Source: Patescibacteria group bacterium (lineage in GTDB: Bacteria; Patescibacteriota; Patescibacteriia; Magasanikbacterales; UBA922). Taken from it: DNA of 46,430 nucleotides. The stretch covers positions 1 through 46,430 of the forward strand of contig JAHJIX010000012.1 of the NCBI GenBank assembly GCA_018823045.1. The letters are read 5' to 3'. The translations under genes and the position numbers were made by a program. Numbering within the stretch: position 1 is the stretch's first letter; each line of letters starts with the position of its first letter. A model generated the notes under the pieces. It saw only the letters and a list, made by a program, of their open reading frames with translations, had not been told where the DNA came from and made no database searches. This document shows positions 1 to 46,430 of this stretch, piece after piece.

Positions 1-50
1 GAATAATTTTTTTGAGATCTTTTAAGAATATTTTAATATATACATATTTT

Positions 51-755
51 ATGAAAATAATAGGAATTATAGGAGGAATGGGACCTTTTGCAACCATTGA
101 TTTTGAATCAAAATTGCTGAGTAAGGTTCATGCAGAAAAGGATAGTGATTATCCTGTAATGATAACTATCAATAATTCAAACATACCTGATAGAACAAAG
201 GCACTCTTGTCAGGAGGAAAATCACCCGTAGAAGCAATTAAAAAAAGTATTCATCTTCTCAAAAATACTGGTGCAGAAGTATTGGTATTACCTTGTAATA
301 CGGCACATGCTTTTTATGATGATTTTAAATCTGAATTTGATGCTGTAGATTTTGTTCATATTATAAAAGAAAGCGTTTCTTATATAAAAAAACATTATCC
401 ACACATGAAAAAAATTACGGTATTTGCTACTGAAGGGGTAATGCACACAAGATTATATCACACACTTTTAGAACAAGAAGGTTTTGAAGTTATTGACCCG
501 AGCAAAGAACAGCAAAAAATCATTATGGATGCTATTTATAAGATTAAGGCCAATAATATGACAGAACCAAAGAGTATTTTAGAAGAACAGACAAAAATAA
601 TGATTGAACAGGGGGCAGAAGGAATTATTCTTGGTTGTACAGAATTGCCATTGGTGATGAAAAGTGATACCTTTCCCTTTTTTGATGCTACAGATATTTT
701 GGCAGAGGCTGTAATAGCTAAGGCAATGGAAAAAATAGACTTTTTCTCTTCGTAA
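51..755 (+). CDS. aspartate/glutamate racemase family protein
   Basis: Probable cofactor-independent amino-acid racemase (Asp/Glu/hydantoin racemase superfamily) of about 234 aa. The N-terminus MKIIGIIGGMGP is the family signature. The two catalytic-cysteine motifs are visible as LPCNTAHAF (about residue 83) and LGCTELPLV (about residue 195), matching the paired-cysteine racemisation mechanism. Substrate, aspartate or glutamate, cannot be decided from sequence. I chose the ATG at 51 because the glycine-rich beta strand begins there; upstream in-frame codons would add an unrelated hydrophobic stretch. No Shine-Dalgarno sequence is visible. A strong terminator follows directly, so it is probably monocistronic at its 3' end. 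Confidence 0.85.
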   Translation: MKIIGIIGGMGPFATIDFESKLLSKVHAEKDSDYPVMITINNSNIPDRTKALLSGGKSPVEAIKKSIHLLKNTGAEVLVLPCNTAHAFYDDFKSEFDAVDFVHIIKESVSYIKKHYPHMKKITVFATEGVMHTRLYHTLLEQEGFEVIDPSKEQQKIIMDAIYKIKANNMTEPKSILEEQTKIMIEQGAEGIILGCTELPLVMKSDTFPFFDATDILAEAVIAKAMEKIDFFSS

Positions 756-759
756 TTTC

Positions 760-790
760 AAAAGAGTACTCTGGTACTCTTTTGTTTTTT
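760..790 (+). terminator. intrinsic terminator after racemase gene
   Basis: A perfect 10-bp stem (AAAAGAGTAC / GTACTCTTTT) with loop TCTG is followed by a T-rich tract. It starts 5 nt after the racemase stop codon. Confidence 0.85.
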
Positions 791-832
791 GGTCTATACT
801 AAAAGAGTGAATTATCCCAATTATTAACTTCT

Positions 833-1192
833 ATGAAATTAAAAGAAATAAAATTTATGAAATCTAAAAAAACAATAATATATATAGTTTCAACAATATT
901 AACTTTATTTCTTATTTTGAAGTTTGCTGTGTTTTTTACTTTGGCGGGACGTGGGGATGTTGTTGGTGGAGAAAAATTAGAATATATCTTTGCAAAAGGA
1001 GAGTTTCTTTGTGATTTGGTAGGTGGAGAGCGGGATAAAATTGTTATGGGTTGGTCAGATAAAGTGAGATATGAATGTTTGGTTACAAATGAATTAGTTT
1101 GTTCATTATATGGAGGTATAAAGGGCAAGGATCTTGATGAAAGAAGAAAAATGTGGATTATGCAAGGAGAAAATGCGTGTTATAAAAAATAA
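833..1192 (+). CDS. hypothetical membrane-anchored protein
   Basis: Not recognised. About 119 aa. A basic N-terminus is followed by one hydrophobic segment (roughly residues 14-38), then a soluble tail with three cysteines (FLCDLV, YECLVT, LVCSLY) and a fourth near the C-terminus. This fits a signal-anchored protein with a small extracytoplasmic domain. An internal ATG at 857 is an equally good start. A TATACT -10 hexamer lies at 795-800. The stop is 2 nt before the malic enzyme start, so the two are probably co-transcribed. Confidence 0.55.
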   Translation: MKLKEIKFMKSKKTIIYIVSTILTLFLILKFAVFFTLAGRGDVVGGEKLEYIFAKGEFLCDLVGGERDKIVMGWSDKVRYECLVTNELVCSLYGGIKGKDLDERRKMWIMQGENACYKK

Positions 1193-1194
1193 TA

Positions 1195-2331
1195 ATGAAT
1201 AATATGAACCCAATACAATACCATAAAGAACTAGAGGGGAAAATTGAAGTGATTTCAAGAGCAAAAATAAAGACAAAAGAAGATTTATCACTTGCGTATA
1301 CTCCAGGGGTGGCAGAACCCTGTAAAGAAATAGCAGAAGACAAGAGTAAGGTATATGATTATACTCGAAAAGGGAATTTGGTACTGGTGGTAACTGATGG
1401 TTCAGCAGTACTTGGCCTCGGAAATATTGGTCCAGAAGCGAGTCTTCCTGTGATGGAAGGAAAGTGCGTACTGCTCAAAGAGTTTGCTGGAGTTGATGCT
1501 TTTCCTATTGCTCTTGATACCCAAGATGAAGATGAAATTATCGATACGGTTGCTCGCATTGCTCCGATGTTTGGAGGAATTAATCTCGAAGACATTTCTG
1601 CTCCGAGATGTTTTTCTATTGAAAAAAAATTAAAAGAACGCTTAGATATTCCTGTTTTTCATGATGATCAACATGGTACGGCTATTGTGGTTTTGGCTGG
1701 ACTCTATAATGCACTCAAACTTGCTGATAAGAAACTCGAAGAAGTAAAAATTGTCTTGAGTGGTGCAGGTGCTGCGGGAATTGCTATTGGGAAGTTACTT
1801 GAATCGGCAGGGGCTAAAAATATCTTATATCTTGATTCAAAAGGAGTTGTTTGTGGTGATAGAAAAGATTTAACTACTGAAAAACAGGAAATTGCAGAAC
1901 ATACGGCTTGTCCAAAGTGTGGAATTAGTCTCTCTTGTGCTATCCAAAATGCAGATGTATTTATTGGAGTAAGTAAAGCGGGTCTTTTGACTTCAGAAAT
2001 GGTTATGACTATGGCAAAAAAATCTATTATCTTTGCCATGGCAAATCCTACACCTGAAATTATGCCAGATGAAGCAAAAAGGGGAGGCGCTTTTGTCATA
2101 GCTACTGGACGCAGCGATTTTGCAAATCAAATAAATAATGTTTTAGCTTTTCCTGGAATTTTTCGTGGGCTTCTTGATAACAGACTTCCGCAGGTAACAG
2201 AAAAAATGAAACTCGATGTGGCGAGAGCTTTGGCAGATTTTGTCGGAGAACCTTGTGTTGAAAAAATTATTCCAAGTCCCTTTGATAAAGGAGTTGTAGA
2301 GGTCGTTGCTGAGGCGGTGAAGAATGCTTAA
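1195..2331 (+). CDS. NAD(P)-dependent malic enzyme (malate dehydrogenase, decarboxylating)
   Basis: Oxidative decarboxylation of malate to pyruvate with CO2 and NAD(P)H. Family blocks in order: [14 protein letters not shown] (catalytic Tyr region), [46 protein letters not shown] (metal site), the Rossmann motif [15 protein letters not shown], and [10 protein letters not shown]. The 378 aa length matches the short bacterial MaeB-N-terminal/YtsJ-type enzymes without a phosphotransacetylase domain. An extra cysteine pair, CPKCG, sits in the NAD domain. A second in-frame ATG at 1204 is possible. In a reduced metabolism this would link C4 acids to pyruvate and NAD(P)H. Confidence 0.93.
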
Positions 2332-2350
2332 TTTTCAAAAAAACAAAATT

Positions 2351-2578
2351 ATGAATACTCAAATAAATAATCCGCTTCATGGAGTAACGCTTAAAAAGAT
2401 TTTAGAAGATCTTGTTGAAGAATATGGTTTTGATATTTTGGCAGAAGATGTAAACGTTAATTGTTTTAAACACGATCCAACGATTAAATCAAGTTTAACA
2501 TTTCTTCGCAAAACTTCTTGGGCAAGAGAAAAAGTTGAAAAGATGTGGATTGATTTAAAGAAGGATGAAGTATTATAA
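2351..2578 (+). CDS. VF530 family small DNA-binding protein (DUF2132)
   Basis: A 75-aa protein matching the VF530/DUF2132 family almost end to end: [21 protein letters not shown], then INCF-like VNCFKHDP, then [17 protein letters not shown]. The family adopts a small helical fold described as DNA-binding; its biological role is unclear. I chose the ATG at 2351 because the conserved NNPLHG block follows closely. An upstream in-frame ATG at 2324 overlaps the malic enzyme 3' end. The stop codon overlaps the next start (TAATG), so translational coupling is likely. Confidence 0.85.
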
Positions 2579-3066
2579 TGAAAGAAAAAAATATGTCACT
2601 ATTTAATTTTATATTAAAACCATTAGAAGATATTGTTTTTGTTGAGACAAAAAATAAACCGATATTTGATTGGTTTGCTTTGAGTGATGGAGAATACTAT
2701 ATAGAAATAGATGGGCAAAAAATATATACCGTTTCAGACGAATATAAGGCAATGGTTAAGAATGAAGATCCAGAAAGGAAATTGCCCGATTATATGGATT
2801 ATCAAATATCTCGCATGCATGAGGACTTTTTAGGGATACTTTCTACTGTTTTGCAAGAAGTTCCTGAAGAATTTCATTCGTATATTAAAACAGTCGGTGA
2901 AGAAAAAAAATGGTTAGAGAATATTGAAAAAATTTATGATGTAGATGAAGAAGACGAAGAACATGTTCTGTTTGATTTAGAAAGAGATGCAAGTATGTGG
3001 ATACATAAGAGAACCTTGTTTCCCAATAATTTTGTTGATTTTCCTATACAAGTCTTCTTTAAATAA
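2578..3066 (+). CDS. hypothetical protein, DUF5984-like
   Basis: A 162-aa acidic soluble protein. The N-terminal pattern (FNFILKPLEDI, then DWFALSDGEYYIEIDG) resembles the DUF5984 pattern 'pL..I..W..LtDG.YWI', which I recall from memory and cannot confirm here. The middle and C-terminal parts are helical and rich in Glu/Asp (DVDEEDEEH). The ATG overlaps the upstream stop, and a second in-frame ATG lies at 2593. No catalytic motif is recognisable. Confidence 0.6.
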   Translation: MKEKNMSLFNFILKPLEDIVFVETKNKPIFDWFALSDGEYYIEIDGQKIYTVSDEYKAMVKNEDPERKLPDYMDYQISRMHEDFLGILSTVLQEVPEEFHSYIKTVGEEKKWLENIEKIYDVDEEDEEHVLFDLERDASMWIHKRTLFPNNFVDFPIQVFFK

Positions 3067-3077
3067 TTATTTTTTTT

Positions 3078-3614
3078 ATGAATACTGAAGAACAAAAGCA
3101 GGTGATACATGTGTCCCGTCTCATACTTCAATACTTTTTTTCGTATATAAAATATTTCTTTTTAACAATTAGTGTTGTTATCTATACGGTAATTATTTTG
3201 TTTATGGTCATGGCAATTAATCCAGATGTGTCTTTTGAATTTTTAAAAGTGTTTGCTTTTCTTGACCCTAAATATGCAGAAGGGAATTTTAGTTTAGAGA
3301 TTTCTGACTTAATGAAACTTTTTTCTGTGGTGACTTTATTTTTTTGGTTTATTACTTCAGCTATTCGTTTTGTCTCAAAGAAATATTTCAATCGAGAAGT
3401 GTTCATAAAAGAATTTATTTCAAACAAAAAAAAATATATGATATTTTTTACATCATATATTCTTTTTGCAATAGCTGTTTTTTTAAAAGGTGGTTTTGAT
3501 GTGGGATTCTTTTTTATCTTTGTCGTATTTGGATTTATTCATCTGACATCACTTTCGATGTATTTGTTATTTAAAAAATTGAGCAAAGGTGTGTCGAGTT
3601 CTGCGAAGATATAG
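3078..3614 (+). CDS. hypothetical four-helix integral membrane protein
   Basis: Not recognised. About 178 aa. Four hydrophobic stretches are apparent: roughly residues 22-46, 85-101, 123-139 and 145-165, with lysine-rich loops between. No enzymatic or transporter motif is visible. It follows the DUF5984-like gene by 11 nt on the same strand and ends in a shared hairpin with the convergent gene downstream. Base composition is like its neighbours. Confidence 0.6.
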   Translation: MNTEEQKQVIHVSRLILQYFFSYIKYFFLTISVVIYTVIILFMVMAINPDVSFEFLKVFAFLDPKYAEGNFSLEISDLMKLFSVVTLFFWFITSAIRFVSKKYFNREVFIKEFISNKKKYMIFFTSYILFAIAVFLKGGFDVGFFFIFVVFGFIHLTSLSMYLLFKKLSKGVSSSAKI

Positions 3615-3642
3615 TAGGTGTACATTAAAGCGTACATCTACT
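3613..3642. terminator. bidirectional terminator hairpin between convergent genes
   Basis: A 10-bp stem (GTAGGTGTAC with GTACATCTAC, one G-U) and an 8-nt loop sit exactly at the junction of the convergent genes. The hairpin overlaps both ORF ends. Confidence 0.6.
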
Positions 3643-3880
3643 CATTTGTAACAAATGGTTCAACAATACATGTTTGTTTAAGTACTTCATCTCGTCTACA
3701 AATGCGACCGTTAAAAAAATGACATTCTTGTTTATTATCTTCATTTAATATTGCTTCAGCCCCACGATATTGATTGGTACAAATATTTGCGGCTTTTTTG
3801 TTGAGTTCTTTTTCTCGCACAATGTATGCAAGAGTTGAAATAAAAAGAATGATGAGTACACTTAAAAGTATTTTTTTCAT
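3638..3880 (-). CDS. small secreted or membrane-anchored cysteine-containing protein
   Basis: Not recognised. About 80 aa. The N-terminus MKKILLSVLIILFISTLAYI is a typical signal peptide or anchor. The mature part has four cysteines (NICTNQY, QECHFF, RICRRD, QTCIVE), which suggests two extracytoplasmic disulfides. An alternative start two codons upstream (3886) is possible. Confidence 0.5.
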   Translation of the reverse strand: MKKILLSVLIILFISTLAYIVREKELNKKAANICTNQYRGAEAILNEDNKQECHFFNGRICRRDEVLKQTCIVEPFVTNE

Positions 3881-3944
3881 ATACATATATTAATATTGAT
3901 CTTTCTACTATAGCGAGTTTTATACATTTTGGCAAAGAAAGTAT

Positions 3945-3972
3945 TTGAAAATATTCATTTTTTATGTATAAT
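3945..3972 (+). promoter_or_regulatory. sigma-70-type promoter of queA
   Basis: TTGAAA, a 16-nt spacer, then TATAAT. It ends 25 nt before the queA ATG. Confidence 0.6.
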
Positions 3973-3997
3973 AAGGGAAATATAATAAAAATTATCT

Positions 3998-5065
3998 ATG
4001 CAAACTAAAGATTTTGATTTTCATCTTCCGAAAGAGCGTATTGCACAACATTCAATTGAGCCGCGAGATCATTCAAAGATGATGGTGATTGATAAAGAAA
4101 AAAAGATAAGAGAAGAAAAGAATTTTTTTGATATTCTTGATTATTTGCAAACGGGAGATGTTTTGGTGTGGAATAATACAAAGGTTTTTAAAGCGCGATT
4201 ATTTGGGCGATTGCTTTCTCCAACCGGTCGAGATTTGTGGGAGCATAAACGTGATGTTGAAATATTTTTAGTGCGCCCAATGGAAAATAAAGGGGTATGG
4301 AAAGTTCTGGGGCGACCAGGGAAACATATTGCCAATGGCATGCGTATTTCATTTGCAGATGATTTTCATTGTGATGTGATGCTTAAAGAAAAAAATGGAA
4401 CTATTCTTGTGCAATTTTCTGAAGATGAAGCCGAAGTACGAGCAAAAGCCAATCAATATGGGCATATTCCTATTCCACCATATGTGCAAGAAGAGCCAGA
4501 CAGTTTAGACAAATATCAAACAGCCTACGCACAGCATGAAGGATCAGTGGCGGCACCAACAGCGGGGTTTCACTTTACTCCAGAGCTTATTGAAAAAGTA
4601 AAAGAGAAAGGGGTGAAATTTGCAGAAGTTACATTGCATGTTGGGCTTGGTACTTTTTTACCAGTAAAAACAGAACAAGTAGAAGATCATGAAATGCATG
4701 CTGAGTGGGTAGAAGTATCTGAAGATGCCGCAGATACGATTAATCAAGCAAAAGAAGAGGGCAGACGTGTGATTGCTGTAGGGACCACAACCGTACGCAC
4801 GCTTGAAGGAATTGCTTCAGTGGTTAGTCATCAAGGAAAAATGGTCGCATATACCGGTGACATTAATATTTTTATTACACCTGGTAATTTTGAATTTAGA
4901 ATTGTTGATGCCTTAATTACAAACTTTCATCTACCACAATCAACACTCTTAATGCTTGTGAGTGCGTTTGTTGGTGATACAGATTATATACTTGATTGTT
5001 ATAAAACGGCGGTAGATAGTGGATATCGTTTTTTTAGTTTTGGTGATGCCATGTTTATTCAATAA
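3998..5065 (+). CDS. queA: S-adenosylmethionine:tRNA ribosyltransferase-isomerase QueA
   Basis: Transfers and isomerises the ribose of AdoMet onto 7-aminomethyl-7-deazaguanine at tRNA position 34, giving epoxyqueuosine. The 355 aa match the full family length. Signatures include FDFHLPKERIAQ at the N-terminus, VWNNTKVFKARLFG, YGHIPIPPY, SVAAPTAGFHFT, VTLHVGLGTFLPV, VGTTTVRTLE, and the C-terminal ITNFHLPQSTLLMLVSAF. tgt, the previous step of the queuosine pathway, lies 1.4 kb downstream on the opposite strand. No Shine-Dalgarno sequence is visible. Confidence 0.97.
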   Translation: MQTKDFDFHLPKERIAQHSIEPRDHSKMMVIDKEKKIREEKNFFDILDYLQTGDVLVWNNTKVFKARLFGRLLSPTGRDLWEHKRDVEIFLVRPMENKGVWKVLGRPGKHIANGMRISFADDFHCDVMLKEKNGTILVQFSEDEAEVRAKANQYGHIPIPPYVQEEPDSLDKYQTAYAQHEGSVAAPTAGFHFTPELIEKVKEKGVKFAEVTLHVGLGTFLPVKTEQVEDHEMHAEWVEVSEDAADTINQAKEEGRRVIAVGTTTVRTLEGIASVVSHQGKMVAYTGDINIFITPGNFEFRIVDALITNFHLPQSTLLMLVSAFVGDTDYILDCYKTAVDSGYRFFSFGDAMFIQ

Positions 5066-5072
5066 AAGGCAT

Positions 5073-5798
5073 ATGGTAATTACTTCAATGACAGCAGTGC
5101 AAGTACAAAGGGAGCTTAATAGATACGCAAATCCTGTACGAAAAAAAACAAATGAGTGGTTTTTTAAAACAGGAAAAGGGGAGTATGGTGAAGGTGATGT
5201 TTTTTTAGGTATTCGTGTTCCTGATATTCGTAAAGTGTCCAAACAATTTTATAGTATTTCACGAGCGGAAACCAAAAAATTATTACAGTCACCCTATCAT
5301 GAAGAGCGTTTGGCAGCATTGCTTATTTTAGTGAATCAATTTCAAAAAGGTGATGATGTCACTCAAAAGAGTATTTTTGATTTTTATATTAGACATACCA
5401 AATATGTAAATAATTGGGATCTTGTCGACTTGTCTGCGCACTATATTGTTGGGGCATATATGTTAAAACATCCAAATGAAGAAACAATTTTGGATTCTTT
5501 TGTGTGCTCAAAAAGTTTGTGGGAGCGGCGTATTGCAATGGTTGCTACGTGGATATTTATTCGTGAAGGGAAATTTGATAAAACAATTGAACTTGCAGAA
5601 ATATTATTAGATGATAAAGAAGATTTGATGCATAAGGCAAGTGGCTGGATGTTAAGGGAAGTGTGGAAAAAGAAAAATGCTCCAGTAGAAGATTTTATAA
5701 AAAAACATTATACACGCATGCCAAGAACAATGCTTCGTTATGCGATAGAAAAAATGGATGAAATAAAAAGAAAGCAGTTTTTGAAAGGGAATTTTTAA
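5073..5798 (+). CDS. AlkD-like DNA alkylation repair protein
   Basis: HEAT-like repeat DNA glycosylase of the AlkC/AlkD family, about 241 aa, expected to excise N3/N7-alkylated purines. Visible family features are the helical repeat pattern, GDVFLGIRVPDIRKV near the N-terminus, and NNWDLVDLSA, which carries the Trp and Asp equivalent to the AlkD active site. The third conserved element is SLWERRIAMVATW, with the conserved Arg. Start 5073 gives MVITSMTAVQ; the internal ATG at 5088 is an alternative. It lies 7 nt after queA, so it is probably in the same transcript. Confidence 0.88.
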   Translation: MVITSMTAVQVQRELNRYANPVRKKTNEWFFKTGKGEYGEGDVFLGIRVPDIRKVSKQFYSISRAETKKLLQSPYHEERLAALLILVNQFQKGDDVTQKSIFDFYIRHTKYVNNWDLVDLSAHYIVGAYMLKHPNEETILDSFVCSKSLWERRIAMVATWIFIREGKFDKTIELAEILLDDKEDLMHKASGWMLREVWKKKNAPVEDFIKKHYTRMPRTMLRYAIEKMDEIKRKQFLKGNF

Positions 5799-5828
5799 AT
5801 AATTTGTATTGGGTGATGTATATCTTGG

Positions 5829-5857
5829 TTGACAATTCGTAAAAATAATGATTTACT
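5829..5857 (+). promoter_or_regulatory. promoter of the 5917 gene with a tiny upstream ORF
   Basis: TTGACA, a 17-nt spacer, then TTTACT. The predicted start near 5864 is only a few bases before an ATG at 5868 that opens a six-codon ORF (MYNVCA, stop at 5886-5888). A GAGGAGGG Shine-Dalgarno and the real gene follow. Whether the mini-ORF is translated is unknown. Confidence 0.5.
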
Positions 5858-5916
5858 GGTGTGTAATATGTACAATGTCTGTGCATAAAAATCACTTGCC
5901 TGAGGAGGGCTAAAAC

Positions 5917-6390
5917 ATGGCAGATACAGAATTGTATTGCGGTGTTTCACCGCCAATTGACGATGGCTCAACAATCGTTGATCCACCAAAAGAGGATATT
6001 GGGACCGCTGTAACAGTTGACGTGCCATTTGTTCCTTTTGAAGAAGTAATTTTATCTGGTCGAGCCTTGTTGCCGCCACCTATGCGTGGTGTGCCAAAAG
6101 GAAAAAAATTAACAGATCGTTTTGATTTGAGTTTTAGAGATATAAGAACAACCGTTGTAGAATTAATTGTTAGGGCTACGCGTTTCATTCCGATTGCCGA
6201 TAGAATACTTAAGCGAGAAGAAGAAAATAGAGCCGCAGCAGAAAATTTACGTAATGAAAGGAAGCAGCAAGAAGAGGCCGCCGTTATTGCCTCTATGGCA
6301 AGAGCGCTAAAGAGTAATCCTATTCAAGGAAAGACTTTTTTTCAATCACTCTTTGATCTTTTTGATCTTTTTTGGAAGTTAATGAAATAG
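5917..6390 (+). CDS. hypothetical protein with strong Shine-Dalgarno
   Basis: Not recognised. 157 aa. The N-terminal half is proline- and acid-rich and probably disordered (VDPPKEDIG, LLPPPMRGVPKG). The C-terminal half is an amphipathic, probably coiled-coil region (LKREEENRAAAENLRNERKQ), ending in a Phe/Leu-rich tail (FQSLFDLFDLFWKLMK). No transmembrane segment is clear. Unlike most genes here it has an unusually good GAGGAGGG about 9 nt before the ATG, and its own promoter. It shares this style with the accessory genes at 7987, 10870, 11790 and 15268. Confidence 0.65.
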   Translation: MADTELYCGVSPPIDDGSTIVDPPKEDIGTAVTVDVPFVPFEEVILSGRALLPPPMRGVPKGKKLTDRFDLSFRDIRTTVVELIVRATRFIPIADRILKREEENRAAAENLRNERKQQEEAAVIASMARALKSNPIQGKTFFQSLFDLFDLFWKLMK

Positions 6391-6411
6391 TGAAGTAAGG
6401 GGTTATTTGAG

Positions 6412-6440
6412 AGGAGAAAGGCGGTATGTCGTTTTTCTCC
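6412..6440 (+). terminator. intrinsic terminator
   Basis: A GGAGAAA / TTTCTCC stem around a GC-containing loop, followed by TTTTATTATTTT. It also reads as a terminator for the convergent tgt. Confidence 0.65.
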
Positions 6441-6445
6441 TTTTA

Positions 6446-7630
6446 TTATTTTAAGCCCCATTCTTTTCTAAAGGCAAAAAATCTGTCAGCTTTAATTGCT
6501 TCACGCATTTTTTCCATGAGGCTGAGAAGGAAATGAATATTATGTAATGTTGCGATTTGAAGCCCTAGCATTTCGTTTGCTTTAAAGAGATGATGCAGAT
6601 ATGCACGTGTATAGTGTTTCATGTGTGGGAGAGAGTCAAAACGAGGATCAAGTGGGCTATGATCATTTTTATATCTTGAATTGCCAATATCAATCCATAA
6701 TTTTCGTTTGTTTGTGCTGTTTCCATTATCTAGTTCTTTAAATGTTTGGGGCATCACATAGATAGAACCATTTCTTGCCATGCGAGTTGGGGCGACACAG
6801 TCAAACATATCAACACCCATTTCTACGACATCAAATAAATCAATCGGGGAGTAGCCAACACCCATGGTGTAGTGTGCTTTGTCTTTTGGTAATATATCAT
6901 TAATCCAACCCATGATTTCTTTGGTGGCTTTCATGTTGTAGCCGATTGATTCTCCACCAATAGCAATACCATCAAAATCCATGGCAGAAATTGCTTTGGC
7001 AGATGCTTGGCGTAGTTCTTTGTGATTTCCACCTTGAATAATACCAAAGAGAAATTGTTGATACCCATGATAGTGGGTGTTTTTTTTATGTTCTGTGATA
7101 CAGCGCTCTGCCCATCTGTGTGTGCGCTCCATAGCATCAATGGCATATGCTTCTTCTGCATCGTCAGGTGTGCATTCGTCAAAAGCCATAATAATGTCTG
7201 CTCCAATTTTATGTTGTATGCGGATAGCTTCTTCTGGAGTAAAACGATGAGTGCTCCCATCGATATGACTGCGGAAGGTTACGCCTTCTTCATCAATTTT
7301 TGCTAAGGTATTGCCATCTTTTTTTTGTGCACCTAAACTAAAGACTTGAAATCCGCCACTATCTGTGAGTATTGGTTTGTCCCAGCCCATAAATGTATGA
7401 AGACCACCAAATTCAGCTATAAGGTCTTCATGTGGTTGAAGGTGAAGATGATAGGTGTTTCCTAAAATAATTTGTGCATGTGCTCGCTCGAGGTCTTCTG
7501 TTGTGAGTGTTTTGACGGTTGCTTTTGTCCCAACCGGCATAAAAATAGGCGTTTCAATATCGCCATGATCTGTTTTTATAATGCCTGTGCGAGCAGCACA
7601 TTCGTTAGATTGTGAAGTAATAGTAAACAT
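6446..7630 (-). CDS. tgt: tRNA-guanine transglycosylase Tgt, lacking the usual zinc cysteines
   Basis: Exchanges guanine 34 for preQ1 in tRNA(Asp/Asn/His/Tyr). About 394 aa. Core motifs are intact: DSGGFQVFSL (proton-acceptor Asp), GIIQGG, and FDCVAPTRMARNG (nucleophile Asp). The oddity is the C-terminal zinc site. Where the bacterial family has C-x-C-x2-C before the SRAYLHHL block, this protein reads RFDSLPHMKHYTRAYLHHL, so all three cysteines are replaced (F, S, H) while the later His of TLHNIH is kept. I chose the ATG at 7630 because family homology starts there; the in-frame extension to 7693 would run through the promoter. Confidence 0.95.
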   Translation of the reverse strand: MFTITSQSNECAARTGIIKTDHGDIETPIFMPVGTKATVKTLTTEDLERAHAQIILGNTYHLHLQPHEDLIAEFGGLHTFMGWDKPILTDSGGFQVFSLGAQKKDGNTLAKIDEEGVTFRSHIDGSTHRFTPEEAIRIQHKIGADIIMAFDECTPDDAEEAYAIDAMERTHRWAERCITEHKKNTHYHGYQQFLFGIIQGGNHKELRQASAKAISAMDFDGIAIGGESIGYNMKATKEIMGWINDILPKDKAHYTMGVGYSPIDLFDVVEMGVDMFDCVAPTRMARNGSIYVMPQTFKELDNGNSTNKRKLWIDIGNSRYKNDHSPLDPRFDSLPHMKHYTRAYLHHLFKANEMLGLQIATLHNIHFLLSLMEKMREAIKADRFFAFRKEWGLK

Positions 7631-7655
7631 AGTATAGAATGGAATATATGCTTGT

Positions 7656-7683
7656 ATACTAGCATATTTTAGGGAAAAATCAA
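7656..7683 (-). promoter_or_regulatory. promoter of tgt
   Basis: On the minus strand, TTGATT, a 16-nt spacer, then TAGTAT, about 26 nt upstream of the tgt ATG. It is divergent from the leader A promoter. Confidence 0.5.
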
Positions 7684-7702
7684 CCTTATCCACAAAAGTC
7701 TG

Positions 7703-7731
7703 TTGACGAACTAATACATTATTGCTAATCT
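7703..7731 (+). promoter_or_regulatory. promoter of attenuator cassette A
   Basis: TTGACG, a 17-nt spacer, then TAATCT. The predicted transcription start near 7738 is within two bases of the leader-peptide ATG at 7740, so the leader ORF would be essentially leaderless. Confidence 0.7.
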
Positions 7732-7739
7732 AAATACGT

Positions 7740-7808
7740 ATGAATTACACAAAACAAAACAATTCAGTCGTGATTGGCCTCTTTATTATTAAGTCTCCAA
7801 ACTGGTGA
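7740..7808 (+). CDS. leader peptide A (22 aa) of the attenuator cassette
   Basis: A short ORF that starts MNYTKQNN, continues SVVIGLFIIK and ends SPNW-stop. The Gln-Asn-Asn codons (7755-7763) form the 5' arm of helix 1:2. The UGA stop (7806-7808) lies inside the 5' arm of the antiterminator. Cassette B has a leader at the equivalent position beginning MKYMQNN and ending HPNR-stop. The Val-Val-Ile-Gly-Leu-Phe-Ile-Ile run would be the control codons if charging is sensed. Support is positional and comparative within this window; translation is inferred. Confidence 0.65.
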   Translation: MNYTKQNNSVVIGLFIIKSPNW

Positions 7809-7864
7809 GTTGTTTTGATGTAATATAAAAATACAGAAAATAACCACCGGGAGGTGGATTTTTT
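7755..7864 (+). promoter_or_regulatory. transcription attenuator A: helices 1:2, 2:3 and terminator 3:4
   Basis: Helix 1:2 pairs CAAAACAATTC (7755-7765) with GAGTTGTTTTG (7807-7817), 11 bp with one G-U. Antiterminator 2:3 pairs CTGGTG-(A)-GTTGTTTT (7802-7816) with AAAATAACCACCGG (7837-7850), 14 bp with A7808 bulged. Terminator 3:4 pairs CCACC (7844-7848) with GGTGG (7853-7857) around GGGA, then six T. The helices are mutually exclusive. Expected logic: stalling in the middle of the leader ORF frees segment 2 and allows read-through. A ribosome at the stop codon, or no translation, favours termination. Confidence 0.75.
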
Positions 7865-7908
7865 AATACTCTATATTTTGGAGTGTTGTATTGATTGTTC
7901 TTTACAAA

Positions 7909-7961
7909 GACGTTGTTACTGCTAAGTGTTTACCTGATGAATATTTGGTGGTAATAACGTC
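7909..7961 (+). promoter_or_regulatory. long perfect hairpin A upstream of the ATP-grasp gene
   Basis: An uninterrupted 24-bp stem (arms 7909-7932 and 7938-7961, several G-U pairs) with loop CCTGA. It is preceded by the 15-mer ATTGTTCTTTACAAA (7894-7908) and followed 12 nt later by the Shine-Dalgarno AAAGGAG. The equivalent hairpin in cassette B differs by paired substitutions, so the fold rather than the primary sequence appears to be selected. Confidence 0.8.
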
Positions 7962-7986
7962 GCTACAGATTACAAAGGAGCTTGCT

Positions 7987-9378
7987 GTGCTGACATACTT
8001 AAATACCATCGTTATGGTCATCTGGGTCCGGATCCGATACTTGTGGATTCGACAGTTGATCAACTCTCTTCACGTGCATAACGTGGAGCAAACCTTCGCC
8101 GTTCCTGCAACAGGGACGCTCGCAAAGAAAGTGACGACCATCTGCTGGCGGTCACTGCACTTTGCAAAATCGGTATTGTTACCAACTTCACCAAGCAGTA
8201 AATTCGTTGACTATGTTGCTAAACTGTATGGGCAAAAGCCTGGAGTGTATGTACTGAGCAACGAATATACGGATGGTGTATTAAATACACTTGCCGCTGC
8301 TATGAAGGATATCCCCTTAATCAATACATTTCGGGGTATGAGACAATACTTGACGGGGTATGTAAATCACCATATTTTACATGACTTTGCCAACAGGGTG
8401 GGCTTGTCTGTATTGGGTGTCTCTCAAGATATACTCAAGACAGATTTACTTGCCAATGCAGGAAACAAAGTTTTTATGGCGAAGGTGTTTCGTCAACTAG
8501 GTCTCCGACCTCATGTTGGTGTGGTTTGCAAAAATTTGCAAGAGACCATAACTGCTTTGAGAGAACGTCTTTGGAATCAAGGTGAAGCTTTTGTGCGTCA
8601 GGGCGTTGGTGATGGTGGCCTAGGAAACCTCATTTTTACATATAAAGATAGGGTTTACGCTGGTAACTATGCAGGTGATGAAGTACCTGTTACTTCAGAT
8701 AATCTGCAGAGCCTATTTGCTCAATTGGGGATTGATGAAGAGTGGTGCGAACTCGGTGTACTCGTCGAGAAAAAGCATCAGCTGACTCGGTCTCCTGCCA
8801 TTTTGATCCATATTGATCAGCGCGGGAAAGTTCGCGTTGTCCAAATCCATGAGCAGTTGGTGACAGAAGATGGCGGTGCTTGCATCGGTATTCTTCGTCA
8901 TTTCAAGTCAGAGGTCTTGATCGCTGACATGGAGTTGCACGCTCAATTTGTCTCTGCGGGCCATAAGATTGGTGATTATTTTGCAGAGCAGGGTGTGACG
9001 AACACCTTTATGTCAATTGACACGATTCTCTGTGAAGAAGGCCTTCTTTTCTCAGAGATTAATCCGCGGCAAACTGCCGCATGTGTTGGACTGTTCATTG
9101 GGTATCGCTTAGGTTTATTGGACGATCGAGTTCTTCTGGCGGATGATCAATTCAAGACTTCTGCCGGAGATCTTGAGTCAGCATTAGATATTCTGGCTCA
9201 AGAAGATTTGTTGTATAACAAACGGACACGTAAGGGGATCGTCATCACCAACGAGCCACATGGTGGGTCCATGGGGATGATGATCGTCGCAAAGACCACA
9301 GAAGAATCTCGTGCTGTATATGCACGGGTGAAGCAGCTGCTCGGTAAAGGTGAGTGTAAACTCGCCAAAGCCGCGTAA
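7987..9378 (+). CDS. PGM1-like ATP-grasp peptide/amide ligase
   Basis: About 463 aa, ATP-grasp superfamily, most like the pheganomycin-ligase (PGM1) branch that forms amide bonds on small peptides. A pre-ATP-grasp block resembles the family (FAKSVLLPTSPSSKFVDYV). It is followed by GNKVFMAKVFRQLGLRPH and the glycine-rich ATP loop VRQGVGDGGLGN. The metal/phosphate motif is FSEINPRQTA (near residue 356), and a C-terminal PGM1_C-like domain begins RKGIVITNEPHGGSMGM. I chose GTG at 7987 because AAAGGAG lies 6 nt upstream and hairpin A occupies everything before it; the ORF stays open back to TTG 7891. GC content is visibly higher than in flanking genes. Substrate unknown; the first ~45 codons are uncertain because another frame is also open there. 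Confidence 0.78.
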   Translation: MLTYLNTIVMVIWVRIRYLWIRQLINSLHVHNVEQTFAVPATGTLAKKVTTICWRSLHFAKSVLLPTSPSSKFVDYVAKLYGQKPGVYVLSNEYTDGVLNTLAAAMKDIPLINTFRGMRQYLTGYVNHHILHDFANRVGLSVLGVSQDILKTDLLANAGNKVFMAKVFRQLGLRPHVGVVCKNLQETITALRERLWNQGEAFVRQGVGDGGLGNLIFTYKDRVYAGNYAGDEVPVTSDNLQSLFAQLGIDEEWCELGVLVEKKHQLTRSPAILIHIDQRGKVRVVQIHEQLVTEDGGACIGILRHFKSEVLIADMELHAQFVSAGHKIGDYFAEQGVTNTFMSIDTILCEEGLLFSEINPRQTAACVGLFIGYRLGLLDDRVLLADDQFKTSAGDLESALDILAQEDLLYNKRTRKGIVITNEPHGGSMGMMIVAKTTEESRAVYARVKQLLGKGECKLAKAA

Positions 9379-9401
9379 TCGTAGCAATTAAGAAAAAATA
9401 A

Positions 9402-9436
9402 CCTACAGCAGAATTTAAGGGGGTGAGTTCTGTTGT
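9402..9436. repeat. 14-bp hairpin between ATP-grasp and M20 genes
   Basis: CCTACAGCAGAATT pairs with AGTTCTGTTGTAGG around a 10-nt loop ending GGTG. On the minus strand it is followed by a T-run (TTATTTTTTC), so it works best as a reverse-direction terminator; on the plus strand no T-run follows. The 3' half, GGTGAGTT, is the same octamer as the start of segment 2 in attenuators A and B. Confidence 0.6.
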
Positions 9437-9465
9437 AGGGGGTAGGTATTTGTATTTAATTCATA

Positions 9466-9494
9466 TTGAGTACATATATTTATTTGAATAATAA
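9466..9494 (+). promoter_or_regulatory. promoter of the M20 peptidase gene, leaderless
   Basis: TTGAGT, a 17-nt spacer, then TAATAA. The expected start near 9501 is adjacent to the ATG at 9502, a good example of leaderless initiation in this genome. Confidence 0.55.
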
Positions 9495-9501
9495 AACACA
9501 T

Positions 9502-10599
9502 ATGCATCCAACTATTTCATTATTAGAACAATTAGTATATATTGAATCAACTCATGAAAGAAAAGAAGGGTTAAAAGAAGTTGTTGATTTTATTGCTTCA
9601 TTGTTTCAAACAAGTAATTTTTATGTTACTAAATATTTTTTTGATGGATATCCTGCATTGGTTGTTTCTAATACGGAATCACTTGATGTAGATATCATTT
9701 TATCTGGACATTTGGATGTTGTAGGTGCCCCAAAAAAAATGTTTACACCAAAGGTGAAAGATGGATATATGTATGGGAGAGGAACCATGGATATGAAAAG
9801 TGGTGTAGCTGCTATGATTAATTCTTTTCGTGCTACAGTAAAAGATACAAAGCATACAATTGCATTGTTACTTAGCACTGATGAAGAGATTGGTGGATTT
9901 AATGGTGCAAAACAATTGCTTGAAACAGTGGGATATACCGGGAAAATTGCTATCATCCCAGATGGGGGATACAAAGAAACACAGATTGCATTAAGAGAAA
10001 AAGGGTTTTTACGTGCTCATATCACATTTAGTGGATTGAGTGCACATGCTTCACGACCATGGCAAGGTGATAATGCTATTTTAAAAATGGCAGATTTTAT
10101 TCATAATATGGAAGAGTATAATCAATCATTACAAAAAAATGATTCAGGGCATTGGTATACCACAGTTAATTTATCTCGTTGTACTGGTGGGCATTCTTTA
10201 AATTCTGTTCCAAATAATGCCGTTGTGGATTATGATATTCGTTATACAGAGGATCAAGCACCTGAAGGAATTATTGAAAGTATCAAAAAATTGGCAGAAA
10301 AATATAGCGCTGAAGTTCATATTTCTATGTTGGAATCTAATGTGTGTATTTCAAAAGACAATCCATATGTACAACAGTATGTTGCTTCAATTGAAGCAAA
10401 TGAAGGGAAAGTAACATTTACACAAGATCAAGGAGCTTCTGATGCACGATTTTTTGTGGCTCATGGTGTACCCGTGGTATTAAGTCAGCCATATGGGTTA
10501 GATTGGCATAGTCCAAATGAACGAGTTGATTTAGACAGTGTCTTAAAATTTCAAGAAATTGTGACTTATTTTATTCGCAATTTTGAGGTGAAAAAATAA
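9502..10599 (+). CDS. M20-family zinc metallopeptidase
   Basis: M20 (ArgE/DapE/carboxypeptidase) hydrolase of about 365 aa. Metal-ligand blocks are complete: ILSGHLDVVGAP (H-x-D), GRGTMDMKSGVAAM, LLSTDEEIGGFNGA (catalytic Glu-Glu), GDPDGG-like IIPDGG, GLSAHASRPWQGDNAI (dimerisation lid) and LDWHSPNERVDL (last His). Specificity among DapE, ArgE, succinyl-diaminopimelate or dipeptide hydrolysis cannot be resolved. It lies between the two ligase genes but has the ordinary AT-rich composition and a leaderless promoter, so it may be a bystander. Confidence 0.9.
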   Translation: MHPTISLLEQLVYIESTHERKEGLKEVVDFIASLFQTSNFYVTKYFFDGYPALVVSNTESLDVDIILSGHLDVVGAPKKMFTPKVKDGYMYGRGTMDMKSGVAAMINSFRATVKDTKHTIALLLSTDEEIGGFNGAKQLLETVGYTGKIAIIPDGGYKETQIALREKGFLRAHITFSGLSAHASRPWQGDNAILKMADFIHNMEEYNQSLQKNDSGHWYTTVNLSRCTGGHSLNSVPNNAVVDYDIRYTEDQAPEGIIESIKKLAEKYSAEVHISMLESNVCISKDNPYVQQYVASIEANEGKVTFTQDQGASDARFFVAHGVPVVLSQPYGLDWHSPNERVDLDSVLKFQEIVTYFIRNFEVKK

Positions 10600-10615
10600 T
10601 TATCCACACAATATT

Positions 10616-10644
10616 TTGACAAATCTTTATTTCTTTTATAGGAT
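10616..10644 (+). promoter_or_regulatory. promoter of attenuator cassette B
   Basis: TTGACA, a 17-nt spacer, then TAGGAT. The predicted start near 10651 is two bases before the leader B ATG at 10653, the same arrangement as cassette A. Confidence 0.6.
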
Positions 10645-10652
10645 ATAAGTAT

Positions 10653-10709
10653 ATGAAATACATGCAAAACAACTTTTTCTTTTTTTTCTTTATCCACCCA
10701 AACCGGTGA
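10653..10709 (+). CDS. leader peptide B (18 aa) with six consecutive Phe codons
   Basis: The ORF reads MKYMQNN, then six Phe, then IHPNR-stop. The Phe run occupies codons 8-13 (10674-10691). The peptide resembles known Phe-sensing attenuator leaders such as the enterobacterial pheA leader in style, not by homology. The Gln-Asn-Asn codons form segment 1, and the UGA stop (10707-10709) lies within segment 2, exactly as in leader A. The -PN-(W/R)-stop ending is shared; the changed Trp/Arg codon (TGG/CGG) keeps base pairing with segment 3. Confidence 0.7.
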   Translation: MKYMQNNFFFFFFIHPNR

Positions 10710-10766
10710 GTTGTTTTGATGTATTTATAAAAAGATATCAATTTGGCCACCGGGGGGTGGTTTTTT
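10665..10766 (+). promoter_or_regulatory. transcription attenuator B: helices 1:2, 2:3 and terminator 3:4
   Basis: Helix 1:2 pairs CAAAACAACTT (10665-10675) with GAGTTGTTTTG (10708-10718). Antiterminator 2:3 starts with CCGGTG (10703-10708) pairing CACCGG (10748-10753). It continues through GTTG with a bulged A, then a 2x2 internal loop, then TTGATGT pairing ATATCAA (about 17 bp in all). Terminator 3:4 pairs CCACC (10747-10751) with GGTGG (10756-10760) around GGGG, followed by six T. Segment positions, the stop-codon overlap and the sequence CCAAACYGGTGAGTTGTTTT (20 nt) are conserved with attenuator A. Confidence 0.78.
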
Positions 10767-10791
10767 GATTACTGTATTGTTCTTTACAAAA

Positions 10792-10844
10792 GAAGTTACT
10801 ACCATGAAGTATTTTGTCTCAGAATATTTTATGGTAGTAATTTC
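10792..10844 (+). promoter_or_regulatory. long perfect hairpin B upstream of the GCS2-like gene
   Basis: An uninterrupted 25-bp stem (arms 10792-10816 and 10820-10844, three G-U pairs) with a three-base loop TCT. The same 15-mer as in cassette A (10776-10790) precedes it. The GAGGT Shine-Dalgarno begins 16 nt after the stem. Shared core with hairpin A: AAGTRTTT in the 5' arm and GAATATTT in the 3' arm. Confidence 0.8.
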
Positions 10845-10869
10845 GCTGCCATTACATACGAGGTACAAC

Positions 10870-11694
10870 ATGGTCGTTACCGCTATTCATCCACTCGTCC
10901 GTCCGTATCAGGAAGATATCTATCGGACAGGGCTTGAAGGATTCTACGGAGCAGAATTGGAGCTGGTTCTCTTTCGAAGAGGTTTGAAAGGGAATTTGAT
11001 TCCAGTGCTCGAAGTTGCCAGATTTTTAGGAGCTATCTGGAAAAGATATCCAAAATTAAGAAATAGTTTCGATAAAGAATTCTATGGTGGGCAATTTGAA
11101 ATTAAATCAGGGCCATATAAAAATCATATGGATTTGATTGATAACCTGTTGTATAAAGTTTTTATTGCTCAAGAGGTTGCAGAACAATTTGGATGGGAAG
11201 TGCACGCTGTGGAATTTTTACATGGTAAAATTCCACAAGGAGTGAGTCCTTTAAACGAAAGATATGAAGAATATAGGAAACAATATCCACATAAGGCTGA
11301 CTCGATGTATCGGGTCGCGTCTCTTCATATCCACCGTGGGGCTTCTTCATTGGAGCAAGCCATTGATTTGTACAATGCAATGGTTCGCTCCTTGCCAATA
11401 ATTGTTGACAAGGGGTGGATTGATCCTACTCGTTTGAAACACTTTAATGAGATTATATTTCCTGTTGGCTATTTTCCACCAGAGTATAATAACTTGGATT
11501 CGATGGTGGAACATGCAAGAAGTCATGGATTTTTGGATTCTTTGCGTGGAAACTATAGTGCTGTTCGTATTCATGAAATCTATGGAACTGCGGAGCTCCG
11601 TGTCATGGGTCCAACCCTCGAGAGGAGTGAGTTGATCAAACGTTTCCGGTTTGTGGATATGGTTTGTCGTCCGTATTACTTAATGGCAGCTTAA
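10870..11694 (+). CDS. GCS2-like carboxylate-amine ligase (glutamate-cysteine ligase family 2)
   Basis: About 274 aa of the glutamine-synthetase-fold amide ligases (GCS2/COG2170-like). Visible blocks: GLEGFYGAELELVLF (metal-binding Glu pair), GGQFEIKSGPY, a helix KVFIAQEVAEQFGWEVHA, SLHIHRGASSLEQAI (the HVHVG-type motif), and GTAELRVMGPTLE near the C-terminus (EvRv motif). It is shorter than typical GCS2 proteins (about 370 aa). Expected chemistry is ATP-dependent amide formation between an amino-acid carboxylate and an amine; substrates are unknown. The ATG at 10870 follows GAGGT; earlier in-frame codons lie inside hairpin B. Composition is more GC-rich than neighbours at its ends. Confidence 0.7.
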   Translation: MVVTAIHPLVRPYQEDIYRTGLEGFYGAELELVLFRRGLKGNLIPVLEVARFLGAIWKRYPKLRNSFDKEFYGGQFEIKSGPYKNHMDLIDNLLYKVFIAQEVAEQFGWEVHAVEFLHGKIPQGVSPLNERYEEYRKQYPHKADSMYRVASLHIHRGASSLEQAIDLYNAMVRSLPIIVDKGWIDPTRLKHFNEIIFPVGYFPPEYNNLDSMVEHARSHGFLDSLRGNYSAVRIHEIYGTAELRVMGPTLERSELIKRFRFVDMVCRPYYLMAA

Positions 11695-11709
11695 ACTAAG
11701 GAGAAGAAC

Positions 11710-11741
11710 CAAAAACAGATCTTTGATCTGTTTTTGGGGAC
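11710..11741 (+). terminator. terminator after the GCS2-like gene
   Basis: A perfect 13-bp stem (AAAAACAGATC / GATCTGTTTTT plus flanking CC/GG) with loop TTT; the T5 of the 3' arm serves as the U-tract. Confidence 0.75.
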
Positions 11742-11789
11742 AGGTATTGTTCATTCGTCCCTTGTAAAAGGGCACATAAGGAGGTCATT

Positions 11790-11894
11790 ATGGCCAAAAA
11801 GGGTAAGCAAGATCCGGGGAAGAGTCGTCAAGAGCTCCTGGCGGAGTTCGCTCGTCGAGCCCTCAAAGAGGGGTGTCGGCCGAATGGCTTCTAG
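11790..11894 (+). CDS. 34-aa basic small protein with a near-perfect Shine-Dalgarno
   Basis: Reads MAKKGKQDPGKSRQELLAEF, then a basic helix, then one Cys and the ending CRPNGF. AAGGAGGT lies 7 nt before the ATG and is one of the best matches to the 16S anti-Shine-Dalgarno in the window, so translation is very likely. No family is recognised. It stands between the terminator of the GCS2-like gene and a second terminator just before uvrD. It could be a functional microprotein, a peptide substrate of the nearby ligases, or an attenuator leader for uvrD. Codon composition is GC-richer than uvrD. Confidence 0.6.
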   Translation: MAKKGKQDPGKSRQELLAEFARRALKEGCRPNGF

Positions 11895-11925
11895 CCATAT
11901 CTTCGCCTCATAGGCCATCAAAGCC

Positions 11926-11950
11926 CTTCACCTCGAAGGGCTTTTTTGCT
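11926..11950 (+). terminator. intrinsic terminator immediately upstream of uvrD
   Basis: GCCCTTC and GAAGGGC form a perfect stem around ACCTC, followed by six T. It ends about 15 nt before the uvrD ATG, so uvrD expression depends on read-through or on a promoter overlapping TATTATAGAT at 11950-11959. Confidence 0.85.
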
Positions 11951-11964
11951 ATTATAGATAGACT

Positions 11965-13992
11965 ATGATTAATTACAAAGAAGAATTAAACGCAGAACAA
12001 TTACGTGTGGTTGAGCAGGGGAATGGGGCATGTTTGGTGCTTGCTGGAGCCGGCTCTGGAAAAACAAGGACCATTACTTACCGTGTAGCATATTTACTTG
12101 AGCAAGGAGTATTGCCAAAAGAAATATTATTAGTGACATTTACCAATAAAGCTGCTCGAGAAATGATGGAGCGGGTGCAGCAATTAATGGGAAGCGAATT
12201 GCATCTTCCTTGGGCAGGAACGTTTCATCATATCGCATATAAAATACTTCGACGTTATGCGGTAGTACTTGGGTATGAGTCTAATTTTACTATTTTAGAT
12301 GCAGAAGATAGTCGTGATGTGATTAAATTATGTTTAAAAGAAAAGGGGCTTGATAAAAAGGCAAAGCGATTTCCTTCTGCGCGGGTAGTGCAGGGAATTA
12401 TTTCATTTACACGTAATGCTAGTCGGCCAATTGAAGAAGTATTAGATGACCATTATCCACAATGGCTGCAGCATGGTGATACTTTGTCTCGTATTGCACA
12501 AGCATATGCGCAGAGAAAAAAGGATGCCAATGCAATGGATTTTGATGATATGCTTGTGCGTTTATTTGAATTATTTGCACTAAATCCAAAAGTAAAAGAT
12601 GTTTTTGCTCAGCAATTTAAGTATGTGCTTGTTGATGAGTATCAAGATACAAATGCCATTCAGTCAGCAATTGTTGAATTGTGTTCTTCGGTGCATAAAA
12701 ATATTTTAGTTGTGGGTGATGATGCGCAGAGTATCTATTCGTTTCGAGCAGCAAATATTGAGCATATTTTGGCTTTTGAAAAGCACTATCCGCAAGCACA
12801 AATTTTTCGTTTAGAAACAAATTATCGTTCAACACCAAATATTTTAGATTTTGCAAATGATGTGATTGCAAAAAATGTTAATCAGTATCAAAAAGAATTA
12901 CGGAGTGTGATGGATGTATTTGTAAAACCGCGTTTGCGTGTATGTGCAGAGCAAAGTGAAGAGGCTGCGTTTATTGTGGATGAGATTGAGGAGCTACAAG
13001 AAGAGGGTATGCCACTTCATCAAATAGCCGTATTATTTCGGGCGGCATTTCATTCTCAAGCATTAGAAATGGAATTGGTTAAGCGAGATATTCCATATGA
13101 ATATCGTGGTGGAATTCGTTTTTTTGAGCGGGCACATATTAAAGATGTATTGGCCTATGTGCGTGTTTTTGTCAATAAAACAGATACCATTGCATGGAGT
13201 AGAATACTAAATATGCAGGTGGGGATTGGTCCGGTAACAGCGCGTAAAATTATTAAAGCCGTGCAATCTTCAGGAGAAACGTCGTTATCAAATATAGAAT
13301 TATCATTACCAATGCGCGCAACAATTGGTTGGCAAGAGGTTGTGCAAAATTGGGGGTTGATGGAAATGAGTGACAAAAGTGCTGCAGGATTGATTCGAGC
13401 TATTGCTGACTCACGTTATCAAGAATATGTAATGGAACAGTATCCAGATTATCGAGATCGTTTGCAAGATATTGAGCAATTAGCAACTTTTTCTGAAAAA
13501 GTAAAAGATATTTCTCAATTTTTAGCGGAAGCCACCATGCAAGAGCAATTTCGTCCAAGTACATTGACTGAAAATGGTAAGGAAGATGAAAAATTAGTCT
13601 TATCGACGATTCATCAGGCAAAAGGGCTTGAGTGGCAAGCAGTGTTTGTGATGCATATGTCTCAAGGACAGTTTCCTAACGAGCGAGCACTAAAGCAAAC
13701 AAAGGGGCTTGAAGAAGAGCGACGTTTATTTTATGTTGCAGTAACACGGGCAAAAAAACATTTATATTTGAGCTATCCAATAGTTGCTGGTTTCAAAATG
13801 ATGCTCGGGGGGCCAAGTATGTTTTTGCAAGAAATAGATCAAGAATTGTTTACAGAAGAAAGAGGGGGTAATGATTTTGGCTATGCTGATTTGTCTGATG
13901 ACATTGATGGAGTGACGTATGAGTCTGTTGAAGAATGGCAATCACCAAAGCCTCGTCCGACTAGTTTTTTAAAGTCGATCGATGATTTGTAA
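11965..13992 (+). CDS. uvrD: UvrD/PcrA-family superfamily 1 DNA helicase
   Basis: ATP-dependent 3'-5' helicase acting in repair and displacement, 675 aa. Motifs in order: Q-motif LNAEQLRVV; Walker A VLAGAGSGKT (about residue 27); Ia VTFTNKAAREM; II VLVDEYQDTN; III VVGDDAQSIYSFRAAN; IV LETNYRST; V STIHQAKGLEW; VI RLFYVAVTRAKKHLYL. The length is slightly below typical UvrD (about 720), mainly through a short C-terminus. The ATG directly follows a terminator with no Shine-Dalgarno. The 3' end overlaps the ndk promoter region. Confidence 0.96.
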   Translation: MINYKEELNAEQLRVVEQGNGACLVLAGAGSGKTRTITYRVAYLLEQGVLPKEILLVTFTNKAAREMMERVQQLMGSELHLPWAGTFHHIAYKILRRYAVVLGYESNFTILDAEDSRDVIKLCLKEKGLDKKAKRFPSARVVQGIISFTRNASRPIEEVLDDHYPQWLQHGDTLSRIAQAYAQRKKDANAMDFDDMLVRLFELFALNPKVKDVFAQQFKYVLVDEYQDTNAIQSAIVELCSSVHKNILVVGDDAQSIYSFRAANIEHILAFEKHYPQAQIFRLETNYRSTPNILDFANDVIAKNVNQYQKELRSVMDVFVKPRLRVCAEQSEEAAFIVDEIEELQEEGMPLHQIAVLFRAAFHSQALEMELVKRDIPYEYRGGIRFFERAHIKDVLAYVRVFVNKTDTIAWSRILNMQVGIGPVTARKIIKAVQSSGETSLSNIELSLPMRATIGWQEVVQNWGLMEMSDKSAAGLIRAIADSRYQEYVMEQYPDYRDRLQDIEQLATFSEKVKDISQFLAEATMQEQFRPSTLTENGKEDEKLVLSTIHQAKGLEWQAVFVMHMSQGQFPNERALKQTKGLEEERRLFYVAVTRAKKHLYLSYPIVAGFKMMLGGPSMFLQEIDQELFTEERGGNDFGYADLSDDIDGVTYESVEEWQSPKPRPTSFLKSIDDL

Positions 13993-14000
13993 GGGAGTAG

Positions 14001-14029
14001 TTGACGAAATAGCTTTTTTTGCGTATAAT
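14001..14029 (+). promoter_or_regulatory. promoter of ndk
   Basis: TTGACG, a 17-nt spacer, then a perfect TATAAT; 36 nt from the -10 to the ndk ATG. Confidence 0.8.
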
Positions 14030-14065
14030 GCGGACAAAAGTTACTTATTTACTTATCATATTATT

Positions 14066-14545
14066 ATGAAATTTGAAGGCATTTATGAGAAAACATTTCT
14101 CATCGTAAAACCAGATGGTGTTCAACGTGGACTCGTTGGTGAAGTAATTCGCCGTTTAGAGCTTAAGGGCTTAAAAATTGCAGGATTAAAAATGATGACA
14201 CTTGATGAAAATAAATTACGTGAACATTATGCACACTTGGTAGAAAAACCATTTTACCCAGGGCTTGAAGGATTTATGAAATCAAATCCAGTAGTAGCAT
14301 TATGTGTTGAAGGAAAAGGTGCTGTAGATGCTGTGCGTTTAATCGCTGGTATTACTCATGCTGGACAAGCAGATGGAGGTACCATTCGTGGTGATTTAGC
14401 TATGGGTATGTGTAATGTTGTCCATTGTTCTGATTCTTTAGAAAATGCAAAAGCTGAAGTGGGTCGCTTTTTTTCTGAAGATGAGGTGTTTGAATATGAC
14501 AAAACAGATTATCTTCATGTGTATATGGATGATGAGCGTGAATAA
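14066..14545 (+). CDS. ndk: nucleoside diphosphate kinase
   Basis: Transfers the gamma phosphate from NTPs to NDPs through a phosphohistidine; 159 aa. Signatures: KTFLIVKPDGVQRGLVGE at the N-terminus, TIRGDLAMG, and the active-site NVVHCSDSLENA, where most bacterial enzymes have HGSDS (Gly to Cys beside the catalytic His). A short N-terminal MKFEGIYE extension is present. Start 14066 is chosen because the upstream in-frame codons run through the TATAAT promoter. Confidence 0.95.
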   Translation: MKFEGIYEKTFLIVKPDGVQRGLVGEVIRRLELKGLKIAGLKMMTLDENKLREHYAHLVEKPFYPGLEGFMKSNPVVALCVEGKGAVDAVRLIAGITHAGQADGGTIRGDLAMGMCNVVHCSDSLENAKAEVGRFFSEDEVFEYDKTDYLHVYMDDERE

Positions 14546-14572
14546 TTTGTTCAAAAAAACATTAAAGCAAAA

Positions 14573-14605
14573 GGATTCTTCTGATTATAGAGGAATTCTT
14601 TTTTT
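14573..14605 (+). terminator. terminator of ndk
   Basis: AGGATTCTTCT pairs with AGAGGAATTCT (11 bp with G-U pairs), followed by seven T. Confidence 0.7.
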
Positions 14606-14717
14606 CCTCCCCTATAAGGGGAGGTTAGGTGGGCTCTTTCGAAGGAGATAAAGAAGGATTAATCTATATCCATCTTAATTGCAAAGATAGACCCCCTCTA
14701 ACTTCCACTCGTAGGAG
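14606..14717. repeat. REP/MITE-like imperfect inverted-repeat element
   Basis: The left end carries CCTCCCC, TATA, GGGGAGGTTAGGTGGG (14606-14633). The right end (14690-14717) read in reverse complement gives CTCCTACGAGTGGAAGTTAG followed by AGGGGGTC. The two ends are imperfect inverted copies enclosing about 55 nt, and the left end also contains its own small palindrome. This is the style of REP/BIME elements. Only one copy is seen in the window. Confidence 0.55.
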
Positions 14718-14740
14718 AATTATTTATGTGGATAAGTTTC

Positions 14741-14769
14741 TTGACGAATTGTTAATGTTCTAGTACAGT
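14741..14769 (+). promoter_or_regulatory. promoter of cassette C
   Basis: TTGACG, a 17-nt spacer, then TACAGT; the predicted start is about 32 nt before the leader ORF ATG. Confidence 0.7.
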
Positions 14770-14807
14770 AAAACAAGTGGGGTAATTGCCCTCAAAAAAA
14801 TAATAGT

Positions 14808-14975
14808 ATGAATACTGCTTCATTGCATACAATTTCTCGTACTAGCTGCATTCTCTTTGATATGTGGAATGTTGTGGTGTCTGTAGATTATACAGCCCTT
14901 ATTCCAGCAAAGATGGAGGCCTTACGAGAAAAAGACAATGGAGGAGTATGTTGTAGCAAATCGTGCAACAACTAA
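14808..14975 (+). CDS. putative 55-aa Cys-ending leader ORF of cassette C
   Basis: Starts MNTASLHTISRTSCILF and ends NGGVCCSKSCNN-stop. Two adjacent Cys codons (14952-14957) and a third (14964-14966) lie just ahead of an antiterminator/terminator pair, as expected for Cys-codon attenuation. Alternatively it is a small precursor peptide with a Gly-Gly and a Cys-rich core, since two ligase genes lie nearby. No Shine-Dalgarno is present. A second frame also opens an 18-codon ORF (MEEYVVANRATTKSKKIL) from 14938, so coding status is uncertain. Confidence 0.4.
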   Translation: MNTASLHTISRTSCILFDMWNVVVSVDYTALIPAKMEALREKDNGGVCCSKSCNN

Positions 14976-15025
14976 GTCAAAAAAAATCTTGTAAGGCCAC
15001 CTAAATGATTAGGTGGTTTTTATTT
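14915..15025 (+). promoter_or_regulatory. attenuator C: 14-bp antiterminator and terminator
   Basis: GGAGGCCTTACGAGA (14915-14929) pairs with TCTTGTAAGGCCACC (14987-15001), 14 pairs with one A-A mismatch, occluding the 5' arm of the terminator. The terminator pairs CCACCTAA (14997-15004) with TTAGGTGG (15009-15016), followed by TTTTTATTTG. The Cys-codon region and a small internal hairpin (GTTGTAGCA with TGCAACAAC) lie in the antiterminator loop. Confidence 0.6.
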
Positions 15026-15046
15026 GTTCTTTATAACATCATATGG

Positions 15047-15098
15047 TCGGAGTATCCGCTTTGGAGAAGAATATTCTTCTTTAGTGTGGATATTCCGA
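15047..15098 (+). promoter_or_regulatory. long hairpin C
   Basis: A near-perfect stem of about 23 bp (one T-T mismatch) closes on AATATT. It follows TTTGTTCTTTA (15023-15033), similar to the 15-mer of cassettes A and B. AAAGGGGG and an ATG (15111) follow, but that ORF is only five codons (MLMQG, stop at 15126-15128). Confidence 0.65.
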
Positions 15099-15110
15099 AA
15101 GGGGGTTCTC

Positions 15111-15171
15111 ATGTTGATGCAGGGCTAGTGCCCACTCATAAGGGGCATTTTGCCCTGCCAACGGTTTTTTT
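15111..15171 (+). promoter_or_regulatory. mini-ORF and alternative-hairpin switch
   Basis: Mini-ORF MLMQG (15111-15128) runs into GCAGGGC (15119-15125), which pairs with GCCCTGC (15152-15158). GGGCA (15143-15147) can pair either with TGCCC at 15129-15133 or with TGCCC at 15151-15155. A seven-T run follows at 15164. This looks like a second tandem attenuator upstream of the zinc-ribbon gene. Confidence 0.45.
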
Positions 15172-15191
15172 ACTGCTATTTTCCGTCTCAA

Positions 15192-15248
15192 AAAATAGCC
15201 TGTCCATATGGGTAGTAATGAATAGTATCTATGTGGGCAGGTTATTTT
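15192..15248 (+). promoter_or_regulatory. long perfect hairpin D upstream of the zinc-ribbon gene
   Basis: A 23-bp uninterrupted stem (arms 15192-15214 and 15226-15248, some G-U) with an 11-nt loop. The Shine-Dalgarno AAAGGA and the ATG at 15268 follow, the same hairpin, Shine-Dalgarno, start order as in cassettes A and B. Confidence 0.7.
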
Positions 15249-15267
15249 AACAAAAAAGGACAAGATA

Positions 15268-15495
15268 ATGGCTAAAACAAAAACATGTAAAGAATGTGGT
15301 ACTCGCATTAAGCGTTGTCATGGCGACAAATGCCCAAGGTGCAATGTGCATCGTCGTGATTCACGTCCTCCACAAGCTTCTCTGCCTGAGGAATCAGGTC
15401 CTGATCGAGTTATGAATGAGGGACTGATGCGTCTGCTCGGCGTGATTCCTCCGAAAAAACAATCAACGCGCAAGGAAAGAAAGCAAAGAAAGTAA
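15268..15495 (+). CDS. small basic zinc-ribbon-like protein
   Basis: 75 aa. The N-terminal third has CKECG (C7-x2-C10), an intervening KRCHGDK, and CPRCN (C22-x2-C25), the spacing of a small zinc ribbon. The middle is Pro/Ser-rich, and the C-terminus is strongly basic (KKQSTRKERKQRK), suggesting nucleic-acid or ribosome binding. No family recognised. AAAAGGA lies about 8 nt before the ATG. It is the first real ORF after the complex cassette C leader, so its expression is probably attenuated in response to translation. Confidence 0.65.
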   Translation: MAKTKTCKECGTRIKRCHGDKCPRCNVHRRDSRPPQASLPEESGPDRVMNEGLMRLLGVIPPKKQSTRKERKQRK

Positions 15496-15532
15496 AGGTG
15501 AAACTGTTGTCTAATCATGAGAAAACAAAAAC

Positions 15533-15558
15533 AAAGAGTACAGCAAGCTGTACTCTTT
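15533..15558. terminator. hairpin terminator between convergent genes
   Basis: An 11-bp perfect stem (AAAGAGTACAG / CTGTACTCTTT) with loop CAAG. It is symmetrical enough to serve both directions. Confidence 0.6.
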
Positions 15559-15597
15559 AGACATGTGTATTTTATCTAAATGATAGAATATATATGT

Positions 15598-15909
15598 TTA
15601 TCCTATCTTATATTGAGCAATAGTCATCTCAATTCGCTTTGCCTCCTGTTCTACGCGTGGTCCATCGTATTCTGCATTATGTGCATGAGACCCAGTATAA
15701 CTTGCTTTTTTTTGGTCTAAATGAAGATTGACGACAAATCCATTGTCAGTGGTATCTATATAGACATGGAATCGTGGGTAGAATCCATTACCCATGCGAC
15801 GGACATAGCTTATTTGGCGTGTTTTGTGATCAAATATTTCTCCATAAGCACATTTGCGCATAATTTGTCTTGGTATAAATTGATATTGTCCTATACAGTA
15901 AATTTTCAT
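15598..15909 (-). CDS. conserved hypothetical protein
   Basis: 103 aa, soluble, beta-rich in appearance. Distinct stretches are QYQFIPRQIMRKCAYGEIFD, FYPRFHVYIDTTDNGFVVNL, HLDQKKASYTGSHAHNAEYDG and a C-terminal helix. It resembles, from memory, a small hypothetical protein common in Parcubacteria; no function is known to me. A good minus-strand promoter (15934-15963) lies about 25 nt upstream. Confidence 0.65.
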   Translation of the reverse strand: MKIYCIGQYQFIPRQIMRKCAYGEIFDHKTRQISYVRRMGNGFYPRFHVYIDTTDNGFVVNLHLDQKKASYTGSHAHNAEYDGPRVEQEAKRIEMTIAQYKIG

Positions 15910-15933
15910 ATTGTCCTTATTAATGTTGTTATG

Positions 15934-15963
15934 AGCATATCATCAATTATAGGTATTGTGCAA
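15934..15963 (-). promoter_or_regulatory. promoter of the minus-strand hypothetical gene
   Basis: On the minus strand, TTGCAC, an 18-nt spacer, then TATGCT. Confidence 0.6.
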
Positions 15964-16131
15964 TATTACAAAAGGTACCCTAATGAAAGACTACCTTTTG
16001 TTGACTCATGCACAGTGTATCTATACCCCTAATAAATAGGTGGGTCACCGCAACGCTATTCCAAAAGAATATCGCAATGTTGGCGTCCCTTTGGTATATT
16101 TGACGGATATGATACATCTGTATGGATGAAT
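15964..16131 (-). ncRNA. candidate structured minus-strand RNA or long leader
   Basis: A strong minus-strand promoter (16139-16168) fires into this ORF-poor stretch although the next gene has its own promoter. The predicted RNA contains a hairpin from about 16038 to 16085 closing on TTTTG. A 9-bp hairpin CAAAAGGTA / TACCTTTTG (about 15968-16000) could end it, but without a clear U-run. It is either a small RNA or a long 5' leader of the hypothetical gene. No known RNA family signature (SRP, 6S, tmRNA) is seen. Confidence 0.3.
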
Positions 16132-16138
16132 CTCTTTT

Positions 16139-16168
16139 AGTATATCGTATTATGATAGGATCTGTCAA
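16139..16168 (-). promoter_or_regulatory. strong minus-strand promoter downstream of rpmB
   Basis: On the minus strand, TTGACA, an 18-nt spacer, then TATACT. The -35 box abuts the rpmB terminator T-run. Confidence 0.65.
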
Positions 16169-16195
16169 AAAAAAACTCTCTTGAGTTTAAGAGAA
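16167..16195 (-). terminator. terminator of rpmB
   Basis: Minus strand: TCTCTT / AAGAGA stem followed by nine T. Confidence 0.8.
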
Positions 16196-16199
16196 TTTT

Positions 16200-16376
16200 T
16201 TAGATTTTGCCAGCAACTGCATATTTTACTGCTGTTCTTCTACATCGTAAACAAATTTTCATGTTTCCGAGTGGTTGTAGATTTGGCAATTGTCTTCGGT
16301 TCGTTTTATTATTGGCATGGCTTCTGTTCGCTGCTTTTTTTGGGCCTTTGCCACACATGTCACATGTTCTAGACAT
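16200..16376 (-). CDS. rpmB: 50S ribosomal protein L28
   Basis: 58 aa, beginning [20 protein letters not shown] and containing [10 protein letters not shown] and the block [11 protein letters not shown]. The CDMCGKGP start, the [12 protein letters not shown] stretch and the second C-x2-C pair are L28 signatures, with both zinc cysteine pairs present. It is a monocistronic, minus-strand gene with its own terminator. The divergent intergenic region (16377-16537) must hold promoters for it and for the site-2 protease. Confidence 0.92.
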
Positions 16377-16537
16377 ATTATTCTAAATCAAGTCTAATTA
16401 TTATCTGTTATATTATGTACTAGCCAAGATAAAAAAAATACGCTATACTAGGCTGTGACATAATGTGAAGAGTATACGAGATTTCAAATTATTTGTCAAG
16501 AGGTGTATTTAATATATGTATATAAGTCGTAATATCT

Positions 16538-17158
16538 ATGAACGTAATGATACAATTTTTCTTCTTTTTAGTTCTTGTTCCTTCTGCAATTATACATGAG
16601 TATATGCATGGATGGATGGCTGATCAGTTAGGAGACCCGACTGCACGTTATGCAGGTCGTTTAACCTTAAATCCAAAATCACATATTGATCCGATTGGGA
16701 CAATTCTTATGCCATTAATTTTATTATTGGTGAGTGGTGGAAGTTTTTTGTTTGCGTATGCAAAGCCAGTTCCATATAATCCGTATAATTTAAAAGATGG
16801 TCGTTGGGGTCCAGTGTGGGTTGCGCTTGCAGGCCCTGCTTCTAATTTTTTATTGGCAGCTATCTTTGGTGCACTCTATCAAGTGGTTCCAGACATGGGG
16901 AGTTTGCAAGACTTTTTATATGTCATTGTGTACGCAAATGTGTTGCTTGGTGTATTTAATTTGGTGCCAATTCCTCCGCTTGATGGGTCAAAATTATTGT
17001 TTGCACTTTTGCCATCAACATGGCAGCATATTCGTGTTGCCCTGGAGCGTTATAGTATGGTGATCTTTTTTGCCTTTATCTTTTTTGGTGTTCACCTTAT
17101 TTCACCAATTATGCAGTTTGTGTTAGGTATATTTACAGGAAAAGTCGGATTTTTTTGA
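16538..17158 (+). CDS. site-2 protease family (M50) membrane metalloprotease
   Basis: 206 aa, about five hydrophobic segments. The metalloprotease motif HEYMHG lies in the first membrane helix (VPSAIIHEYMHGWMADQLGD), followed by the AGRLTLNPKSHIDPIGT loop. The second metal motif is NLVPIPPLDGSKLLF. It belongs to the minimal S2P-like group seen widely in bacteria with unknown substrates. The ATG 4 nt after a TATCT stretch has no Shine-Dalgarno. Confidence 0.9.
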   Translation: MNVMIQFFFFLVLVPSAIIHEYMHGWMADQLGDPTARYAGRLTLNPKSHIDPIGTILMPLILLLVSGGSFLFAYAKPVPYNPYNLKDGRWGPVWVALAGPASNFLLAAIFGALYQVVPDMGSLQDFLYVIVYANVLLGVFNLVPIPPLDGSKLLFALLPSTWQHIRVALERYSMVIFFAFIFFGVHLISPIMQFVLGIFTGKVGFF

Positions 17159-17175
17159 TGAGAGAGAACGGAGAC

Positions 17176-17204
17176 TTGACAGCACAGTGTTCTTCTGATA
17201 TGAT
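17176..17204 (+). promoter_or_regulatory. promoter of the str operon
   Basis: TTGACA, a 17-nt spacer, then TATGAT, followed by a leader of about 145 nt before rpsL. Confidence 0.8.
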
Positions 17205-17302
17205 AGGTGCATATCAAAACGGAGTAATCCTTTTTAAAGGATGAATGTCAGCATGAAATTGCTGTACCGGATGGATTGCGATAAATATATTATCAACATT
17301 CA

Positions 17303-17335
17303 AACGGCCTTTTTGGTTGTTTTTTATTTTATTTA
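17303..17335 (+). terminator. terminator-like hairpin in the rpsL leader (possible attenuator)
   Basis: AACGGCC pairs with GGTTGTT (7 bp, two G-U) around TTTTT, followed by TTTTATTTTATTT, about 20 nt before the rpsL ATG and inside the leader of the whole operon. Upstream leader hairpins include CAGCA / TGCTG at 17250-17265. Confidence 0.5.
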
Positions 17336-17355
17336 TTCATGAGCAAGATATTGTT

Positions 17356-17775
17356 ATGCCAACAATGAATCAGATTCTCCGAAAGGGGAGACACTCAAAG
17401 GTGAAAAAGTCTGCGTCACCTGCGATGCAATACACATACAACAGTTTGCGTCGAAAAAGAACGGATCTCCGTCGTGGAGCACCATTTAAACGTGGAGTAT
17501 GTACAAAAGTATACACAATGACCCCAAAGAAACCGAACTCAGCGCTTCGTAAAGTTGCTAAAATTCGTCTTTCTAATGGGTCAGAAGTTATTGCCTATAT
17601 TCCAGGTGAAGGACACAATTTGCAAGAACACTCTATTGTACTTATTCGTGGTGGTCGTGTAAAAGATTTGCCAGGTGTACGTTACCATATTGTTCGTGGT
17701 GTATATGATACACAAGGTGTTGAAGGTCGAAAAAGAAGCCGTTCTATTTATGGAACAAAGCGACCAAAAAGTTAA
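17356..17775 (+). CDS. rpsL: 30S ribosomal protein S12
   Basis: 139 aa. Decoding-centre protein with the signature [19 protein letters not shown] and the later [32 protein letters not shown], which holds the PxD-type loop near the decoding site. The lysine associated with streptomycin sensitivity (KKPNSA) is wild type. The ATG at 17356 is preferred over an upstream in-frame TTG that lies inside the leader terminator. First gene of rpsL-rpsG-fusA. Confidence 0.97.
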
Positions 17776-17805
17776 GATTAAGATACTATTTAAAGATTTT
17801 TCTAT

Positions 17806-18282
17806 ATGCCAAGAGGAAAACAAGTACCAAAGCGAGAGATCTTAGCCGATCCAAAATATCACAGTCTGCTTCTTGCAAAATTCATCAACTATCTCATGCT
17901 TGATGGTAAGAAAACGATTGCACAACAAATCGTTTATGGTGCACTCGATGTAATGCATGAAAAAACAAAAGAAGAACAATTGCCATTATTTGAAAAAGTA
18001 ATTGAAGCAATTAAACCTCAAGTTGAGGTCCGTTCACGTCGTGTGGGTGGAGCAAATTATCAAGTACCTATGCCAGTTATGGGTTCAAGAGCAGAAACAT
18101 TAGCGTTTCGTTGGATTATTGCTGCAGCTCGATCTAAAAAAGGTAAAGGAATGCAAGAAAAACTTGCCTCAGAAATGTTAGATATTCTTGAAGGTGTTGG
18201 TGCTGCGGTAAAAAAACGTGATGATACTCACCGTATGGCAGAAGCAAATAAAGCATTTGCTCATTTTGCACGCCGTGGATAA
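17806..18282 (+). CDS. rpsG: 30S ribosomal protein S7
   Basis: 158 aa head-assembly protein. It starts MPRGKQVPKREILADPKY and contains KFINYLMLDGKKTIAQ, PQVEVRSRRVGGANYQVP and the C-terminal HRMAEANKAFAHF. It lies 30 nt after rpsL with no Shine-Dalgarno, in the universal str-operon order. Confidence 0.97.
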   Translation: MPRGKQVPKREILADPKYHSLLLAKFINYLMLDGKKTIAQQIVYGALDVMHEKTKEEQLPLFEKVIEAIKPQVEVRSRRVGGANYQVPMPVMGSRAETLAFRWIIAAARSKKGKGMQEKLASEMLDILEGVGAAVKKRDDTHRMAEANKAFAHFARRG

Positions 18283-18357
18283 TGTTCATATAATTGCTTA
18301 ATATGTTATTTCAGAATTATCTGAGAAACATGTTCGTTTTTTTAACTCTATTATTTT

Positions 18358-20433
18358 ATGCCTCGACAATATTCATTAGACCATACACGTAATATTGGAA
18401 TCATGGCTCATATTGATGCCGGAAAGACAACTTTTACAGAGCGTGTTCTCTTTTACACAGGGAAAAAGCACAAAATTGGAGAAACTCATGATGGTGCTGC
18501 CGATATGGATTGGATGGAACAAGAACAAGAGCGTGGAATTACTATTACTTCTGCTGCTACAACTTGTTTTTGGCAAGATTATCGTATTAATATTATTGAT
18601 ACTCCAGGACACGTTGACTTTACGGTAGAAGTGGAGCGTTCACTTCGTGTGCTTGATGGTGCTGTTGCTGTATTTGATGGATCACAAGGTGTTGAACCTC
18701 AATCAGAAACCGTATGGCGTCAAGCAGATAAATATGTTGTGCCTCGTTTATGTTTTGCTAATAAAATGGATAAAACAGGAGCGGATTTTTACATGACGCT
18801 TAATTCTATTCGTGAACGTTTATCAAATAAAGCATTTCCAATTCAACTTCCAATTGGAGAAGAAGGAAGCTTTAGTGGTGTTGTTGATTTAATTGAAAAG
18901 AAAGCGTTTATCTTTAATGGGGAATACGGACAAGATATCAAAGAAATTGATATCCCAGCTGAATTGCAAGATAAAGTAGAAACATATCGCGGAGAATTGA
19001 TTGAGAAAGTCGCAGAAGCAGATGATGCTATCATGGAAAAATATTTAGGTGGAGAGGAATTAACTGTTGAAGAAATTAAAAAGGCATTACGTATCCAAGT
19101 TTTATCAAACGAAATCTACCCAGTACTTTGTGGGTCAGCACTTGCAAATGTTGGTGTACAAAAGGTGCTTGATGCTGTCATCGCTTATCTTCCTTCACCA
19201 ATTGATTTGGCTGATATCGAAGCATGTGATAGTGATGATTCAGAAAAGAAAGTGATGATTAAAGCAAATGATGATGAACCTTTTTCTGCGCTTGCATTTA
19301 AATTAGCAACTGATCCATTTGTTGGAAAATTAATTTTCTTTCGTGTGTATTCAGGAAAGATTAGTTCAGGAAGCTATTTAGTTAACTCACGTACAGGAAA
19401 GAAAGAACGTGTTGGGCGTATTGTGCGTTTACATGCAAATAGCCGTGAAGATGTTGATGAGGTATTTGCTGGAGAAATTGCAGCTGCGATTGGTTTAAAA
19501 GATACTATTACAGGAGATACGCTTTGTGCAGAAAATCGTCAAGTAGCTTTAGAGAATATCACATTTCCAGAGCCGGTTATTTCTGTGGCTATTGAACCAA
19601 AAACAAAACAAGATTCAGAAAAAATGGGATTGGCACTTCAAAAATTATCTGAGGAAGATCCGACATTTCGTGTGTACACTGATGAAGACACATTACAAAC
19701 GATTATTGCTGGTATGGGTGAACTTCACCTGGATATCATCATCGATCGTATGAAACGTGAATTTAAAGTGGAAGCAAATGTTGGTGCCCCACAGGTTGCA
19801 TATCGTGAAACGATTAAAGGAAGTGCAGAAGCTGAAGGAAAATATGTAAAACAATCAGGTGGTCGTGGACAATATGGTCATTGTTGGTTGCGTGTTGAGC
19901 CGCTTGAAGAAGGTGGCGGATATGAATTTGTTGATGAAATTAAAGGTGGTGCAATTCCAAAAGAATTTATCAACCCAATTAATAAAGGAATTAAAGAAAC
20001 ACTTGATCGCGGTGTTGTTGGTGGTTTTCCTATGGTTGATGTAAAAGTCACTGTATATGATGGAAGTTACCATGATGTTGATTCTTCTGAAGTTGCCTTT
20101 AAAATGGCAGGAAGTATGGCATTTTCTGCTGCTGCAAAAAAAGCAAACGCAGTTATCTTAGAGCCAATTATGAAAGTGGAAGTATCAACTCCTGAAGTAA
20201 ATATGGGAGATGTGATTGGTGATATTAGTTCAAAACGTGGGCAAGTTCAAGAAATGACTGATCGTGGACAAGCAAAAGTTGTTCGTGCGATGATCCCTCT
20301 TGCAAGCATGTTCGGTTACGCAACACAACTTCGCTCAATGACTCAGGGTCGAGCAAGTTATGCAATGGAATTTGATCACTATGCTGAAGTTCCAAAAAAT
20401 ATTGAAAAAGAATTATCTGAAGGAAAAAAATAA
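18358..20433 (+). CDS. fusA: elongation factor G
   Basis: 691-aa translocase GTPase. G1 [17 protein letters not shown]2/switch I with [10 protein letters not shown]3 [13 protein letters not shown]4 [12 protein letters not shown]5 [10 protein letters not shown]. Domains II-V follow, with the domain IV tip [11 protein letters not shown] and domain V KRGQVQEM. Full length and apparently unbroken. It follows rpsG by about 75 nt and ends at its own terminator. Confidence 0.98.
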
Positions 20434-20455
20434 TCATTCAGTTCGTAAAGAAAAA

Positions 20456-20483
20456 AGAAGCACCGAAAGGTGTTTCTTTTTTT
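20456..20483 (+). terminator. terminator of the str operon
   Basis: AGAAGCACC / GGTGTTTCT stem with a GAAA tetraloop and a T-run. Confidence 0.9.
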
Positions 20484-20488
20484 CTTTC

Positions 20489-20535
20489 TTGACAAATAGT
20501 ATCATTTGGTATTAGATGTATTTGTTGTGTATAAT
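20489..20535 (+). promoter_or_regulatory. promoter region of trmD
   Basis: TTGACA with TTAGAT 17 nt downstream, and a separate perfect TATAAT at 20530-20535; two overlapping promoters are possible. Confidence 0.55.
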
Positions 20536-20562
20536 AGATACAACAAATAAATATATGTTTAT

Positions 20563-21303
20563 ATGCAATTTAACATTCTTACAATTTTTCCAGACATGAT
20601 TCATGATTATGCGACGAAAAGTATTTTAGGACGTGGGCAAGAAAAAAATGCAATACAAATTTTCCCGGTAAATATTCGTGACTTTGCGTTAGACAAAAGA
20701 AAAACAACGGATGATACACCATACGGTGGGGGAGCAGGAATGGTCATGAAAGCTGAACCAATTTTTTTAGCATTAAAAAGTGTTGATGCAATTCCATTTC
20801 GTAAGGCAGATGGTCTTTCAAAATTAAAAACAATATTTAATACAGTTGCTGGAAATAGCAAGCAGTCTTTACGACGAAAGAAAAAAACTATTTTAATGTC
20901 ACCGCGTGGACAACAGTTTGATCAAGCTATGGCAGAAAAATTGAGTCATCTTGATGAGCTGACAATTATTTGTGGACGTTATGAAGGAATTGATCAACGT
21001 GTGATGGATCACATGATTGATGAGGAAGTCTCTGTGGGGCCATACGTGCTCGCTGGTGGAGAGTTAGGTGCATTAATCATTACTGAGGCCGTTTCTCGTT
21101 TAGTGCCCGATGTACTCGGGAATCCTGAGTCATTAAAAGAAGAAACACATGCACTTGATGGAGCTGAATATCCACAATATACAAAGCCTTCTGTGTATCA
21201 AGGATGGAAAGTTCCGGAAATATTATTGTCTGGTGATCACAAAAAAATTCAAGCTTGGCGTATGCAAAAAACTGAGAAAAAAAATGTTGTGGAAAAAAAA
21301 TAA
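20563..21303 (+). CDS. trmD: tRNA (guanine-37-N1)-methyltransferase TrmD
   Basis: 246 aa SPOUT methyltransferase protecting against +1 frameshifting. It starts MQFNILTIFPDM and contains DDTPYGGGAGMVMKAEPI, the knot motif CGRYEGIDQRV, and YVLAGGELGALIITEAVSR. The C-terminal domain carries EYPQYTKPSVYQGWKVPEIL. Often trmD sits with rpsP, rimM and rplS, none of which is near here. Confidence 0.97.
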   Translation: MQFNILTIFPDMIHDYATKSILGRGQEKNAIQIFPVNIRDFALDKRKTTDDTPYGGGAGMVMKAEPIFLALKSVDAIPFRKADGLSKLKTIFNTVAGNSKQSLRRKKKTILMSPRGQQFDQAMAEKLSHLDELTIICGRYEGIDQRVMDHMIDEEVSVGPYVLAGGELGALIITEAVSRLVPDVLGNPESLKEETHALDGAEYPQYTKPSVYQGWKVPEILLSGDHKKIQAWRMQKTEKKNVVEKK

Positions 21304-21336
21304 AAGTTATCCCCAGACCTGTGTATATTTAAGCGC

Positions 21337-21365
21337 TTGACAAATGTTAGATGCGTGTATATAAT
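21337..21365 (+). promoter_or_regulatory. rRNA promoter
   Basis: TTGACA, a 17-nt spacer, then TATAAT, both consensus, about 310 nt before the 16S rRNA. Confidence 0.9.
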
Positions 21366-21682
21366 ACTCGAGCAAGTTACGCACATGACAATATAGAAAT
21401 TTCCCAAGTCCCAAAAGAAAGACTGAGATACTAGGAAAAAGAGAAACGAGTGTATGTATGAAAATCATACGTATAGCCGTTCCTCTTTTTTCTTTTGGAG
21501 AAAGAGTTGTCCTCTACAATTCACAAAACAACCATGTCACATTCACACGATGAATGTGATAAAAACAACCAGGGATGCAATCTTTTGTATCTATTCCAAA
21601 AAAAATTATAACAAGACAAGATCAACATTTGTTATGTATAACAAATGTAAAATATATTTGTCGTGATGACAAATATAACTCT
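21366..21682 (+). other. 16S rRNA leader with a series of hairpins
   Basis: No gene is supported here. At least three perfect stems occur: TCACATTCA / TGAATGTGA near 21538-21560, ACATTTGTTA / TAACAAATGT at 21627-21650, and TATATTTGTC / GACAAATATA just before the 16S 5' end. ATGCAAT (21575-21581) is complementary to ATTGCAT (23187-23193) downstream, a possible but short processing stem. Confidence 0.5.
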
Positions 21683-23177
<1,495 letters not shown>

Positions 23178-23376
23178 CTGGAGTACATTGCATGAAAGTG
23201 CAAATGCACCACTGTCGACCTATCTTTATGATAGGGGGATGTCGAGTCATTATGATTCGGGATCAAAATTATAGATATAGAGTGCGTATCCTGTTAAATT
23301 GTTTTTATCACGTTTATAGTGTGAAGCTTCGAATAGAAGACACGATATTTGTAGAGTATTATTGTCTCTATTCTTT
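23178..23376 (+). other. 16S rRNA 3' flank
   Basis: No gene is supported. It contains a hairpin CCTATC / GATAGG (around 23218-23236) enclosed by complementary TCGAC / GTCGA, probably a processing or stability structure of the rRNA precursor. Confidence 0.4.
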
Positions 23377-23406
23377 AAAAAGCCGCCAGTATTGTCGGTT
23401 TTTTTA
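23377..23406 (+). terminator. terminator of the 16S rRNA transcript
   Basis: AAAAAGCCGCCA / TGTCGGTTTTT stem with one mismatch and a seven-T run. Confidence 0.7.
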
Positions 23407-23447
23407 ATTGCATGAGTTTTTTCCTTGATTATATATAAGACAGGGGA

Positions 23448-23477
23448 TTGACGAAAAAGAGCTTTGCAATATATAAT
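23448..23477 (+). promoter_or_regulatory. promoter of the acidic orphan gene
   Basis: TTGACG, an 18-nt spacer, then TATAAT. Confidence 0.75.
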
Positions 23478-23517
23478 GCAATAGAGCCTGTCTATTATTA
23501 TTTAAGAATATACATAT

Positions 23518-24243
23518 ATGTTTGAGGGATTACATCGCTATATTCGCTTAGCACAACGTACAGGAGATCGGCTTATTTTAGTTGATAGCCAAACCGGTGA
23601 TGATATTGTACTCATGACGGTTGATCAATATGAAGAAGTTGTTGAGGCTGGGTGTTCATATGATCAATATGATGAGTGTTGTTATAAAGACGATTGTGAT
23701 GAATGTTGGGAAGATGACGTATCTTTTGATGATAATACTTTTGTTGATGAAATGACAGAAGATGCTTCTTCTAATTATTTTACAGACAGAACCATGCCTG
23801 ATCAAGTCCCGTCACATGTTTTTTTTGATCAATACGGTGATGATTCATTACAGTGGGATGATGAGTCAGAAGAAGATTTTCTTGCTGTACCTGAAGATGT
23901 GTTTTTTAAGGAAGAACAAGATGATGTTTTTGTGTCAACAGAAGAAACAGCCGTATTAATAGAAGAGGCACAAACATCAAAAGAAGAAGTGCCTGTTTCT
24001 GTTCAGGTCGAAGCGTTGCCACAAGCAGAGGAAGAAGCCATAGATTCTGTTGATGAATTGCAATATGAAATACCGGTTGAGCCCTTTGTTGAACAAGTTG
24101 CTCGTCTATCTATTCCGTTACAGAAAAATATACAAAAAGATACATATGAATCATTTCACGAGCAATCAAATATACCCTCATCATTTGGGCCAATTGAACC
24201 ATTAATTGAAGATGATCCTGTGTTCTTAGAAGAACCTATTTAG
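23518..24243 (+). CDS. very acidic hypothetical protein
   Basis: 241 aa. The first ~40 residues look folded ([20 protein letters not shown], then [14 protein letters not shown]), similar to short 'value plus activity' modules seen in Patescibacteria hypotheticals. Then comes a Cys/Asp cluster ([17 protein letters not shown]) and a long Glu/Asp-rich, low-complexity tail. The tail is likely disordered, with a short final segment rich in Pro/Glu. The net charge is strongly negative. No enzyme motif is seen. It has its own promoter and is flanked by the 16S rRNA and tuf, an unusual place for an orphan. Confidence 0.65.
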
Positions 24244-24332
24244 TATTCATCTTAAGAGTAAAACAAGGTTCTCTGAGGAAAATAGTATCTTTTTTGATAA
24301 AATATTATTTTCTCAGAGAGAAAGATGTGAAC

Positions 24333-24369
24333 AAAAAAAGAGATCTGCACTTGACGGATCTTTTTTTTT
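24333..24369 (+). terminator. terminator after the acidic gene, overlapping the tuf promoter
   Basis: AGATC / GATCT extended by A-run and T-run arms, nine T. The -35 box of tuf lies in its loop and 3' arm. A longer hairpin, TCTCTGAG / CTCAGAGA (about 24272-24322), lies upstream. Confidence 0.65.
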
Positions 24370-24379
24370 ACGTTATAAT
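24351..24379 (+). promoter_or_regulatory. promoter of tuf
   Basis: TTGACG, a 17-nt spacer, then a perfect TATAAT; the leader to the tuf ATG is about 110 nt. Confidence 0.8.
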
Positions 24380-24494
24380 GCCTCCGCGTAAAATCATTAT
24401 TAATTTTCGCTATTTTTATTTTATATATACTCCCGTTGGATTACAAAATTGCATCGACCACTCGATAGCAGTGCGGGGAATGTTTTATGTTCGT

Positions 24495-25685
24495 ATGGCA
24501 GATTTTCAAAGAACCAAGCCACACGTTAATGTTGGTACTATTGGTCACGTGGATCATGGTAAGACAACAACAACAGCTGCTATTTTAAAAGTTGCTGGAG
24601 TAAAAGGTCTTATCGCTCAAACAAAAGACGTTAGTGAAATTGACGCTGCGCCAGAAGAAAAAGCACGTGGTATTACCATTGCTACAGCACATGTAGAATA
24701 TGAAACAGATGCACGCCATTATGCACACGTTGACTGTCCAGGTCATGCTGATTATGTTAAAAACATGATTACAGGTGCAGCGCAAATGGATGGTGCTATT
24801 CTCGTTGTTTCAGCAGCGGACGGTCCGATGCCACAGACACGTGAACACATCTTACTTGCTCGTCAAGTTGGTGTACCTCACATTGTTGTGTTCTTAAACA
24901 AAGTTGATCAAGTAGCAGATGCTGAATTGATTGATCTTGTTGAAGAAGAAATTCGTGATCTTTTGAAAAAATATGAATTTCCAGGAGACGAAACTCCTAT
25001 TATTCGTGGATCAGCATTAAAAGCACTTGAAAATCCTGAGGATGACGCATGTGCTCAACCAATCATGGATTTATTAAAAGCATTAGATGAATATATTCCC
25101 TTACCACAACGTGATCTTGATAAAGATTTCTTAATGCCAATTGAAGATGTATTTTCAATTGAAGGGCGTGGAACAGTAGTTACTGGTCGTATTGATCGTG
25201 GTATTGTTAAAGTTGGTGAAGAAGTTGAGCTTGTTGGTATGGGTGCTGAAACAACAAAAACAACCGTAACTGGTGTTGAAATGTTTAATAAATCTCTTGC
25301 ACAAGGACAAGCTGGAGACAATGCTGGTATTCTTCTTCGTGGTATTAAAAAAGATGATGTTGAACGTGGACAAGTTCTTGCTAAACCAGGAACAATTACT
25401 CCACATACTGAATTTGAAGCGAAAGTATACGCACTAACTAAAGAAGAAGGTGGGCGTCATAAACCATTCTTTAATGGATATAAACCACAATTTTATATTC
25501 GTACAACAGACGTAACTGGTGATGTTACATTGCCAGCAGGAACTGAAATGGTAATGCCAGGTGATACTGTAAATGTAACAGTTAAATTAATTGTTCCAGT
25601 AGCTATGCAAGAAAACTTGCGTTTTGCTATCCGTGAGGGTGGTAGAACTGTTGGTGCTGGTGCAGTAACAAAAATCATTCAATAA
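24495..25685 (+). CDS. tuf: elongation factor Tu
   Basis: 396 aa. It begins [20 protein letters not shown], and the G1 motif GHVDHGKTT follows at once. G3 [13 protein letters not shown]4 [10 protein letters not shown] and G5 RGSALKALE are intact; domains II and III are complete through [15 protein letters not shown] chose the ATG at 24495 because EF-Tu homology begins there. In-frame upstream codons run through the promoter, though ATG 24480 (MFYVR extension) cannot be excluded. A strong terminator follows before rpsJ. Confidence 0.98.
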
Positions 25686-25695
25686 CATGACGTCA

Positions 25696-25726
25696 ACACA
25701 CGGGGGGCTTTCCCCGTGTGTTTTTG
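25696..25726 (+). terminator. terminator between tuf and rpsJ
   Basis: CACACGGGG / CCCCGTGTG perfect stem, loop GGCTTT, T5. rpsJ begins only about 21 nt later, so it relies on read-through or on a short internal promoter. Confidence 0.88.
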
Positions 25727-25747
25727 TTCTTTAATTATGCTATTTAT

Positions 25748-26098
25748 ATGACAAGTACAAAGGAAAAAACTGTAATTGAAACTGGGTCAGCTGGCCCAAA
25801 GATTCGTATTAAAATTCGTGCATACGATAATAAAATTATCGATAGTGCAACAAAAATTATTATTGATACCGCAGAAAGAAATAATGCGAAGGTGATTGGA
25901 CCTGTTCCACTTCCTACAGAAGTAAACAAGTTTAGTGTCGGACGTTCTACCTTTGTTCACAAAACAGCATCAGAACAATATGAAATGCGTACACATAAAC
26001 GTTTAGTAGATATTGTAAACTCTACCCCAAAAGCAATTGATGCACTCATGAACTTGAATTTACCAAGTGGTGTAGACATTGCTATTAAAATGATGTAG
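25748..26098 (+). CDS. rpsJ: 30S ribosomal protein S10
   Basis: 116 aa. Core signature KIRIKIRAYDNKIIDSATK, then GPVPLPTE, RSTFVHKTASEQYEMRTHKR and SGVDIAIKMM at the C-terminus. An N-terminal extension MTSTKEKTVIETGSAG is longer than usual. It is separated from rplC by a 319-nt region with a new promoter, so the classical S10 operon is split after its first gene. Confidence 0.96.
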   Translation: MTSTKEKTVIETGSAGPKIRIKIRAYDNKIIDSATKIIIDTAERNNAKVIGPVPLPTEVNKFSVGRSTFVHKTASEQYEMRTHKRLVDIVNSTPKAIDALMNLNLPSGVDIAIKMM

Positions 26099-26136
26099 TT
26101 TTTGGCAGTCATGTGGATAACACAGAGAGTAAAAGC

Positions 26137-26165
26137 TTGACAGATGGCGTAAAATATTATAAAAT
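26137..26165 (+). promoter_or_regulatory. promoter of the rplC-rplO operon
   Basis: TTGACA, a 17-nt spacer, then TAAAAT, about 250 nt before rplC. Confidence 0.75.
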
Positions 26166-26177
26166 AGCGCCAATGTA

Positions 26178-26389
26178 CTAGACACACATAGTTGTTCAGC
26201 AGATAAGATTTTCCTCGTTGTGAGGAGAAAAACATTTGAAACGCAATATACGTGTGTAACAAATAAATAAATGATGAGCAATCTATTTAATTTACAATAG
26301 ATGTTTACATTCGTGTCTAGAAAGCTAGAAGAACATTCTCAAACGTTATACCATCTACATGATGCATTGAGAAGTACTTCTAGTTTTTT
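26178..26389 (+). promoter_or_regulatory. structured leader with attenuator-like terminator upstream of rplC
   Basis: CTAGACAC (26178-26185) pairs perfectly with GTGTCTAG (26313-26320). A hairpin TTTTCCTC / GAGGAgAAAA sits inside. The leader ends in a bipartite terminator: CTAGAAG and TTCTCAA (26325-26342) pair with TTGAGAA and CTTCTAG (26367-26383), followed by six T. This is consistent with feedback attenuation of the ribosomal operon, as known for the S10 leader and L4 in E. coli, though unrelated in sequence. Confidence 0.55.
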
Positions 26390-26417
26390 ATATTCGATTG
26401 ATCAGGTTGGTTTCTCT

Positions 26418-27158
26418 ATGAAATTTATTCTTGGAACAAAAAAAAGCATGACACAGGTTTTCCGCGAAGATGGAACGGTTGTTCCGGTTACTCGCGTACA
26501 CGCAGGACCTTGTGTTGTGACACAAATTAAAACAAAAGAAAAAAGTGACCTTGTAAATGCTGTTCAAATTGGTTTTGGTGAGCAAAAAGCTTTCCGATTA
26601 TCAAAAGCTGCACAAGGACATTTAAAAGGATTAGCTACTGTGAGATACATGCGTGATATCAAAACAGGTGATGTTGATCAAGGGTTAAAACGTGGTGATA
26701 CATATACTGTTAGTGTGTTTACTGAAGGAGAAAAAGTACAAGTCACAGGTACATCAAAAGGAAAAGGTTTCCAAGGTGTGGTTAAGCGTCATGGGTTTCG
26801 GGGTAGTCCTGCGTCTCATGGTCATAAAGACCAACTACGTATGCCTGGTTCTATTGGTGCAACTGGTCCAGCTCGTGTTTTTAAAGGGACACGTATGGGT
26901 GGGCACATGGGAGTTGACCAAGTAACAGTAAAGAATTTAGAAATTATTGCTGTTGATGAAGAAAACAATGAACTTTTAATTAAGGGTGCTATCCCAGGAG
27001 CACGTGGTGGCTTACTTGTCATCTCAACTTCTGAAGGAGCTATTGAGATTGCAACAGTAGAAGAAGCACCAGCACAAAAAGATGCACAGGAAGAAGTAGA
27101 GGTATCAAAAGATACAGAAGTCGACGTTCCTGCATCTGAAGAAAAAAAAGATAACTAA
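26418..27158 (+). CDS. rplC: 50S ribosomal protein L3
   Basis: 246 aa. It starts MKFILGTKKSMTQVFREDG and contains VTGTSKGKGFQGVVKRHGF, the tip loop SPASHGHKDQLRMPGSIGA, RVFKGTRMGGHMG and GAIPGARGGLLVI. A C-terminal acidic/Lys extension of about 35 aa (EEVEVSKDTEVDVP) goes beyond the usual end. I chose ATG 26418 because L3 homology begins there and the codons upstream lie in the attenuator. Confidence 0.96.
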   Translation: MKFILGTKKSMTQVFREDGTVVPVTRVHAGPCVVTQIKTKEKSDLVNAVQIGFGEQKAFRLSKAAQGHLKGLATVRYMRDIKTGDVDQGLKRGDTYTVSVFTEGEKVQVTGTSKGKGFQGVVKRHGFRGSPASHGHKDQLRMPGSIGATGPARVFKGTRMGGHMGVDQVTVKNLEIIAVDEENNELLIKGAIPGARGGLLVISTSEGAIEIATVEEAPAQKDAQEEVEVSKDTEVDVPASEEKKDN

Positions 27159-27166
27159 GAATACGT

Positions 27167-27793
27167 ATGCCTACTGTAGCGGTTTACAATCAACAAGGAA
27201 AAAAACAAGGGGATGTTGCATTAGATGATGCGGTATTTGGTGTACGTAACAATGCAACACTTGTTCATCAAGTGTACCTTGCTATCGAAGCAAATGCTCG
27301 AGAACCATGGGCACATAGTAAAGACAGAAGTGAAGTTCGTGGTGGTGGAAAAAAACCATGGAAACAAAAAGGAACAGGACGAGCTCGTCATGGATCTATT
27401 CGCTCACCGTTGTGGGCTGGTGGTGGTGTGACATTTGGTCCACGTAATGTTCGAAATTACAAACAAAAAATTAATAAAAAAATGCGTCGTCAAGCTGTGC
27501 GTGTCTGTTTATCAGGTAAAGTACAGGATGAATCATTATTGGTACTTGAAGGATTGGATATTTCAGGAAAAACAAGAGAAATGGCAACGTTACGCCAAGC
27601 ATTACCTGGAGCAGGAAAAAGCACAATCATCTTAGTCGATCAAGTGACCGATGCATTATTTTTAGCAACAAGAAATATTCCTAAATTGCATCTACAACGG
27701 GTGCAAGATGTGAATGTTGTTGACTTGCTTCATCATCAATATGTTCTTGTAACAAAAGATGCTGCAGCAGCACTTGTAAAACAATTAGCATAA
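27167..27793 (+). CDS. rplD: 50S ribosomal protein L4
   Basis: 208 aa. Signature REPWAHSKDRSEVRGGGKKP, WKQKGTGRARHGSIRSPLW, and GGVTFGPRNVRNYKQKIN mark the tunnel loop; the globular part ends KDAAAALVKQLA. In E. coli L4 also regulates its operon, and the attenuator-like leader upstream of rplC makes that plausible here. It lies 8 nt after rplC. Confidence 0.96.
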   Translation: MPTVAVYNQQGKKQGDVALDDAVFGVRNNATLVHQVYLAIEANAREPWAHSKDRSEVRGGGKKPWKQKGTGRARHGSIRSPLWAGGGVTFGPRNVRNYKQKINKKMRRQAVRVCLSGKVQDESLLVLEGLDISGKTREMATLRQALPGAGKSTIILVDQVTDALFLATRNIPKLHLQRVQDVNVVDLLHHQYVLVTKDAAAALVKQLA

Positions 27794-27802
27794 TGGAATA
27801 AT

Positions 27803-28195
27803 ATGGGATTGTTAAACAAAACAAAAAAAACAAAAGATGAAGCAGTAACAGCTGAAATTGTTGAAAAGAAAACAAAGAAAGTTGTCGCAAAAAAGACAGC
27901 AAATGCTTCTGTTGATACTCTTCATATTTTAAAACGTCCAATGTTGAGTGAAAAAACGACAGGACAAGAATCTATTGGGCAATATTCATTTATTGTTGCA
28001 AAAGATACAAATAAAATTGAAGTTAAAAAAGCGGTCGAATATGTGTATGGTGTTCGTCCAACACGAGTAAATATGGTGAATGTCGAAGGAAAGCAAACAC
28101 GCTCTGGTCGATTTGCTGGTCGCCGTTCAGATTATAAAAAAGCAATCGTTTTTTTACCAAAAGGAAAACGTATCGATATTCATGAAGGTGTGTAA
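27803..28195 (+). CDS. rplW: 50S ribosomal protein L23
   Basis: 130 aa. The L23 core starts at about residue 39 (DTLHILKRPMLSEKTT) and includes YVYGVRPTRVNMVNVEGKQ and KKAIVFLPKG. The first ~38 residues are a Lys/Ala-rich extension (KKTKKVVAKKTAN) not found in typical L23. Exit-tunnel docking site for trigger factor and SRP. Confidence 0.95.
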   Translation: MGLLNKTKKTKDEAVTAEIVEKKTKKVVAKKTANASVDTLHILKRPMLSEKTTGQESIGQYSFIVAKDTNKIEVKKAVEYVYGVRPTRVNMVNVEGKQTRSGRFAGRRSDYKKAIVFLPKGKRIDIHEGV

Positions 28196-28220
28196 TTGAC
28201 CTATCAATTATAAAAGTTCT

Positions 28221-29060
28221 ATGGCAGTGAAAGTCTACAAACCAACAACTCCAGGACGACGTAAAGCAAGTGTGCAAGATTTTTCTGATATTACAAAAAA
28301 ACGTCCAGAAAAGTCATTGACAAAACGTTTAAAACGTCATTCAGGAAGAAATAATACAGGACAGATTACCGTTCGTCATCGTGGTGGCGGGGTAAAACGA
28401 TTATATCGTATAATCGATTTTGCACGACAAAACTTTGATGTAGAAGGAACTGTTATTGCTGTTGAGTATGATCCAAACCGTGGTCCACGTATCTTGCTTG
28501 TAGAATATAGTCCAAATAATAAGGCATATATTCTTGCGTACGAAGGAGCAAAGGTTGGAGATAAGGTACTCTCATCAAAAGCGAGTATTGAGCCTATTCC
28601 TGGTGCACGTATGCCACTCGAGCATATTCCAGTAGGAATGTTTATTTACAATATTGAGATGTCACTTGGTGCTGGTGGCCGACTCGTGCGTGGTGCAGGA
28701 CTTGCCGCACAATTACAAGCGGTAGAAGGAAAGTATGCACAAATTAAATTACCATCTGGTGAAATGAGATTGATTTTAAAAGGATGTCTTGCGACAGTTG
28801 GTCGTGTTGGAAATTCAGATTATCGTCTTGTGCGTTTAGGAAAAGCAGGAAGAAAAAGATATAAAGGTTGGAGACCTGTGGTAAAAGGAAAGAACATGAA
28901 TCCTGTTGATCATCCACATGGTGGTGGTGAGGGACACAGCCCTATTGGGCTAAAAGGTGGTCCAAAAACTCCATGGGGTAAAAAAGCATTAGGACTCAAA
29001 ACAAGAAAACGCAAAGCAAGTGATAAAATGATTATTAAATCACGAAAGCGTAAGAAATAA
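28221..29060 (+). CDS. rplB: 50S ribosomal protein L2
   Basis: 279 aa. It starts [14 protein letters not shown] and contains [35 protein letters not shown] and the peptidyl-transferase-proximal [18 protein letters not shown]. The conserved His of HPHGGGEG is present. No truncation. Confidence 0.98.
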
Positions 29061-29074
29061 TTTACTACCAGTAT

Positions 29075-29359
29075 ATGTCACGAAGTTTAAAAAAAGGGCC
29101 ATATATTGATGCTAAGCTTGCGAAAAAAGTAGCACAAGTGAAAGCATCTGGCAAGAATAGTCCAGTTAAAACATGGGCACGTGCCTCAACTATTACTCCA
29201 GAAATGGTCGGAATGAGTTTTTCGGTACATAATGGAAAAGAATTTTTAGAAGTACTTGTTGATGAAAATATGGTTGGACATAAGCTCGGAGAGTTTGCGC
29301 CAACAAGAAAGTTTATCCGCCATGGTGGTAAAATGGCAAAGGTTCAAGCAAAGAGTTAA
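29075..29359 (+). CDS. rpsS: 30S ribosomal protein S19
   Basis: 94 aa. [19 protein letters not shown] at the start, [15 protein letters not shown] and [19 protein letters not shown] are diagnostic. 14 nt after rplB. Confidence 0.97.
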
Positions 29360-29373
29360 TTGATTGATGTACT

Positions 29374-29847
29374 ATGACTACTATGCAAACAAAAGCCACA
29401 TTAAGAAATTTACGCACTTCACCAAGAAAGGTTCGGTTGCTTATTGATCTTGTCCGTGGTAAACAAGTACAAGATGCATTATTGCAGCTTCAATTTTCAA
29501 AAAAATCTGCGGCAAAATCAGTGAAGAAGTTGATAGAGTCAGCAATCGCAAACGCAAAGCATAATCATAAAATCAAAGAAGATTCATTGGTTATTTCTAC
29601 TGCATTTGTTGATGAAGGTCCTACGATGAAACGATGGCAACCACGTGCATTTGGTCGTGCATTTGTTATTCGTAAACGAACTTCCCATATTACAGTTGTA
29701 TTGACAGGAGAAGTTGATGCTGTTGCAGTAGAAAAAGAAAAAAAAGAAGCACAAAAAGAAAAGGTTGAAAAAAAAGAAAGTAAAAAAGTAGATGCTCCTG
29801 CAAAAAAAGCAGTAAGTATTACAAAAAAAGAAGCTACTAAGAAATAA
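29374..29847 (+). CDS. rplV: 50S ribosomal protein L22
   Basis: 157 aa. Core [29 protein letters not shown] and the beta-hairpin region ending [11 protein letters not shown]. The C-terminal ~40 aa is a Lys/Glu/Ala extension ([17 protein letters not shown]), as seen on other proteins of this operon. A second in-frame ATG at 29383 is possible. Confidence 0.95.
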
Positions 29848-29867
29848 TCTGGGAAACCTTATTTGCT

Positions 29868-30587
29868 ATGGGACATAAAGTTCATCCAAAAATTTATCGC
29901 ACACCAGTTATTTATACGTGGGATTCTCGCTGGTTTGCCAAAAAAGATTATGCGACTTTTACTGAACAAGATTTAGCTATTCGCGAATATCTTGGAAAAA
30001 AGTTTCGTGATGCATTAATTGATGCTATTAGTGTTGAGCGAAGTCCAAAAAACGTTACAGTAACTATTTTGGCAGCAAAACCAGGGTATATCATTGGTCG
30101 AAGTGGGCAAGGGTTAGATACCATTCGTAAATATATTGAGCGTAAAATTCTTCAAATGCAATTTAAAGTAAAATTGCAAATTCGGGAAGTTTCAAATCCA
30201 GCATTGTCAGCTGAAGTTGTGGCTCAAAATATTGCAGTAGACATTGAACGTCGTGTTGCATTCCGTCGTATCATGAAACGATCAATTGATCGTGTTATGA
30301 AAGCTGGTGCACAAGGGGTAAAAATCAAATTGTCAGGTCGATTAAATGGAGTAGATATTGCTCGTACAGAGACATTATCACAAGGAACTGTTCCATTGAT
30401 TACTCTTCGAAGTGATGTAGATTACTCATTGATTGAAGCTCGCACTATTTATGGAGCAATCGGTGTAAAAGTTTGGATTTGTCGTGGTCAGGTATTTGGA
30501 AGAAAAGACAAGTTTGAAGAAACAAAATCTGCTGACTCTTCTAATAAAAAACGGTCAGCACGACCAAGACCACAAAGACAAAAATAA
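29868..30587 (+). CDS. rpsC: 30S ribosomal protein S3
   Basis: 239 aa. Start MGHKVHPKIYRTPVIYTWDS, KH motif VTILAAKPGYIIGRSGQGLD, and C-terminal IKLSGRLNGVDIARTE and IGVKVWICRGQVF. The tail is basic (KKRSARPRPQRQK). Confidence 0.97.
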   Translation: MGHKVHPKIYRTPVIYTWDSRWFAKKDYATFTEQDLAIREYLGKKFRDALIDAISVERSPKNVTVTILAAKPGYIIGRSGQGLDTIRKYIERKILQMQFKVKLQIREVSNPALSAEVVAQNIAVDIERRVAFRRIMKRSIDRVMKAGAQGVKIKLSGRLNGVDIARTETLSQGTVPLITLRSDVDYSLIEARTIYGAIGVKVWICRGQVFGRKDKFEETKSADSSNKKRSARPRPQRQK

Positions 30588-30596
30588 TGTTTCTAT

Positions 30597-31010
30597 ATGT
30601 TATTACCAAAAAAAGTAAAACACAGAAAATGGCATAAGTTGCGTAGACGCAATAAAGGTGTCGCGACAAGAATAAATACTGTTGATTTTGGCAGTTTTGG
30701 TCTGGTTAGCACTTCTCATGCTTGGGTAAGTTCACGACAAATCGAATCAGCTCGTCGTGTCTTAACACGCTACATTCGTAGAAGTGGAAAAATATGGATT
30801 CGTATCTTTCCTGATCGACCAGTAACAAAAAAAGGATCTGAAGTTCCTATGGGTGGAGGAAAAGGTGCGCCTGATTATTATGTGACAACAGTAAAACCAG
30901 GAACCGTCCTATTTGAAATGGAAGGAATTTCTGAGGAAGTGGCAAGAAATGCATTAATACTCGCATCACATAAACTCCCCTTAAAAGCTCGTTTTGTTAA
31001 AAAAGTATAA
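30597..31010 (+). CDS. rplP: 50S ribosomal protein L16
   Basis: 137 aa. It starts MLLPKKVKHRKWHKLRRRNK and contains KIWIRIFPDRPVTKKGSEVP and MGGGKGAPDYYVTTVKPG. 10 nt after rpsC. Confidence 0.97.
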   Translation: MLLPKKVKHRKWHKLRRRNKGVATRINTVDFGSFGLVSTSHAWVSSRQIESARRVLTRYIRRSGKIWIRIFPDRPVTKKGSEVPMGGGKGAPDYYVTTVKPGTVLFEMEGISEEVARNALILASHKLPLKARFVKKV

Positions 31011-31019
31011 TCGTGCGTT

Positions 31020-31235
31020 ATGGACTTTGCAGATATTCAACAAAAACCAATAAAAGAATTGCTGGAATTATTGCAAGAAAAGCGTGAAGAACTTCGTGTT
31101 CTTACCTTTAAGGCAAGTGAACGTCAATTAAAAACGGTTCATGCAATCCAAAATAGTAAACGCGTTATTGCACAAATACTTACTGCTATTGCAACACAAA
31201 AAGCAGAAGCAGAAAGCAAGATGACTAACGCATAA
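31020..31235 (+). CDS. rpmC: 50S ribosomal protein L29
   Basis: 71 aa, helical hairpin with KELLELLQEKREELRVLTFK and a typical NSKRVIAQILTAI second helix. Tight spacing on both sides. Confidence 0.93.
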   Translation: MDFADIQQKPIKELLELLQEKREELRVLTFKASERQLKTVHAIQNSKRVIAQILTAIATQKAEAESKMTNA

Positions 31236-31237
31236 GT

Positions 31238-31525
31238 ATGTCTATGGCTAATAAAACACAAGACAATTCAAAAACAGAAGTGGTGAAACGTCAATTAACG
31301 GGTACTGTTTATGGTGCCGCAGAAGATAAAACGATTCATGTTTCTGTGAGAACAAAAAAAATGGACACAAAATATCGCAAGCAATATTGGAGTACCAAAA
31401 AATATGCGGTACATGATGAAAAAAACACCGCACATGTTGGAGATGTTGTCTTGTTTCAAGAATCTAGACCATATAGTAAAACGAAAACATGGTCTTTGGT
31501 GAAAGTTTTAGAAAACGCATTGTAA
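31238..31525 (+). CDS. rpsQ: 30S ribosomal protein S17
   Basis: 95 aa. [58 protein letters not shown] identify S17. The start is 2 nt after the rpmC stop; ATG 31244 is an alternative. Confidence 0.95.
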
Positions 31526-31535
31526 TTTTTGGAAT

Positions 31536-31904
31536 ATGATTCAACATAGAAGTATGTTAAAAGTCGCTGACAATAGTGGCGCTAAAAAATTAATGTGTAT
31601 TCGTGTGCTTGGTGGATATAAAAAACGCTTTGCAACTATTGGTAATGTTATTACCTGCACCGTAAAAGAAGCCGTTCCAAGAGGGGGAGTGAAAAAAGGT
31701 GAAGTTGTGCATGCTGTTATTGTTCGTCAACGAAAAGAAGTAAGAAGAAAGGACGGCACATATATCCGTTTTGACGAGAATGCAGCGGTTATTATTGATA
31801 AACAGTCAAAGGAACCAAAAGGAACACGTATTTTTGGGCCTGTTGCAAGAGAGTTGCGACAAAGCTATCAAAAAATTGTTTCTCTTGCTCCAGAGGTACT
31901 CTAG
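31536..31904 (+). CDS. rplN: 50S ribosomal protein L14
   Basis: 122 aa. [49 protein letters not shown] and GPVARELRQ are diagnostic. Full length. Confidence 0.97.
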
Positions 31905-31932
31905 TTGAGTGCTATCAAATAATAAATGTATT

Positions 31933-32247
31933 ATGAAGATTAAAACAGGTGACAACGTTATCGTCATTAGTGGAAAAAATAAAGGAACTACTGGAAAAGT
32001 TGTCCAAGTAATCTGGCATCCACGAAAAGAAGCACATTATGTGGTGATTGATGGTGTAAATATGCGTAAAAAGCATATCCGTTCAGGTCGACACGGAGAA
32101 GGGCAAATTATTGAATTGCCTGGACCAATACACATGAGCAACGTAATGTTTGTAGAAAAATCTGGCAAACCAACACGCGTAGGATATAAGCAAGAAGGAA
32201 CGACAAAAAAACGTGTTGCCAAAGTCAGTGGGGAATTTATTGATTAA
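31933..32247 (+). CDS. rplX: 50S ribosomal protein L24
   Basis: 104 aa. KOW motif KIKTGDNVIVISGKNKGTTG at the start, then GVNMRKKHIRSG and IHMSNVMFVEKSGKPTRVGY. I chose ATG 31933 because the KOW motif begins there; an in-frame ATG at 31909 lies upstream. Confidence 0.95.
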   Translation: MKIKTGDNVIVISGKNKGTTGKVVQVIWHPRKEAHYVVIDGVNMRKKHIRSGRHGEGQIIELPGPIHMSNVMFVEKSGKPTRVGYKQEGTTKKRVAKVSGEFID

Positions 32248-32271
32248 TTCAAATCCCATTAGTTTGATTGT

Positions 32272-32817
32272 ATGGAATCAGTATTATATACACAATATAA
32301 AAAGGAGATCGTTCCAGCACTCCAAGAAGAACTCGGTATTAAAAACATCATGGATGTTCCAAAAATGAGTAAAATTGTTGTGAATGTTGGATATGGTCGT
32401 CACACGAAAGATAAAAATTTTATCGAGAATGTTGAAGCAACACTTCGTGCGATTACTGGACAAAAACCAGTGCATAATCTTGCAAAGAAATCTATTTCAA
32501 ATTTCAAGATTCGTGAAGGTGCTGATGTTGGAATGTCTGTTACAATTCGTGGAGTACAAATGTATGAATTTTTATATAAATTAGTACACCTTGCTTTTCC
32601 ACGTGTTCGTGATTTTCGTGGTATTTCAGTAAAAGGATTTGATCGAAAAGGAAATTATTCATTTGGCTTAAAAGAAAGTATTACATTTCCTGAAGTAAAT
32701 GTAGGAAGTGCAGATGGAGTACATGGATTGCAAGTCGTGATGAGTACTACGGCAAAAACAAAAGAAGAAGGCATCGCGCTATTGAAAAAAATGGGTTTAC
32801 CATTTCATGATGCTTAA
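32272..32817 (+). CDS. rplE: 50S ribosomal protein L5
   Basis: 181 aa. [60 protein letters not shown] and [19 protein letters not shown] identify L5, the 5S rRNA-binding protein. Confidence 0.97.
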
Positions 32818-32828
32818 TTTTACGAATT

Positions 32829-33014
32829 ATGGCAACAAAAGCACAAATCGCAAAATCTAACAAAAACCAAAAATACAGTACAAGAAAAGTTAATCGATGT
32901 TTCCGTTGTGGAAGACGTCGTGGTTTTCTCGGTCGATTTAAACTGTGTCGTATTTGTTTTAGAGAATTAGCAAACAAAGGTTTACTACCAGGTGTACGTA
33001 AATCAAGTTGGTAA
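32829..33014 (+). CDS. rpsZ: 30S ribosomal protein S14, zinc-binding type Z
   Basis: 61 aa. [20 protein letters not shown] gives the C-x2-C-x12-C-x2-C zinc ribbon of the short type; it ends [10 protein letters not shown]. Confidence 0.96.
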
Positions 33015-33049
33015 TTAATTATTCATTGAGTAATCACATTTAGTTTGGT

Positions 33050-33439
33050 ATGTTTACAGATCCAATTGCAGACATGCTCACGCGTATCCGAAATGCGTAC
33101 ATGGCGAAGAAAAGATCAGTCATGATCCCTGCATCAAAAACGAAAAAACGTATTGCAGAGGTGCTTCAAGCTGAAGGATATGTTGGTGCTATCACCGTAC
33201 AAGATGGTACACCAGCAATGCTAGTCGTTGAGTTAAAATATGATGGCGTACGTCCGTTTATTCAATCACTTATTCGTGAAAGTAAACCAGGACACCGCAT
33301 GTACAGAAAAGCAGATGAATTGCCACGAATTTTGAATGATTATGGTATTGCTATTGTCTCAACATCACAGGGAATTATGACCAACAAAGATGCGAAGAAA
33401 AAAGGCATCGGCGGAGAAGTTATTTGTTCTCTCTATTAA
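33050..33439 (+). CDS. rpsH: 30S ribosomal protein S8
   Basis: 129 aa. DPIADMLTRIRNAYMAKKRS at the start and the C-terminal VSTSQGIMTNKDAKKKGIGG are diagnostic. In E. coli S8 regulates the spc operon. A structured 188-nt gap follows it here. Confidence 0.97.
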   Translation: MFTDPIADMLTRIRNAYMAKKRSVMIPASKTKKRIAEVLQAEGYVGAITVQDGTPAMLVVELKYDGVRPFIQSLIRESKPGHRMYRKADELPRILNDYGIAIVSTSQGIMTNKDAKKKGIGGEVICSLY

Positions 33440-33449
33440 TATATTTTGT

Positions 33450-33540
33450 CCATTAAGTTCGTTGTTTGGGGTTCATTGTGTAATACTATATTATATATAT
33501 TACGCAGAGAACTCTAAACAAGATGCTACAAACTTAATAA
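33450..33540. repeat. long imperfect hairpin in the rpsH-rplF gap
   Basis: Nested arms: ATTAAGTT (33452-33459) with AACTTAAT (33531-33538); TTGTTTGGGGTTC (33462-33474) with GAACTCTAAACAA (33509-33521), 13 bp with G-U pairs; and an inner GTGTAATA / TATTACGC. It lies in the only large gap (188 nt) inside the otherwise tightly packed ribosomal operon. The rest of the gap (33541-33627) is AT-rich with no gene seen. Confidence 0.65.
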
Positions 33541-33627
33541 CTACAAAGTATTGTATTACATAAATATGGATAAAATATTGAACAACTTCAATCTATTTTA
33601 TTCCATCACACAATAAAACTTTATAAT

Positions 33628-34173
33628 ATGTCTCGTATTGGAAAACAAACAATTGAGATTCCACAAGGTGTAACAGTTTCTGTTGCAGAAGGGTCAGTCG
33701 CTGTGAAGGGACCAAAAGGAGAATTGAATCGTATATTGAATTCTCTCGTTACTGTTGTTCTTACTGATAATGTTGTGACTGTGGATGTTGCAAATAAAGA
33801 AGATAAGAAGGAACGAGCACTTTGGGGAACATTTGCATCACATATTAAAAATATGGTTATTGGTGTTACTGAAGGGTTTAAAAAACAATTGGAGATTAAT
33901 GGAGTTGGATACCGTGTAGCAATGCAAGGTAAAGACCTCAAGGTGGAAGCAGGGTATTCTCACCCAGTAATCTATAAGATGCCTGAAGGAATTATCGCTT
34001 CTACTGAAAAAAATCTTATTACCCTTGAAAGTAGTGATAAAGAGTTATTAGGACGTATTGCATCAGAAATTCGTTCAATTAGAAAACCAGAGCCATATAA
34101 AGGAAAAGGGATTAAATATGTTGATGAAGTTATTCGTCGTAAAGCCGGGAAAACTGCTAAGGCAGCTGGCTAA
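33628..34173 (+). CDS. rplF: 50S ribosomal protein L6
   Basis: 181 aa. MSRIGKQTIEIPQGVTVSV at the start, GVTEGFKKQLEINGVGYRV in the middle, and the C-terminal IRSIRKPEPYKGKGIKYVDE are L6 signatures. Confidence 0.97.
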   Translation: MSRIGKQTIEIPQGVTVSVAEGSVAVKGPKGELNRILNSLVTVVLTDNVVTVDVANKEDKKERALWGTFASHIKNMVIGVTEGFKKQLEINGVGYRVAMQGKDLKVEAGYSHPVIYKMPEGIIASTEKNLITLESSDKELLGRIASEIRSIRKPEPYKGKGIKYVDEVIRRKAGKTAKAAG

Positions 34174-34187
34174 TCTGATAAAATCAT

Positions 34188-34556
34188 ATGGCTAAGAAAT
34201 TGACAAAATCACAACAAAGAAAACGTCGCCACGCACGTGTTCGAGCTAAAATATCTGGAACAGCTGCGCGTCCAAGATTACATGTTCAAAGAACATTGAC
34301 ATCTATTTACGCACAGTTAATTGATGATATTAATGGAAAAACACTTGTTGCTGTTCATAGTAAAAAGGTTGGAACAGTTGATGCTGGTGAGAGAAAAGGC
34401 AAAATCGCTGTAGCTTATGCTGTAGGATCTGCTTTAGCAGCAGTAGCAAAAGACGCTGGTATTACAACCGTGGTATTTGATCGCGGTGGAAATATCTTTA
34501 CTGGACGTGTACAGGCTGTCGCCGATGGTGCACGTGATGGTGGTCTTATATTTTAA
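34188..34556 (+). CDS. rplR: 50S ribosomal protein L18
   Basis: 122 aa. RKRRHARVRAKISGTAARPR, LHVQRTLTSIYAQLIDD and VVFDRGGNIFTGRVQAVADG with GARDGGL-like ARDGGLIF at the end. 5S rRNA binding. Confidence 0.96.
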   Translation: MAKKLTKSQQRKRRHARVRAKISGTAARPRLHVQRTLTSIYAQLIDDINGKTLVAVHSKKVGTVDAGERKGKIAVAYAVGSALAAVAKDAGITTVVFDRGGNIFTGRVQAVADGARDGGLIF

Positions 34557-34577
34557 CCATTATTAAATTAATATCCT

Positions 34578-35225
34578 ATGCCGAAAGGACGAGGAAAATT
34601 TAAACAAAAAAAAGAAAAACCAGAGTTTGATCAACAAATTGTTGATCTTGCACGTGTTACTCGTGTAACAGAAGGCGGGAAACAATTAAGTTTTCGTGTC
34701 TGTATTATTATCGGGAATAGAAAAGGACGTGTAGGCTATGGTGTTGCTAAAGGAAAAGATGTTCAAATTGCTGTTGAAAAAGCGGTTCGTCAAGCAAGTA
34801 AAAACATTATGACTATTCCTTTGGTTGAGGAAACCGTTCCTCATCGTGTTGAAGCAAAATTCAAAGCAGCAAAAGTAATGATTCAACCTGCTCCAAAAGG
34901 ATCTGGTATCATTGCAGGTGGTGCAACGCGCATTATTCTAGAAATGGCTGGTGTGCCGAATGCTTCATCAAAGTCACTTGGAAAAACAACAAATAAATTG
35001 ACAAATGTTTTAGCCACTTTTAAGGCATTGCAATCTTTTCTTCCTGCCGCAGTAAAAGCAGCACAGGTACGTGAAGCAAACGCAGCAGATAAGAAATCTG
35101 TGCGAAATGTTGTTGCAGAAACAGAAAAAAAAGAGGCTAAAAAAGAAGTGTCACCCAAGAAAAAAGTTGTGAAAAAAGTAATATCTGCTTCTACTAAAGC
35201 GCCAGCAGAAAATAAAAAAGCTTAA
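34578..35225 (+). CDS. rpsE: 30S ribosomal protein S5
   Basis: 215 aa. RVTRVTEGGKQLSFRVCIII, GNRKGRVGYGVAKGKDVQIA, PHRVEAKFKAAKVMIQPAPK, GSGIIAGGATRIILEMAGV and KSLGKTTNKLT identify S5. The last ~45 aa is a Lys/Ala/Glu extension. The next gene is rplO, with no rpmD (L30) between. Confidence 0.96.
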   Translation: MPKGRGKFKQKKEKPEFDQQIVDLARVTRVTEGGKQLSFRVCIIIGNRKGRVGYGVAKGKDVQIAVEKAVRQASKNIMTIPLVEETVPHRVEAKFKAAKVMIQPAPKGSGIIAGGATRIILEMAGVPNASSKSLGKTTNKLTNVLATFKALQSFLPAAVKAAQVREANAADKKSVRNVVAETEKKEAKKEVSPKKKVVKKVISASTKAPAENKKA

Positions 35226-35240
35226 TTTAGTATTTTGTGT

Positions 35241-35684
35241 ATGACTATTTCAGCACATACAATTCAATCAACAAAAGGAACTCGTCGATCAAGTAAACGT
35301 CTTGGTCGTGGAAATGGTTCTGGAAAAGGAACTTATGCTGCTCGTGGATTAAAAGGACAGCGTTCTCGTTCAGGTGGAAAAGGCGGATTACAGAGAATTG
35401 GATTTAAAGCATCATTACAAAAAATTCCAAAATTACGTGGATTTAAAAGTCTTAGCGTAAGAAAAGAAGTGGTAACACTTGAAACACTTAATCGTGTTTG
35501 TACGGAAAATGATGTAGTGACCCCTTTATTTTTGCATAAAAAAGGGATTATTGATCATCCTCAAAAAGGTGTAAAAATTGTTGCAACTGGAGCATTAAAT
35601 AAAAAATTGACAATTAAAGATTGTCTTGCATCAAAAGGAGCACTTAAAAAAATTGAAGCGGCGGGTGGGCAATTAGTCTTCTAA
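35241..35684 (+). CDS. rplO: 50S ribosomal protein L15
   Basis: 147 aa. RSSKRLGRGNGSGKGTYAAR, GLKGQRSRSGGKGGLQRIGF and the C-terminal GALKKIEAAGGQLVF are diagnostic. ATG 35241 is preferred over 35235. A GTGGG / CCCAC hairpin overlapping the stop, with a long T-run (35665-35702), probably terminates the operon. Confidence 0.95.
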   Translation: MTISAHTIQSTKGTRRSSKRLGRGNGSGKGTYAARGLKGQRSRSGGKGGLQRIGFKASLQKIPKLRGFKSLSVRKEVVTLETLNRVCTENDVVTPLFLHKKGIIDHPQKGVKIVATGALNKKLTIKDCLASKGALKKIEAAGGQLVF

Positions 35685-35714
35685 CCCCACGCTTCTTTTT
35701 TTTGTGTGAGAATA

Positions 35715-35743
35715 TTGCATAAAGTAGCGAGAGCTGATATGCT
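35715..35743 (+). promoter_or_regulatory. promoter of secY
   Basis: TTGCAT, a 17-nt spacer, then TATGCT. A TCCCC / GGGGA hairpin lies between it and the secY ATG. Confidence 0.65.
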
Positions 35744-35810
35744 ATAGATCTGGTGTCTTTTTATGACACATTGTTCATCCCCAAGCAGAGGGGAAATAAA
35801 TTATTTTGTT

Positions 35811-37082
35811 ATGTGGGAAAAAGTAAAACGTATTTGGCATATCAAAGATTTACGTCAGAGCATTTTATTTGTGCTTGGTATGTTGGTGTTGTTCCGTCTT
35901 GCTGCACATGTTCCTGTTCCTGGTGTAAATGCAGAAGCATTACAGCAGTTTTTAGCAGGAAATGAAATCTTAGGATTATTGAATATTTTTTCTGGTGGAA
36001 CACTTGAAAACTTTTCAGTAGTGATGCTTGGCGTTGCACCATATATTACTGCTTCAATTATTTTCCAATTACTGCAAATGGTTATTCCACAATTGGAAGA
36101 GTTAGCAAATGAAGGAGAGTCAGGGCAACAAAAAATTCAAATGTATACTCGTTTATCTACGGTACCACTTGCATTGCTTCAATCATTTGGATTGATTCAA
36201 TTGCTTCGTCAATCTCAAGGAAATATTTTACCAGATGTTACATTTTGGACGTATGTCAGTATTATGGTTACGACTACTGCTGGTACGGTGTTTCTTATGT
36301 GGGTTGGTGAGCTTATTACAGAAAAACGAATTGGAAATGGTATTTCATTGTTAATTTTTGCTGGAATTATTTCAGCATTGCCACAAGCAGTGAGTACTGC
36401 TGTGATTAACTATACTCCTTCAGATCTCTACACATATATTTTATTTTTAGCAGTAGCTATTGTAACAATTGTTGGTGTGGTCATTATTAATGAGGGGCAA
36501 AGAAATATCCCAGTAAATTATGCAAAACGATTAATTGGAACGAAAACATTTGGTGGAAGTACGAGTAACTTACCGTTGCGTGTAAATACTGCAGGTGTTA
36601 TTCCAATTATCTTTGCTATTTCTGTTGTATTGTTTCCGTCAATGATTGCACAATTTTTTGTAAATAACGAAGGATTGTTAGGTAATGTTGCACGTGGGAT
36701 AGTACAGATATTTCAAAATCAAACATTTTATAGTATTGTGTACTTTGTCTTTGTATTTGGATTTACTTATTTTTATACTGCGGTTGTCTTTAAACCACAA
36801 AAAATGGCAGAAAACCTTCAACGACAAGGTGGATTTATTCCAGGTATTCGTCCAGGAAAAGAAACCGAAAAATATTTGGGAACAATCATGTCTCGATTAG
36901 TATTTACTGGAGCGACTTTCTTAGGTTTAATTGCGGTGATGCCGTTTATTTTACAAGCGTTTACCGGAACACAAGCTCTTGCAATTGGTGGAACAAGTCT
37001 GTTAATTGTGGTGAGTGTTGCGATTGATATTACAAAGCAAATTGAAGCGCAACTTACCTTACATCAATACGATCGTCTCTAA
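35811..37082 (+). CDS. secY: protein translocase subunit SecY
   Basis: 423 aa, ten transmembrane helices. It starts MWEKVKRIWHIKDLRQSILF and contains the plug region LGLLNIFSGGTLENFSVVML, ANEGESGQQKIQMYTR, and the C5 loop with NLPLRVNTAGVIPIIFA. The cytosolic GGFIPGIRPGKETEKYL is present. ATG 35811 chosen because homology starts there; an in-frame ATG at 35763 lies in the leader. Confidence 0.97.
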   Translation: MWEKVKRIWHIKDLRQSILFVLGMLVLFRLAAHVPVPGVNAEALQQFLAGNEILGLLNIFSGGTLENFSVVMLGVAPYITASIIFQLLQMVIPQLEELANEGESGQQKIQMYTRLSTVPLALLQSFGLIQLLRQSQGNILPDVTFWTYVSIMVTTTAGTVFLMWVGELITEKRIGNGISLLIFAGIISALPQAVSTAVINYTPSDLYTYILFLAVAIVTIVGVVIINEGQRNIPVNYAKRLIGTKTFGGSTSNLPLRVNTAGVIPIIFAISVVLFPSMIAQFFVNNEGLLGNVARGIVQIFQNQTFYSIVYFVFVFGFTYFYTAVVFKPQKMAENLQRQGGFIPGIRPGKETEKYLGTIMSRLVFTGATFLGLIAVMPFILQAFTGTQALAIGGTSLLIVVSVAIDITKQIEAQLTLHQYDRL

Positions 37083-37102
37083 TATAATATGTATGTTGTT
37101 TA

Positions 37103-37130
37103 ATAAATCCTGGGAAATCCCAGGATTTAT
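37103..37130 (+). terminator. 12-bp perfect hairpin after secY
   Basis: ATAAATCCTGGG / CCCAGGATTTAT with loop AAAT. No clear T-run follows, so termination may be partial. Confidence 0.55.
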
Positions 37131-37133
37131 TGC

Positions 37134-37162
37134 TTGTCAATATGATGTGTTTTTGGTATATT
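37134..37162 (+). promoter_or_regulatory. promoter of adk
   Basis: TTGTCA, a 17-nt spacer, then TATATT. Confidence 0.65.
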
Positions 37163-37206
37163 AGATTTGTTAAATAAGTATATTATAGATCTCTTAATTG
37201 TTATTT

Positions 37207-37869
37207 ATGAAAAAAGTTATTATTCTTTTAGGTATTCCAGGAAGTGGAAAAGGAACGCAAGCAAGGCGTATGACAGAAGATTTTTCATATGGTCATATTT
37301 CTACTGGTGATTTACTTCGCGCACTCGATGCTGATGATCAGGCTGACTCTGCAGACAAGCAATTGCTTGCAGATATGAAATCTGGAAACTTAGTTGCAGA
37401 TACGTTGATTTATAAATTAGCCTTTCGCGCTATTTCTGAGTATCTTTCTGAAGGAAAGGGTATTTTGCTTGATGGTGCTATTCGGACTGTTGAACAAGCG
37501 CAAGCATATCAAGAATTTTTTAAAGAGCAGGGGGTTGAACATGAAGTGGTTGCTATTGAGATGACTTTATCTGATGATACAGCATGGAAACGTTTAACAA
37601 AAAGAAAAGTGTGTGAAGAATGTGGATATATTTTGCCATATTCTCCAGATAATGAAAAAAAGACTGATTGTCCTGATTGTCAAGGAAATTTAATTGTTCG
37701 CAGTGATGACAATCCTGATATTATTAAAAAAAGATTAGAGGAACAAGGAAATGCAGCTTTGGCTCCTATTGTTTTATTTTATAAAGAACAAGGTGTACTA
37801 GTACAAGTCAATGGAGAGCAATCTATTGATGCAGTAGATCAAGATGTTCGTCAATTACTTGGAGTATAA
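37207..37869 (+). CDS. adk: adenylate kinase with zinc lid
   Basis: 220 aa, AMP + ATP to 2 ADP. P-loop LLGIPGSGKGTQARRM, AMP-binding HISTGDLLRA, and a LID with C-x2-C...C-x2-C (KVCEECGYILPY and DCPDCQGNL). The usual DGFPRT motif reads LDGAIRTVEQAQ, keeping the Arg but losing Phe-Pro. ATG 37207 chosen at the P-loop strand. Its stop abuts the map start (1 nt gap). Confidence 0.94.
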   Translation: MKKVIILLGIPGSGKGTQARRMTEDFSYGHISTGDLLRALDADDQADSADKQLLADMKSGNLVADTLIYKLAFRAISEYLSEGKGILLDGAIRTVEQAQAYQEFFKEQGVEHEVVAIEMTLSDDTAWKRLTKRKVCEECGYILPYSPDNEKKTDCPDCQGNLIVRSDDNPDIIKKRLEEQGNAALAPIVLFYKEQGVLVQVNGEQSIDAVDQDVRQLLGV

Positions 37870-37870
37870 T

Positions 37871-38695
37871 ATGGGATTTATTAAAGATAAACAAGCCATT
37901 GATCGTTTGATCGAGGGGGGTAAAATTTTAGGAGAAATTTTAGAGACAATCAGTGAAATGGTTATGCCAGGTGCAAACGCTTTTGATATAGATGCTGAAG
38001 CTGAGCGTCTTATTTTGGCTGCTGGTGGTCGTCCTGCTTTTAAGGGGTACCGTTCTTCAAGAAGAGATCCAAAATTTCCTTCAACAATTTGTGCTTCACT
38101 TAACGAAGAGATTGTTCATGGTATTGCAACAAAAGATAAGGTATTTAAGGAAGGTGATATTTTTAGTATAGACATTGGCATGCAATGGCCTGTTAATTCT
38201 GGAGAAGGAAGACAAGGTAATGGATTTTTTACTGATACTGCAATTACTGTGGCTGTCGGAAGTATTTCACCTAAGGCACAAGCGTTAATGGATGCGACAA
38301 AAGCTTCGCTTGAATTAGCTATAGATCAGGTACAAATAGGGCGTGCTATTTCAGATATCGGGAAAGTTGTAGAAAATTATATTCATCCAAAAGGGTATGG
38401 CATTGTAAGAGATTTGGTTGGGCATGGTGTTGGGTATGCTGTGCATGAAGAACCACGTATCCCTAATTATTATGAACCAGAACTAGATACATGGAAGATT
38501 GAGCATGGTGCAGTGCTTGCTATTGAGCCGATGATTACTGAAGGAAAATATCATATTACCGTAGCTGATGATGGTTGGAGTATTTCAACGGTAGATAAAA
38601 AATTATCAGCACATTTTGAACATACAATTATTGCCACAGAAGATGGACCACTAGTTGTAACAAGACGGCCAAAAGAATTAGCACAAATGTCTTAA
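37871..38695 (+). CDS. map: methionine aminopeptidase, type I
   Basis: 274 aa, removes the N-terminal Met. Metal-ligand blocks are present: FPSTICASLNEEIVHGIATK, IFSIDIGMQW with NGFFTDTAITVAVG, VRDLVGHGVGYAVHEEPRIP, LAIEPMITEG and the final FEHTIIATEDG. Two extra insertions (around VNSGEGRQGN) are longer than in E. coli. The upstream in-frame ATG at 37844 overlaps adk and is not preferred. Confidence 0.95.
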   Translation: MGFIKDKQAIDRLIEGGKILGEILETISEMVMPGANAFDIDAEAERLILAAGGRPAFKGYRSSRRDPKFPSTICASLNEEIVHGIATKDKVFKEGDIFSIDIGMQWPVNSGEGRQGNGFFTDTAITVAVGSISPKAQALMDATKASLELAIDQVQIGRAISDIGKVVENYIHPKGYGIVRDLVGHGVGYAVHEEPRIPNYYEPELDTWKIEHGAVLAIEPMITEGKYHITVADDGWSISTVDKKLSAHFEHTIIATEDGPLVVTRRPKELAQMS

Positions 38696-38699
38696 TGTT

Positions 38700-39083
38700 A
38701 TGAATATCTTAGCTATTGATCATGGAGAAAAACGTATTGGACTTGCTTGGGCACGAGTAGGACTTGATCTTGTTTTACCCTATGGAAAAATAGAAGAATA
38801 TGAAGAAGATAAGCAAATACAAGCATTGGTATCATTAATCAAAAAAGAGAGTATTAATTTGCTTGTTATTGGTCTTCCTGTGCAAGTAGATGGTGGTGGA
38901 GAAACTGATCATAGTAAAAAGATTCGAGCATTTGGAGAGCAGATGAAAAAACATATTGATATTCCTGTTTTTTTTGAAGATGAGCGGTTTACATCGCAAC
39001 AAGCTGATGCAATGGGTGGAGATGTTAGTCGAGACGAAAAATCTGCAATGGTAATATTACAATCGTATTTAGATAACATGTAA
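38700..39083 (+). CDS. ruvX: RuvX/YqgF pre-16S rRNA nuclease
   Basis: 127 aa, RNase H-like. MNILAIDHGEKRIGLAW at the start (catalytic Asp), VIGLPVQVDGG in the middle and FFEDERFTSQQA (Asp/Glu) near the end. 4 nt after map. The family matures the 16S 5' end or acts on recombination intermediates. Confidence 0.93.
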   Translation: MNILAIDHGEKRIGLAWARVGLDLVLPYGKIEEYEEDKQIQALVSLIKKESINLLVIGLPVQVDGGGETDHSKKIRAFGEQMKKHIDIPVFFEDERFTSQQADAMGGDVSRDEKSAMVILQSYLDNM

Positions 39084-39137
39084 TAATGTGATTTCATTCA
39101 TCAATAGTTGATATATTTCAGTTAGTGAGTAGAGCAT

Positions 39138-39878
39138 ATGGATGCAATTATTCTTAAGCGAAAAGATATTCGTGAGTATGATCAAATTGTTACATGCTTA
39201 ACTGATCATTTTGGTAAGCAAGAATATCTTATTCGTGGGGTAAAAAAGATTGTTAGTAAAAATGCGGCTCATATTGAGCCGTGTTCTGTTGTTGATATGG
39301 AGTTTGTTTCTGCCAAAAGTGGTGATATGCTGACGACTGTATATACTACTCAATATTTTTCTCATGTAAAAAAAGATTATATAAAGCGTTTGGTTGCAGA
39401 TATGTTGCTTACACTTGTAGATATGTGCACAACAACTGGAGAAGATCTTACCGTATATCCGTTATTACTTGAAACTTTGGACATATTGAATACAAAAAGA
39501 CCTTTGCTTGATCCTGTGTATTTTATTGATCGATTTGTGTTGTATTTGGGTAAAGCTGTGGGTATTTCTCCCGTATTAGAGGCCTGTTGTATTTGTAAAA
39601 GTAATAAAAAAGATGACACAGAATATATTCTTTCTATAAAACAGGGAGGTATTTGCTGTCGTTCTTGTGTACCTCTTGAGGGGGCTATTTATCCATTTTG
39701 TGCTGAGTATAGGACTATTTTGACTATGAGTACCTGTAACATGTCTTTAAGACAACAAGGGCTGTTTCATGCGTATTTGCATCATCATATGTCTTTTCAT
39801 TCACCACAGTCGATCCCAGATTGGGGAAATATTAAAAAATGGCTTAACGTAGCTGATTTGTGCATAATTGAGACTTGA
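39138..39878 (+). CDS. recO: DNA repair protein RecO
   Basis: 246 aa. N-terminal OB fold with AIILKRKDIREYDQIVTCLT and KQEYLIRGVKK, helical C-terminal domain, and a four-cysteine zinc motif in CCICKS...GGICCRSC. It promotes RecA loading with RecR. It ends with TGA, which overlaps the -35 box of the rpmG promoter, supporting UGA as a normal stop. Confidence 0.93.
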   Translation: MDAIILKRKDIREYDQIVTCLTDHFGKQEYLIRGVKKIVSKNAAHIEPCSVVDMEFVSAKSGDMLTTVYTTQYFSHVKKDYIKRLVADMLLTLVDMCTTTGEDLTVYPLLLETLDILNTKRPLLDPVYFIDRFVLYLGKAVGISPVLEACCICKSNKKDDTEYILSIKQGGICCRSCVPLEGAIYPFCAEYRTILTMSTCNMSLRQQGLFHAYLHHHMSFHSPQSIPDWGNIKKWLNVADLCIIET

Positions 39879-39903
39879 CAGAATTTGCTAATTGTTATAT
39901 AGT
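39875..39903 (+). promoter_or_regulatory. promoter of rpmG
   Basis: TTGACA, a 17-nt spacer, then TATAGT. Overlaps the recO stop codon. Confidence 0.85.
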
Positions 39904-39935
39904 ATGCGTACTTGATTTTTCTTATATACCTGTTT

Positions 39936-40091
39936 ATGTCACAAGATAATTTGATTAAACTACAATGTACAGAGTGTAAACGTATTAACTACTTTGTTAA
40001 TAAGAATACCAAAAAGTTAAAAGAGCGTATTGAGCTTAAAAAACATTGTAAATTTTGTAAGGTACATACCTTGCATAAAGAAACAAAATAA
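39936..40091 (+). CDS. rpmG: 50S ribosomal protein L33
   Basis: 51 aa: [20 protein letters not shown] at the start and [20 protein letters not shown] near the end. The C-x2-C pairs (CTEC, CKFC) give the zinc-binding form. Its own promoter and terminator make it a single-gene unit. In many bacteria rpmG lies just before secE-nusG; here tRNA-Trp follows instead, without secE. Confidence 0.95.
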
Positions 40092-40099
40092 GTTAAAAT

Positions 40100-40127
40100 A
40101 ATCCCGAAAATACTTCGGGATTGTTAC
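40100..40127 (+). terminator. terminator of rpmG
   Basis: AATCCCGAA / TTCGGGATT perfect 9-bp stem with loop AATAC, then TGTTACTTA. Confidence 0.75.
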
Positions 40128-40242
40128 TTATATAGGGATGTTGTATAATATGTAGTATTAGATCTTTAATTTTATCACTCGTGAGTGATAGGATAATTAT
40201 ACGTAATATAAATGGAAGATCTTTAAGGAAAAAAATAAAGAT

Positions 40243-40313
40243 GGGCGTGTTGTATAGTGGCAGTACAGGGGTCTCCAAAACCTCTAGCGGGGGTTCGATT
40301 CCCTCCACGCCTG
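40243..40313 (+). tRNA. trpT: tRNA-Trp (anticodon CCA)
   Basis: Cloverleaf folds: acceptor GGGCGTG / CACGCCT with a G1-U72 wobble; D arm GTAT / GTAC; anticodon stem GGGGT / ACCTC with loop CTCCAAA; T arm GGGGG / CCCTC with loop TTCGATT; discriminator G. The 3' CCA is not encoded (CTAAAA follows). A small palindrome ATCACT / AGTGAT (about 40176-40191) lies upstream. Confidence 0.95.
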
Positions 40314-40390
40314 CTAAAAAATAATGGCAATAATAGCCTTATTTTTTTATCATAATATATTATTTGAAATTATTTAATAAAGCCTTTTAT

Positions 40391-40603
40391 ATGGAAACAA
40401 AAGATGCAAATGGAAAAGTATTGCAAGATGGTGATAGTGTGCAGTTGATTAAAGATTTAAAAGTAAAAGGATCAACAACGACACTAAAAGTTGGGCATGT
40501 GATAAAAAAAATAAAATTAACAGATGATCCCGGTGCTATTGAGTGTAAGGAAGGTCGATCAACCTTTGTATTAAAAACATGTTTTTTAAAGAAGCGGAAG
40601 TAG
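40391..40603 (+). CDS. PhnA/YjdM C-terminal-domain protein
   Basis: 70 aa. DANGKVLQDGDSVQLIKDLK, VKGSTTTLKVGHVIKKIKL, and a C-terminal STFVLKTCFLKK match the PhnA (YjdM) SH3-like domain. The N-terminal zinc ribbon of full-length YjdM is absent. Function is not established despite the phosphonate-derived name. I chose ATG 40391 because the domain begins there; the in-frame TTG/ATG upstream at 40364 adds unrelated residues. Confidence 0.85.
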   Translation: METKDANGKVLQDGDSVQLIKDLKVKGSTTTLKVGHVIKKIKLTDDPGAIECKEGRSTFVLKTCFLKKRK

Positions 40604-40648
40604 CACTTGCTATAAATAGTATAGACTGAGTATACTATATATACCTCT

Positions 40649-42040
40649 ATGAAAAAAATAGTTCAGACAATAAAAAAACAGTGGGCGCAAGTGCTTGCTG
40701 TTTTTGTATTTATTTTTTTTATTGGTAGTCGTTTGTGGATGTATGTTCGTTATGGGGCGGCTGGATTTGGATATGATACAGGAATTTATCGGCATTATAT
40801 TCGTGGATATTTTGAGCGTTTTGGTGACAATACCATTGAGCCATTTGGTTTTTCCTCTTTTTCGAATGCTTTGCATTTTTTAGGAAATTCTACAGATAAC
40901 ATTTTGTTTTTTTGGTACATGTTTATAGGTGTCATACTCGGTATTCTTTTTTATACGGTGGTACAGCTATATACAAAAAATAAAAATACTGCACTGATTG
41001 CTTTCATTCTTTTTTCCACCTCTATTGTACAATTTGAATTTTTTTGGTGGTTTTATTATAGAAATACTCTTGGATTATTTTTTGTATTATTATCATTTAT
41101 TTTTTTGTATTATCGTTCATATTTGCTTATCTTAACTCTTTTGGTAATTGGAACGATTCATCCATTGTCTCTTATCCCAATAGGACTGATGCTTATTATT
41201 CAGTGTATTTTTGATAAAGAGAAAAGAACATATTTATTTATCAGTGGGGGAGTGGCTTTATTTGCTATTTTATTATTAAACATACAAGAGATAAAAGGTT
41301 ATGCATCGTTGTTATTTCAAAAAGATGTGTATGTTGATGATTTAGCAAAACAAAATGAAGGTGAGTTTACTGGGCAATTTATTTCTTTAGCATTTTATGT
41401 TCGGGTGGCATTTATATATATTATCTTTGGGTTATTAGGCGTTGTGTATTACTTTAAAAAATATAAAGAATTGGGATTATTTTTGGTGATAAATGCTATT
41501 CTTTTTGCTTTAGGGATATTATTTTATCGTCGATTTATTATATTTTTTGATATTGCTGCCTTATTTTTTGCCTCTGTCTTTTTATCTCATCTTTTAGAAA
41601 AAAGTAAACAAAGTCAATATGTAAAAGTTGTGAGTATATTGTTTTTTGCTCTATTATTTTTTCAGCAAATTCGCTATATTGCAGATAAACGTCCATTAGT
41701 GCGACCGTTAGATGTACGCAATGTTGAATCAATTGATCAGCTTATCTCAAGCGATGCATATATCTTAACGATTAACTCTCATTACGCTCCTTGGTTGCAA
41801 GGATTTACGACGAAGGATATTATTGCTCCTGGAATGTTTGAGCATGATCAGTGGACGTTTTCTCAGTGGGAGCAATTTTGGTATAGTCCATATAGTGAAG
41901 ATCGCCTATCTTTATTAGCACTATATAGTAAAGACATCTATATATTTATTGGAGATAAGGATCGTACATTTATTTCTATATTAGAAAGTGATGAGCATTT
42001 TATTCCTATAACAGCATATTTATGGCGGGTATCTTTATAA
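40649..42040 (+). CDS. polytopic membrane protein, GT-C glycosyltransferase-like
   Basis: 463 aa with about ten hydrophobic helices and a C-terminal soluble domain of about 110 aa. The first loop carries GAAGFGYDTGIYRHYIRGYF, whose acidic residue after the first helix resembles the GT-C (dolichol-phosphate-mannose-type) catalytic loop. No further motif confirms this, so substrate and function are open. Codon use is AT-rich like its neighbours; it overlaps the following small gene by 19 nt. Confidence 0.6.
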   Translation: MKKIVQTIKKQWAQVLAVFVFIFFIGSRLWMYVRYGAAGFGYDTGIYRHYIRGYFERFGDNTIEPFGFSSFSNALHFLGNSTDNILFFWYMFIGVILGILFYTVVQLYTKNKNTALIAFILFSTSIVQFEFFWWFYYRNTLGLFFVLLSFIFLYYRSYLLILTLLVIGTIHPLSLIPIGLMLIIQCIFDKEKRTYLFISGGVALFAILLLNIQEIKGYASLLFQKDVYVDDLAKQNEGEFTGQFISLAFYVRVAFIYIIFGLLGVVYYFKKYKELGLFLVINAILFALGILFYRRFIIFFDIAALFFASVFLSHLLEKSKQSQYVKVVSILFFALLFFQQIRYIADKRPLVRPLDVRNVESIDQLISSDAYILTINSHYAPWLQGFTTKDIIAPGMFEHDQWTFSQWEQFWYSPYSEDRLSLLALYSKDIYIFIGDKDRTFISILESDEHFIPITAYLWRVSL

Positions 42041-42186
42041 GTATATGTGTTATTCTCATATTAGGTGTTGGAACATTATTTGTGTTCGAACGTCGTTTAT
42101 TGAAGACTTCTTTATTAGAACGAGTTGTGCTTGTGTTTTCTACTGGTTTACTTATGTTGATAAGTATATTTATTTTATTATTTTGA
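42022..42186 (+). CDS. small two-helix membrane protein
   Basis: Not recognised. 54 aa: MAGIFISICVILILGVGTLF forms helix one, then a basic loop FERRLLKTSLLERVV, then a second hydrophobic segment ending ISIFILLF. It overlaps the end of the GT-C-like gene in another frame, suggesting translational coupling, and is followed directly by a terminator. The coding call rests on the membrane pattern and position. Confidence 0.55.
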   Translation: MAGIFISICVILILGVGTLFVFERRLLKTSLLERVVLVFSTGLLMLISIFILLF

Positions 42187-42205
42187 GTAATATATTTTAC
42201 GGTAT

Positions 42206-42236
42206 AAAAATAGAGTCATATCGACTCTATTTTTAT
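42206..42236. terminator. bidirectional terminator
   Basis: AAAAATAGAGTC / GACTCTATTTTT hairpin with T-runs on both strands, between convergent genes. Confidence 0.85.
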
Positions 42237-42244
42237 GTGTACTA

Positions 42245-42853
42245 TTATCTTGAATATGTTCCGCTTAATGTTGTTTGATCAAGAATATGTCCCTTCATAG
42301 CTTTGAGGAGAGCTGCTTTGTTGGCTCCTGATGCTAAATCAAGTTTTGCATCAAGTGCATAGAGTTTAAACATATAGCGGTGAGTTCCTGATGGGGGGCA
42401 TGGGCCACCATAGCTAGTTTTACCAAAATCATTTTTTCCTTGTACGGCTCCTTTTGGTACGGTTTGTGTAAGGATGGTGTTTGTGCCCGGTGAAATATTC
42501 CATACGAGCCAGTGAACCCAATCACCTGCAGGTGCATCAGGGTCATCAACGATAAGTGCGAAGCCTTTTGTTTCAGCGGGGGCTGTGGGGATCGCGAGTG
42601 GTGGATTAATATCTGTTCCATCACAGGTATATACTGCTGGTATCGCTTGTCCTTCTGTAAATGCTTCAGAACTTAAAGTGAGAGGAATTTTTTCTGCTAT
42701 TACAGGAATATCTTCTTTTACTTCAATTTCTTTTTCTTCTATTGGCATAGGTGTTGGTTCAGGAGTAAGAGTTGTCGTTGGTTTTATTGGTTTCGTTGGA
42801 CCACATCCTGCAAGTAATAATAAGAGGCTAAGTGATAAAAAAATTTTGTGCAT
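42245..42853 (-). CDS. YbhB/YbcL-type (PEBP-like) lipoprotein
   Basis: 202 aa. A lipobox (SLLLLLAGC) ends the signal peptide, followed by a Pro/Thr linker. The PEBP-like domain carries IPAVYTCDGTDINPPLAI, ALIVDDPDAPAGDWVHWLVW, NDFGKTSYGGPCPPSGTHRY and MFKLYALDAKLDL. Family members are found in all domains; bacterial roles are unclear. Expected to be anchored at the outer face of the cytoplasmic membrane. Confidence 0.92.
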   Translation of the reverse strand: MHKIFLSLSLLLLLAGCGPTKPIKPTTTLTPEPTPMPIEEKEIEVKEDIPVIAEKIPLTLSSEAFTEGQAIPAVYTCDGTDINPPLAIPTAPAETKGFALIVDDPDAPAGDWVHWLVWNISPGTNTILTQTVPKGAVQGKNDFGKTSYGGPCPPSGTHRYMFKLYALDAKLDLASGANKAALLKAMKGHILDQTTLSGTYSR

Positions 42854-42915
42854 AAAAAATAGCTATGTAAATTATATCTATAGTGTAACAATTTTTTTCT
42901 TATCTGTATATATGG

Positions 42916-42921
42916 TATACT
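42916..42921 (+). promoter_or_regulatory. -10 box of the 42931 gene (near-leaderless)
   Basis: TATACT 10 nt before the ATG; the predicted transcript start is about 3-4 nt before the start codon. Confidence 0.55.
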
Positions 42922-42930
42922 AGAGATACT

Positions 42931-44142
42931 ATGAAATATCGTATTTATGTTGGCACGTGGTCAATAAGCTCGACCATTCAGTTAAAAGAATATTATCAGG
43001 CATTTGCATATGACAAGTCTTCTTATTTTTCAAAAGAAGAAATTCAAGCATGGAAAAAAGGTATAAATATTGATTCAATTGTTTACAATACTCAAGCATT
43101 TAATAGTATCTATGCTGTGTTAGATAATCAGGTGACCTTAGATATGTTAGAGGATGGGCTTATTTTGTTGGGGAAAAGTAGTGAAGATTTTAAAAAAGAC
43201 ACTGAATATTTATATCAATTTTTAAAAACACAAATTGGAGTTTTTTTGCATAATATGCGTGGAAGAGATATTACTGTTCCTCAGGTAACGACGGAAGAGC
43301 TTGTTTCACAAGGTGTTATAATTGAAGTAAAACGTGCCACCAAAAAACAATTACAAGATATATTTGATAGACTGGATTGTCCCGTATACAAAAAAGTAAG
43401 TTTAGAAAAAGGGGGTGTTTGGATTGGAGAGCGAGTAGCGGTAATTTATAATTCTGTCTTAGGAAAAGAAGATATAACTGAGATGGTTCGTTATTTAATG
43501 TTTGCGCGTTTATATGAGCAAGAATTAAAGAATATGCTCTATGTACAAAGAACATTATGGAACCAAATTGAAGGAATTCGCTATCAACGATTATATAAAT
43601 ATAGTGAATTACCAGATGTACGTGATCGAGCACTCACTATTCAGTCAAATACGAATTTTTATTATGGGCGTTCTCAACAGATGAATCATTTTTTAAGTTG
43701 GCGAGAAGAGTATATTGATGAATATCTAAAAGATCATATTTTAAGTACAACATTTTGGAGCTTTTTTAGATCTCTTACGTCTACACAAAAATATTTGCAT
43801 GAACTGTGGGGTATGACGATTCGTCATGCTGATGTGACAGTAGAGGCAATTTCCTTGTTGTATGGAGATACACATCAACGAGAGTTACAAACACTGCAAC
43901 GTTTATTTTTAGTGTCAACCGTTATTTCTGTATTATCTCTAGGTGCACTTGCTGGGTCAAAGATGGTGACCTATACCAAAGATGGTGAATTATTATCCCA
44001 AACAGTGGTGGCCTCTTGGAGTATTGATTCATTTGTTTTTTATGGCTTAATTACTTTGGTCATTGCACTTCTTTTTTATCTGTTATTTTATATTGCTTTT
44101 GGTACGTTTAGAAAAGCAAAGCGGATTATTAGAAAAAAATAA
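42931..44142 (+). CDS. hypothetical protein with C-terminal membrane hairpin
   Basis: Not recognised. 403 aa. A soluble N-terminal region (1-320) is rich in Tyr, Gln and charged residues, with helical segments in its second half (residues 185-300). Two hydrophobic helices follow near residues 325-345 and 372-393, and a basic tail (KAKRIIRKK). The topology suggests a large domain on one face held by a membrane hairpin. It has its own near-leaderless promoter. Confidence 0.6.
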   Translation: MKYRIYVGTWSISSTIQLKEYYQAFAYDKSSYFSKEEIQAWKKGINIDSIVYNTQAFNSIYAVLDNQVTLDMLEDGLILLGKSSEDFKKDTEYLYQFLKTQIGVFLHNMRGRDITVPQVTTEELVSQGVIIEVKRATKKQLQDIFDRLDCPVYKKVSLEKGGVWIGERVAVIYNSVLGKEDITEMVRYLMFARLYEQELKNMLYVQRTLWNQIEGIRYQRLYKYSELPDVRDRALTIQSNTNFYYGRSQQMNHFLSWREEYIDEYLKDHILSTTFWSFFRSLTSTQKYLHELWGMTIRHADVTVEAISLLYGDTHQRELQTLQRLFLVSTVISVLSLGALAGSKMVTYTKDGELLSQTVVASWSIDSFVFYGLITLVIALLFYLLFYIAFGTFRKAKRIIRKK

Positions 44143-44159
44143 TGTATAATAATGTTGAT

Positions 44160-44194
44160 AAAAGAACAGATCCTATTATAGGATCTGTTCTTTT
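44160..44194. terminator. bidirectional terminator
   Basis: A 14-bp perfect stem (AAAAGAACAGATCC / GGATCTGTTCTTTT) with loop TATTATA between convergent genes; it overlaps the thiI 3' end. Confidence 0.88.
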
Positions 44195-45351
44195 TCTGTG
44201 CGATCAATAATATCTTGAATCATTTCTTCTATAGGAAGATCTTTTTCTATTTCTTCTAGTTCTTGTATTGTCGTATAAATAGCTGGTTTTTTGGGCGTAA
44301 AGAGTGAGCAGCAATCGTCATGAGGAATAATAGATGTATCAAATGTTCCGATTTCTTTTGCTTTTTTAATAATTTCATGTTTGTCAAAACCAATTAATGG
44401 TCGAAGGATGAGACGTTTTGACACCGCTTCAACTGTGGTCATATTTTCAATCGTTTGAGAAGCTACTTGTCCGAGGGCCTCTCCGGTGATAATTGTTTTT
44501 GCCCCTAGGCGACTGGCTAACATATTTGCTGCACGCATCATGAGGCGACGGTAAATAATAATACGATATTTTTCTGGAGCAAATAAGACTACTTTCTTTT
44601 GTGCATCAGCAAGTGGTGCAAGGTAGAGGTACGCTTGCTTTGCATATTTTCCAGATATCGCAGTGAGTTTTTTTACTTTATCAATAGAAGCATCGTTGGT
44701 GTATGGATATGAGTGGAAATGGACAAAGATAGGGGAGAGCCCACGTTTTTGTGCATAATAAGCTGCAACAGGAGAATCAATACCACCAGACATCAATATA
44801 ATTGCTTTGCCTTGGGTGCCAACAGGAAGACCACCTGGCCCTGGGGATTTATGTATATATATGTAGGCTTTATGTGCAATAATTTCTATCCAAACAGTAA
44901 TATCTGGATGTTTAAGGTCTACTTTTTTTGGTGTAACTTGAAAAATACCAGCACCAACTTGTCTGTTTATCTCAGGAGATGTAATGGGGTATGTCTTATT
45001 GGATCGTTTTGTCTGTACACGAAAAGATTCAAATGATTCTGTTGAAAGTAATTCATTTGAGAGATCAATCATTGTTGAAATATCAGCAGAAGTAACGCGG
45101 GCAATACCGATATAGGCAATACCAAAAACATTCTGAAGCATTTTTTCCCAGGCTTCAATTATTTCTTCAGTATCGATCTGTACATCAATATGTACACGAC
45201 CTTGTCCTTTATATATTTTTGTCACCGTATTATCGATGGAATGTCTTTTTGCTTGGAGATCAATCATGCGAATAAGGGCACGCTCAAACATGTCTTTATT
45301 TTTTCCTTTTAAAGCAATTTCATCGTAATGACATAATATTTGGTATTCCAT
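44176..45351 (-). CDS. thiI: tRNA 4-thiouridine synthetase ThiI (short form)
   Basis: 391 aa. A ferredoxin-like and THUMP region at the N-terminus (LCHYDEIALKGKNKDMFERA) is followed by the PP-loop IILMSGGIDSPVAAYYAQKR. The family's DDCCSLFTPKKP block carries the conserved Cys. The C-terminal rhodanese domain of E. coli ThiI is absent, as in many bacteria, so a separate sulfur donor is needed. It would thiolate U8 in tRNA; no thiamine genes are seen nearby. Confidence 0.94.
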   Translation of the reverse strand: MEYQILCHYDEIALKGKNKDMFERALIRMIDLQAKRHSIDNTVTKIYKGQGRVHIDVQIDTEEIIEAWEKMLQNVFGIAYIGIARVTSADISTMIDLSNELLSTESFESFRVQTKRSNKTYPITSPEINRQVGAGIFQVTPKKVDLKHPDITVWIEIIAHKAYIYIHKSPGPGGLPVGTQGKAIILMSGGIDSPVAAYYAQKRGLSPIFVHFHSYPYTNDASIDKVKKLTAISGKYAKQAYLYLAPLADAQKKVVLFAPEKYRIIIYRRLMMRAANMLASRLGAKTIITGEALGQVASQTIENMTTVEAVSKRLILRPLIGFDKHEIIKKAKEIGTFDTSIIPHDDCCSLFTPKKPAIYTTIQELEEIEKDLPIEEMIQDIIDRTEKEQIL

Positions 45352-45374
45352 AGATATAAAACATACACTATTTT

Positions 45375-46427
45375 TTAGCTTTTGTCTAGTATGTTATCCT
45401 GTTTTGTCTGAGATATTGTTGCAATCCATGTAGAAATTGGCATTGCAAGAAGAAGACCAATACTTCCGATAAGCGTCCGAACAATTTCTGTGGCAATAAC
45501 TTCATTGTTGAGTGTGCTCATGAGTGTTCCAAATGGTCCTTCACGAAGGTAAATAAGAATAGTCAATGGGAATGCTGCACCAATATAGGCGAGAATAAGT
45601 GTATTAATCATAGCGCCCGTGTGATCTTGCCCAATACGAATAGCACGCATAAATAATTCCTTTTTTTTCATGTTTGGTGATGCATCACGAAGTTCTTCTA
45701 CTACAGAGACTTGATTAATAACCAGGTCATCAATAACACCCAAGGATCCAATAATAATGGCCGCAAGAAGTAGACCCTGCATATTAATATTTGTATAGCC
45801 TAAGGCGACTAAGAATGTCGTTTCATCATCAACAAATCCAGTGAGTGATGTAAGGTATACAAAGATTGAGGCAAGAATACCGGTTAATGCAAGAGTTATA
45901 ATAATACCAAGGAGGGCTTGTCGTGCTTTACTTGTGCGCCCATAAGAAAAGTACATGTTCCAGGTCATGGCAATTGTTCCTCCAAGAAGTGTGACCCATA
46001 CAGGGGGCCATCCTTTGAGAATGAGGGGGATAATAATCCAAAGGGCGATTACGAGGGTGACAACGAGATTAATAAGAGACTTCATTCCTTTTTTTCCATT
46101 GGTAAGCCAAACGATGAGTACAAAAAGAGCGATAAGAGCAATGACCCATGCACGACGAACAAAATCAACGATCATATATCTCTGTGTTCCGTCAGCGAGT
46201 GTCATATCTTCAACGAGAATGTTATTTCCTTTGGCTGCTTTACTGAGTGCTCCGACTTCTATATCTTTATCAATAATAAAACGTTCACCTTGATTATTTT
46301 CTATCCGAAGATAGGTGTCTGTTGCATCAATGACTTTTGCTTCAAATATTACTTTTTCTTCTTCTTGTGCGAATGTTATGATGGGTAAAAGGCAGAGAAA
46401 GGTGATAATAATAATTTTTTTGATCAT
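45375..46427 (-). CDS. YibE/F family membrane protein
   Basis: 350 aa. A signal peptide (MIKKIIIITFLCLLPIITFA) precedes a beta-rich extracytoplasmic domain (about 20-90). Seven or so hydrophobic helices follow, with the family blocks LGSLGVIDDLVINQVSVVEE-type (IIGSLGVIDDLVINQ), MRAIRIGQDHTGAMINTLIL, AYIGAAFPL and EIVRTLIGSIGLLLAMP. Function of YibE/F proteins is not established. The start codon is 3 nt from the window edge but appears complete. Confidence 0.9.
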   Translation of the reverse strand: MIKKIIIITFLCLLPIITFAQEEEKVIFEAKVIDATDTYLRIENNQGERFIIDKDIEVGALSKAAKGNNILVEDMTLADGTQRYMIVDFVRRAWVIALIALFVLIVWLTNGKKGMKSLINLVVTLVIALWIIIPLILKGWPPVWVTLLGGTIAMTWNMYFSYGRTSKARQALLGIIITLALTGILASIFVYLTSLTGFVDDETTFLVALGYTNINMQGLLLAAIIIGSLGVIDDLVINQVSVVEELRDASPNMKKKELFMRAIRIGQDHTGAMINTLILAYIGAAFPLTILIYLREGPFGTLMSTLNNEVIATEIVRTLIGSIGLLLAMPISTWIATISQTKQDNILDKS

Positions 46428-46430
46428 AAA

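Follow-up and report, generated by a model that had tools for sequence, protein, structure and literature searches.

In a member of the Magasanikbacteria, the position of a ribosome on a short leader ORF most likely decides whether transcription reads through into the gene for a small protein. We call the region with the leader ORF cassette C. It lies in a genome of 1.16 Mb whose close relatives belong to Candidatus Magasanikbacteria in the Candidate Phyla Radiation (CPR); the window, which is the whole stretch of DNA that we analyzed, is contig 10 of this genome (46,430 nt). Our full account is that cassette C is a ribosome-dependent transcription attenuator and that the decoding of a leader tail of Cys, Gly, Glu, and Asp codons is the likeliest signal. 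We give this account a probability of roughly 0.7. Comparisons between genomes lend good support to a transcription attenuator that overlaps the leader ORF, and it is highly probable that this attenuator is coupled to the ORF. We see somewhat less than an even chance that cysteine codons or Cys-tRNA are themselves the signal.

Anatomy of cassette C

The genes around cassette C are, in order, a uvrD-like helicase, ndk (14066–14545), cassette C itself, a zinc-ribbon-like ORF, a probable 6S RNA gene on the minus strand, L28, an M50 peptidase, rpsL, rpsG, and fusA. (The names of the uvrD-like helicase, rpsL, rpsG, and fusA, though not of L28, were read off the translations.) An earlier note on this DNA had described a promoter, a 55-codon ORF ending in GGVCCSKSCNN, an antiterminator, and a terminator, and all four are present where it had placed them (Table 1).

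Table 1. Features of cassette C and its sister cassettes. Positions are in the window unless another contig is given.
Feature	Position	Strand	Details
DnaA-box-like TGTGGATAA	14727–14735	+	5 bp upstream of the -35
Promoter TTGACG-17-TACAGT	14741–14769	+	9/12 matches; weak alone
Leader ORF	ATG 14808 to TAA 14975	+	55 codons, ends GGVCCSKSCNN; C-terminal tail EKDNGGVCCSKSCNN
Antiterminator 5' arm (arm 2)	14915–14929	+	Inside leader ORF; covariation
Cys codons 48, 49, 53 (TGT TGT ... TGC)	14949–14966	+	The first is 19 nt past arm 2
Antiterminator 3' arm (arm 3)	14987–15001	+	Overlaps terminator 5' arm; starts 11 nt past the stop codon
Intrinsic terminator AAGGCCACCTAA-ATGA-TTAGGTGGTTTT	14993–15020	+	12 pairs, 4-nt loop, T-rich tail
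BoxA-like GTTCTTTA	15026–15033	+	Directly past the terminator; common after terminators of relatives
Three strong hairpins between attenuator and gene	15047–15250	+	15021–15267 folds 10.4 sd below shuffles
Candidate regulated gene	15268–15495	+	75 aa, zinc-ribbon-like Cys spacing; DZR match E 0.014, weak, below cut-off
Cassette A	7686–7910		TTATCCACA, TTGACG promoter, leader MNYTKQNNSVVIGLFIIKSPNW, stop at arm 2, terminator AACCACCGGGAGGTGGATTTTTT, boxA-like TTGTTCTTTACAAA, ATP-grasp/PGM1_C ligase gene
Cassette B	10600–10804		TTATCCACA, TTGACA promoter, leader MKYMQNNFFFFFFIHPNR (six Phe codons), terminator GGCCACCGGGGGGTGGTTTTTT, TTGTTCTTTACAAA, carboxylate-amine ligase (GCS2) gene
Cassette D	L271, G000:C15, about 126600	-	Leader MNIVLTQLVSKKEKKLSPAG, terminator, operon with diaminopimelate-epimerase-like gene

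The weak score of this single promoter is offset by the recurrence of its spacing and hexamer type: all 22 related loci have TTGAC or TTTAC, a spacer of 17 or 18 bp, and a -10 of the form T....T. The combination of the DnaA-box-like element with TTGAC occurs just once in the window and in none of 100 shuffles. The leader's ATG is 38 nt after the -10, with a predicted 5' UTR of about 30 nt; this ORF is not leaderless, and there is no Shine-Dalgarno sequence upstream of it. An internal Shine-Dalgarno sequence (GGAGG) in the tail was ruled out, as it is missing from several related leaders.

The antiterminator had been described as 14 bp. Its positions and pairing are real, but the helix has 15 columns (87% complementary), with 13 Watson-Crick pairs, one G.U, and one A.A mismatch, rather than 14 clean pairs. 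It had also been said to cover the terminator arm fully; the overlap is real, but the wording is slightly too strong, because arm 3 covers 14993–15001 of the terminator's 5' arm at 14993–15004 (9 of 12 nt). Three Cys codons, which start at 14949, 14952, and 14964, fall within the last eight codons of the ORF. Compared with dinucleotide shuffles, the leader RNA folds 4.5 sd lower. If the codons of the whole ORF are shuffled, then 1.3% of 300 shuffles match the observed pairing of the arms, and none of 400 do so if only the codons past codon 12 are shuffled. Because the fold is strong, we considered a structured noncoding RNA such as 6S RNA, and we rejected this candidate: no Rfam covariance model matched the leader above the gathering cut-off, and the 6S-like gene is separate and downstream.

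Related leaders beside ndk

Outside the genus, DNA similarity is gone, so we used synteny with ndk and protein profiles. (A DNA-level search for relatives of the leader gave nothing beyond one promoter match; DNA conservation is almost nil.) We first looked at the DNA that follows ndk in 27 genomes whose ndk match was good, and protein profile searches came next. The resulting family has 17 members (G000, G001, G002, G006, G012, G013, G014, G018, G021, G022, G024, G026, G027, G031, G032, G034, and G066), which are the window genome and 16 others, and these were picked without regard to the RNA arms or the DnaA-box-like element. In the 16 other genomes, the locus usually adjoins ndk. A leader profile built from eight members detected five further members at the homologous locus (E from 3.5e-11 to 6e-4), and a scan of ndk in the named genomes gave few further leaders. 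Searching with the boxA-like motif alone turned up an extra Cys-tail member in G007 (GVFYSNCGEGACGC, with arms GGGTGTTTTACTC/GAGTAAAAAGCACCC). The profile had no match in 28 of 46 family genomes, and several ndk-bearing relatives (G003, G016, G017, and others) have no module beside ndk, so the module is common rather than universal, or else some versions escape the profile.

In all 17 members, the ORF is open and ends before the terminator. Tails with cysteine, mostly rich in Gly, Glu, and Asp, are present in 15 of them (for example, leaders ending in GMVYQGGDEENCCGGGGCGCGGKGNC or GVIYSEDEGCNGGCGCGDECNCDE). The leaders of G012 (ending in TKAKYAYI) and G006 (ending in SVSAS) are at the same locus and have the RNA arms, which are weak in G006, and lack a Cys tail. 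In other families (G039, G071, G073, G075, and G037), shorter leaders have the same RNA logic and no Cys/Gly tail.

The antiterminator covaries with the terminator

In nearly all members, a segment of the ORF pairs with the 5' arm of the terminator (the pairing is weak in G021, G026, and G006). This segment often encodes G-V-x-Y and is complementary to the genome's own terminator arm, while its letters differ from genome to genome: examples are GGGGTGTTGTATG/CATACAACACCCC, AGGGTGGTTTTACA/TGTAAAACCACCCT, and AGGATGGTTTACTT/AAGTAAACCATCCT, and the window has GGAGGCCTTACGAGA/TCTTGTAAGGCCACC. The window and G001 retain the pairing although G-V-x-Y is lost or altered, so the protein motif does not account for the constraint on the RNA.

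When arms were swapped among the 17 members, the true total was 469.5 versus 321.0 for swapped arms (sd 18.4, maximum 412), and none of 50,000 swaps reached it. With 22 members, the true total was never reached in 20,000 swaps. We also counted pairs in an alignment of 15 members. For this alignment, G021 and G006 were left out, and each pair of arms was trimmed out of its best ungapped helix and connected through an artificial linker. Here, 83.8% of cells were paired, versus 38–47% with slid partners. Two-sided changes were found at 11 of 14 base pairs and in 48 cells, versus 17.9 cells in shuffles (0 of 500). Because of the trimming, the linker, and the two omissions, the swap test is the cleaner evidence.

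Overall, the predicted antiterminator and terminator are mutually exclusive, with covariation, and sequence evolution supports both the competing helices and the ORF. The earlier note had asked whether the helices are kept in relatives, and they persist with covariation across genomes. It had also set loss of the reading frame against loss of the helices: no member has a destroyed frame and the helices persist, which favors an ORF together with an attenuator.

The leader tail and the cysteine question

Across 15 members, the tails are 26% Gly, 23% Cys, 13% Glu, and 10% Asp, as compared to 4%, 2%, 1%, and 2% for the rest of the ORFs. Each tail has 2–6 cysteines in relatives, and tail Cys codons are split between TGT (33) and TGC (28). 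The tail keeps its composition across members while its order and length vary, a pattern that seems to fit selection on codon content better than selection for a fixed binding motif.

The tail Cys codons lie 3' of arm 2, although in G014 the first Cys is inside arm 2; the first tail Cys is 14–37 nt past arm 2 in 12 of 15 members. We found no shared upstream arm 1 among the members that would sequester arm 2. The idea of a classical attenuator therefore stands in part: covariation argues for the attenuator and the protein profile for the ORF, but there is no shared arm 1 and the Cys codons come past arm 2. Similarly, Cys codons had been placed in the control position. Their conservation holds for 15 of 17 members, but they are 3' of arm 2, and such a tail is missing from two relatives at the same locus (G012 and G006) and from the five loci of other families. 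Since related switches lack cysteines, cysteine is just one candidate signal.

A proposed mechanism

We infer the following, including that the leader is translated, in which direction the switch responds, and to what. RNA polymerase would start past the promoter and then transcribe the leader ORF. If arm 2 pairs with arm 3, the terminator would not form and transcription would go on into the small gene that starts at 15268. This pairing would be blocked, and the terminator would form, if a ribosome were on arm 2 as arm 3 emerges. If the ribosome instead pauses on the Cys codons, which begin about 19 nt beyond arm 2, it would occupy the antiterminator loop, both arms would stay free, and read-through should follow. 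Because the Cys-paused ribosome would leave both arms free, slow decoding of the Cys (plus Gly/Glu/Asp) tail is probably the likeliest signal in this genome.

We modeled the folding of a transcript whose arm 3 has just emerged, with equilibrium folding and a fixed ribosome footprint and with kinetics ignored. The antiterminator formed (P of at least 0.9) in 11 of 15 members when the ribosome was placed on the first tail Cys; with a ribosome on arm 2, it never formed; and without a ribosome, it formed in most members. For the window, the modeled P was 1.00 with the ribosome at the first Cys, 0.00 with the ribosome at the stop codon, and 0.85 with no ribosome; these modeled values fit the expectation that a shortage of cysteine would give read-through. 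A modeled Cys stall gave no antiterminator in G014, G022, G066, and G032, and the block by a ribosome at the stop codon, seen for the window, was absent in several relatives. As the antiterminator forms in most members without any ribosome, the anatomy does not fix the cause of termination.

Alternative explanations

The attenuator could be real and yet sense translation generally (stalling, inhibitors, or ribosome supply) rather than cysteine, with the tail serving another purpose, for example, so that the spacer between the arms stays hydrophilic and has little structure. This is a serious alternative that we do not consider probable. The leaders of relatives end differently under the same architecture, and so do those of the sister cassettes (with SPNW, HPNR, and SPAG directly before the stop); also, leaderless starts are predicted for some loci (see below) and the downstream genes have no evident tie to cysteine supply. 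However, the enrichment of cysteine is too strong and too recurrent for neutrality, and the six consecutive Phe codons in cassette B resemble amino-acid control codons.

It is unlikely that the leader ORF encodes a functional peptide that binds metals or takes part in redox chemistry, with an attenuator that just regulates the neighboring gene. The head of the ORF is rich in V, L, I, and F and is conserved enough to be detected by a profile, the tail is rich in C, G, E, and D, and tails such as CCGGGGCGCGGKGNC do resemble metal binders, but the order and length of the tail are scrambled within one genus (FDGENCGCSGNC in G014, FGGDDESCCGGGCSCGSNG in G034), the tail is missing at some homologous loci, and the ORF matches no Pfam or NCBIfam family. 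More improbable still is that the terminator merely ends the ORF's own transcript and that the arms are complementary just because a terminator motif is repeated. Arm 2 does resemble the 3' arm of the terminator, but this likeness follows each genome's own terminator (0 of 50,000 swaps), and there is no plus-strand promoter match between 15020 and the gene at 15268. The earlier note had offered another alternative: nearby ligases would make a modified peptide with the Gly-Gly-Cys tail as its core, and ATP-grasp/PGM1_C and carboxylate-amine ligase genes do lie 4–7 kb upstream. This now has very little in its favor: each of these ligase genes sits behind an attenuator cassette of its own; among 58 other genomes, just 2 have the carboxylate-amine ligase gene, at different loci and with 25–27% identity, whereas the leader is found in many; the tails keep composition and not sequence; and in the relatives that we inspected, no ligase or other modifying-enzyme gene adjoins the leader.

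Sister cassettes in the same genome

The layout that we interpret as a ribosome-dependent attenuator recurs three times in this genome with other leader peptides, twice in the window and once on another contig (Table 1). Reading the arms of these three cassettes by eye puts the stop codon within arm 2 or right at it; a ribosome that terminates there would mask arm 2, as in trp. In contrast, the ORF of cassette C continues past arm 2 through the Cys tail. The leader codons are not conserved together with the GCS2 gene of cassette B, for a GCS2 relative in G012 (L296) comes with a leader of its own (MNQFRVNNSWWKARLSG).

Comparison with known systems

In the trp and his attenuators, the control codons lie 5' of the first antiterminator arm. 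Cassette C shares with the leader-peptide attenuators of trp, his, phe, and ilv a short leader ORF, mutually exclusive antiterminator and terminator, and enrichment of particular codons. It differs from the trp/his type in that the enriched codons are 3' of the antiterminator's first arm, so that a paused ribosome would sit in the antiterminator loop, and in having no shared arm 1. A tail that runs past the arm is a layout unlike trp/his. Also, unlike in amino-acid attenuators, the gene downstream of cassette C does not look like a biosynthetic operon for the amino acid of the tail. We found no report of leader-peptide attenuators in the CPR in the literature that we searched. CPR bacteria scavenge most of their building blocks, so a translation-coupled switch, if widespread, would show host or nutrient sensing with very few regulators.

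Mycobacteria have polycysteine short ORFs that are leaderless (Canestrari et al. 2020, doi 10.1111/mmi.14498, as described in PMC9094748 and PMC13236596). As they are described there, these share with cassette C a short ORF with Cys codons near its stop, before a regulated gene; the leaderless start is shared by the loci for which it is predicted here and not by the window ORF. The mycobacterial cys leaders are reported to have no conserved terminator hairpins (PMC1262725), whereas cassette C has a covarying antiterminator and an intrinsic terminator. Leaders of the ermC type are described as sensing slowed translation (PMC2965389), which would suit loci whose leader codons vary. However, ermC controls translation, while cassette C would act on transcription termination. 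We know of no link to drugs for leaders of the cassette C type. For the his operon of E. coli, attenuation by DnaA bound to the leader RNA has been proposed (PMC10989985). The likeness is in DnaA boxes near a leader-peptide attenuator; here, the box is in the DNA just upstream of the -35 and is also found before many other promoters.

Promoters and untranslated regions

The DnaA-box-like element, a few bp upstream of the -35, is exact in 13 of the 17 members and has near variants in the other four; of the 22 related loci, nearly all carry it. In 10 of the 22 related loci, the start codon is just 6–10 nt after the -10, so leaderless mRNAs are predicted there. The DnaA-box-like element followed by TTGAC is enriched genome-wide: 70 of 95 genomes match, and a reversed control pattern gives zero matches in nearly every genome. 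In this order, the strong enrichment of TGTGGATAA with TTGAC may indicate a regulon or a clade-specific promoter element. TGTGGATAA also precedes TTGAC promoters of apparent hrcA, greA, and lexA homologues (L275, L280, and L061).

Past the terminator, a boxA-like site is common in relatives; hairpins come next, and then a small ORF whose ribosome-binding site is good. In the predicted fold of this part of the window, TTGTTCTTT (near 15024) pairs with AAAGGACAA, where the gene that starts at 15268 has its ribosome-binding site, and this could be a second layer of control. The earlier note had pointed to zinc-ribbon cysteines in the downstream protein. The spacing is zinc-ribbon-like here, but this is not general: zinc-ribbon-like proteins are found at five loci, and the downstream small ORFs are otherwise mostly unrelated to each other. 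We rejected the rule that a Cys leader goes with a zinc-ribbon gene, given that one of the five zinc ribbons follows a leader without cysteine and most other downstream genes are unrelated.

It is possible, though doubtful, that the Magasanikbacteria and their relatives have a family of attenuators that sense ribosome pauses in the antiterminator loop on tails of the Glu/Cys/Gly type. Its unit would be a DnaA-box promoter, an often leaderless ORF, an attenuator, a boxA-like site, and strong hairpins before quickly changing small proteins, and thiol or amino-acid supply (perhaps replication state) would gate expression.

Some other features of these genomes are worth recording. TTGTTCTTTACAAA is also found near the start of other transcripts (L297, L299, and L300), where hairpins and a ribosome-binding site follow it; the 5' UTRs of this order seem to be built in this way generally. 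The probable 6S RNA gene (about 16000–16168, minus strand) is close to the small ORF; relatives at the same position (L094 and L097) score 36 and 32 bits against RF00013, below the cut-off of 46.4. Finally, a tiny ORF that begins with MAKKGKQDPGKSRQELLAEFARRALKEGCRPNGF, at 11700–11940 of the window, comes with a strong ribosome-binding site and with a terminator-like hairpin of its own.

Follow-up and report, generated by a model that had tools for sequence, protein, structure and literature searches.

A putative ndk-adjacent attenuator followed by tandem hairpin-led start sites in Magasanikbacteria

Closest described systems and the locus

To our knowledge, how Patescibacteria regulate their genes is poorly understood. 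Attenuation of the trp, his and phe type is mediated by the ribosome and makes use of a leader peptide and of mutually exclusive antiterminator and terminator structures; integron cassette arrays combine a fixed promoter with exchangeable genes. Among the literature matches listed, from a search that mostly did not reach subscription papers, no attenuator was described for Magasanikbacteria, and one review on Patescibacteria contains neither "attenuat" nor "leader" in its text. In gamma-proteobacteria, boxA has been described outside rRNA (suhB, NusE) with the consensus GYTCTTTAANA (PMC5725501). LoaP antitermination involves a small hairpin of the UNCG type in the dfn leader, which appears to act on the following terminator (PMC12691694).

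The whole stretch of DNA analysed here (46,430 nucleotides), referred to as the window, is part of a 1.16-Mb genome (G000) and displays the gene order uvrD-like gene, ndk (ending at 14545), the studied region, a 103-aa gene on the - strand, M50 peptidase and rpsG. Going by the nearest named records, found with ndk, the family belongs to Ca. Magasanikbacteria (12 of 13 loci bear this name, and one is named Parcubacteria). Our sample of the family comprised 46 genomes, and 30 ndk loci were inspected, 28 of which were fetched while two (G058, G059) were reached via a zinc-ribbon profile. A first-pass annotation had drawn attention to the segment 15047-15268, which lies just downstream of a terminator (14993-15025) and of TGTTCTTTA (15025-15033); judged from the sequences, it forms the distal end of a leader that the family has conserved. 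The region contains the following features:

14741-14769, + strand: leader promoter TTGACG-17-TACAGT, matching the consensus at 9 of 12 positions
14808-14975, + strand: leader ORF of 55 codons with three Cys among the last 20 residues, from the sequence
14915-14929, + strand: possible antiterminator arm a, GGAGGCCTTACGAGA, within the leader ORF, from the pairing score
14993-15025, + strand: intrinsic terminator 1 (the earlier "terminator C"), whose 5' arm b is able to pair with a; from scan, fold and pairing score
15025-15037, + strand: boxA-like sequence TGTTCTTTATAAC, with the strict core in 4 of 19 other loci
15047-15098, + strand: hairpin C, 23 pairs including several G-U; its positional equivalent is a 26-pair hairpin in G001
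15101-15128, + strand: Shine-Dalgarno sequence GGGGG and five-codon ORF, a probable remnant start site, from the sequence and from full ORFs at this place in G001 and G044
15113-15171 (about), + strand: second, terminator-like stem with seven T, overlapping the mini-ORF, from folding only
15192-15248, + strand: hairpin D, 25 pairs; its positional equivalent is hairpin 2 of G044
15256-15260, + strand: Shine-Dalgarno sequence AAGGA of the zinc-ribbon gene, from the sequence
15268-15495, + strand: small protein of 75 aa with CxxC and CPxC (zinc-ribbon-like), with alignable relatives and profile matches

In the family, the layout starts with ndk, a promoter, a leader ORF of 35-70 codons containing arm a, and a terminator, followed by a boxA-like sequence in some loci, a hairpin of 45-64 nt, a Shine-Dalgarno sequence and a small variable gene. 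Like attenuators of the trp, his and phe type, the locus combines a promoter, a short leader ORF, putative mutually exclusive antiterminator and terminator structures and a downstream gene. In contrast to that type, arm a of these leaders is found inside the ORF at a near-fixed distance from its start, the leaders reveal no common run of codons for one amino acid, and the downstream gene varies between genomes and cannot be recognised as a biosynthetic one. The combination of a constant promoter and leader with exchangeable small genes delimited by hairpins also forms a parallel to integrons; unlike in these, no attC core was seen by eye, and the hairpins display signs of selection at the RNA level. 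As in boxA systems, NusB is encoded (PF01029, 120.8 bits), and a related motif, TCNYTACAA, is present in 17 of 24 16S leaders of the family. The sequence TGTTCTTTA resembles non-rRNA boxA in lying in an mRNA leader and in being near the gamma-proteobacterial consensus GYTCTTTAANA, but differs from those cases in standing after an intrinsic terminator and before a long hairpin (PMC5725501). As in the LoaP-controlled dfn leader, an intrinsic terminator and a hairpin of the leader precede the gene, but the hairpins here are long and situated 3' of terminator 1, whereas the dfn hairpin is small (PMC12691694).

Several other origins of the region were considered and rejected. At gathering score, the window matched Rfam models only for 16S rRNA and for a single tRNA, and all nine matches in 14700-15700 were far below their cut-offs, which speaks against a known riboswitch or small RNA. 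A dispersed repeat was dismissed because searching its own genome at the DNA level, with E values up to 10, revealed no second copy of the region, other matches being stretches of 14-20 bases with E of at least 0.5. A phage origin was likewise set aside, as PHROGs matches were weak for ten proteins, the best E values being 0.0052 for a small protein and 0.0024 for the leader peptide of the window.

The leader and its putative attenuator

The leader was recognised in 20 of the 30 ndk loci of the family (G000, G001, G002, G006, G009-G014, G018, G021, G041, G042, G044, G045, G046, G048, G058 and G059), in G042 by eye only and with its terminator unscored; the named record SI075_bin20 (L086) carries it as well. 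It was not seen in the other ten loci (G003, G004, G016, G017, G022, G024, G039, G040, G047 and G052), some of which are situated at a contig edge, while G022, G024, G040, G047 and G052 were judged by arm score alone. In G039, ndk is followed by a Cys-rich ORF, but the score indicates no arm. Outside the family, ndk was inspected at seven loci (L206-L212), none of which displays such an arm. Of 20 leader loci, 17 have a TTGAC-type pattern ahead of the ORF, and an ORF of 35-70 codons is found in all 20, which were chosen for having one. The leader peptides show no invariant column across 19 sequences, and a tail rich in Cys is present in many of them; cysteine sensing is nevertheless not proposed for the leader, since this tail is not general, 5 of 20 peptides having none or one Cys among their last 20 residues.

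Arm a can form 14 pairs with 14987-15001, a span including the 5' arm of terminator 1, and its pairing score of 30.5 is reached by none of the 235 terminators that served as controls, which come from 393 kb of the window's genome. Seventeen leaders were chosen by synteny and ORF, although the arm had already been noticed by eye in a few of them. All but one of the 17 were scored at the right terminator; eight of these 16 exceeded all 235 controls, and the scores of the remaining eight were reached by 0.9-7.7% of them. Three of four further leaders also lie above all controls, but were selected by that very score. These comparisons are to be read with all controls stemming from the window's own genome and most test loci from other genomes of different base composition, and some test genomes share a genus and are not independent (G009, G058 and G059; G014 and G048).

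Arm sequences differ from genome to genome while the pairing stays, so that mutually exclusive terminator and antiterminator structures appear to be kept as the sequence changes. In all 20 loci for which the position was determined (19 family genomes and SI075_bin20), arm a starts 80-109 nt from the ATG of the leader ORF. That it lies within the ORF carries no independent weight, because the arm was searched 20-160 nt before the terminator and the ORF fills most of that span. The anatomy of a first, putatively attenuating stage, made up of the leader ORF with its arm a and of terminator 1, is well supported; attenuation itself, and a signal controlling it, would be in line with this anatomy.

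Behind the terminator, the strict core TGYTCTTTR is shared by G001, G002, G021 and G044, so that it occurs within 110 nt after the leader terminator in 5 of 20 loci including the window, compared to 64 of 20,000 stretches drawn at random from the window's genome. The sequence TGTTCTTTA itself is present five times in the window (1.0 expected), and four of the five sites follow a terminator at a distance of up to about 40 nt, preceding an ATP-grasp-like gene, a GCS2-like gene, the zinc-ribbon locus and rpsJ. As a general marker it was rejected, the genome containing 40 matches compared to 76 for the reversed control; the bare 9-mer is not enriched, and only the position after terminators is telling.

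The 17 occurrences of TCNYTACAA compare with 0.5 expected in the 16S leaders (e.g., L152, L161, L166, L170 and L171), a set of 25 loci, one of which had no recognisable start and left 24. This motif is likely the boxA of 16S leaders in the clade; the window's own 16S leader deviates from it by one base and is not among the 17. With a matrix derived from the 16S sites plus that of the window, the sites at 7896 and 10778 scored above all 236 controls and the one at 15025 at 0.8%. All 22 sites together gave p = 0.012, and the 18 left without the window's other four (17 of the ndk type and one second-type leader of G006) p = 0.09. This value and the strict core in only 5 of 20 loci do not support boxA as a constant component of the leader; a role in some loci would be a fair guess.

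Three further observations concern these motifs. At 25695-25735, the terminator of a tuf-like gene is immediately followed by TGTTCTTTA and by the region in which rpsJ, the gene for S10/NusE, starts; an autoregulation of NusE through boxA would fit this arrangement, though the site scores low with the 16S-derived matrix. In G010 (L023), a tRNA-like gene was seen by eye after the leader terminator, followed by CGATCATTACAATT, a boxA form of the 16S type, and then by a small gene. Split or over-long 16S matches, due to insertions or contig breaks, were obtained for G001, G021, G024, G041, G043, G045 and G046, among others.

Hairpins, start sites and the genes behind them

The segment is a real, structured and recurrent control region. 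Hairpins C and D, which the first-pass annotation had reported, are both found at their positions, with 23 pairs, -31.1 kcal/mol and z -7.8 for hairpin C and 25 pairs, -32.0 kcal/mol and z -10.0 for hairpin D; none of 200 shuffles was as stable in either case. Folding of 14985-15300 gave z -8.7, matched by none of 100 shuffles. The proposed unit of hairpin, Shine-Dalgarno sequence and start does occur twice in tandem, every element being in its place: GGGGG (15101-15105), ATG (15111) and TAG (15126-15128) enclose the five-codon ORF between the hairpins (ATG TTG ATG CAG GGC TAG), and AAGGA (15256-15260) and the ATG at 15268 follow hairpin D. A survey of the window and 20 stretches (393 kb) of its genome, 439,430 bases altogether, revealed 19 stems with a score of at least 40, counted strand-wise. 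Six of them belong to the window, four being situated within 7.4 kb (7909, 10792, 15047 and 15192). A genome-wide habit was rejected, as among the 13 strong hairpins of the 393-kb sample only L098 precedes a Shine-Dalgarno sequence and a start.

Across the family, a hairpin scoring at least 34 was found within 320 nt after the terminator in 14 of 20 loci. Among controls from the window's genome, 7 of 235 terminators and 5 of 400 randomly placed stretches have one. By this measure it is missing in G002, G021, G041, G046, G010 and G013. G009, G058 and G059 display a second hairpin at the actual or expected place of the zinc-ribbon gene, which may be coding, and in G011 two tandem hairpins with a six-codon GTG ORF between them were seen by eye.

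Strong palindromes at variable gene boundaries, with a gene behind the leader that changes between genomes, could also be DNA elements, such as a mobile repeat, a REP/MITE or an attC-like site, standing before genes by chance. We regard this as highly improbable. No second genomic copy came up in the search mentioned above, and no common core sequence was seen by eye. In addition, stems defined by Watson-Crick pairs contained 41 G-U, 4 A-C and 15 other mismatches in 15 of 18 hairpins (hairpin C, the window's hairpin at 7909 and that of G006 were not found by such pairs alone); as an A-C on one strand is a G-U on the other, it is the + strand RNA that is kept. The ratio of 41:4 is partly selected, because the hairpins were first found by a search tolerating G-U, and a fairer test is the count on both strands, in which this finder detected 19 hairpins for the sense strand as compared to 7 for the antisense strand. 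Both figures point to RNA, and selection seems to act on the sense RNA.

The 75-aa protein matched no Pfam family at the cut-off, and its single sequence, used as a query against 38 other genomes, gave no match at E 0.01. Alignable relatives stand behind the leader in G044, G002 and G041. A profile of the four rows matched G059 (E 4.5e-5) and G058 (E 0.0018); outside the four training genomes three matches were read, namely these two and one of G021, which was set aside. A zinc-ribbon-like gene follows the leader in G000, G002, G041, G044, G058 and G059, other proteins with CxxC or CxxxxC in G006 and G046, and other small proteins in G001, G012, G014, G021, G042, G045 and G048; these assignments cover the loci other than G009, G010, G011, G013 and G018. 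Many of the small genes behind the hairpins, placed 300-1130 bases after ndk, are rich in G+C (about 0.5-0.7; L085, L087, L091, L092, L094 and L095), and the zinc ribbon of the window has 0.46, compared to 0.37 for the window.

Two relatives, G001 and G044, do possess the segment and a full ORF after the equivalent of hairpin C. In G001, the sole genome of the same genus examined, leader, terminator, TGTTCTTTA and the 26-pair hairpin stand in equivalent places, followed by AAAGGAAATATC and the ATG of a complete 61-aa ORF, which begins 12 bases after the hairpin and has AAGGA ahead of its ATG. The contig stops at the hairpin, and its last 141 bases are the end of a second contig that carries the continuation. 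Synteny is given by ndk upstream and, by reading, by a gene homologous to the 103-aa one and then M50 downstream; hairpin D is absent from G001, and the zinc-ribbon profile found no match there up to E 1. G044 displays hairpin 1, a 43-aa ORF, hairpin 2 and a zinc ribbon of 62 aa with 27% identity to that of the window and all four Cys kept. No resemblance was seen between the 61-aa and the 43-aa ORF. In the simplest history, the module of hairpin C, start and gene would have lost its gene in the window, and the module of hairpin D, start and zinc ribbon would be the live one, although there may instead have been a gain in the relatives.

Two other places in the window, 7740-7990 and 10653-10870, revealed similar leaders of a second type, before an ATP-grasp-like (PGM1_C) and a GCS2-like gene. 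They combine a short leader peptide, which in one of them has six Phe in a row by eye, with the shared GGTGAGTTGTTTTG, a terminator, TGTTCTTTACAAA, a 53-nt hairpin and the start. The same type is present in G006, directly behind its ndk-type locus, and this is the one further genome in which GGTGAGTTGTTTTG is a leader element, the remaining two matches (G000, G056) resembling coding sequence by eye. None of the three leaders has an arm of the ndk type by pairing score, and only two distant relatives of the GCS2 protein (G001, G012) were found among 45 other genomes. A T-box-like leader, GGGTGGAACCG, was also seen by eye in L105 on the - strand (near 17654-17719, counted on that strand), before a threonyl-tRNA-synthetase-like gene.

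Proposed mechanism and its meaning

We consider it probable that the segment makes up the distal half of a transcription unit under attenuation control, in which the gene of hairpin C has been lost and hairpin D leads the live one. The RNA would start at about 14775, going by the promoter pattern, and a ribosome would translate the leader ORF. Arm a, inside this ORF, and the 3' arm c would compete for b, and the ribosome or another signal would set whether terminator 1 forms. Read-through RNA would bear the boxA-like sequence and then start sites led by hairpins acting as sense-strand RNA, each comprising a hairpin of 45-64 nt, a Shine-Dalgarno sequence and a small gene. Hairpin C would, in an ancestor, have led a complete small gene, of which a start, five codons and a terminator-like stem would remain in the window, and hairpin D would lead the zinc-ribbon gene now expressed. 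The most likely role of the hairpins would be to insulate or protect the start site, providing a stable 5' end and possibly a site for RNase III. That they are mainly RNase III sites, at which the leader is cut off and each start receives a protected 5' end, is unlikely, albeit compatible with the preferred explanation rather than opposed to it; the stems have 19-27 pairs, near the size of RNase III substrates, and are located between leader and Shine-Dalgarno sequence.

The first-pass annotation had left the choice between a remnant of a lost gene and a two-stage control, and the full ORFs of G001 and G044 favour the former. In a two-stage control, the mini-ORF would be a working regulatory uORF: a ribosome at 15111 would cover the 5' arm of the second stem and let the polymerase proceed to hairpin D, and without initiation transcription would end near 15171. 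A start complex with the usual footprint would cover the 5' side of the stem, which the mini-ORF overlaps according to coordinates and fold, and the tandem hairpins of G011 with their six-codon ORF would suit a regulatory reading. Of the alternative helices and T run proposed earlier, the run TTTTTTT (15165-15171) stands, while the helix pair is better read as one stem, into which the region mainly folds. For 15099-15190, this stem is composed of GTTG/CAAC, GCAGGGC/GCCCTGC and TGCCC/GGGCA with bulges (z -2.7, equalled by 3 of 200 shuffles); folding of 15115-15180 gave -28.8 kcal/mol and z -3.8 (1 of 200). The stem, at about 15113-15162, is terminator-like because the seven T follow it one or two bases further 3'. 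A second terminator is thereby suggested by one fold, in the window's genome. The stem is bulged and of modest z. It was missed in the window by a simple pattern scan and by our gapless finder, and a two-stage control was rated lower for this reason. The finder detected no second terminator in 20 loci, a result that cannot decide the matter as it missed the window's stem too. The features of the stem, its absence from both scans and the ordinary ORF at the equivalent place of the sister genome G001 make two-stage control quite unlikely. In the preferred reading, with a lost gene behind hairpin C, a ribosome at the start site 15101-15128 may, more weakly supported, still keep the second stem open.

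At one locus found across the family, a conserved control region contrasts with a changing payload, which is an unusual division. We tentatively propose, while regarding it as rather doubtful, that the ndk-adjacent attenuator of Magasanikbacteria serves as an expression platform for exchangeable modules of hairpin, Shine-Dalgarno sequence and small gene. If so, modules would be gained, lost and stacked, while leader, terminator and sometimes boxA stay, and the window would represent one emptied module, perhaps converted to a second terminator, and then a live module.
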